Shown in pieces: positions 1-40,136 of a stretch of 40,136 nt of DNA. Made by a program: the position numbers and the translations under genes. The stretch comes from Kiritimatiellia bacterium (GTDB taxonomy: Bacteria > Verrucomicrobiota > Kiritimatiellia > RFP12 > UBA1067), in assembly GCA_028700415.1 (NCBI GenBank), contig JAQVSS010000008.1, positions 1 through 40,136 on the forward strand. Reading direction: 5' to 3'. Each line of letters opens with the position of its first letter. Positions within the stretch are counted from its first letter, which is position 1. The notes under the pieces were generated by a model that was not told the DNA's origin, made no database searches, and worked only from the letters and a program-made list of their open reading frames with translations.

Positions 1-918
1 GAGGGGAACGATCCGCTTCGCCTCATCAAGCGCCTGTCGCGGTTTACGTTTGTCACGGACCTTCTGCGCGACGAGGTTTTCAAGGCCGCAACCCCGGACG
101 ATATCGCGGGCGCGAAAAAGCAGGACAAGCTCTGCCTTTACCTGACGACCAACGGGGTGCCGCTCCGGCAGCAGTTCGAAAACGTGCGGGATGAAATGGG
201 CCTGATCCGCGTGTTCTTCCAGCTGGGTGTCCGGATGATGCACCTGACGTACAACCGCCGGAACATGATGGGCGACGGCGTGGGCGAGAAGGCGGACGGC
301 GGGCTGAGCGATTTCGGAGAGGCCGTCATCGCCGAGCTGAACGCGTGCGGGATCATCGTGGACGTGGCGCATTCCGGCTGGCGCACGAGCCTCGAAGCCG
401 CCAAGGCCTCCAAGTGCCCGATGGTCGCCAGCCACACGACGGCGGCGGCCCTTCACCGGCATGTCCGGGGAAAGCCGGACGAGGTGATCAAAGCGATTTG
501 CGACACCGGCGGGCTGGTGGGGATCTGCTGCATTCCCGATTTCCTCGGCGGCGAGGGCCATATCGGCACCTTCCTTGACCACATCGACTATGTGGCCAAA
601 AAGTTCGGCGCCGAGCATGTGGCGATCGGCTGCGACATGGGCTATCAGTCGCGCTTCGCGGCCGAGGAGAACGCCAAAGTCCCGAAGCGCGCGGGCGGCA
701 CGCCTCCCCGCGCCTGGGAACAGCTTTGGCCGAAAGGCGCGCTGACGGGCCGCAGCCATCCGAGCCTTGCGTGGACAAACTGGCCGCTCTTTACGGTCGG
801 CCTGGTCCAGCGCGGTTATACGGATGACGCCATCCGGAAAATCATCGGAGGCAATATCCTCCGTGTCTCCCGCGCGGTCTGGGACAGCCGGGCCGGCGCC
901 GGCCAGAGCCCGGGCTGA
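1..918 (+). CDS. Membrane dipeptidase (peptidase M19 / renal dipeptidase family), 5'-truncated by window edge
   Basis: Frame 1 is open from base 1 to TGA at 916-918; motifs IIVDVAHSG, PMVASHTTA, FLDHIDYVAKKFGAEHVAIGCDMGY are typical of M19 dipeptidases. Confidence 0.85.
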   Translation, partial: EGNDPLRLIKRLSRFTFVTDLLRDEVFKAATPDDIAGAKKQDKLCLYLTTNGVPLRQQFENVRDEMGLIRVFFQLGVRMMHLTYNRRNMMGDGVGEKADGGLSDFGEAVIAELNACGIIVDVAHSGWRTSLEAAKASKCPMVASHTTAAALHRHVRGKPDEVIKAICDTGGLVGICCIPDFLGGEGHIGTFLDHIDYVAKKFGAEHVAIGCDMGYQSRFAAEENAKVPKRAGGTPPRAWEQLWPKGALTGRSHPSLAWTNWPLFTVGLVQRGYTDDAIRKIIGGNILRVSRAVWDSRAGAGQSPG

Positions 919-999
919 GGCAACGCGCAAAATATCTGAAATAGAAGGTGACGGAGAAACAGGTATCGTAGAGGTGGTGTAAAATAGGAGGGTTGTAAA

Positions 1000-2028
1000 A
1001 TGAAGTGTGCGGTCAGGAAGATGACGGTCCTGTCGGTTGCGGCTGTGATGGCCGCGGGCGTTTCGCGGGCGCAGTTCAGCGCCAACTATCAGACCAACAC
1101 CGTTGACGGTGAGTCGGTTGTCTGGAGCGGGACGTATTGTGTCGGCAGCAACACCAGCTTCAATGTGCTGGAGGTGCTGAACGGGGGGACGCTGGCCAAT
1201 GGCGAAGGCGATCTGGGGTACACGGCGACCTCCAGCAACAATCTGGCGCTGGTCAGCGGCCCCGGCTCGGTCTGGACCAACTCCTCCGAGATGAATGTCG
1301 GGTACAGCGGTGCCGGCAACCGGCTGGTCATTACGAATGGCGGCTTAGTGGCGAATGCCAGGGTGAACATTGGACGCAGTTGGTCGGGAACGCCGATGCT
1401 GAACCGGGCGGAGGTCATTGGCAGCGGCTCGGTCTGGCAATGCAAGGGAACCTTCGCGGTCGGAGGGTCGTCGTCTGGAAACCAGTTGACGGTTAGCGGC
1501 GGCGGTCGGGTGGTGAACTCCGACTACGGCATGGTGGGCAATTACGCGGGTGGAAACATGGCGCTGGTCACGGATCCCGGCTCGCGCTGGGAGAGCCCGG
1601 CCGACCTGTACTTGGGCAAGGGTGATTCCACAGCTTATAGCAATAATTCACTGGTCATCACGAATGGCGGGTGCGTCGTCAATAAAGACTCCTTCATCGG
1701 AAATGGTGTCGGCTCGACCAACAACACGGTTCTGATCACGGGCGCGGGCTCGGTCTGGACCAATACCAGCAGTGTGTCCGTGGGTCTTAACGGTGCCCGT
1801 AACCAGGTGACGGTCACGGACGGCGGACGGATTGCGACCGTCAACTTGTCCCTCGGCGCGAACTCGGGCGCGAACAGCAACCGGCTGGTGATCAGCGGGG
1901 CCGGCTCGCTCTGCAGGGCCACCGGCAGCTCCTATCTGGGAGGTTCGGGCATCTATAACAGCGTGGTGGTCACGAACGGCGGGATGCTGTGGGACTACAT
2001 CGCACATGTGGGCAACGTTTCCAATTAA
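1000..2028 (+). CDS. Secreted repeat-rich (autotransporter-passenger-like) surface protein, probably truncated at the 3' end
   Basis: SD AGGAGG upstream; signal peptide MKCAVRKMTVLSVAAVMAAGVSRAQ; at least 5 repeats of about 60 aa with consensus LVITNGGxVxNxxxxIGxxxxxxNxxxVxGxGSVW; ends abruptly mid-repeat at VGNVSN*. Confidence 0.75.
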   Translation: MKCAVRKMTVLSVAAVMAAGVSRAQFSANYQTNTVDGESVVWSGTYCVGSNTSFNVLEVLNGGTLANGEGDLGYTATSSNNLALVSGPGSVWTNSSEMNVGYSGAGNRLVITNGGLVANARVNIGRSWSGTPMLNRAEVIGSGSVWQCKGTFAVGGSSSGNQLTVSGGGRVVNSDYGMVGNYAGGNMALVTDPGSRWESPADLYLGKGDSTAYSNNSLVITNGGCVVNKDSFIGNGVGSTNNTVLITGAGSVWTNTSSVSVGLNGARNQVTVTDGGRIATVNLSLGANSGANSNRLVISGAGSLCRATGSSYLGGSGIYNSVVVTNGGMLWDYIAHVGNVSN

Positions 2029-2029
2029 G

Positions 2030-2767
2030 ACGGTCGGGCGCGAGAGCGACCTGTGGGGCATCAACGTCTGCCGCAACCGCCGGGCCGGCGCGCGGGAAAC
2101 CTCGGCGTGGCGGGTCGGCGGATTTTTCCATCAGCCCAAGCTGTTCGGCAAGCTGCTCCTGTGCGGCGCGCGGAATGGGGGCGCGGCCATCACCGCGTTC
2201 GGGCTGCCCCCGCTGCGCTTCGGAAGGTCGACGGCGGTGTTCACCCTTCCGGCCGGCCCGGAGGTGAAGGGGTTCGCGGAGGTGGAGGACAAGGCGGGGA
2301 AGGTTTGCAGGACCGGCGGCAGCGTGAGTGCCGGCGCGGTGTCGCTGCCGTATCGCTTGGACGGGGATTCGGCGGCCCTGACACTGGTTATCGAGGAGGG
2401 CGGCAGCGTGCGGCACCGGCTCAGGATGGTGACGGAGGTCCCGGCGCCCATTGTCCTGACGCGCGCCCAGAAGGTGATCTCGCTTGAGGCGCCCCGCGCG
2501 GTTTTCGAGGCGGCGATCCAGCCCTCCGCAGAGGAGCGGGCGTCGAGGCGCCTGCGGGTCGAGTTGTCTGGGCCGGACGGGCAAGTCGCGGACCATGTGG
2601 AAGCGGCTTTGGGCGGAGACGCGTGCGCGGTGTCGCTGAATCTCGGCGGGTTCCCGCACGGCATGTATGTTCTGACGTTTTCCTTGCCGGGACCCGAAGG
2701 CGCGCCGATGATCGAGCGGCGCGCGAGCGTGGTTTTGGTTCCGCCGTTCCTAACCGGTCCCCAGTAG
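2030..2767 (+). pseudogene. C-terminal fragment of a CBM9-like-domain protein (no plausible own start), remnant of a larger gene
   Basis: Frame 2 reading ESDLWGINVCRNRRAGARETSAWRVGGFFHQPKLFGKLL resembles the end of CBM9-like domains; begins mid-domain directly at the end of the preceding repeat ORF, with no signal peptide. Confidence 0.6.
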
Positions 2768-2848
2768 GGGCACGCGAGGGGGCGGTCTGTGTAAACGGTT
2801 TTTTTCAGCTTGAATGAGAAGGGCAATAACTAAAAAAAGGGGAAAGGT

Positions 2849-4219
2849 ATGCAGATCAATCGCAGGGGGTTTCTGAATAAGGCGGCATGGGCGGGCGGGG
2901 CGCTGGGCACACTCGCATGGCCGGGATGCGCGATGCTTTCCGGTGCCCCGGGGCGCAAGGGTAAATCGATGGTCGGGTTCCGCGCTGAACCGCTTCAGCA
3001 GGTCCGCGTGGGCGTGATCGGCGTCGGGCACCGCGGGCCGGGCGCGGTCAGACGCCTCTCGGTCATCCCGGGGGTCGAGGTCCGCGCGATCGGCGACCTG
3101 TACGAAGACCGGGTGGCGAAACAGGTGAAGAGTTTGACCGACGCGGGCAAGCCCGCGCCCGCCGCCTACTTCGGCTCTCCGGATGCGTGGCGCAAGGTCT
3201 GCGAGTCCAAGGAGATCGACCTGGTCTACATCTGCACGCCGTGGCTCTGGCACACGCCCATGGCGGTTTACGCGATGCGGTGCGGCAAACACGCTGTCAC
3301 GGAGGTTCCCTCGGCGATGACCCTGGAACAGTGCTGGCAACTGGTCGATACGGCCGAAGAGACCCAGCGCCATTTCATGATGCTGGAGAACTGCTGCTAC
3401 GGCTTCAACGAGATGTTCGCCCTCAACCTCTGCCGCAAAGGCGTGCTGGGCGAGCTGGTCCACGGCGAGGGCGCCTACATCCATGACCTCCGCGCCAGCA
3501 AGCTGCGGGAGGACAAGGAGAACGGTTACCAGGGGCAGTGGCGGCTGGAGTGGTCCAAGCAGCACACCGGAAACCCGTATCCCATGCACGGCCTCGGCCC
3601 GATCTGCCAGTACATGGACATCAACCGCGGGGACCGGTTCAACTATTTGAGTTCCGTGAGCAGTGAGCCGTTCGGCCTCAAGCTGGCCGCCGCCAAGAAA
3701 TACGGGGAGAAAAGCCCGCAGGCGAAGACGGCCTATAAGCTTGGCGACATGAACACCACGGTGATTAAAACCTATCGCGGCAAAACCATCATGGTGCAGC
3801 ACGACACCACCAGCCCGCGGCCCTACAGCCGGATCAACCTGATTTCGGGGACAAAAGGGGTGCTGGCCGATTATCCGCTGCGCGTGGCGCTGGAACCCAA
3901 GGCGCACGAGTGGATGAAGGAGCAGGAGCTGGAGGCGCTCAAGGCGAAATACGTCCACCCGCTCTGGGACAAGAACGGCGAGGCCGCCAAAAAGGCCGGC
4001 GGGCACGGCGGCATGGATTTCCTGATGGATCTCCGGCTCTGCCACTGCCTGCAGAACGGGCTGCCGCTCGACATGAACGTCTACGACGCCGCGCTCTGGT
4101 GCTCGGTGGTCGAGCTCAGCGAGCGCTCGGCGCTGCGCAACGGCGCGTCGGTCGCGGTGCCCGACTTCACGCGCGGAGGCTGGAAGACCGCCGACCCGCT
4201 CGGCATCGTCACCGTGTAG
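2849..4219 (+). CDS. Gfo/Idh/MocA family oxidoreductase, GH109 (alpha-N-acetylgalactosaminidase)-like, Tat-type signal/lipobox
   Basis: N-term INRRGFLNKAAWAGGALG...GC; Rossmann GVIGVGHRGPGAV; GEGAYIHDLR, HGLGPICQYMDINRGDR, GGHGGMD motifs typical of GH109; SD-like AAAGGGGAAAG. Confidence 0.85.
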   Translation: MQINRRGFLNKAAWAGGALGTLAWPGCAMLSGAPGRKGKSMVGFRAEPLQQVRVGVIGVGHRGPGAVRRLSVIPGVEVRAIGDLYEDRVAKQVKSLTDAGKPAPAAYFGSPDAWRKVCESKEIDLVYICTPWLWHTPMAVYAMRCGKHAVTEVPSAMTLEQCWQLVDTAEETQRHFMMLENCCYGFNEMFALNLCRKGVLGELVHGEGAYIHDLRASKLREDKENGYQGQWRLEWSKQHTGNPYPMHGLGPICQYMDINRGDRFNYLSSVSSEPFGLKLAAAKKYGEKSPQAKTAYKLGDMNTTVIKTYRGKTIMVQHDTTSPRPYSRINLISGTKGVLADYPLRVALEPKAHEWMKEQELEALKAKYVHPLWDKNGEAAKKAGGHGGMDFLMDLRLCHCLQNGLPLDMNVYDAALWCSVVELSERSALRNGASVAVPDFTRGGWKTADPLGIVTV

Positions 4220-4280
4220 CGCGGAGGGTGACGTGTTGCGGAATGACTGAGCGGGGAGACGACTTCCTGAAGGGTAAAAG

Positions 4281-6422
4281 ATGAGAAAAAGGTTCACGGC
4301 AGCGGTTTTTTGCGCCGCGTTGGCGGCGGGGGCATGGGCTGTGCCTGCGGCCTTTTTTGTGGCTCCGGGCGGGGACGACGGCAACGCAGGGACCCTTGAA
4401 AAACCGTTCGCGACGCTGGAGAAGGCGCGCGACGCGGTGCGGGCGCTGAAGCGCGGCGGGGGACTTCCCGACGGCGGCGCGACGGTGTGGCTGCGCGGGG
4501 GCGAGTATCCGCGGACCGGGCCGCTGACGCTGACGCCCGAGGACTCGGGGGAACCCGGGAAGCCGGTGGCCTTTGCGGCGTACGGCGACGAGAAGCCGGT
4601 CGTGTCCGGCGGGCGGCGCGTCACGGGGTTCCGTCAGCAGGCGGGCGGAGTCTGGGAGGCGTCCGTGCCCGGGGCGCGGAACGGCGCTTGGGTGTTCAGG
4701 ACGCTGTACGTGAACGGGTCCCGTTACACGCTGGCCCGGTCGCCGAACCGCGGCTATTACGAGATGACCTGCGCTGTTCCGGATGCCGGCTCGCCCAAGG
4801 ACGGACCTCACGCGGGTAAGTCGAAATCGGCCTTCCGGGTAGCGCCCGGCATGCTGCGGGACTGGCCCGGGCTCTCCGAAATCAATCTGAAGGTCTGGGG
4901 GCGGTGGTGGACCGCGCTGCTGACCGTGAAAGGGATCGATCCGGCAGGCGGCGTGGTGCGGGTCGCCGAACCGGCGAGCGCCAGGTTCCTCCCGTATGGC
5001 GCGAAGACGCCCTTCATCGTGGAGAACCATGCCGGCGCACTCGACGCGCCGGGCGAGTGGCAGCTGGACCGCACGGCCGGCGTGCTGAGGGTCATTCCCC
5101 GCCCCGGCGACGACCTGGGCAAGGCGGAGGTCATGGCGCCTGTCGCCGGGAAGCTCCTCGTGTTGGAGGGTGATCCCGCCGGCAGAAAGTTTGTGTCTCA
5201 CGTTCAATTCCGCGGCATCGCTTTCCAATGCTCCAACTGGCTGCTTCCCCCCGAGGGCGGGAACGAAGGCTCGCAGGCGGCCGTGAACATTGGCGCGACG
5301 GTCGAGGCCACCGGCGCGCGCGATTGTCTTTTCGAGGGATGCGAGCTGGCGCAGACGGACACCTACGCGCTGTGGCTGCGCAGCGGGAGCCGACGCTGTG
5401 TGGTCCGCCAGTGCCACCTCCACGATCTGGGCGCGGGCGGTGTCAGGCTCGGCGAGGCGACGGCTGAGCCCGACGCGGTCCGGGCGGACGGCAACACGGT
5501 CGAGAACTGCTTCATCCACAGCGGGGGGCATGTCCACGGGTCCGGCATCGGCGTGTGGGTCGGTGCGAGTTCCGGCAACACGGTGACCCACAACGAGATC
5601 TGCGACCTCTGGTACACCGGCGTCTCGGTGGGCTGGCGATGGAGCACGGACCTGAACGGCACGCGCGACAACCGCGTGACCTACAACCGCATCCATCACA
5701 TCATGCAGCGGCTGGAGGACGGCGGGGGCATCTACTGCCTCGGGCTTCAGCCGGGGACCGTGTTGGCCAACAACATCATCCACGACAGCGGCAGGGACGG
5801 CGGGCGGCCGCATTGCCGCGGGATCTACCTGGACGAGGGGTGCGCGAGTTTCCTCGTGGAGAACAACCTGATTTACGACACGCAGGACGCGGCCCTGCGG
5901 ATGCAGCTCGGCACGGGGTGCAACACGTATATCAACAACATCCTCGCCTTTGCCCGGGTGTACGCGGTGGACATCGACGTGGCGCGCTCCTGCGTGTTCA
6001 TGAACAACATTGTTTATCTGGACCGCGGGCGCGTCTTCAAGTTCGACAAATGGCCCCATTACGAGAAGTACATCTCGGGAAACCTCTATTGGCGTACGGA
6101 CGGCCAGCCGTTCGTGTTCGCGGGGCTGCCGTGGGAGGAGTGGCGCAAGCAGAGGCAGACGCCGTACGGCTATTTCAAGGGCAAGACGATGGACGAGGGG
6201 TCGCGGATCGCCGACCCGGGATTCGCCGACGCCGCGAAGCGCGATTTCCGGCTGAAGCCCGGCTCGCCGGCCCTCGCGGTCGGCTTCAAGCCTTTTGATC
6301 TGGATGAGATCGGGCTGACGGGCGATGTCGCGTGGCGGACCCTGCCGTCTCGCGCCCGTGTGCCGATCCCGGCCGACGGTCAGACCGCCGCGGGACCGGT
6401 GAACATGGCCGGGCCGGAGTAA
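4281..6422 (+). CDS. Secreted right-handed parallel beta-helix protein, possibly GH141-like
   Basis: Signal peptide; FFVAPGGDDGNAGTLEKPFATLEKARDAVRALKRGGGLPDGGATVWLRGGEY N-terminal signature plus many N-x-[IF]-x-x beta-helix coils (NNIIHDSGRDGG, ENNLIYDTQDAALRM). Confidence 0.75.
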   Translation: MRKRFTAAVFCAALAAGAWAVPAAFFVAPGGDDGNAGTLEKPFATLEKARDAVRALKRGGGLPDGGATVWLRGGEYPRTGPLTLTPEDSGEPGKPVAFAAYGDEKPVVSGGRRVTGFRQQAGGVWEASVPGARNGAWVFRTLYVNGSRYTLARSPNRGYYEMTCAVPDAGSPKDGPHAGKSKSAFRVAPGMLRDWPGLSEINLKVWGRWWTALLTVKGIDPAGGVVRVAEPASARFLPYGAKTPFIVENHAGALDAPGEWQLDRTAGVLRVIPRPGDDLGKAEVMAPVAGKLLVLEGDPAGRKFVSHVQFRGIAFQCSNWLLPPEGGNEGSQAAVNIGATVEATGARDCLFEGCELAQTDTYALWLRSGSRRCVVRQCHLHDLGAGGVRLGEATAEPDAVRADGNTVENCFIHSGGHVHGSGIGVWVGASSGNTVTHNEICDLWYTGVSVGWRWSTDLNGTRDNRVTYNRIHHIMQRLEDGGGIYCLGLQPGTVLANNIIHDSGRDGGRPHCRGIYLDEGCASFLVENNLIYDTQDAALRMQLGTGCNTYINNILAFARVYAVDIDVARSCVFMNNIVYLDRGRVFKFDKWPHYEKYISGNLYWRTDGQPFVFAGLPWEEWRKQRQTPYGYFKGKTMDEGSRIADPGFADAAKRDFRLKPGSPALAVGFKPFDLDEIGLTGDVAWRTLPSRARVPIPADGQTAAGPVNMAGPE

Positions 6423-6522
6423 GGGACGCGGGCGCGCTTCCCGGGCGGGATGGCTGCGAGGCCCGTGTGTTGAAGAAAGTTTCGGAACAGGCGTAAAGGT
6501 GTAAAAAAAGAAAGGAAACCGT

Positions 6523-7866
6523 ATGCAAGTGAATCGTCGTCATTTTCTGAAGGGGGCCGTTGTCGCCTCTTTGGCCGCGTCGGGCTGCCAGAGTCTGGGC
6601 AATGGAAAAACAGCGAAGGGTGCTCCGATGATGGGGTTTGCCGCTCCGGCGCTGGAAAAAGTGCGGATCGGCAATATCGGTATCGGCGCGCGCGGCAACG
6701 GGGCGGTGAGCCGTCTGCTGCGCATTCCGGGCGCGGAGATCGCGGGGCTCGCGGATCTCCACGAAGAGCGGGTCACCAAACAGCTTGCGAAGTTCGCGGG
6801 GAAGACGCCGCCGAAACACCTGTGCCACGGCTCGGAGGATGCGTGGAAGCGGCTGTGCGAGGCGCCGGACATCGACCTGATCTACATCACCTCGCCCTGG
6901 CGGTGGCATACGCCCATGGCTGTGTATGCCATGGAGTGCGGCAAGCACGCGGTCTGCGAAGTGCCGGCCGCGCTGTCGGTCGACGAGTGCTGGCAGCTGG
7001 TCACCACCAGCGAGCGGACGCGCCGCCACTGCATGATGCTGGAGAACTGCTGCTACGGGTTCAACGAGATGCTGGCGCTCAACATGTGCCGCCAGAAGGT
7101 TTTCGGCACGCTGGTGCACGGCGAGGGCGCGTACATCCATGAGCGCCTGAAAGCACTGATCGATCCCAAACATTACGACTTCGATTCGTGGCGCCGGGAG
7201 TGGACGCAGCACCATAACGGAACACCCTATCCGACGCACGGGCTGGGGCCGATCTGCAAGTGCATGGATGTCCACTGCGGCGACCGCCTGGCGCGCCTGA
7301 CCTCCATGAGCTCCGCGCAGTTCGGCCTGACCGAGTATGCCCGCGAAAAGTTCGGGCCGGACAGCAGGGAGGCCAAGATGGTGTACCGGAAGGGCGACAT
7401 GAACATCACCTCCATCCGCACGCAGCTTGGGCGCACCATCATGCTGCAGCACGACACGACCAGCCGCCGCCCCTATAGCCGGATCAACCTGATTTCGGGC
7501 ACGCGGGGCATCCTGGCGGACTACCCGCTGCGCATCGCGCTGGAGCCGAACACGCACGACTGGCTGAAGCCGGAAGAGCAGGCGAAAATCGTCGAGAAAT
7601 ACACCCACCCGCTGTGGGCCAAGAGCGGCAAGGCCGCGCTGGCCGCGGGAGGGCACGGCGGCATGGACTACCTGATGGACTTCCGCCTGATGCACTGCCT
7701 CGCGAACGGGCTGCCGCTGGACATGAGCGTCTACGACGCGGCCGCGTGGAGCAGCATCGTTGACCTCGCCGAACGGTCGATTAATCAGGGCAACAACGGC
7801 GTCGATATCCCGGACTTCACGCGCGGCGCGTGGCAGACGACAACGCCGCGTGACATCGTCATGTGA
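6523..7866 (+). CDS. Gfo/Idh/MocA family oxidoreductase, GH109-like (paralogue of 2849-4219)
   Basis: MQVNRRHFLKGAVVASLAASGC; GNIGIGARGNGAV; GEGAYIHERL, YPTHGLGPICKCMDVHCGDR, GGHGGMDYLMDFRLMHCL; clear similarity to the first copy throughout. Confidence 0.85.
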   Translation: MQVNRRHFLKGAVVASLAASGCQSLGNGKTAKGAPMMGFAAPALEKVRIGNIGIGARGNGAVSRLLRIPGAEIAGLADLHEERVTKQLAKFAGKTPPKHLCHGSEDAWKRLCEAPDIDLIYITSPWRWHTPMAVYAMECGKHAVCEVPAALSVDECWQLVTTSERTRRHCMMLENCCYGFNEMLALNMCRQKVFGTLVHGEGAYIHERLKALIDPKHYDFDSWRREWTQHHNGTPYPTHGLGPICKCMDVHCGDRLARLTSMSSAQFGLTEYAREKFGPDSREAKMVYRKGDMNITSIRTQLGRTIMLQHDTTSRRPYSRINLISGTRGILADYPLRIALEPNTHDWLKPEEQAKIVEKYTHPLWAKSGKAALAAGGHGGMDYLMDFRLMHCLANGLPLDMSVYDAAAWSSIVDLAERSINQGNNGVDIPDFTRGAWQTTTPRDIVM

Positions 7867-7937
7867 TGCGCTGAGAAAAGCAGAGCGGGTTCGAATAATG
7901 TGTGGCCGGTTCCGGCACGCCTCTCCGAGACGTCCGC

Positions 7938-7958
7938 GGCGGGTTTGGTGAACCCGCC
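7938..7958. terminator. Hairpin between convergent genes, possible bidirectional terminator
   Basis: GGCGGGTT-TGGTG-AACCCGCC, 8-bp perfect stem, located between the convergent 6523-7866(+) and 8024-9199(-) genes; no U-tract, so only a candidate. Confidence 0.4.
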
Positions 7959-8023
7959 CTGCCTCGCGCCCGGCATTGGCCATACAAAACTTAAACCGCT
8001 TTAAAGGCCGAAGAGGATGGCGG

Positions 8024-9199
8024 TCAGGCGGGGGACGGATCGCGGCGTAGGCCGTCGCCTCCATGCAACCTGGACCGCATGTGTGAAACGCTGCAGAAGC
8101 CGCAGTCGTGGGCGATCTTTCCCGTCGCGGAGTCGCCCGCGGCGATGCGGCGCGCCGCTTCATTAAGCTGGATGCGCATCAGCTCGGTTTTGAGCGGATG
8201 CCCGAAGTGTTTGCGTGCGCGGAGCTCCAGCGTGCGCTTGGAGCAGTGTGCCGCTTCCGCAATATCCTTCAAGCGCGGACGCGCGGCGAGCCGCGAAGTC
8301 GCATAGGCGATCGCACGGGCGAGGAACGGATCGGAAATGGCCGAGGCTTCCGTCGAGCGTCGCGTCACCACCCGCGTGTGGCAGGTGCGGACGAACGGCT
8401 CGTGTTCGCGGCCCAAGAGGAGGTCGTCGAGCGCCTTCGCGAAGCGGTAGCCCGTTTCGCGCGCGTCCACGGGAATGGACGAGATCGCCGGCGATGCGGT
8501 CGTGCAGAGCAGTTCGTCGTCGTCCACGCCGAGGACGGCGAACCGTTCTGGAATCGTGAGCCCCGCATGCGCCGCGGCGGACACGATCTGTTGGGCCCGT
8601 TCGTCGTGGGCGGCGAAGACCGCGGTGCGCTCGGGAAGGCGTGCGAGCCAGCGGATCAGCCGGACCGACTCCAGCGCGAAGTCGCGTTGTTCCGCCGGCG
8701 GAGGATCGGGGTAGACCGAGACCTTGAACCCGTTTTTTCTGATCTCTGTGGCAAATCCTTTTTTCCGCGCATCGCTCCAAGCGGTCTTTTCCGGTGTTCC
8801 GATGTAGGCGAAGGACGTGTAGCCGCGCGAAAGGAAGTGTTCCGCCGCAGTGCGCCCCTCGGCTTCGTGGTCGTTGAAGAAGGTAACGACGTTCTTGGGA
8901 CGCGGCGTGCGGTCCGGACGCGAAAGGGTGGGTTCGAAGAGCACGGTCGGAAGCGCGGCCGTGAGGTACTTGCGGCGGTCCGCCGGATCAAGCACCGCGG
9001 CGATCAGTGCGGTAAATCCGCGTTCGCGGATTTTCACAGGGTTCCGCCTGGTGATGTCGCGCAGATCCAGTTGCACCTCCCACGGCGGGAACACGTTGTC
9101 GTGGACGTATTGGAGAATCCCTTCGAGATGTCGCCGGTGCGTCAGCGACACGTTCGAAAGGATGACCAGCACCTTGGGTCTCTGCTTGGCTGTTTTCAT
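8024..9199 (-). CDS. XylR-type transcriptional regulator (LacI/periplasmic-binding-like sensor plus AraC-type HTH)
   Basis: KVLVILSNVSLTHRRHLEGILQYVHD N-term; AVLGVDDDELLCTTASPAISSIPVDARETGYRFAKALDDLL sensor motif; C-term AraC HTH RPRLKDIAEAAHCSKRTLELRARKHFGHPLKTELMRIQLNEAARRI...IAHDCGFCSVSHM. Start chosen at MKTAKQRPKV (9199) rather than the ORF-track start 9226. Confidence 0.85.
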   Translation of the reverse strand: MKTAKQRPKVLVILSNVSLTHRRHLEGILQYVHDNVFPPWEVQLDLRDITRRNPVKIRERGFTALIAAVLDPADRRKYLTAALPTVLFEPTLSRPDRTPRPKNVVTFFNDHEAEGRTAAEHFLSRGYTSFAYIGTPEKTAWSDARKKGFATEIRKNGFKVSVYPDPPPAEQRDFALESVRLIRWLARLPERTAVFAAHDERAQQIVSAAAHAGLTIPERFAVLGVDDDELLCTTASPAISSIPVDARETGYRFAKALDDLLLGREHEPFVRTCHTRVVTRRSTEASAISDPFLARAIAYATSRLAARPRLKDIAEAAHCSKRTLELRARKHFGHPLKTELMRIQLNEAARRIAAGDSATGKIAHDCGFCSVSHMRSRLHGGDGLRRDPSPA

Positions 9200-9206
9200 C
9201 GCGGCC

Positions 9207-9212
9207 AGTATA
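9207..9212 (-). promoter_or_regulatory. Candidate -10 box (TATACT) of the XylR-type regulator
   Basis: Reverse-complement TATACT followed by 7 nt (GGCCGCG) and then ATG at 9199; a -35 at standard spacing would overlap the left operator repeat. Confidence 0.35.
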
Positions 9213-9223
9213 ACACACCCTGT

Positions 9224-9294
9224 CAAAAAAACGCATGGAGTTCGCCAAAAAAACGCAACGTTGGTTTTGTGTGGGCGAATAGTGATACGATCAC
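9224..9294 (+). promoter_or_regulatory. Operator/promoter copy 1: direct repeats CAAAAAAACGCA (9224-9235, 9246-9257) and palindrome GTGAT-ACG-ATCAC (9282-9294)
   Basis: Same element with identical spacing occurs at 28000-28071; lies in the divergent intergenic region between the XylR-type gene and a DUF4838 gene. Confidence 0.7.
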
Positions 9295-9503
9295 CATAAC
9301 AAAGGGGATGATTTAAGCGTGAAGGCGACTGAACGTGCGGAAATGAAGCCGCTCGCGAAGACGCTCCGTCTTCATACGCTCAAAAGGGTTTTCACGGCAA
9401 GTCGGGGCACGGGGGTGTCGGTTCTGCGGTGGAGGAAGTCCTCGCGGACAAAGGTCTCTCCGGCATCAGAAAAGCCATTCTAGAAACCATCGGAAAGAAA
9501 AAC

Positions 9504-12014
9504 ATGAAAAACAGCGTTATAGCGCTTGCCGCGATCACAACGGTTGCCGTTTCGTTTGCGGAAGCGCATTCTTTGGTTCTCAATGGGAAAGCGCGGTGCG
9601 CGGTGGTCGTGAAGGCGGATGCCGAGCCGCCGCTCAAATTCGGGGCGGCGGAACTCACGAACTATCTCGCGAGGGTGACCGGCGCCGCGCCGGAGGTCGT
9701 GAATGCGGCTGCCGCTGGGCGATACAACGTCTTCGTCGGCATGGTCTCGGACACGGAACTCCTTGCGGCGGCTGGCGTCACTGCGGCGGAGCTTAAGCGT
9801 TTCGGCGATCCGCTGTTCGACGACGGCTACGCGATCGTCGTCAAGGCGTCCGGTCTTTACGTCATCGGTGCGAACGACCGCGGCGCGTTGTACGGGTGCT
9901 ATGACGTCCTGAAGCGCTGGGCGGGCGTGAGATGGCTTGTCCCGGGCGAGGACGGTGAATACTTTACCAGGAAGGCGACGATCACGGTTCCGGAAGGAAA
10001 GATCGTCGAGAAGCCCGCCTTGTACACCCGCACCACATCGGGGTATGGCGAACCGACGCTGCTCTGGCAGGCCCGGAACCGTATGCAGAACCGCGCCTTC
10101 CGTGGCGGGCTCGAATACAACGCGAAGCGTCCCGACCTCGACGCCCGCGCCGATTTCTTCCGCGGCGTTGCCTGCCGCGGGAGCAACCACGGCGGACACA
10201 TCATGTCGGCGCTGATGTTCGGTGACGAGTGGGGAAGCACCAAGCCCGAGCGCCTTGCGACGGCAACGCGGTATTTCAAGGAACATCCGGAATGGTTCCC
10301 GCTCATCAACGGCAAACGCTTCGTGGGTTCCTATTCGCATGAGGGCGCGCCGAATCCCTGTCTCACCAATGCCGAGCTTCTTGACCGCATGGCGTCCAAC
10401 CTGATCGGGAAGATCAGCGGAAAGTATGGCGCCCAGGCGTATGTGACGCTCGGCAACAACGATACGACGGTCTGGTGCGAATGCGACCGGTGCCGCGCGA
10501 TTGACGCCCCGGAGGCGCTGGGCACAAAGGGCGAGCGTTCAGACCGGTATTGGTGGGTCATCAACGAGCTCGCGAAACGCGTCTGGAAGGTGCTTCCCGA
10601 CGCGCATCTCGGCGGCTGGGCGTATCAGGACTTCTGGTATCCGCCGCGGCACGTGAAGCCGGACAAGCGGCTCCGCGTGATGATCTCCTACAACAACCAG
10701 TGCTGGCGTCATGCGATCACCGATCCCAAATGCAACGCCAACGCCGAGCTCGAGAAAATCTACGAGGCGTGGAAGAAGCTGGAGATGCCGATTGTCGTCA
10801 ACCGCGACGAGATCGCGTGCGAGGGAAGTCCGGGGTCGGATCTCCTGCCGAGCGAGAGCGTTCTCAGGGACAACTTCCGGGCGTATGAGCAGCTCGGCTG
10901 CTCGGGAAGCAGTTTCTTCCTGCATCCGCCGTTCCCGGAATATATGTCGTGGTCGAAGAACATGAATCCGTTCTTCGGCAAGAGCTGGTGGTGGTATTCG
11001 ATGTGGCAGACCTGTTACCTCAGTGCGGAGTTCATGTGGAATCCGGGCGCCGATTACGACGCCCTGTACGAGGAGATCAACGCGCTTTACTACGGCAAGG
11101 GCTGGGAAGGCGGCCTGAAGGCGTTCCGTAAGCTTCTCGAAAAGGCGTTTTTCTCCACGCCCGGCTGCATCGGCTGGGGACAGGGGGCGCCGCTCGGCAA
11201 AGGCCTCGACCTGCCCGGCAGCGAGGAGAAGCTTAAAGCGCTGCTGGAGCAAGCCCTCGCCGCTGCGGCGACGGATCCCGATCCGCGCGCGAAGGCGCAT
11301 GTTCAACGCACGAAAGAGATCTTCGAAATGACCTGGCTCATCGAACGCAAGAAGTATCTCGAAAGCTACCGCGAGGCAAAGGCCTACCGCAGCAAAGGGA
11401 AGATCACGCTGGACGGCGTCCTCGACGAGCAGGATTGGCGGGACGCCGAGCCCATCACAGCGTTCTTTGTGCCGCCGTGGGAGACGAAGGTGACGAATAT
11501 CATCGGGCATACCGAGGTGAGGATCTGCCACGAGCGTGAGCACCTGTACATCGCCGCGGCGTGCTACGATCCGGAGATGCCGAAGCTCGTCGCGGGTGAC
11601 ACGTGCGACCGCGTGAGCGGGTACGAGAAACTCGGCGAACGCGTGGAGATCTTCTACAGCCATCCGGACATGTTCGACAAGGCCTATCACCTCATCATCA
11701 ACATGAACGGCTGCATCCTCGACGCCTTCCGGGAGAACGTCGGCAGCTTCGACACCTCCTTCACAACGGACTCGAAGTGGGCGGTGAAGAAGTATCCCGA
11801 CCGCTGGACGCTCGAACTCGCGGTGCCGGTGAAGGAGACGGGTATGCTGTGCTATCCGGGAGCGACCTGGAAGTTCAACCTCGGACGCTGTCGTGTCGTG
11901 CCGTCCGATAAGCCCGGCGAGAGGAAGACTCAGGTCTCGACCTGCGCCAATGGACACATGTATTCTCCGGGGAATTTCGTCTACTTGAAACTGCTTGGCG
12001 AGAAGGGAAAGTAG
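9504..12014 (+). CDS. DUF4838 domain protein with C-terminal CBM9-like domain (secreted)
   Basis: Signal peptide MKNSVIALAAITTVAVSFAEA; FGAAELTNYLARVTGA, GALYGCYDVLKRWAGVRWLVPGEDGEY, LGNNDTTVWCECDRCRA, MNRDEIA-type loop (VVNRDEIACEG); C-term GVLDEQDWRDAEPITAFF...WKFNLGRCRVVP CBM9-like. ATG 9504 preferred over ORF-track start 9429. Confidence 0.85.
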   Translation: MKNSVIALAAITTVAVSFAEAHSLVLNGKARCAVVVKADAEPPLKFGAAELTNYLARVTGAAPEVVNAAAAGRYNVFVGMVSDTELLAAAGVTAAELKRFGDPLFDDGYAIVVKASGLYVIGANDRGALYGCYDVLKRWAGVRWLVPGEDGEYFTRKATITVPEGKIVEKPALYTRTTSGYGEPTLLWQARNRMQNRAFRGGLEYNAKRPDLDARADFFRGVACRGSNHGGHIMSALMFGDEWGSTKPERLATATRYFKEHPEWFPLINGKRFVGSYSHEGAPNPCLTNAELLDRMASNLIGKISGKYGAQAYVTLGNNDTTVWCECDRCRAIDAPEALGTKGERSDRYWWVINELAKRVWKVLPDAHLGGWAYQDFWYPPRHVKPDKRLRVMISYNNQCWRHAITDPKCNANAELEKIYEAWKKLEMPIVVNRDEIACEGSPGSDLLPSESVLRDNFRAYEQLGCSGSSFFLHPPFPEYMSWSKNMNPFFGKSWWWYSMWQTCYLSAEFMWNPGADYDALYEEINALYYGKGWEGGLKAFRKLLEKAFFSTPGCIGWGQGAPLGKGLDLPGSEEKLKALLEQALAAAATDPDPRAKAHVQRTKEIFEMTWLIERKKYLESYREAKAYRSKGKITLDGVLDEQDWRDAEPITAFFVPPWETKVTNIIGHTEVRICHEREHLYIAAACYDPEMPKLVAGDTCDRVSGYEKLGERVEIFYSHPDMFDKAYHLIINMNGCILDAFRENVGSFDTSFTTDSKWAVKKYPDRWTLELAVPVKETGMLCYPGATWKFNLGRCRVVPSDKPGERKTQVSTCANGHMYSPGNFVYLKLLGEKGK

Positions 12015-12016
12015 CC

Positions 12017-13501
12017 ATGAAAGGATTTTGCAGCGTGCTGCTCGCGGTGGCGGGAATCGCCGGTTCGGCGTACTCCGCGCGGTTCGACGAGGGGAGGATG
12101 CTCGTCGAGGTGGGGCCTTCGAAGGCTCTGAAGGTTGAGGACAACATCCGCTGGCTCGAAGAGGGGAAGGTGCCCGCCTACGCCGTCGCGAACGTTATCA
12201 AATGGCTTTCGCTCCACGGCGCCGACGTCGCGAAATTCCGCGAGCGCTACCGTCCGGTCGAGCCGGGGTTGGGAGAGCCGCTCGCGAAGCGTCCTGGATT
12301 CCGGCTCGGCTACATGCTCGACATCTCACGGGACAAGGTGCCGACGCTCGATACGCTGAAGGCCATCGCGAACACGCTCGCGGCCCTCGGCTACGACGCG
12401 TTCCAGCTCTACACCGAGTGTGCGTTCGCCTACGCGGATCTGGAACCGGCGTGGCGGGAGTGGAGCCCGATGACCCCGGCGGAAACGCGTGAACTCGCGG
12501 ATCACTGCAAGTCGAAAGGGTTGCTCCTTCTCCCGAACCAGAATTCGTTCGGACATCTTGAACGCCTTTTCCAGCATCCGCAGTACCGGTGTCTGGCGGA
12601 GACGCCAAACGGCTATAACATCGAACATCCCCCGCTCAAGAACCGGCCGCCTTGTGCGCTCTGCCCGACTGATCCGAAGACCTACGCATTCCTCGATTCC
12701 CTGTATGCGCAACTTCTGCCGAACTTCCCGGGCGCGACCGTGATCAACGTCGGCTGCGATGAGGTCTGGGACATCTTCGACAAGACCGGACGCTCCGCGG
12801 CGAAGGCGGCGGAGAAAGGCGTGAGCCGCGTCTACATGGATCACATGCTCGACGTCCACAGGCTCCTCGCCAAACGCGGTTTCCAGATGGCGTTCTGGGC
12901 GGACATGGTCCTCTACGATCCCACGCTTCTCGACGAGGTGCCGAAGGATGCGATCCCGCTCCAGTGGGGATACAGTTCCGAGCAGCGAACCAAAGGCTAC
13001 ACGTGCGAATTCGAGGGGCGCTGTCTTGCCTTGCAGCGCCGCGGACTCGACTACCACGTGTGCCCGTCGACCTGCACGTTCGGCACCGCTTTCGGGAACG
13101 GCGTGGCCATGCGCGGCAACGTGAGTCTCGCTGTCGCCGCGGCCCGCCGCTACGATGCGAAGGGCCTGCTGATGACAACGTGGGGGGACGGTGGCCACCG
13201 AGCCCCCTTCCTCGCGGAGCTTCCCGGACTCGTTTACGCTGCGGCCCAGGTGCGTGGCGAGGACCCGTCCGAAGCCGAGGTCGCCGAAAAAGTCGAACAC
13301 GCCGCGAAAGGGGTGCCCGGTTGCAAAGAAGTCGGTCTCGCCACCCGCGATCTCCTTGCGGAAATCGATGCGGCGCGCAAGGACGGCACCCTCGCGGTAA
13401 AGCGCGGCGCGTTTGCGACCCGCTACAGCGAACTCTGGCTCCGTCACAACCGCGTGGGCGGACTCCTTCACAGTCTTCAGTGCCTTGGACTGACACCTTG
13501 A
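12017..13501 (+). CDS. GH20-like beta-N-acetylhexosaminidase
   Basis: Signal peptide; RPGFRLGYMLDISRDKVPTLDTLKAIANTLAALGYDAFQLYTE; LLLLPNQNSFGHLERL; VINVGCDEVWDI (Asp-Glu pair typical of GH20-superfamily active sites). Confidence 0.75.
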   Translation: MKGFCSVLLAVAGIAGSAYSARFDEGRMLVEVGPSKALKVEDNIRWLEEGKVPAYAVANVIKWLSLHGADVAKFRERYRPVEPGLGEPLAKRPGFRLGYMLDISRDKVPTLDTLKAIANTLAALGYDAFQLYTECAFAYADLEPAWREWSPMTPAETRELADHCKSKGLLLLPNQNSFGHLERLFQHPQYRCLAETPNGYNIEHPPLKNRPPCALCPTDPKTYAFLDSLYAQLLPNFPGATVINVGCDEVWDIFDKTGRSAAKAAEKGVSRVYMDHMLDVHRLLAKRGFQMAFWADMVLYDPTLLDEVPKDAIPLQWGYSSEQRTKGYTCEFEGRCLALQRRGLDYHVCPSTCTFGTAFGNGVAMRGNVSLAVAAARRYDAKGLLMTTWGDGGHRAPFLAELPGLVYAAAQVRGEDPSEAEVAEKVEHAAKGVPGCKEVGLATRDLLAEIDAARKDGTLAVKRGAFATRYSELWLRHNRVGGLLHSLQCLGLTP

Positions 13502-13518
13502 ACCGCAATAGGGTTGTG

Positions 13519-16281
13519 ATGATGAAGAACATGCTGATTGCCGTCGTTGCGACGTTGCTGTTTTCGGCCGGGTGCGCCAAGGAATTCCCGCTCGTTAAGG
13601 ATGGCGTCGCCATGTGCCGCATCGTTGTCGCGAAAGACGCGTCATACGCCGAGAAATTCGGCGCGAAAGAGCTTGCGACGTATCTTGAACGCGCGTCAGG
13701 CGCGAAAGTCGGGATTGTTGACCGGACTGAGAATGATGCGGCCTATCGGATCACCATTACCGTCAAGTCCAACCCTCTGGAGGAAGACGGTTTCGTCATT
13801 GAAACCAACCAGAAGGGCACGACGATCATCGGCTCGAATCCGCGCGGCGCCCTGTACGGGTGTTATCGTCTGCTGAAAGACCGGGTGGGAGTCCGCTGGT
13901 TCATGCCGGGCGAGGATGGCGAATACGTGCCCTCGAAGAAAACGGTCACGGTCGTTGCGGGGAGCACGGCCTTCAAACCCGCCCTCCGCTGCCGCAACGT
14001 TTCGTCCACCTGGAATTCGGCATTGCTTTGGGAAGTGCGCAACGGCTTTGTCCCCAATGGCATGACCTGCTGGTATGAGGACAAGAAGACCGGTGGACTC
14101 TCCGAGCGCGGGCGGCAGTGCGAAGAGATGGGCGTGGCGCCGTCCGGGATCGGCGGACACGTGATGTCGGCGCTCATGTTCGGCGGGGGGTGGGGGAAGA
14201 CCAAGCCGGAGCGCCTTGCGACGGCGACGCGGTATTTCAAGGAGCACCCCGAATGGTTCCCGATGATCAAAGGCGAACGGTACCTCGGGACCGTATCGAA
14301 CGAGAACTCCCCGAATCCCTGTCTCTCGAATCCGGAGCTCCTCGACCACATGGCGTCCAACCTGATCGAAGCGATCAAGGGTCCCTATGGCGCGGTGGGC
14401 TACTGCACGCTCGGCAACAACGATACCACCAAATGGTGTGAATGCGAGAAATGCCGGGCGCTGGACGCGCCGGAGGCGAAGGGGACGCAGGGCGAGCGCG
14501 CCGACCGCTACTGGTGGGTCGTCAACGAGCTCGCAAAACGCGTCTGGAAGGTGCTCCCCGACGCGCATCTCGGCGGCTGGGCCTATCAGGATTTCTGGTT
14601 TCCCCCGCGGTGCGTGAAACCGGACAAACGGCTGAAGGTGACGGTATCCTTCAACTGCCAGTGCTGGCGGCATGCTGTCAACGATCCGGACTGCACGGTG
14701 AACCGCGCGTTCCGCGAGGTGTATGCCGAGTGGAAGAAGCTCGGCATGCCGATCGTGATGAACCGCGACGAAATCGCGTGTTCCGGTGCGCCCGGCAGCG
14801 ACTACCTGCCGTCCGAGCGCGTTCTCCGCGACAGCTTCCGCGCCTATCCCGAGCTCGGTTGCGCGGGATCGACGCTGTTCATCGCTGCGCCGTCTGACAC
14901 CCCGGAGTTCTGCGCTTGGGAACGCAATGACTGGCCGTTTTACGGCAAGAACCTCCGCTGGCGCGCCATGTGGCAGACCCTCTATCTCGCGGGGGAGTTG
15001 ATGTGGAATCCCGACGCGGATTTCGACGCCCTCTACGAAGAGAGCAACGCGCTCTACTACGGCAAGGCATGGGAGGGCGGGTTCCGCGATTTCAAGCGGT
15101 TGCAGACAAAGCTTTTCGAGACGACCCCGGGTTGCATCGGGCTCGGCATGGACCTAACCATGGTCGGGAGGTGCCTCGACGTGATCGGATCGGAAGATAA
15201 GCTTGGTGCGCTTATGGAGAAGGCGGTCGCTGCGGCGAAGGCCGAAGCCGATCCCAAGTGCCTCAAGCGCATCCTCACGGATAAGGAGATCTTCGAAAAG
15301 ACCTGGCTTGATTCCGCGAAACGACGCCGCGCGGAGCTCGGGGCGCTCGACGTTTTCCGCGCTGAAAGGGAAATCGAACTCGACGGGGAAGCGCGCGAGC
15401 ACGATTGGAAAGTCGCCAACGTGCGTCCGTTCTTCGGCAAGAACCGCGCCAACGTGCGCGCATGCTGGAAAGAGCGCGAGCTCAGGCTTTTCGTGGAGTG
15501 GGAGCAGGGGCCGATGACGCTTTCCTTCGCGTTCCCGGACGGTTCAGACAAGGTCGAGCGTGTTTCGGTTTCAGCTTCCGGAAAAGTATCGTCAACCGTC
15601 CCAGACGTTTGCGCGAAAATTAACGGAAATAAAGCGGAATTCGCCATTCCGCTTGCTTCTACGGGCTGGCGTTGTCTCGACGGAGGCAACTGGAAGGTCA
15701 AGGTCGGCGATCCAGATTCTCTGCATGGGTTTGTGCAGATGCGGATGATCCCCGCAAGGCAGGGTGTCTTCAAGGTTGAAAAGACCTATTCGTATTGGCG
15801 CAATGCGACGTTTGACGAAGGGTACCCGACGTCGAATATCGCGAAAGCGCAGCAGTGGGTACATTGGACAAACGAGATTGGCGTACCGGACGTGCCGCGG
15901 CCGTGGGGCGGACCTCAAGCCTGGGGTGCGACAAAATCACATGAGCCGGGCGGCTCCGATCGGTACGTGACCATTCTTCCCGAAAAGGAGTGCGTGTTCT
16001 CTCAGGGATACGTCGCTCCGGTTTCCGGTAAAATGCGGCTCACGTTCCGTGCACGCGGGAAAGGCTCGGTGCGGGTGTGGTCCGCATGTTACCACACGGA
16101 GCCCGTGACGAAACTCATGAGTGAAACGGCGAAAGGCGAAACATTCAAGTTGACCGACGCGTGGCAGACGTATTCCGCGGATTTCACGAAAACCGGCGCG
16201 CCGGACGAAAGTGTGATGGTGCGCTTTTTCGCGGTCGATGCCCCGGTCGACATCGACGATGCGTATTTCAATCCATTGTGA
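13519..16281 (+). CDS. DUF4838 domain lipoprotein with C-terminal carbohydrate-binding-like domains
   Basis: MMKNMLIAVVATLLFSAGCAK lipobox; ALYGCYRLLKDRVGVRWFMPGEDGEY; LGNNDTTKWCECEKCRALD. The ORF track extends it to 12964 but that region overlaps the GH20 gene out of frame. Confidence 0.85.
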   Translation: MMKNMLIAVVATLLFSAGCAKEFPLVKDGVAMCRIVVAKDASYAEKFGAKELATYLERASGAKVGIVDRTENDAAYRITITVKSNPLEEDGFVIETNQKGTTIIGSNPRGALYGCYRLLKDRVGVRWFMPGEDGEYVPSKKTVTVVAGSTAFKPALRCRNVSSTWNSALLWEVRNGFVPNGMTCWYEDKKTGGLSERGRQCEEMGVAPSGIGGHVMSALMFGGGWGKTKPERLATATRYFKEHPEWFPMIKGERYLGTVSNENSPNPCLSNPELLDHMASNLIEAIKGPYGAVGYCTLGNNDTTKWCECEKCRALDAPEAKGTQGERADRYWWVVNELAKRVWKVLPDAHLGGWAYQDFWFPPRCVKPDKRLKVTVSFNCQCWRHAVNDPDCTVNRAFREVYAEWKKLGMPIVMNRDEIACSGAPGSDYLPSERVLRDSFRAYPELGCAGSTLFIAAPSDTPEFCAWERNDWPFYGKNLRWRAMWQTLYLAGELMWNPDADFDALYEESNALYYGKAWEGGFRDFKRLQTKLFETTPGCIGLGMDLTMVGRCLDVIGSEDKLGALMEKAVAAAKAEADPKCLKRILTDKEIFEKTWLDSAKRRRAELGALDVFRAEREIELDGEAREHDWKVANVRPFFGKNRANVRACWKERELRLFVEWEQGPMTLSFAFPDGSDKVERVSVSASGKVSSTVPDVCAKINGNKAEFAIPLASTGWRCLDGGNWKVKVGDPDSLHGFVQMRMIPARQGVFKVEKTYSYWRNATFDEGYPTSNIAKAQQWVHWTNEIGVPDVPRPWGGPQAWGATKSHEPGGSDRYVTILPEKECVFSQGYVAPVSGKMRLTFRARGKGSVRVWSACYHTEPVTKLMSETAKGETFKLTDAWQTYSADFTKTGAPDESVMVRFFAVDAPVDIDDAYFNPL

Positions 16282-16318
16282 GGTGTGTGTTAAGTTGGAC
16301 AAACGAAAGGGGAAAGCC

Positions 16319-19300
16319 ATGAAAAAATATCTCTTCGCTGCGCTGCTTCTCGCTGCGGGATTCACGCAGGCTGGGGACCATCCTTACGGCGGCATCCATT
16401 TTGCCGGCACAGTCGAGATTGCGGGCATCGGCATTGTTTCCAATGAAACGATCTGGGCAGAATCGTATCCGACCCAGTATTACGTGAAAGCGGTGTTGGG
16501 AACAGGACAACATCTTTACGCCTTTTCGGTTCCGGACGATCCACAGGGCATACGCTTTCCGCTGATGGACGAATCGCTCTGGTTCATGCCGCCGATGACA
16601 TCGAATGCGGTCATGGAAGTCAGCAACCTCGTCGCAACCGCTGCGTACTGGGTGGATCCCGAAACAGGAAGCGATTCCAACACTGGCACGGAGGCGGCTC
16701 CGTTCGCAACGTTGCAGAAGGCGGTGAACAGCTCTTCCACGGCGTCCTCCGCCTACACCGTGATCCACGCGGGCGAAGGCGAATACACAAACGGCACCTC
16801 TTCGTCCACCGGCGTCACCGCAGCGCGTCTCCTTATCGACCGTAGGGTACGCATCAAGGGCGACGGCAGGGGCAAGTCCGTGATCCGCGGGGTGAAAGAC
16901 ACGACAAGCGGCTTGGCCGATGCGTATGGATGCGGACCGGATGCTGTCCGCTGCGTGCAGGTCACGTCGTTCGACAAGTGTTGTGTGCAGGGCTTCACGC
17001 TTGCGGATGGCTATTCGGGCTTGAACACCGCTTCCGCAGACAGCAGAAAAGGTGGCGTTATCGCCAAAGGCGCTGCCAATTTCTTCTGCGATTGCTCGAT
17101 CACCAACTGCTATGGATACAACGGAACTGCTGGCTATTTTGGCAGCTACGTGCGCACGCTCGTCTCAGGGTGCGATGCTATCTCGGGCCAGACACTGCTT
17201 AATTCTAGCAGCCAGACCGGACTGCGGCTTATCTCTTCGATCGCACGTCACCGTTCTCAAAGTGGGACTTCAACGTTGATTGACCAAGCCACCGCTATCC
17301 AGAGCACCATCACCGGCGAACGGCTCGTTGCCGGCAGCGATGGCGCCTACGGTTTCAAGACGGGCACGGTCGCAACCAATTGCGTGATCGGTGCCGGCAA
17401 TCGCAGTGTTGCGAGCGGTGTCGGAGTTTGCAGCAATGTCATTTGGGACGCGGGATGCGTCAACGCCTCGCTTTGGGAGCGCAATACCCGCTTCGGCTCC
17501 GGCTACACCGCGGATGTGCCGCTCTTGTACAACGTGTACGGGGATGATGCGCGTCCGCTCTCCTCCTCGCCCTGCTGCGGTGCTGGCCTTCTTAATGCCG
17601 ACTACTACAAGACCTATTCCCCGGATGTCAACGGCGAACCGATTCTCTTCGTGAACGGCCGTCCGACAGTGGGCGCGGTCCAGACTACGGTGCAGACGCT
17701 CATCGTGCCGGACTCGGCGGCCTATGCGACGCTCACCGTTAGCGGTGCCGATTTGGTTACCAACGGCGTTGCCGCGGGCGACGTCGTAACCCTCAGCTTG
17801 AGCAACATGACGCGTCCGGGTGGAAGTTTCATGGTGAACGGTGTGAAAGTGCTGGGACCGACCTACACCTTTACCGCCGGCGCGTGGGACGGCACAATGA
17901 TCGGGAATCCGTTCATCATCAGCGAAGTCGTATTCTCCGGCGATTGGTACGTGGACGCCGTGAACGGCGATGACGCCAACACAGGATTCTATCCCGGAAC
18001 CGGCTGGGCGAAGAAGAACCTGTTGCCGTTCGCGACCAACACGGCGGTTTTTAAATCCGGCGATACGCTTCATGCCGCGCCCGGGACGTATGACAGCGGC
18101 TTTTACGAGAGTTCGTCCGGTCGGTCCCGGGTTTACATTAAGGAGGGCATGAAGATCGTCGCGGACGAAGGCCCGGAGAAGACCTTTATCGTCGGGGCAG
18201 ACGCTCCTGCGGAAAACGCGGATGCATACGGCTGTGGAACCGGGGCCGTGCGCTGCGTCAGCATAGATAACAATGCCACCATTGACGGATTCACGATCAC
18301 CGGCGGGCGCACCGAGTCCGGATTGATTAACGATGCCTTGCACAGGGGCAGCGGCATCGCCGGAAGCCCGGGTTCGCTGGTGAAGAACTGCATCATCTCC
18401 AACAATGTTGCCGGATACGCCGGCGGCGGCGTCGTGTCCTGCACCAACATCAACTGCCGCATCTTCAACAACCGGGCCGATCAAGGTTCGGGCGTCCGCC
18501 AGGCGTATGCGCTTATAGGCTGCATCGTTGACGGTAACCGCGGAACATACGCGGTCAATGACTGCAGCTTCATGTTCAACACCACACTTGGTGCCGCCAA
18601 CTCCAACTTGGCGGAAACCGCAGGCGGCTATACGATTTACTATCCTTTGGGCGGTGGTCGGTTCGAGAACTGCATCGTCCTCGGCGCGTATCGTGCTAGC
18701 GGCGACATTAACGCCTACAACTGCGTCTTCGCTAACCGCTCGGATTCCCATCCGGCGAGGGTCGTTTGTTACGGGAATACGGTAATCACGAACGCCGCTG
18801 ACATCGTCCTTGACGCGAACTACGCGCCGACGGCAAAGGATTCGTTCCTGGTAAATTCAGGGACAAATTCAACTTGTGAATTCAGATTCGAAGGCAAGGA
18901 CGTCCTCGGCGGGCAGCGAATCTACGACGGCGTGATCGACATCGGCGCGGTTGAATACGATTGGCGCGGCGAGTACAAAAAGGATATCGCTCCCAGAGCG
19001 GAGATGGTCGTTTCCAATGCGACGCCGATGGTCTACGAAAGCGGCAGCGCCGTGCGCGTGCCGACAAACTCCTCGGTTACCGTCGTGTGGACGCGGGAAA
19101 CCGCAGACAAGGCGTTCGTGGCGCTGGATGCGGCGGTGACCGGAACCGGCACGCTCAACGTCTACTGCGACGGCAGTTTGGTCGGTACGCGCGATGCGTC
19201 TGGAAGCGGCGAGATGAGCTTCGGCGTCACCGGAAGCAGCAACGTGTTCGTGTTCGAATACGTCGCGGGAGAGAGTGACACGGGATATGCCGAACTCCGC

Positions 19301-19345
19301 GATTTTTCACCGGCCGACAAAGGGTTTATAATGCTTTTCCGCTAA
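16319..19345 (+). CDS. Large secreted surface protein with two homologous beta-helix (DUF1565-like) halves
   Basis: MKKYLFAALLLAAGFTQAG signal peptide; YWVDPETGSDSNTGTEAAPFATLQKAV and WYVDAVNGDDANTG... modules; repeated ADAYGCGxxAVRCVxx; C-terminus GFIMLFR*. SD AAAGGGGAAAG before ATG 16319. Confidence 0.75.
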   Translation: MKKYLFAALLLAAGFTQAGDHPYGGIHFAGTVEIAGIGIVSNETIWAESYPTQYYVKAVLGTGQHLYAFSVPDDPQGIRFPLMDESLWFMPPMTSNAVMEVSNLVATAAYWVDPETGSDSNTGTEAAPFATLQKAVNSSSTASSAYTVIHAGEGEYTNGTSSSTGVTAARLLIDRRVRIKGDGRGKSVIRGVKDTTSGLADAYGCGPDAVRCVQVTSFDKCCVQGFTLADGYSGLNTASADSRKGGVIAKGAANFFCDCSITNCYGYNGTAGYFGSYVRTLVSGCDAISGQTLLNSSSQTGLRLISSIARHRSQSGTSTLIDQATAIQSTITGERLVAGSDGAYGFKTGTVATNCVIGAGNRSVASGVGVCSNVIWDAGCVNASLWERNTRFGSGYTADVPLLYNVYGDDARPLSSSPCCGAGLLNADYYKTYSPDVNGEPILFVNGRPTVGAVQTTVQTLIVPDSAAYATLTVSGADLVTNGVAAGDVVTLSLSNMTRPGGSFMVNGVKVLGPTYTFTAGAWDGTMIGNPFIISEVVFSGDWYVDAVNGDDANTGFYPGTGWAKKNLLPFATNTAVFKSGDTLHAAPGTYDSGFYESSSGRSRVYIKEGMKIVADEGPEKTFIVGADAPAENADAYGCGTGAVRCVSIDNNATIDGFTITGGRTESGLINDALHRGSGIAGSPGSLVKNCIISNNVAGYAGGGVVSCTNINCRIFNNRADQGSGVRQAYALIGCIVDGNRGTYAVNDCSFMFNTTLGAANSNLAETAGGYTIYYPLGGGRFENCIVLGAYRASGDINAYNCVFANRSDSHPARVVCYGNTVITNAADIVLDANYAPTAKDSFLVNSGTNSTCEFRFEGKDVLGGQRIYDGVIDIGAVEYDWRGEYKKDIAPRAEMVVSNATPMVYESGSAVRVPTNSSVTVVWTRETADKAFVALDAAVTGTGTLNVYCDGSLVGTRDASGSGEMSFGVTGSSNVFVFEYVAGESDTGYAELRDFSPADKGFIMLFR

Positions 19346-21123
19346 TGAACACACTATCCGGTTTATTGTTCGCGGCGTTCGCCGCGCTGAATCCGTCTGA
19401 CCAGGCGCTGTACGACGCTGTTTATGCGCCGAAGGTGACGGGTCTTCCGCCTCAGACGGTTCTGCGGGATATGTGCGTCATGGACGACGGGGAGATCCGG
19501 CACTACGGTGCCGAGAAAATCGGTGGAAGCGTGCGCAGGGTTTACGCCTCGTCTCTCGACCGGGGTCTCACATGGAAGACGTTGATCGCATCCGAGGATG
19601 ATCCGGGGGCGATGGTGAAAAGTCCCTGGAGCGGAGAGTGGATCACCATCTCGCATAAACCGAAGATGCGGCTCATCCGCTCGAAAACCGGCCCGGGCGG
19701 TCACGACGCTGTCTGTCAGGATCTTCCCTTCACGTTCGGTTATCCGAGGCAGCCGATCGCGCTCAAACACCGCAAGCGCTGGATATGTCCGGTCAGCGAG
19801 GTGACCAATTCCCTGGATTCAGCGTTCGCGTCCTACCGGGCGGTGACGCTACTTTCGGATGACGACGGACGCACCTGGAGGCGTACCGAGCCGTCGAAGG
19901 GCCTTTTCATTCCGCCGGGAGCGGTTCCGCCGGACCGCTCGGCGCGGTGGGCGAACGGTCCCTGCGAACCGTCCGTCGCGGAACTCCGGGACGGAACGCT
20001 TTGGATGGTGACGCGCACGTCGGTCGGGAACCACTACAAGTACGTCTCCAAGGACGGGGGCGAAACTTGGGAAGGCCCCGAGAAAATGGCGGTGTTCCAT
20101 TCCGTGAACACGATGCCGCTGCTCATGGCGCTTTCGGACGGACGCCTCCTCATGATCTGGAACAACACGCAGCCCTTGCCGCAGCCGTATCTTTCGGAGT
20201 ATCCCGAGTCACGCGGTAAGGTCGGCATGGGCGCGAAATTCGTCACCAACCGTGATGCCTTGCACGCGGCGGTATCGGAGGACAACGGCAGGACCTGGAA
20301 GGGGTTCCGCGAGATCCTGCTCAACCCGATCCGCAACGACGCCGACTTCCGCGAGACCGGACGTGAGGAACCGCTCGAAAACGACAAGAGCGTCCATCAG
20401 CCGCAGGCCGTGGAGCTTCCGGGCGGGAAAATCCTTGTCGCGGTAGGACAAAACCGCCGCGCGCAGCGTTTTCTGGTTTTCGATCTCCGGTGGCTTTACG
20501 AGAGGGAGCGCTTCGACGATTTCCGCTACGGGCTCGGCGGGCTTTCCAACCATCTTTATGTGAAGGGACTCATGGGTAACTATCGGGGATGGTCCGGACA
20601 CTGCGCCTTCAACCGCATCCCCGGCGCGGTGCTGACGCGCGAGCCGGACTCTTCCGAAAATACCGCCCGCGAAGCGTTGCAGATCTGCCGCGTCCGCGAC
20701 CGCCGCCTCTACTCCGACAAGCAGGGCGTCACGTGGAATTTTCCCGCGCTCCGCAAGGGGCGCCTCGAAGTCGAGTGCCGCATCGAGGGCGAAGGCTTCC
20801 GGCTGACGCTCGCCGACCGCTGGTTCAACCCCTGCGACGAACTCGCGGGCGCGTACAGTCCGTTTACCGTCGCGGTGACGCCGAGAAACTTCGGCCGCGG
20901 CGAATGGAAGAAACTTGTCGTCACCTGGGACTTCGACGCGAAGGAGCATCACGAGATCATCGCGTCCGTCGATGGCGTCGAGATCGCCCACGAGTGGCTC
21001 GACAAATATCTCATGCCGCTCATTCCCGAAGCGGGCGTGTCGTATCTTCACATCATCACTCTCGCTGAAGACAATGATCAGAAGGGCGCGTATTTCCGCA
21101 GCTTCTCAGTGAAAGGAACCTGA
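19345..21123 (+). CDS. Exo-alpha-sialidase-like protein (Asp-box/BNR repeats) with C-terminal LamG-like region
   Basis: Four Asp boxes: SLDRGLTW, SDDDGRTW, SKDGGETW, SEDNGRTW; overlaps the previous stop (TAATG). Confidence 0.8.
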   Translation: MNTLSGLLFAAFAALNPSDQALYDAVYAPKVTGLPPQTVLRDMCVMDDGEIRHYGAEKIGGSVRRVYASSLDRGLTWKTLIASEDDPGAMVKSPWSGEWITISHKPKMRLIRSKTGPGGHDAVCQDLPFTFGYPRQPIALKHRKRWICPVSEVTNSLDSAFASYRAVTLLSDDDGRTWRRTEPSKGLFIPPGAVPPDRSARWANGPCEPSVAELRDGTLWMVTRTSVGNHYKYVSKDGGETWEGPEKMAVFHSVNTMPLLMALSDGRLLMIWNNTQPLPQPYLSEYPESRGKVGMGAKFVTNRDALHAAVSEDNGRTWKGFREILLNPIRNDADFRETGREEPLENDKSVHQPQAVELPGGKILVAVGQNRRAQRFLVFDLRWLYERERFDDFRYGLGGLSNHLYVKGLMGNYRGWSGHCAFNRIPGAVLTREPDSSENTAREALQICRVRDRRLYSDKQGVTWNFPALRKGRLEVECRIEGEGFRLTLADRWFNPCDELAGAYSPFTVAVTPRNFGRGEWKKLVVTWDFDAKEHHEIIASVDGVEIAHEWLDKYLMPLIPEAGVSYLHIITLAEDNDQKGAYFRSFSVKGT

Positions 21124-21124
21124 T

Positions 21125-23533
21125 TTGATCGCGACGTTGCTGGTAGCCGGAATCGCGGTTTCGTCCGCGGAATTTCCAACGTATCCGTTTTCCGACCCCG
21201 ATCCGGTTCCGCGCACGGAGTCGATGATTTATCCGTATTTCCGCTTCGACGGATCGTCCGAGACCTCCGTGAAAACGTCGTGGCAGACGGTGGTTCTGGA
21301 CAACGGCTTGATCCGCGTCACGGCGCTTCCGGAAATCGGAGGCAAGATCTGGGGCGCGGAGGATCTCAAAAGCGCTCAGACGTTTGTTTATTTCAACCAT
21401 ACCGTCAAATTCCGCAACATCGCGGCGAGGGGGCCGTGGTGCTCGGGCGGCATCGAATTCAACTTCGGGGTGATCGGGCACAGTCCCGTCACCGCGACGC
21501 CGGTGGATTGGTGCGTCCGGACGAATGCTGACGAAAGCGTCAGCTATTTCGTTTCGGCAACGGAATTCATCTGCCGTTCCTTCTGGCAGGTGGAGGTGAA
21601 GCTGCGTGCGGGCGATAGGTTCTTCACCACCGAAACGACGTGGTTCAACGCATCGGGACTCGTCTCGCCGTATTACCAGTGGATGAACGCGGCGTTTCCG
21701 CTTGGGAACGATCCGGACTTCCTTTTTCCCGGCGGCAATTACATCGGACACGAAGGTGACGCCTACGCCTGGCCGGTCGATCATTCCGGACGCCGTCTTG
21801 CGAAATATTCCGGGAACGCTTTCGGCCACAACAAGTCGTATCACGTTCTCAACGGCGACAACCGGTTTTTCGGCATCTGGTGGCCGGAGCGCAAAATCGG
21901 CGCATACCATCTTTCTCCGGACGGCGACAAGTACGGACGTAAGATCTGGCTCTGGGCGCTTTCGCGGGAAGGCGGCATCTGGGAGGACCTGCTCACCGAT
22001 GCCGACGGACAATACGCCGAACTCCAGTCCGGACGGGGCTTCAACCAGCCCCGGAAGAAAAACGTTTTCACGCCGTTCAAGCATCCGGCGTTCGGGCCCG
22101 GACGCACGGACGCGTTCGTCGAACGCTGGGGCGTGCTCGAAAAACCGGAAGCGCCGGGGGAGGTCGTTGGCGATCCGGTCGTTGCCGCGCGTCCGGTCAC
22201 GTCTCCCGCAAACTTCGACTGGAATGCCGTTTACGGGCTTTACCTGCGCGGACGCCAGGCGCTGCTGACGAGGGAGGACAGGGCCGGGGAAAAGGCACTG
22301 GACGAATGTCTTGCGAAAGCCCCGCATTTTATTCCCGCGCTTGCCGAGAAGGCGAATCTCGCGATCCGCCGAGGCGAATACGGCAAGGCGCGTTCGCTCT
22401 GCGCCACGGCTCTCGCGGTCGATGGCTACGACGCCGCGGCGAATTACCTGGACGGGTTCGCCGCGTTCGCCCAAGGCGACACCGTGGCCGCGCGCGAACG
22501 TCTCCCGCTCGCCGCGTTCTCGTCCGAATACCGCGCCGCGGCTGAGACGCTGCTCGCGCGCGCGTTCCTGAGGGAGGGGAAGTGGGCTGCGGCGCAACGC
22601 GCCGCGGGCCGTGCGCTCGCGGCCAATGCGGATTCACCGGAAGCGGCGCTCGTCAACGTGATCGCCACGCGCAAGCTCGGCGACGCCGGAAACGCGGCGA
22701 AGCGTGCGGAGGCGATTCTGGCGAAGCTGCCGCTTTATCATGCCGCGCGTTTCGAGCTCGATCTGCTTCGGGGAGAAAGATGGACGCACCTCGTCCGCAA
22801 CGAATTTCCCGAGCAGACCTTTATGGAGTTCGGGTCGTGGTACGAGGAGTCGGGGCTGAAGGACGAGGCCCGCCGGCTATTCCTGCTTGCGGGCGATAAT
22901 CCGATCGCGAAGATCCGTCTCGGAGATCCCGCATCGGCGGTAAAACGGCCCGTCGCATTCGCGATGCCGTTCCGCCGCGAGGAGCGTGCGCCGCTCGAAC
23001 GTGCGGTGAAGGCGGATCCGTCCTGGAAGTTCAAGTTTCACCTCGCGGTGCTGCTGGCCTCGTTCAAGGATGATGCCGCCGCGGATGCACAATTGAAGGC
23101 GTGCGGCGACGGGCCGGATGATCCGGTCTTCTACCTGTTTCTCGCAACCCGCCGTAACGGAGCGGCTCGGCTCGATGCGCTGAAACGGGCGAAGTCATGC
23201 GGTGATTCGCTTCGTGTCGGCGTCGCGTTGGCGGCGCATTTCGACGCGGAGAAAGATCCGGCGTCCGTGCTCGCGGTGTGCGATGACTATCTCGCGCGTT
23301 ACCCGAAGGCGGATCGGCTCGAAATCGCGAAGGCGAAGGCGCTCCTCGATCTCCGGCGCTATCGCGAATGCTTGGATTTTCTGGAAGGCGTTTCAATTCT
23401 TCCATCGGAGTTCGGTGACAACGCCGGCGAAATTTGGCGCGAAGCGGCGCTTCAACTCGGGGACAAGGCGAAGGCGGAGCTTTACCCGGAGCGTCTTGGA
23501 CTCGGAAGACCTTATCAGGAGGAGCGCAAATGA
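21125..23533 (+). CDS. DUF5107 domain protein with TPR-like C-terminal region
   Basis: LDNGLIRVTALPEIGGKIWGAEDLKSAQTFVYFNHTVKFRNIAARGPWCSGGIEFNFG...GHSPVTATPVDW is the DUF5107 signature; alpha-helical TPR-like repeats follow. TTG start directly after previous stop. Confidence 0.75.
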   Translation: MIATLLVAGIAVSSAEFPTYPFSDPDPVPRTESMIYPYFRFDGSSETSVKTSWQTVVLDNGLIRVTALPEIGGKIWGAEDLKSAQTFVYFNHTVKFRNIAARGPWCSGGIEFNFGVIGHSPVTATPVDWCVRTNADESVSYFVSATEFICRSFWQVEVKLRAGDRFFTTETTWFNASGLVSPYYQWMNAAFPLGNDPDFLFPGGNYIGHEGDAYAWPVDHSGRRLAKYSGNAFGHNKSYHVLNGDNRFFGIWWPERKIGAYHLSPDGDKYGRKIWLWALSREGGIWEDLLTDADGQYAELQSGRGFNQPRKKNVFTPFKHPAFGPGRTDAFVERWGVLEKPEAPGEVVGDPVVAARPVTSPANFDWNAVYGLYLRGRQALLTREDRAGEKALDECLAKAPHFIPALAEKANLAIRRGEYGKARSLCATALAVDGYDAAANYLDGFAAFAQGDTVAARERLPLAAFSSEYRAAAETLLARAFLREGKWAAAQRAAGRALAANADSPEAALVNVIATRKLGDAGNAAKRAEAILAKLPLYHAARFELDLLRGERWTHLVRNEFPEQTFMEFGSWYEESGLKDEARRLFLLAGDNPIAKIRLGDPASAVKRPVAFAMPFRREERAPLERAVKADPSWKFKFHLAVLLASFKDDAAADAQLKACGDGPDDPVFYLFLATRRNGAARLDALKRAKSCGDSLRVGVALAAHFDAEKDPASVLAVCDDYLARYPKADRLEIAKAKALLDLRRYRECLDFLEGVSILPSEFGDNAGEIWREAALQLGDKAKAELYPERLGLGRPYQEERK

Positions 23534-26196
23534 CAGCAAGAACGGTGTTTTGCCTGGCTGCCGCGGCGGTTGCGGCGAACGCGCTGGCGAAGGATGTTGA
23601 CGGCCGTCCGATCGAGTCCGTCTGGGCCAACCGGACGATCAATCCGATTCCCGCGCTGATCGACTTCGAAACCGACGCCGTCACGTGGATCTGCGAGGCT
23701 GACGGGGCGGAAGCGGAGTGTTACCGCACGACGGAGAAGCGGATGTTCGGCGACTGGTCGCTGGCGCTAAAAGGGCACGGGCTCAAGACAGAGAACGTCA
23801 TGCGGCTTCGTCCGTCGAAGCCGATTCCGGTTACAAACGCATTCGATCAATTCTGTGTGTGGATCCGCGGCGAGCGCTGCTGTCACGGTGCGGCGAGCGA
23901 TTGGAACACGACGCAGTGCCCGATTTCACTCGTTCTCAATCTCAAAGACGGCTCGGTCACCAACGTGCCGATGGGCGTGATCGCCTGGGAAAACTGGTTT
24001 TTCAAGAATAAGACGATTCGCCGCGGGCACGTCGATGCGTTGCAGGGAGCGGCGTTCGATGGGTTCGTCATTTCCAACGTCACCACCAAAGCCACGCGGA
24101 CGTTGCATTTTGACGATATCGCGTTCTACAAGGAGGAATGGAAACCGAAAGCGTATCCGGACGTGATGACGAACCTTTCGTTCAGGATCCGCGAGGACAC
24201 GATCCTGCCGTCCGGCAAGGCGGACAAGCGGCTCAAATACCGGTATGCCGCGGGTGCGAAGGGGCCGGAATTCTTCGCCTCATGGGACGGTTCGGCGGAG
24301 TTCGCGGTTTTCGATGGCGGCGGTGTGGTCGGACTCGACTCTGGCGATCTCAGGAATCCGGCTCCGGTGCTGAAGGCCGAGGAACGGTCGAAGTCGGAAA
24401 CGGACGGCGTCACCCGCGCCGTATGGCGTTACTCCGGGACGAACGTTTCTGCTGTCGTCACGTATACATTCCGCGTTAAGGGCAAGTCGCTTGTCGTCGA
24501 TGTTGTTTCCGACGATGTCACCGCGACGCGCTATTCGAGCGGTATCGTGTCCGGTGCCGCGAAGGTGACGCCGTTCTCCGTGCCGTATCTCACGGTCGGC
24601 TGGTGGAAGTCGTGGGTGCGTCCGCGCATGATCACCGCGGCGAAACCCGGCGGCGAGGCGCGTCTGTTCGAGTCGTCGATCTTCGACTGGTATTCGAGCG
24701 GGGCGAGCGCGATCGACGAGTCGCCGCGTTGGGAACTGGGCGAGCAGTACGTCCGGCATTATCCGAAGACGGACGGCAAGTACAACCCGCTCAAGGAGCG
24801 GCTCTTCATCACAGTGAGCCCGGAGTTCGCTGAAATCCTGCCCGCGATTCCTAACCCGAAGAGCGAGTGGAAACACGTCACCGGCAAGCGGATGTGGCGC
24901 GCGCATGCGCTTCACGACATCGAAACGGACAAGCGCATGTGGAAGGCGGTGCATGACGCCGGGATGACCGAGGTCGCGATCTGTGACCACGAGCCGATGT
25001 GGTACGACAACGGAGAGAGCTTCACGTTCCGGACGAACACGATACCGTCGAAAGGCGGCGACGCCGCGGTCGCGGAGTATTCTCGTTATCTCCGCGAGGA
25101 ACTCGGTTTTGTCTATGGGGTCTATGTCAATGTCACGGACTATGCGCCCATCAATGCCGCTTGGGACAAGGACAATGTGGCGCGTTGGTCGGAAGGGGAT
25201 ATGAACGGTGCCTGGGTGCGGTGCTACGCGCCCAAGCCGGCGCTCGCGCCGACCGCGTCTGACATCTATCCTCCGGTGCTGAAGGAGAAGTTCGGTTTCA
25301 ACGCTTCCTATTGCGATGTGATCACCACGACGTGTCCGTGGTGGCGCACCGATTACGATCACCGCGTTCCCGGCGCCGGCAAGTACGCGCCCGTCTACCA
25401 TGCCTACTGCGAGACGCTCGTTCGCCACAAGCGCGCGTTCAACGGCCCCGTCTGGAGCGAGGGGCGCCAGCACATGATGTACGCCGGGTTCGTTGACGGC
25501 AGTTACGCCCAATGCGGCAATTTGCGGGAAGACCCGTGGATCGTGGATTTCGATCTCATGAAAATCCATCCGCTTTGCTGCGATTTCGGCATGGGATGCC
25601 TTTCGATGTATCAGCCGCCGCGGACGCGCGAAGAAGCGGCGTTCTACATCCCGCACGCGCCGACGCCGAAGGATCGGGAAATCCTGCTCGACCGGTTCAT
25701 CGGCGCGACGCTCGCGTACGGGCATGCCGGGTATCTCGTCCTCGATTATCTGTTCGATCCGCCCAAGACGTTCGGACTCGCATTTTGCGGCCCGGGAAAG
25801 TGGACGGGATCGGAAGAGGGGTGGCGGCTCGCCAAGCGCAGTTACTTCATGGTGCAGCAGATCGCCGCCCGCTACACGCAGTCCGATGTGAAGGCGATCC
25901 GCTATCCCGATGCGGACGGGAAACTTCATGCAACTTCCGAAGCCATGTTCCTTAAGCTTCCCGCGCGCCAACAGGTGGCGGTTGAGTACGAAAACGGCAC
26001 CTTCGTCGTGGTGAACGGCAACGGCCGCCATCGCCTCAAGACCTCCTTTGGCGGGCGCGATGTCGATCTGTGTCCGTACGGTTACGTGGCCTGGACTTCC
26101 GACGGAAAAGTCTACGTCGAATCCAACGACACGGGCTTGGGCCGCTTCGACATTTCCCGCTCGCCGGCCTACAATTTTCGCGATGAGCGTCGGTGA
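23530..26196 (+). CDS. Large secreted putative hydrolase of unidentified family (possible TIM-barrel glycosidase)
   Basis: ATGA overlap with previous CDS; MTARTVFCLAAAAVAANALA signal peptide; central region with WKAVHDAGMTEVAICDHEPMWYDNGESF, GVYVNVTDYAPIN, FNASYCDVITTTCPWWRTDYDHR, GPVWSEGRQHMMYAGFVDGSYAQ looks like alternating beta/alpha barrel. Confidence 0.6.
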   Translation: MTARTVFCLAAAAVAANALAKDVDGRPIESVWANRTINPIPALIDFETDAVTWICEADGAEAECYRTTEKRMFGDWSLALKGHGLKTENVMRLRPSKPIPVTNAFDQFCVWIRGERCCHGAASDWNTTQCPISLVLNLKDGSVTNVPMGVIAWENWFFKNKTIRRGHVDALQGAAFDGFVISNVTTKATRTLHFDDIAFYKEEWKPKAYPDVMTNLSFRIREDTILPSGKADKRLKYRYAAGAKGPEFFASWDGSAEFAVFDGGGVVGLDSGDLRNPAPVLKAEERSKSETDGVTRAVWRYSGTNVSAVVTYTFRVKGKSLVVDVVSDDVTATRYSSGIVSGAAKVTPFSVPYLTVGWWKSWVRPRMITAAKPGGEARLFESSIFDWYSSGASAIDESPRWELGEQYVRHYPKTDGKYNPLKERLFITVSPEFAEILPAIPNPKSEWKHVTGKRMWRAHALHDIETDKRMWKAVHDAGMTEVAICDHEPMWYDNGESFTFRTNTIPSKGGDAAVAEYSRYLREELGFVYGVYVNVTDYAPINAAWDKDNVARWSEGDMNGAWVRCYAPKPALAPTASDIYPPVLKEKFGFNASYCDVITTTCPWWRTDYDHRVPGAGKYAPVYHAYCETLVRHKRAFNGPVWSEGRQHMMYAGFVDGSYAQCGNLREDPWIVDFDLMKIHPLCCDFGMGCLSMYQPPRTREEAAFYIPHAPTPKDREILLDRFIGATLAYGHAGYLVLDYLFDPPKTFGLAFCGPGKWTGSEEGWRLAKRSYFMVQQIAARYTQSDVKAIRYPDADGKLHATSEAMFLKLPARQQVAVEYENGTFVVVNGNGRHRLKTSFGGRDVDLCPYGYVAWTSDGKVYVESNDTGLGRFDISRSPAYNFRDERR

Positions 26197-26225
26197 TTCC
26201 AAAACGCCCCTTCAACAGAATTTGA

Positions 26226-26254
26226 GGGTGACCTCCGGCTCTGGCAAGTCACCC
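26226..26254. other. Inverted repeat GGGTGAC-N15-GTCACCC, possible transcript-end hairpin
   Basis: 7-bp perfect stem 30 nt after the stop of the 23530-26196 CDS. Confidence 0.3.
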
Positions 26255-26318
26255 ATCGTATGAAACAGTGCGATGTTCAGCACGTCATCGCTTTCTTTCC
26301 TTCTGTCCGCCCGAAGAC

Positions 26319-26370
26319 GCAACCAGCGTGAACAAACAAACTTGTGCCGGCAACAACGATTCAGTATGGT
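26319..26370 (+). promoter_or_regulatory. Repeated upstream element copy A (GCAACCAGCGTGAACAAACAAACTTGTGCCGGCAACAACGATTCA) with possible promoter TTGTGC-N17-TATGGT
   Basis: Nearly identical element at 36641-36686; 24-nt core ACTTGTGC[C/A]GGCAACAACGATTCA has one mismatch. Confidence 0.55.
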
Positions 26371-26486
26371 TTCTATGCGCACTGGGGCACGCCTTTTGGG
26401 TGTTCATAACTATACGAGGAGCACAATGACCCGGCGCCTTTCAATACTGTTATTGCTCACACACTCTAAGGAGGCCCATTCCGATT

Positions 26487-27941
26487 ATGCAAACAAAGAT
26501 ACTTGCCCTGATCGCGGCATTGAACTTCGGAACGCCTGGCGTCCAACCGCTGCCGCACAAGATTGATGCCTCCCGAACCAGTGCGGTCGTGCTCGATGCG
26601 ACGACGAAAGTTGAGGCGAATAACTTTGCGGACATTCTCCGTGATGAGTTCGCTCTCTGGTTCGGTATCACCCCTGTCGTCGAAGCCGCGACGCCACAGG
26701 GCGAACAGCCGGGTGCAGCGGGACAGCCGAACGCCACGATGCCTCCGTTGCCGCAAAAAGAGGAAAGCTATGCTCTTTCCGCGAAGAACGGCAAACTGCG
26801 CATCGTTGCGGCGGATGCGGCGGGTGCGCGTTACGCCGTTCGCACGCTTTTCCAGCTTTCGGTGCCGAAGCGCGGCGTTCTCAAGACCGCAGGCTTCCTC
26901 ATCCCCGAATGCGACGTCGAGGATTGTCCTACGCTCGCGTGGCGTGGCGTGCATCTCTGCTGGTTTCCGGAGCGGGGCGAGTTCGAGATGACGCGCGCCG
27001 TCTATCTTGCGGCACTTTTCAAGTTCAATCACGTCATCCTCGAAAACTGGGGGGTCTTCCGCTCTGAGCGGCATCCTTGGTACGGTTGGCCCAACGGCAC
27101 GATGACGCCGGATGCGGTTCGCCGGATCGCAGCGGTCGCGAAGCGGCTCGGGCTCACGCTCGTTCCGCAGCTCAACGTCTACGGACACGCCACGTTGTGT
27201 CGCCGCGATTCCGGAAAACATGCGGCGCTTGACCTTCATCCCGAATACGCGCCTTTGTTCGAGCCGGACAGCGGATGGAACTGGTGTCTCACGAACCCGG
27301 AAACCTTCCGCGTGCAGGCGGAACTCGCGGATGAGCTCTGGAAACTTTGCGGCAAGCCGCCATATTTCCACATTGGCTGCGACGAGGCGGAGAGGGCGAA
27401 GTGTCCCGAATGCCGCGCTGTCGGCGATGCGGCGCTCTTCAACAAGGTCGTCCGCTTCCATGCGGACCGCTTCGCCGCGCGCGGCGTGAAGATGATGATG
27501 TGGCACGACATGCTCATCAAAAAAGGTGACGAGCGCTGGAAGGGGTTCCCTGCGAACGGATCGGACGGCACCGTGAAGTTTGCGGAGCGACTGCCGAAGA
27601 ACGTCATCGTCTGCGACTGGTATTACGACAAGGCGCAGGAGCGGTATCCGACGATTGAACATTTTCAGTCCCTCGGACTCGATGTCATAACCTGCGCGTG
27701 GAAGGATTCGGCGGGCACGCTCGCGCAAGGCAAGTACGCGCGCGAGCACAAGCTTTTCGGATTCCTCGGCACCACCTGGGCGTCCCCGATGCGCGACATC
27801 GGCGTCGCCGCGGCCGCGGCGTGGGGATCATCGGTTTCGGCAAGCGCTTCGCTTCAAGACAACTGGCGCAAGTGCGGACAGCTCGCCGGGATGAAGGACT
27901 ATAACGAAGCCGGATTCATGGGAAAGCAGGTTGAAGAATGA
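26487..27941 (+). CDS. GH20-like beta-N-acetylhexosaminidase
   Basis: SD AAGGAGG; VEANNFADILRDEFALWFG... N-terminal domain; TLAWRGVHLCWFPERGEF, LTLVPQLNVYGHATLCRRDSG, FHIGCDEAERAKCPECR. Confidence 0.75.
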   Translation: MQTKILALIAALNFGTPGVQPLPHKIDASRTSAVVLDATTKVEANNFADILRDEFALWFGITPVVEAATPQGEQPGAAGQPNATMPPLPQKEESYALSAKNGKLRIVAADAAGARYAVRTLFQLSVPKRGVLKTAGFLIPECDVEDCPTLAWRGVHLCWFPERGEFEMTRAVYLAALFKFNHVILENWGVFRSERHPWYGWPNGTMTPDAVRRIAAVAKRLGLTLVPQLNVYGHATLCRRDSGKHAALDLHPEYAPLFEPDSGWNWCLTNPETFRVQAELADELWKLCGKPPYFHIGCDEAERAKCPECRAVGDAALFNKVVRFHADRFAARGVKMMMWHDMLIKKGDERWKGFPANGSDGTVKFAERLPKNVIVCDWYYDKAQERYPTIEHFQSLGLDVITCAWKDSAGTLAQGKYAREHKLFGFLGTTWASPMRDIGVAAAAAWGSSVSASASLQDNWRKCGQLAGMKDYNEAGFMGKQVEE

Positions 27942-28054
27942 AAAGCAGATGGATGGCCTTTCTGGGCGTGTGTTCGCTTCCGCTTTTTGCGGAAGAAATC
28001 AAAAAAACGCATAGATCTTGCCAAAAAAACGCAACGGCCTTTTTTGCGTGTTGA
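27938..28054 (+). pseudogene. Truncated signal-peptide ORF interrupted by operator copy 2
   Basis: ATGA overlap with GH20 stop; MKSRWMAFLGVCSLPLFAEEI then reads into the operator (KKTHRSCQKNATAFFAC*). Confidence 0.6.
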
Positions 28055-28071
28055 ATCGTGATATTATCACG
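28000..28071 (+). promoter_or_regulatory. Operator/promoter copy 2: CAAAAAAACGCA (28000-28011, 28022-28033) and palindrome CGTGAT-ATT-ATCACG (28057-28071)
   Basis: Same repeat sequence, 22-bp repeat spacing and 36-bp repeat-to-palindrome spacing as 9224-9294. Confidence 0.7.
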
Positions 28072-28126
28072 ATAACAAAAGGAAGGATTCAAAAGGGAAC
28101 ACGATGGAACGGGAGAACGGGAAAAG

Positions 28127-30601
28127 ATGGAAAAAATCGTCACAGCGATCATCGCCATCACAACAGGTGCCGTTTCATTTGCACAAGAGCATGCTTTGAT
28201 TCTCGATGGAAAAGCGCGTTGCGCGGTGGTCGTGAAGGCGGATGCCGAACCGCCGCTCAAATTCGGCGCCGCGGAACTCACGAACTATCTCGCGAAGGTT
28301 ACCGGCGCCGCGCCGAAGATCGTGAATGCGGCAAGCGCGGGGAGATACAACATTTTCGTCGGCATGGTCTCGGACACGGAATTCCTTGAGGCGGCTGGCG
28401 TCACCGCGGCGGAACTGAAGCGTTTCGACGATCCGCTGTTCGCCGACGGGTTCGTCATCGAGGCGAGTTCGAAGGGCATTTCGATCACCGGCGGTTCGCC
28501 GCGCGGTGCCCTTTTCGGGTGCTATTGGTTCTTGCGGAAGTACGCGGGAATGCGCTGGCTCGTTCCGGGAGAGGACGGCGAGTATTGCGTCCATACGGGC
28601 AGGACCATTACGGTTCCGGTCGGGACGGTGGTTCAGAATCCGTATCAGCCGATCCGCAGGTTCGGCGGTCTCCCGTCAGACGAGCTCCATCTCTGGTGCG
28701 CCCGCAACGGCATGCAGTCCTCGACGCGCCAGGCGGATTTCGCCGGCAAGGACGAGCGGGGGCTGAAACGCAAGGCGCGGCTTGAGGACCTCGCCGTTTG
28801 CGGCGTCGGCCGCGGCGGACATGCCCTCACGGAATACATGCTCGGCTGGGGGGGAAAGGGCGAGACCGCAAAGCAGGTCGCGGAAAGACTGTATGCGGTT
28901 CATCCGGAATATTTTCCGATGATCGGCGGGAAACGCAAGCTCACCTGGGGGCCGTACGATCCGAATCCGTGTATTTCCAATCCGGAGCTTCTGGACCGCA
29001 TGGCGGCACAACTTCTGGACAGCGCCGGAGCCGAACACGGAAGCGACGAAAACCTGATTATCGGAAACAACGACACGTCGATCTGGTGCGAATGCGAAAA
29101 GTGTCGCGCGCTTGACAATCCGGCGGTGGCCGGAACGCGCGGCGCGCGCAGCGACCGCTTCTGGCACATGGTGAACGAACTCGCGAAGCGTGTCTGGCGG
29201 ACACGCCCTGACGTGAAGCTCGGTGCGTGGGCGTATCAGGACTTCTGGTATCCGCCGACTTTAGTCAAGATCGATCCGCGCCTCCGCGTCCTCATCAGCT
29301 TCAACAACCAGTGCTGGCGCCACGCCGTCGATGATCCGAATTGTGCGGTGAACGGCGAATACCGGAAAATATTTGGACTCTGGAAGGCGACAGGACTTCA
29401 GGTTTACAACCGCGACGAGATCGCGGACGAGGGCTCGCCCGGGCGCTACGTCCCCGCAGAATATGTCCTGTACCGGAACATGCTCGCGAATCCTTCCCTC
29501 GGCTGTTCGGGCGACAGTTTTTTCCTCTATTCGCCGTTCCCTGAATATCTCAAGTGGGCGGCGAAGTGGCCTCCCTATTACGGCAAGAACTACTGGTGGC
29601 GCGCGATGTGGCAGACGGCGTGGATCACGTCGCAGATCATGTGGGACGAGAAACAGGATTTCGCCGCGCTCTACGAAGAGTGCAATGCGCTCTATTACGG
29701 CGCGGCATGGAAAGGCGGCATGCGGGATTTCCGGCGGTACCTGACCGAATGCTTTACCAATACGGTCGGTTGCATCGGCTACGGATCCGGCGCACCGATC
29801 GGGAAGTGCCTCGACTTCCCCGGCTCCGAGGAGAAACTGAAGATGCTTCTCGACAAGGCGATCGTGTCCGCGAAAGCCGCGGGAGATGAACGCGCCCTGA
29901 GGCATCTTGAGACAGACAAGGAGATTTTCAACCTCACCTGGATCAAAGACCGCAAGCAGTATCTTGAGAACTACAAGGCATGCGACGTTTTCAGGCGGAA
30001 GGGCGAAATGACCATCGACGGCGTCCTCGACGAGGCGGACTGGAAGGGCGCGCAAAAGATCGGCGACTTCAAGCACAAGTACGAGACCTTGCCGCCGGAA
30101 CCGGCGAAAGAGCCGACGGAAGCGAAAGTCACGTACGATCTCGACCATCTTTACATCGGCGTCACCGTGTTCGAACCGGAGATGGCGAACCGAATCGCCG
30201 GCAAACCGTCGGAAGTCGATCGCGACAGCGGCTGGAACAAGATCGGCGACCATATCGAGCTCTTCTACCAGTTCCCGGACATGTGCGAGAAGGCGTTCCA
30301 CCTTGCGATCAATTCCGAAGGCGCGATCATCGACGGCATCCAGAAGTCCGCCTCCGACCGGGACATCACCTTCCAGACCAAGGCGAAATACGCGATCAGG
30401 AAAGGGGCCGACCGCTGGACGCTGGAGATCGCCATCCCTTGCGACGAGATGGGCTCGAAATGCATGGAGGGAATGAACTGGCGGCTCAATGTCGCGCGCG
30501 TGCGGGTCGTTTCCACGCAGAAAAGGAAGGGCTGGACCACTTCCGCCTGCAACGGCCACTTCCACGGCGTTTCGAATTTTATCCACCTGAAACTGAAATA
30601 A
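28127..30601 (+). CDS. DUF4838 domain protein with C-terminal CBM9-like domain (close paralogue of 9504-12014)
   Basis: KARCAVVVKADAEPPLKFGAAELTNYLAKVTGAAPKIVNAASAGRYNIFVGMVSDTE nearly identical to 9504 paralogue; IGNNDTSIWCECEKCRALD; GVLDEADWKGAQKI...NWRLNVARVRVV. Confidence 0.85.
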   Translation: MEKIVTAIIAITTGAVSFAQEHALILDGKARCAVVVKADAEPPLKFGAAELTNYLAKVTGAAPKIVNAASAGRYNIFVGMVSDTEFLEAAGVTAAELKRFDDPLFADGFVIEASSKGISITGGSPRGALFGCYWFLRKYAGMRWLVPGEDGEYCVHTGRTITVPVGTVVQNPYQPIRRFGGLPSDELHLWCARNGMQSSTRQADFAGKDERGLKRKARLEDLAVCGVGRGGHALTEYMLGWGGKGETAKQVAERLYAVHPEYFPMIGGKRKLTWGPYDPNPCISNPELLDRMAAQLLDSAGAEHGSDENLIIGNNDTSIWCECEKCRALDNPAVAGTRGARSDRFWHMVNELAKRVWRTRPDVKLGAWAYQDFWYPPTLVKIDPRLRVLISFNNQCWRHAVDDPNCAVNGEYRKIFGLWKATGLQVYNRDEIADEGSPGRYVPAEYVLYRNMLANPSLGCSGDSFFLYSPFPEYLKWAAKWPPYYGKNYWWRAMWQTAWITSQIMWDEKQDFAALYEECNALYYGAAWKGGMRDFRRYLTECFTNTVGCIGYGSGAPIGKCLDFPGSEEKLKMLLDKAIVSAKAAGDERALRHLETDKEIFNLTWIKDRKQYLENYKACDVFRRKGEMTIDGVLDEADWKGAQKIGDFKHKYETLPPEPAKEPTEAKVTYDLDHLYIGVTVFEPEMANRIAGKPSEVDRDSGWNKIGDHIELFYQFPDMCEKAFHLAINSEGAIIDGIQKSASDRDITFQTKAKYAIRKGADRWTLEIAIPCDEMGSKCMEGMNWRLNVARVRVVSTQKRKGWTTSACNGHFHGVSNFIHLKLK

Positions 30602-30639
30602 ACACATCGAACACCGAAGTCATAGGTAAGGAGGGTGCA

Positions 30640-33600
30640 ATGCGGAGAATCGCATTATACGCCATCTTCACACTGGCGTTCCATGCGGCGAAAGCCGCTG
30701 ATGACCTGGTAATCGTTGACGGAGTGCCATCCGTTTACGGTTCCGGGACACTGGATGTCGGCAAAATCCAGTTTCCGATTCCGAACGACACTTCCACCTC
30801 GATGGGTACGCTCGTTCTGGACGGGGCGACGATGACCGCGACGGCGCTCAGCGCGAGCGACAATGACGGCAGGAAGTATTTCAGCTACCTGGAGCTGACA
30901 AACAACGCTTCTTTGACCGTCAACGGAAGCACGTATTTTGCGGCCGCAAGCTACGGCAATTGCACCGGCGCGGTGTCGGTTACCGACTCCGCCCTGACGC
31001 TGAACGGAACCGCCGTGTTTGGCAGCGGCGCGTACAATGTGAGCAAAGCCCATGTCGCCATCAGCGCGTTGCGGTCTACGGTTACGGCGGCCTCGTTTAA
31101 CTTGTTAGGATCGGACGAGCTGAGCCTTACCGATTCGACGTTTTATTCAGCGGGAGATGTCAAGCTGGGCGAATTGGGAGCCGCGCACAGTTTTGTCGAC
31201 GGGGTGACCAGTACGGTTTCGTTCGTGAATTCGACCGTCGGTATCAAAACTACTCTTCAACTCGGATTGCATCTTCCCGCCGTAGCCATGCTTTCCGGGG
31301 GCGGCCTGACGGTCGGCGCGAATTTCTCGATTGCAGGCTGGGGGACGGCGACTTCGCCGTACGTGACTGGACACTCCTGTGATATGACGGTTTCCGGCGG
31401 CGCATATCTGATTGTCACCCAAAAACTTAGTGTGGCGGCGCAGTCCGGTACCACCGCCTCGCTTTCGCTCGGATCCGGAACGATCGCTTCGGCGGCGACC
31501 ATGTATGTCGGCGAGTACGGTGATGGCGAGCTGACGATCAACAGCGCCGGGGGGACGGCGACGACCGAATTCAAAATCGCGGTCCAGTCCGGCTCTGCCG
31601 GCTCGGTCGTTCTCAACGGCGGCACGCTTTCGGCCAAATCCGTGATCGGTGGTTTGGGAACGAGTTGCTTCTCCGCAGACGGCGGCACGCTCAAGATTCT
31701 CGCCGCAGGCAAAATTTTCGATAACGTCGGCACCGTCACGATCGGCTCGGGCGGGCTTATGATCGATACGTCCGGCTATGCCGTGACACTGAATCAAAGT
31801 CTTAGCGGGGGCGAGGTGATCTTCGCTGGCGGCGGCACTGTGACAGTCGGTTCCGGCGTGACCGTTCCGGACGTGGATGTCGTGGGCGGAACCAAGATCG
31901 TGTGGACCGATATCGGCACGACAAATGTGATCGAGCAGTCTTCAGGCGCCGGAACACGAAGCGCCGATACGCTGGTAAACGGCAACGACACGATTGTCTT
32001 CGACATCGCCTCGGGCGCATCGCTTACGGTGGGCGGAAAGGTCGGCATCGGCGCCCTTGTCAAGCAGGGCAACGGACTTCTTACGCTCGACAACGAACTG
32101 GACAAATTCGTCGGCGGCATCACCCTTGCCGCCGGCACGTTGGCGTTCGGCGCGAATGCGCCGTCTGCCTTCGACACGGCGTTCGCGCTCGGGAACGCGG
32201 CGAACACGCTCGCGGTGATCAAGAACGATGAGGCCCTCATGATGAACTTTCCGTACGCGAATTTCAGCGGTGCGTTCCTGAAGCGCGGCGTCGGTGAGCT
32301 CGTCTTGGAGCGCGGCGGAGGCTGGTTGACTTATACTCCGACCGCTCCGGTCACGGCAAACAACGGATTCGATCCGGCGGCCCCCCTCGTATTCGGAGAT
32401 CTGACGGCGCTTCCGACCGCGAATTACGCCTGTTTCAACGTGGCTGAAGGGCGTTGTGTGATCCGCGGAAAGGATCCTTCGACGCGCAACAGCTTCCGCT
32501 TACAAAAATCGTTCGCGGTGGGGCTTCCGGTCACCGTCTGCGCGGCCCAGCCGGAATTCGTCCTCGACAATCTCACTGCAGACTTCGCCGGTCAGACTTT
32601 CTTCCTTGGGCCGGCCGCGGTGGCAGGAGCCTCCGCAGTCGTGAGTCCGAAACTGACCGTTACCAATACGGCGTTCACATGCTCCAACCTCAACGTCGCC
32701 AACGAAAGCACCAATCCAAACCTGCGTCCGAAAGTGCGGGCGGATGCTTCGACGGTGACATGCGGTACGGCGCTCTTTGCGAACGGAGGCTACAACAACG
32801 GGTCGAAAGATGTGTTCTCGACGTTCGAGTTCGCGAACGGGTCGGCACTTTATCCGAACCAGTTGACGCTGACGTGGCCTTCGAGGTTCGACTTCGACCA
32901 TTCGGTTCTCGCCTCAAATGCGACGCTCAATGCGACGCTTCTCTATTATTACAACAGCGCGTCCACCAACGCCTTCGCGTTCGCGAACGAATCGAAGTTC
33001 TATTTCGATGGTGTCAACTTCAACCTTTCAAATTGCGGTAACCAAGTGACGGGCGAACAGACTTTCCTTTTCGACGATTCCGAATGGATCGTTTCGACGA
33101 CGGCCGCCGACCGGACTTACGCCATCGACAGCAGGGTGAACGCGAAAGTCTTGATGCGAGGGAAGGGGCTTGTCCTTAAGCCCGCGTCTGGCTACACCTA
33201 CACGATGCAGGAGGAGCTGACGGGCGAGGGCGGATTCGTTTGCCGCGGCGCGGGCACGGTCTTGCTGACATCCGATTACCTCAAGTACACCGGCGTCACG
33301 CGCGCGGAGGCGGGTGCGATCAACTTCGGGGCGACTACGATTGCGAACGCGAAGCTCGGCGGTTCGGGGACGTTCAAAAACGGCACGCTCGCGACTCCGA
33401 CCCTTGCGCTTGAAATCGAGGATAACGCCGTCGCCGACGCGCCGACGCTGGATCTTGCGAACGGGCTCTCGCTCTCGGGCAGGGTCAGCGTCAGTCTCGG
33501 GCTGACCGAGGAGGGCGTGATCGCGAAGGTGGGCGCAAAATATCCGACGCTGACCGTCGCGCACTATACCGGCTCGACCGCGCCGGACGTCTCCGGATGG

Positions 33601-33705
33601 AAGCTTGTCGATGCGCCGAAGCTCGGCGGCGTTTTCTCTGCTGCCGACGGTGTCGTCACCCTTTCGCTGCATGGCACCGCCGGGTTCATGATCCTCTTCC
33701 ACTGA
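30640..33705 (+). CDS. Large autotransporter-passenger-like secreted protein
   Basis: SD GGAGG; MRRIALYAIFTLAFHAAKAAD signal peptide; many short beta-strand repeats (GGITLAAGTLAFGANAPSAFDTAFALGNAANTLAV, GGTLSAKSVIGG); C-terminus GFMILFH*. ORF-track start 29980 lies inside the upstream gene. Confidence 0.7.
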   Translation: MRRIALYAIFTLAFHAAKAADDLVIVDGVPSVYGSGTLDVGKIQFPIPNDTSTSMGTLVLDGATMTATALSASDNDGRKYFSYLELTNNASLTVNGSTYFAAASYGNCTGAVSVTDSALTLNGTAVFGSGAYNVSKAHVAISALRSTVTAASFNLLGSDELSLTDSTFYSAGDVKLGELGAAHSFVDGVTSTVSFVNSTVGIKTTLQLGLHLPAVAMLSGGGLTVGANFSIAGWGTATSPYVTGHSCDMTVSGGAYLIVTQKLSVAAQSGTTASLSLGSGTIASAATMYVGEYGDGELTINSAGGTATTEFKIAVQSGSAGSVVLNGGTLSAKSVIGGLGTSCFSADGGTLKILAAGKIFDNVGTVTIGSGGLMIDTSGYAVTLNQSLSGGEVIFAGGGTVTVGSGVTVPDVDVVGGTKIVWTDIGTTNVIEQSSGAGTRSADTLVNGNDTIVFDIASGASLTVGGKVGIGALVKQGNGLLTLDNELDKFVGGITLAAGTLAFGANAPSAFDTAFALGNAANTLAVIKNDEALMMNFPYANFSGAFLKRGVGELVLERGGGWLTYTPTAPVTANNGFDPAAPLVFGDLTALPTANYACFNVAEGRCVIRGKDPSTRNSFRLQKSFAVGLPVTVCAAQPEFVLDNLTADFAGQTFFLGPAAVAGASAVVSPKLTVTNTAFTCSNLNVANESTNPNLRPKVRADASTVTCGTALFANGGYNNGSKDVFSTFEFANGSALYPNQLTLTWPSRFDFDHSVLASNATLNATLLYYYNSASTNAFAFANESKFYFDGVNFNLSNCGNQVTGEQTFLFDDSEWIVSTTAADRTYAIDSRVNAKVLMRGKGLVLKPASGYTYTMQEELTGEGGFVCRGAGTVLLTSDYLKYTGVTRAEAGAINFGATTIANAKLGGSGTFKNGTLATPTLALEIEDNAVADAPTLDLANGLSLSGRVSVSLGLTEEGVIAKVGAKYPTLTVAHYTGSTAPDVSGWKLVDAPKLGGVFSAADGVVTLSLHGTAGFMILFH

Positions 33706-33714
33706 GAAATTATT

Positions 33715-35859
33715 ATGACTCGAGTTTTCGCGATGGTGTTTGCCGCAATGGTTTTCTGCGGGTGCGTACCTGAAAAAGAAGTGTTCCTCGTCCGGGATGG
33801 AGCGCCGCAAGCGCACGTGGTCATCGATGCCGGTGCGGGTGAGTCGGTCACGAACGCGGCGAACGCGCTCGTCGAATGGACGAAGACAAAGACCGGTGTG
33901 GAATTGACTGGCGGAACGCCGATCCGCTTCCGTTTGGCCGATGACGTGAAACACGACGGTTTCAGAATCGACGCATCGAAAAAGGAGATCGTCGTTTCCG
34001 CGAAGGAACCTCGGGCGTTTGAGTATGCGGTATACTACCTCCTGAATCGGTACGCGGAGATCGACTGGTTCCATCCGGAGTCTGGGGCGGACTTCGAGAA
34101 AGCCGATTCATTCTCCATTCCGGCGGGGACGATCGCGCGGACGCCTCCGCCGTGGCGGCAGGGGCACGTCGCGGGCAATCCCGCGGTCAATCCGAAGGAG
34201 AGCCGCAAACTGATCAGCGACTGGAACGTGCGTAACGGGTTCTACGACCGCAAGAACCGCATGGGCGGACACATCATCGGCGAGTGGCTCCTCTGGACTC
34301 CCGTTGATGAAGGCGAGCTCAAGAAGGAGATCGCCGCGATCAACGCGGACTTCGCCGGCGTTTTCAAGCAGAAACCGGCCACCGACGCCGCGGAAATGTA
34401 CGCGCGCTGGAAGATTCTCGCCAAGCAGCATCCGGACTGGTTCGCGTTCGTGGACGGGAAACGCGTTCCCTGCAGCCAGCAGTTGATCGGGAACGGGCAC
34501 TACAACTACTTGCACCGCACCGCGATGCCGTGCCTTTCCAATCCAGAAGTGCGCGAACAGATGCTGAAGAACTACCTGCGGCGCCGGCACAGCCTCTGGT
34601 ATGCAGAGATGCCGGACGTCAATTTCTCCATCATCTGTGATGACCAGCCGTGCTGGTGCGAATGCGACCAATGCATGAAGCTCCTGAAATTCAAGGGGAT
34701 GAATGGTGGCGAGGACAAGGCGAGCGACTACTACTGGGATTTCGTCAACTGGATCGCCCCGCGGATGCTTGCGGCGGATCCGACGCTCACGGTCAATGCC
34801 TACGCCTACCAGAGTCATCGCGCGTTTCCGAACAAGGTGAAACCGGTTCCGCTGGGGGACCGCATGAATGTCGTTGTCTGCACGCACGGGCGCTGCTTTG
34901 TCCACACGCTTACGAACGAGACCTGCGCGGCGAACGTGCCGGTGAGGAAGATGGTCGAGGAGTGGAGCGCCGCGGGCTTCCCGGTCCTCACCTTCGAATA
35001 CATGTGCCAGACGCCGGGGATGTGCGATTACTTCTTCTGGGAGAAGACCTGGATCGAGGACATGAAGTGGTATCACACGAAGAACGTGTCGCACGGGGCC
35101 GGCGGATTGATCGGCCCGTGGTTCGGTTTCTACAAGACGCCGTATTTCGACCAGAACGGCGCGAAAGCGCGGTGGTTCTTGGCATATCTGACGGGGCACT
35201 TCGACTGGGACATCGACGACGACTTCGATACCGTCCGGGATCGAATGCTCTCCAAATACTACCGCTCTGCCGGGAGGGAGATGACCGCGTACCACAAGTA
35301 CCTTGAATCGAAACTTTACGATGTGGGACTTTGCATGCCGTACTCCGACACCGAACATGGGGCGCACGATCTCTTCTCGCAGTCGGTCGCGGGCCGTCCC
35401 GGCGTCCTCGAACCGGCGCAAAAGCTTCTCGCCGCGGCGAAAATCGCGGCGAAAGATGACCCTGTCGCCTTGGAGCGCATCGCGATGGATGAAAAATACT
35501 TCCAGGTCGAGTGGGAGGCGGCCGCGCCGCTCGTCACCGCGGAAAATCTCTTCAAAAACATGCGCAAGCTCGACGACCAGAAACACGGGGAAAACTACAT
35601 CTATATCGGAGGGGTAAAGCCCTACGCCCCCATCGTGAAAAAGCTCAAGGTGCAGTTCAAGGCGAAGGGCAAGGCGGCGTGCCGCTTCGTATTCAAGCAC
35701 GGACGGAATGAGGTTCCGCCGGTTCTCCTCGATGTCGACGCGACCGATTTCAAGGCGTATTCGTTCGAGATCCGCCCGAATATCGTCGTCCCGACCTTTC
35801 TTCTTTTCGTAACCGACTGGCTTGAACTTAAGGACATCGACATCCGTGCGGAATTGTAG
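33715..35859 (+). CDS. DUF4838 domain lipoprotein (divergent paralogue)
   Basis: MTRVFAMVFAAMVFCGC lipobox; FEYAVYYLLNRYAEIDWFHPESGADFE; NFSIICDDQPCWCECDQCMKL. Confidence 0.8.
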   Translation: MTRVFAMVFAAMVFCGCVPEKEVFLVRDGAPQAHVVIDAGAGESVTNAANALVEWTKTKTGVELTGGTPIRFRLADDVKHDGFRIDASKKEIVVSAKEPRAFEYAVYYLLNRYAEIDWFHPESGADFEKADSFSIPAGTIARTPPPWRQGHVAGNPAVNPKESRKLISDWNVRNGFYDRKNRMGGHIIGEWLLWTPVDEGELKKEIAAINADFAGVFKQKPATDAAEMYARWKILAKQHPDWFAFVDGKRVPCSQQLIGNGHYNYLHRTAMPCLSNPEVREQMLKNYLRRRHSLWYAEMPDVNFSIICDDQPCWCECDQCMKLLKFKGMNGGEDKASDYYWDFVNWIAPRMLAADPTLTVNAYAYQSHRAFPNKVKPVPLGDRMNVVVCTHGRCFVHTLTNETCAANVPVRKMVEEWSAAGFPVLTFEYMCQTPGMCDYFFWEKTWIEDMKWYHTKNVSHGAGGLIGPWFGFYKTPYFDQNGAKARWFLAYLTGHFDWDIDDDFDTVRDRMLSKYYRSAGREMTAYHKYLESKLYDVGLCMPYSDTEHGAHDLFSQSVAGRPGVLEPAQKLLAAAKIAAKDDPVALERIAMDEKYFQVEWEAAAPLVTAENLFKNMRKLDDQKHGENYIYIGGVKPYAPIVKKLKVQFKAKGKAACRFVFKHGRNEVPPVLLDVDATDFKAYSFEIRPNIVVPTFLLFVTDWLELKDIDIRAEL

Positions 35860-35898
35860 CCGTTTCCGGCCAGTCGGCATCGCGGGTGCCTTTTGTGG

Positions 35899-35904
35899 TA
35901 GAAT
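35899..35904 (+). promoter_or_regulatory. Candidate extended -10 (TGGTAGAAT) 6 nt before a start codon
   Basis: TTTTGTGGTAGAATGACCGTATG; no SD visible between the box and ATG 35911. Confidence 0.35.
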
Positions 35905-35910
35905 GACCGT

Positions 35911-36639
35911 ATGAAAAAAACAGTAGCGATTCTTGTCGGTGCGGGTATCGGGCTGAGCCTGCGTGCTGGGCCAGAGATCGGGGTTATGCCGGCCGAGGTG
36001 GCATTCGCCGCAGACGGGATTCCGTCCGATGCGGACCGGCTTTTCGACGGCACGAACGTCGACAAATGGCGGAACAAGTTCGGCGGTCCGGCCACGTGGA
36101 AGCTTCAGGCGGACGGAACGCTGCTTGTGGACAAGACCGGCAACACGCCCGGGGCGGTGAACGCCAGCATCTACACGCGGGACGTCTACACCAACTTCCA
36201 GATGCACGTCGAGTACCGCATCCCCGAAAACATCGACTACACCTACCTGTGGCGCGGCAATTCCGGCGTGAAAATCTTCGGCTGCTACGAGGTGCAGATC
36301 ATCGACAGCTATAAAAATCCGATGAAGCCAGTGCAGTCCTGCGGGGCGATCTATTCCAATTGCCCGCCGCTTGTCAACGCCTCGAAGAAGCCGGGCGCGT
36401 GGCAGAGTTTTGATATCCTCTTCCACGCGCCGACGGTGGTGAACGGCGAAGTGCAGGCGCGGGCAAAAATCACGGTGCTCCACAACGGCGTTCTCGTGCA
36501 GGACGGCTCGATGCCGCCGCCGTATCCCGATAAGCCTGAAAACCGCGTGAAGAACTGCGGCGATGTCGAGCTCCAAAGCCACAACGACCACTCCGCGTGC
36601 ATTTCGTTCCGCAACGTCTGGATTCGAAGGTTGTTTTGA
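35911..36639 (+). CDS. DUF1080 (3-keto-disaccharide hydrolase-like) protein
   Basis: LFDGTNVDKWRNKFGGPATWKLQADGTLLV, NFQMHVEYRIPENIDYTYLWRGNSGVKIFGCYEVQIIDSYKNP, CISFRNVWIRRL are DUF1080 hallmarks. Confidence 0.85.
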   Translation: MKKTVAILVGAGIGLSLRAGPEIGVMPAEVAFAADGIPSDADRLFDGTNVDKWRNKFGGPATWKLQADGTLLVDKTGNTPGAVNASIYTRDVYTNFQMHVEYRIPENIDYTYLWRGNSGVKIFGCYEVQIIDSYKNPMKPVQSCGAIYSNCPPLVNASKKPGAWQSFDILFHAPTVVNGEVQARAKITVLHNGVLVQDGSMPPPYPDKPENRVKNCGDVELQSHNDHSACISFRNVWIRRLF

Positions 36640-36640
36640 G

Positions 36641-36686
36641 AGCAACCGGCGGAAGTAAACGACTTGTGCAGGCAACAACGATTCAT
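36641..36686 (+). promoter_or_regulatory. Repeated upstream element copy B (GCAACCGGCGGAAGTAAACGACTTGTGCAGGCAACAACGATTCAT)
   Basis: Matches 26319-26365 upstream of the GH20 gene. Confidence 0.55.
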
Positions 36687-36700
36687 ATTGCGGAAGACCC

Positions 36701-38905
36701 ATGATCAACATGAAAAACGGAACCATTTGCGCCATGTTGGCTATTGCCGCCGTGGCATGTGCCGAACGTCCCTACGCTTTCCGGGAAGAGCTCGAGACCG
36801 TACACGAAAAGGGCGTGCGCGACAAATCAGTCGGCTGTAGCGCAGATGCGTTCGCATTCACCGACGGAGCGGCGATCTCTGTGCCGCAAGACAGCGCGTT
36901 TCTCCTGCGCGTCGCCGAAGATTTCACCGATTATCTGTTTGTTTCGCAGAACGTCCGGGCATGTGTGACTACGGATGATGCCGCCCCTGCGCTCGCGGTA
37001 TCGCTCGATCCTGCTCTCGGTGAGCGGACGTATGAGGTGCGTGTCGGCGCGAAAAACATTTCGGTGTTTGCCGCGGATGAACGCGCCGCCGCGCAGGCGC
37101 TCTATCATCTTGAGGATCTGATGAACTTGAGCCGAACCCCGTTTCTGAGGGCCGGTTCGGAAAGACGCACGTCGAAGTATTCGCCGCGGATGATCCATTC
37201 CGGCTGGGGCATCGACACGTTTCCGGAGAACTATCTCAGGCGTGCTGCGCACCATGGCTTTGATGCGATCCTCATTTTCGTGAAGGAGGCGGGACGCACC
37301 GCTCGCGGGTGGGACGATATCAATGCGATCATCCGCACGGCGAAAAAGTGGGGAATTGACTCATATCTCTACAGCTATGTGCATGCGCCGGTCCATCCAG
37401 ATGATCCCGCGGCCCCGCAGGTGTTCCGGAATTCCTTCGGCGCGATTGCGCGTGCGTATCCCGGGGCGAAGGGGTACATCTTTGTCGGCGAGAGCTGCCA
37501 CTTTCCATCCAAGGATCCGCGCACCAATGGCAAGGCCTGGCCGGACAAGCCGGAGGAAGGGGATACGCGGCCCTATCCGGGGAGTTATCCGTGCAGTGAT
37601 TATCCCGATTGGCTCAAGGGTGTGAAGGCGGCGATCGACCGCGAGAATCCGGACGCGGACATTGTTTTCTGGACGTACAATTTCGGCAACAAACCTGAGG
37701 ATGTAAGGCTCGAGCTTCTACGGAAGATGCCGAAGGATGTGTCGCTGCTGATCACTTTCGAGATGTTTGAGGACTCGGTGAAGTCCAATGGCATGCGTTC
37801 GCGGGTGTGGGACTATTCCATTTCTGATCCTGGCCCCGGTGGCTATTACCTCTCCGAGGCGGTCGCGTGCGGAAAACTCGGGCTCAAGCATTACACCATG
37901 GCCAATACCGCGGGACTGACCTGGGATCTCGGAACCGTGCCGTACCTGCCCTGTCCGTACCAGTGGAAGAAGCGTTGGGACAAGCTTGAGGTTTCACACC
38001 GTGAGCACGGCCTTCGCGGGCTGATGGAGTCTCATCACTACGGCTGGTATCCGAGCGTGATCAGCGAACTTGCCAAGGAGGCCTTCACCGAGGGCGGACT
38101 CCCGTTCGAAGAACACATCCGAAGAATCGCGGCGCGCGATTTTGGCGAACAGCACGTTGATGCCGCGCTTGCCGCGTGGCGGGGGCTCTCGGAGGCGATC
38201 GCGGATTCATTCCCGTGTCCCCAGAATTTAGCGGGTCCCTATCGGATCGGCCCCGCTTTTCCATTCAACTTCGGCGGCAAGCGCATCGAGTACGAGGATG
38301 TGCCGTTCCCCCAAGCGTCCGCGTACGTCAAGAGTTACTGCTGGACCTATTTCAACTACATGGAGGATTTTGCCAAAAGCCGTTTCCCTCCCGTCATCAA
38401 AACGGATTGGGAGCCGGATCAGATGAAACTCGAGATCGACCTCTTGACAGGTATGGTGCAGAAGTCCGTCGCCGCTGCTGACGCGTTTGAGGCGATGATC
38501 CCGGCGCTGGACGCGCGTCGGGCCAAAAAGGCCCGCAAGGCGTCGGATCTCGCGCGGTATATGGCGCACAACTGGACGACCGTATTGCATCTAAAAAAAG
38601 GGGCGCTCGCGACCATGGCGAAGAACAATGCCGCGATTCGGGAAATCGCGAAGGAGGAATACGCCAACAAACGGGCGACGCTGAGACTCGTTGATCGCGA
38701 TTCCCGGCTTGGCTGGGAGCCGTCAATGGATTACATGGGGGGCCGCAAGGTTATTGAATGGTCGATGCGGATGATGGAGAAGCTTTACGGTTCTCTCGGC
38801 ACCACCTCGGCGTCCCCGATGCGCGACATCGGCGCCGCCACGCCCGTGGCGTTGGAATCAACGGTTTCGGCCACCGCTTCGCTTCAGGGCAACTGGCGCA
38901 AGTGA
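36701..38905 (+). CDS. Alpha-glucuronidase/GH20-superfamily-like secreted glycoside hydrolase; C-terminal ~40 aa appear replaced by a GH20-derived tail
   Basis: Signal peptide; FLLRVAEDFTDYLFVSQNVRACV...ADERAAAQALYHLEDLMNLSRTPFL zincin-like N-domain; barrel segment PRMIHSGWGIDTFPENYLRRAAHHGFDAILIFVKEAGRT. C-term GSLGTTSASPMRDIG...SATASLQGNWRK matches GH20 26487-27941. Confidence 0.65.
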   Translation: MINMKNGTICAMLAIAAVACAERPYAFREELETVHEKGVRDKSVGCSADAFAFTDGAAISVPQDSAFLLRVAEDFTDYLFVSQNVRACVTTDDAAPALAVSLDPALGERTYEVRVGAKNISVFAADERAAAQALYHLEDLMNLSRTPFLRAGSERRTSKYSPRMIHSGWGIDTFPENYLRRAAHHGFDAILIFVKEAGRTARGWDDINAIIRTAKKWGIDSYLYSYVHAPVHPDDPAAPQVFRNSFGAIARAYPGAKGYIFVGESCHFPSKDPRTNGKAWPDKPEEGDTRPYPGSYPCSDYPDWLKGVKAAIDRENPDADIVFWTYNFGNKPEDVRLELLRKMPKDVSLLITFEMFEDSVKSNGMRSRVWDYSISDPGPGGYYLSEAVACGKLGLKHYTMANTAGLTWDLGTVPYLPCPYQWKKRWDKLEVSHREHGLRGLMESHHYGWYPSVISELAKEAFTEGGLPFEEHIRRIAARDFGEQHVDAALAAWRGLSEAIADSFPCPQNLAGPYRIGPAFPFNFGGKRIEYEDVPFPQASAYVKSYCWTYFNYMEDFAKSRFPPVIKTDWEPDQMKLEIDLLTGMVQKSVAAADAFEAMIPALDARRAKKARKASDLARYMAHNWTTVLHLKKGALATMAKNNAAIREIAKEEYANKRATLRLVDRDSRLGWEPSMDYMGGRKVIEWSMRMMEKLYGSLGTTSASPMRDIGAATPVALESTVSATASLQGNWRK
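38781..38904 (+). repeat. Degenerate copy of the 3' part of the GH20 gene (27751-27874)
   Basis: Ungapped hand alignment, 108/124 identical, same reading frame. Confidence 0.75.
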
Positions 38906-38949
38906 CGAGATTGGCTAGAAATGCATGGAGGGGATGAACGGGCGGCTCA
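38902..38949 (+). repeat. Degenerate copy of a DUF4838 gene segment (30441-30488)
   Basis: Ungapped hand alignment, 43/48 identical, immediately abutting the GH20 remnant. Confidence 0.7.
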
Positions 38950-39066
38950 CCATTTGGGTGCCGTGTGGTATCATAAAAAACTTCGTTGATGTTGATATTT
39001 TCGTTTCGTTTACATTATGTTCGCCGCTTGGGGTTAAGACGAAAGTTTGCTAAAGGCTTTCCCAAT

Positions 39067-40136
39067 ATGACCGAAAAACAACGATTGTGGTCCATTGATG
39101 CCTTACGTGGTGCGGACATGTTCTTCATCATGGGCGGTACGCTCATGATCTTACGTCTGTGCGTGGCCTTGGCGGGCGGGGATGCGGGTTGGCATTGGCC
39201 GCTCGCCGAGCAACTCTACCACTGCGAATGGGACGGGCTTCGCTTCTATGATTGCTTGTTCCCCCTGTTCCTCTTTTTGGCGGGCGCATCCTGGCCATTT
39301 TCGCTTGCCTCACAGCGCAAAGGCGGCGTTTCGGAGGGAAGAATCGCGCTCCGGTGCATCCGGCGAGGGCTGACGCTCCTGTTGTTCGGACTAATCTTGA
39401 ACGGACTTTTCAAGTTCACGTGGAACCAACTCTTTTTCGGGTCGGTGCTCGGGCGCATCGGCTGTGCGTGGATGTTTGCGGCCTTGGCGTCGCTCGTGCT
39501 CAAGGTGCGCGGGCGCATCGTGCTGACGGCGGCGATTCTCGTTGGCTACTGGATGCTCGTCGCGTTTGTGCCGGCACCGGACGCGCCCATCGGGGCGCGT
39601 CCGTTTTCGAACGCGGGCAACATCGTCGGCTGGGTCGACCGTTTCCTCTGGCCGAACCACATCGGCAAATGCGTGACGGTGGCGGAAGGCTTCCTCAACA
39701 CAGTGCCCGCAGTCGGCACGGCGCTCCTTGGAATATTTGCCGGCGAGATTGTCCGCCGTGACGACATCGCTGGGAATCACCGCGTGCTTTGGCTAATCGC
39801 CAGTGCCATCGGCCTGACCTCGCTGACGTGGCTGATCTCACGTGCATTCGGCACCTATTCGATGCCGATAAACAAGTGCCTTTGGTCGAGTTCATACGTT
39901 TGTGCGACGGGAGCGTTCTCGTTTGCGATGCTGGCGCTCTTTTACTGGATGATCGACGTGCGCGGCTGGCGCCGCTGGACATTTTTCTTCCGAGTCATCG
40001 GGATGAATGCGATCACCATCTATATGCTGCGTCCGATCGTGGACATCAACAAGACGGTGACATTCTTCCTCGGCGGCATCATGTCCTGCTGTCCTGAAAT
40101 CTGGGCGGACTTCATCCTATCGTGCGGCTATGTCAC
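39067..40136 (+). CDS. DUF5009 / heparan-alpha-glucosaminide N-acetyltransferase-like membrane protein, 3'-truncated by window edge
   Basis: Own translation (not on the ORF track because no stop in window): MTEKQRLWSIDALRGADMFFIMGG...FYDCLFPLFLFLAGASWPFSLASQRKGG...LLLFGLILNGLFKF...WVDRFLWPNHIGK...; multiple TM segments. Confidence 0.8.
   Translation, partial: MTEKQRLWSIDALRGADMFFIMGGTLMILRLCVALAGGDAGWHWPLAEQLYHCEWDGLRFYDCLFPLFLFLAGASWPFSLASQRKGGVSEGRIALRCIRRGLTLLLFGLILNGLFKFTWNQLFFGSVLGRIGCAWMFAALASLVLKVRGRIVLTAAILVGYWMLVAFVPAPDAPIGARPFSNAGNIVGWVDRFLWPNHIGKCVTVAEGFLNTVPAVGTALLGIFAGEIVRRDDIAGNHRVLWLIASAIGLTSLTWLISRAFGTYSMPINKCLWSSSYVCATGAFSFAMLALFYWMIDVRGWRRWTFFFRVIGMNAITIYMLRPIVDINKTVTFFLGGIMSCCPEIWADFILSCGYV

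Follow-up and report, generated by a model that had tools for sequence, protein, structure and literature searches.

Results

A pair of A7CGCA direct repeats upstream of two paralogous DUF4838 genes in a Kiritimatiellia bacterium (GCA_028700415.1, contig JAQVSS010000008.1) is, with high likelihood, the operator of the XylR-type regulator encoded divergently from the first of these genes. We propose that the sugar-bound regulator activates this gene, that it controls its own synthesis, and that it serves the second gene in trans. The features on which this proposal draws are listed below; throughout, "the window" refers to the whole 40,136 nt stretch of DNA that was analysed.

8024..9199, minus strand: XylR-type transcriptional regulator, 391 aa (Peripla_BP_3 and HTH_18)
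9200..9215, minus strand: candidate -10 region (TGTTATACT) of the regulator's own promoter (from sequence and the TGn pattern in homologues)
9224..9235, plus strand: putative distal half-site CAAAAAAACGCA, copy 1 (from sequence and conservation contrast)
9246..9257, plus strand: putative proximal half-site CAAAAAAACGCA, copy 1 (22 bp from the distal one, a period enriched upstream of homologues)
9282..9294, plus strand: "palindrome" GTGATACGATCAC, with a candidate extended -10, TG-A-TACGAT, at 9283-9291, for the DUF4838 promoter (from sequence and the TGn pattern)
9504..12014, plus strand: predicted target 1, a DUF4838 protein with a GH67 N-terminal-like domain (PF16126, 2.9e-30; PF03648, 2.2e-08)
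28000..28011, plus strand: putative distal half-site, copy 2 (from sequence and conservation contrast)
28022..28033, plus strand: putative proximal half-site, copy 2 (from sequence and conservation contrast)
28058..28070, plus strand: "palindrome" GTGATATTATCAC, with a candidate extended -10, TG-A-TATTAT, at 28059-28067, for the second DUF4838 promoter (from sequence and the TGn pattern)
28127..30601, plus strand: predicted target 2, a DUF4838/GH67N-like paralogue that shares 53% aa identity with target 1

A XylR-type regulator beside a rare pair of direct repeats

The regulator joins a LacI/GalR-like sugar-binding N-terminus (Pfam Peripla_BP_3, 3.5e-36) to a C-terminal AraC-type helix-turn-helix (HTH_18, 7.9e-09), which is the domain layout of XylR-type AraC/LacI hybrids, and its best solved relative is E. 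coli XylR (4fe4, 2.5e-29, with residues 108-375 aligned). The tandem direct-repeat operator expected of this type is present in the sequence at 22 bp, with binding as a prediction. At a threshold of 1e-40, homologues are present in 52 of 115 same-family genomes, and the source assembly has ten matches at E <= 1e-40, this regulator included; MAGs of near relatives are labelled Kiritimatiellae, Kiritimatiellia or Verrucomicrobia. The scanned open frames of the window yielded no second regulator.

The 12-mer CAAAAAAACGCA occurs as direct repeats with a period of 22 bp at 9224/9246 and again, 18.8 kb away, at 28000/28022, and the window has exact 12-mer direct repeats at this period in these two places only; even one such repeat was found in just 2 of 200 first-order Markov windows. 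These coordinates, repeats and spacings had been given by an earlier, sequence-only reading of the DNA and are exact for both copies, as is the position of the palindrome GTGATNNNATCAC (9282 and 28058), 36 bp past the start of the second repeat. A genome-wide search confines the pair to the two window sites, with no third copy at <=3 mismatches in the 4.91-Mb assembly (548 contigs), which is about 87% complete, so that further sites could be absent from it. The single 12-mer has five occurrences in the assembly, four of them in the operator copies and the fifth (C389:450) inside apparent coding sequence, and a search of 60 relatives for the full A7CGCA pair gave no complete match, only matches with 2 mismatches.

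Target 1 heads a codirectional gene run. Five regions read upstream of other DUF4838 paralogues in the genome have at best 8/10 matches at 20-23 bp, and the search for orthologous DUF4838 promoters in the family yielded a single weak homologue (28%) outside the source genome, without a strong upstream repeat. That the assembly has no further sites supports the candidate two-promoter DUF4838 regulon that had been put forward from the sequence, and we predict a small regulon consisting of autoregulation and the two DUF4838 promoters.

Repeats with a 22 bp period are enriched upstream of regulator homologues

We surveyed direct repeats at periods of 13 to 40 in the 137 bp that precede the start codons of 109 non-redundant same-family homologues. 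Exact 8-mer repeats have a period of 22 in 14 of the 109, compared with 0-3 at each other period, and repeats with 9/10 matches number 18 at this period and 0-4 at the others; a distal control stretch has 0 repeats at 22 bp. For 47 further homologues from a different collection, many of them from Planctomycetota, the excess falls on periods of 21 bp, with 6 cases, and 22 bp, with 3. In most of the repeat-bearing closest relatives the repeat starts 50-60 bp before the regulator ATG; that of the source regulator is likewise at -58. The E. coli xylA-xylF region served as a positive control and gave AAAAATC...AAAAATC at 21 bp upstream of xylF, in a longer stretch where a few other periods have similar match counts. 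Because of the 22-bp enrichment in homologues and the 21-bp period at xylF, the direct repeats are very probably the operator of the regulator at 8024-9199. The enrichment bears out the suggestion of an AraC/XylR-type tandem direct-repeat operator and, together with the XylR assignment, the suggestion that the XylR-type protein encoded next to the site is its likely binding partner.

Half-sites vary among regulators, with TTTTGCGCA, AAAATCGG, TATGATATT and others represented, and several other regulators of the source assembly have TTTGCGCA-type repeats upstream. A strong repeat (>=9/10) close to the start of the regulator is present in only 34 of 158 non-redundant homologues, and the relatives listed with a repeat include neither L013 nor L014, the two from the family search that are 52% identical. 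The half-sites in the window point toward the target gene, whereas the AAAAATCGG of the nearest relatives points toward the regulator. Operator similarity correlates with similarity of the helix-turn-helix (r = 0.56) no more strongly than with that of the N-terminal domain (0.58), and recognition is therefore not separable from descent. One relative, L247, has a nearly identical operator twice, at G098:C323 and at C54:7404; the first precedes an apparent long, repeat-rich protein gene and adjoins a partial divergent frame that resembles the start of the same regulator.

The repeats are conserved between two duplicated copies

The two operator copies are homologous DNA. Their alignment starts at 9222/27998, directly before the distal repeat, and continues into the DUF4838 genes; just upstream of the operator, 13 of 42 bp are identical. 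Between the copies the repeats are identical at 24/24 positions and the spacers at 18/34 (Fisher test, p = 4e-5), the palindrome arms are identical at 10/10 (p = 0.007 against the spacers), and 121 of the 221 fourfold-degenerate sites of the DUF4838 pair are identical (~55%). Given these contrasts, the conservation footprint between the copies is real, and selection most likely preserved the repeats. The description of this pattern as a phylogenetic footprint thus holds for the conservation contrast, which is significant, but not for independence: the copies are paralogues that arose by duplication, and therefore count as one lineage of evidence.

The distance from operator to gene is longer by about 165 bp at copy 1, where 9335-9498 has no counterpart at copy 2, and the predicted leaders are therefore very different in length, at about 205 nt for copy 1 and about 53 nt for copy 2. 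At copy 2, a 38-aa frame (27938-28054) whose start, MKSRWMAFLGVCSLPLFAEE, resembles a signal peptide, overlaps the end of a GH20-like gene and runs into the operator; it is probably the start of a gene severed where the duplicated segment joined. Elsewhere in the window, 3172-4226 is duplicated at 6828-7875 and 10190-11338 at 14151-15308, and 38780-38949 combines segments that resemble 27750-27874 and 30443-30488, a mosaic that suggests repeated shuffling of the locus. Beside the sugar-enzyme genes, 1000-2028 encodes a protein with T5SS/PEP-CTERM-associated repeats (NCBIfam TIGR04393, 8.4e-28).

The palindrome resembles an extended -10

The palindrome contains TGATACGAT within GTGATACGATCAC at copy 1 and TGATATTAT within GTGATATTATCAC at copy 2. 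Both have TGn directly before TAnnnT, as in an extended -10, and the bases that vary between them are those of the tolerant middle of the hexamer. Among homologue upstream regions in which the -10 is clear, 30 of 52 have TGn before it, and the next commonest dinucleotide accounts for 4. Exact palindromes are very rare, with three sites in the assembly, two of them here and the third apparently inside coding sequence; the exact search of the assembly found no site outside the window in an evident promoter. Since TGn is so frequent in homologues and there are no wider palindrome sites, the palindrome is better read as an extended -10 core promoter than as the separate operator element of the sequence-only reading, with the conserved CAC unexplained. 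We infer that transcription starts near 9298 and 28074. A scan for the sigma-70 consensus detected no promoter at copy 1, where no -10 is paired with a -35, and at copy 2 only a single promoter, on the opposite strand; Rfam has no match in the window.

The right-hand CAC (9292-9294) goes beyond what a -10 explains, and the two copies of so rare a palindrome share all ten bases of its arms. These observations would suit a true composite, in which the repeats bind the XylR-type regulator and GTGATNNNATCAC is the operator of a second dimeric regulator, probably a repressor that covers the -10. We consider such an arrangement unlikely, given that the left arm and centre match the extended -10 arrangement of the homologues, that the sole other exact palindrome apparently lies within coding sequence, that no cognate regulator is apparent, and that the palindrome copies are of common descent.

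Discussion

By analogy with XylR, we propose that a dimer of the regulator would bind with one AraC-type helix-turn-helix unit per half-site, so that both units contact the same face of the DNA at a distance of two helical turns. A sugar on the LacI-like domain would then lead to activation of a weak, -35-poor promoter with the extended -10 TGATACGAT or TGATATTAT. The operator also sits immediately upstream of the -10 of the regulator gene, and the regulator therefore probably governs its own synthesis as well. A duplication brought a copy of the DUF4838 gene, along with its operator and promoter, to 28 kb, where the regulator may serve the second gene in trans; with the operator copied alongside the enzyme gene, one regulator probably switches both DUF4838 promoters.

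We infer binding, a sugar ligand, and activation rather than repression. At the regulator's own promoter the site is close to the -10, where binding could repress, and the regulator might instead be a repressor at one or both promoters that is released by its sugar. This is improbable: at the DUF4838 promoters, 28 bp separate the end of the proximal half-site from the -10, a location upstream of the -35 position and in keeping with activation, and the XylR proteins of E. coli and Vibrio are reported as activators. Lastly, although the operator copies are duplicated DNA and the assembly has ten regulator matches, it is very unlikely that the repeats bind another XylR-type paralogue, or nothing, and owe their similarity to residual homology, because about 55% identity would be expected in the repeats and 24/24 is observed (p about 6e-7), several other regulators have TTTGCGCA-type repeats upstream instead, and the site adjoins the regulator at 8024-9199 in a position close to that seen in near relatives.

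The operator is of the ordinary XylR kind, with no new mechanism shown. E. coli XylR (4fe4, 4fe7; xylA/xylF operators) likewise combines a LacI-like sensor with an AraC helix-turn-helix, and its tandem A-rich direct repeats likewise lie upstream of the target promoter at a spacing of two helical turns. Indeed, two XylR sites three bases apart have been described upstream of E. coli xylF, where XylR is an activator (PMC7567609). The systems differ in period (22 bp here, with the half-site CAAAAAAACGCA, and 21 bp in E. coli), in targets (DUF4838 enzymes are predicted here, whereas E. coli XylR controls xylose isomerase and a transporter), and in the extended -10, which is unlike the E. coli system. 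The Vibrio XylRA/xul locus also has a XylR-type regulator and an AT-rich direct-repeat motif, supported by EMSA, at several promoters of one polysaccharide locus; unlike the locus described here, it is xylose-responsive, has its motif at five promoters and belongs to Gammaproteobacteria (PMC12125979). Local regulators of the AraC family in Caldicellulosiruptor likewise have tandem-repeat sites upstream of promoters and are read as activators of adjacent sugar-use genes, but the C. bescii set has unrelated target genes and includes two-component regulators (PMC8579813).

It is possible, though on balance somewhat doubtful, that Kiritimatiellota and Planctomycetota have many XylR-type regulators whose tandem half-sites are individual to each protein and have a lineage-typical spacing of 22 or 21 bp, the site having spread to a second enzyme gene by promoter duplication in the present case. 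If this is true, the pairing of regulator and operator would be readable directly from genomes. The present reading links a specific regulator to specific DUF4838 promoters of an uncultured lineage, and it offers a simple rule, that tandem half-sites at 21-23 bp beside XylR-type genes mark operators, by which operators of sugar loci may be predicted in related genomes.
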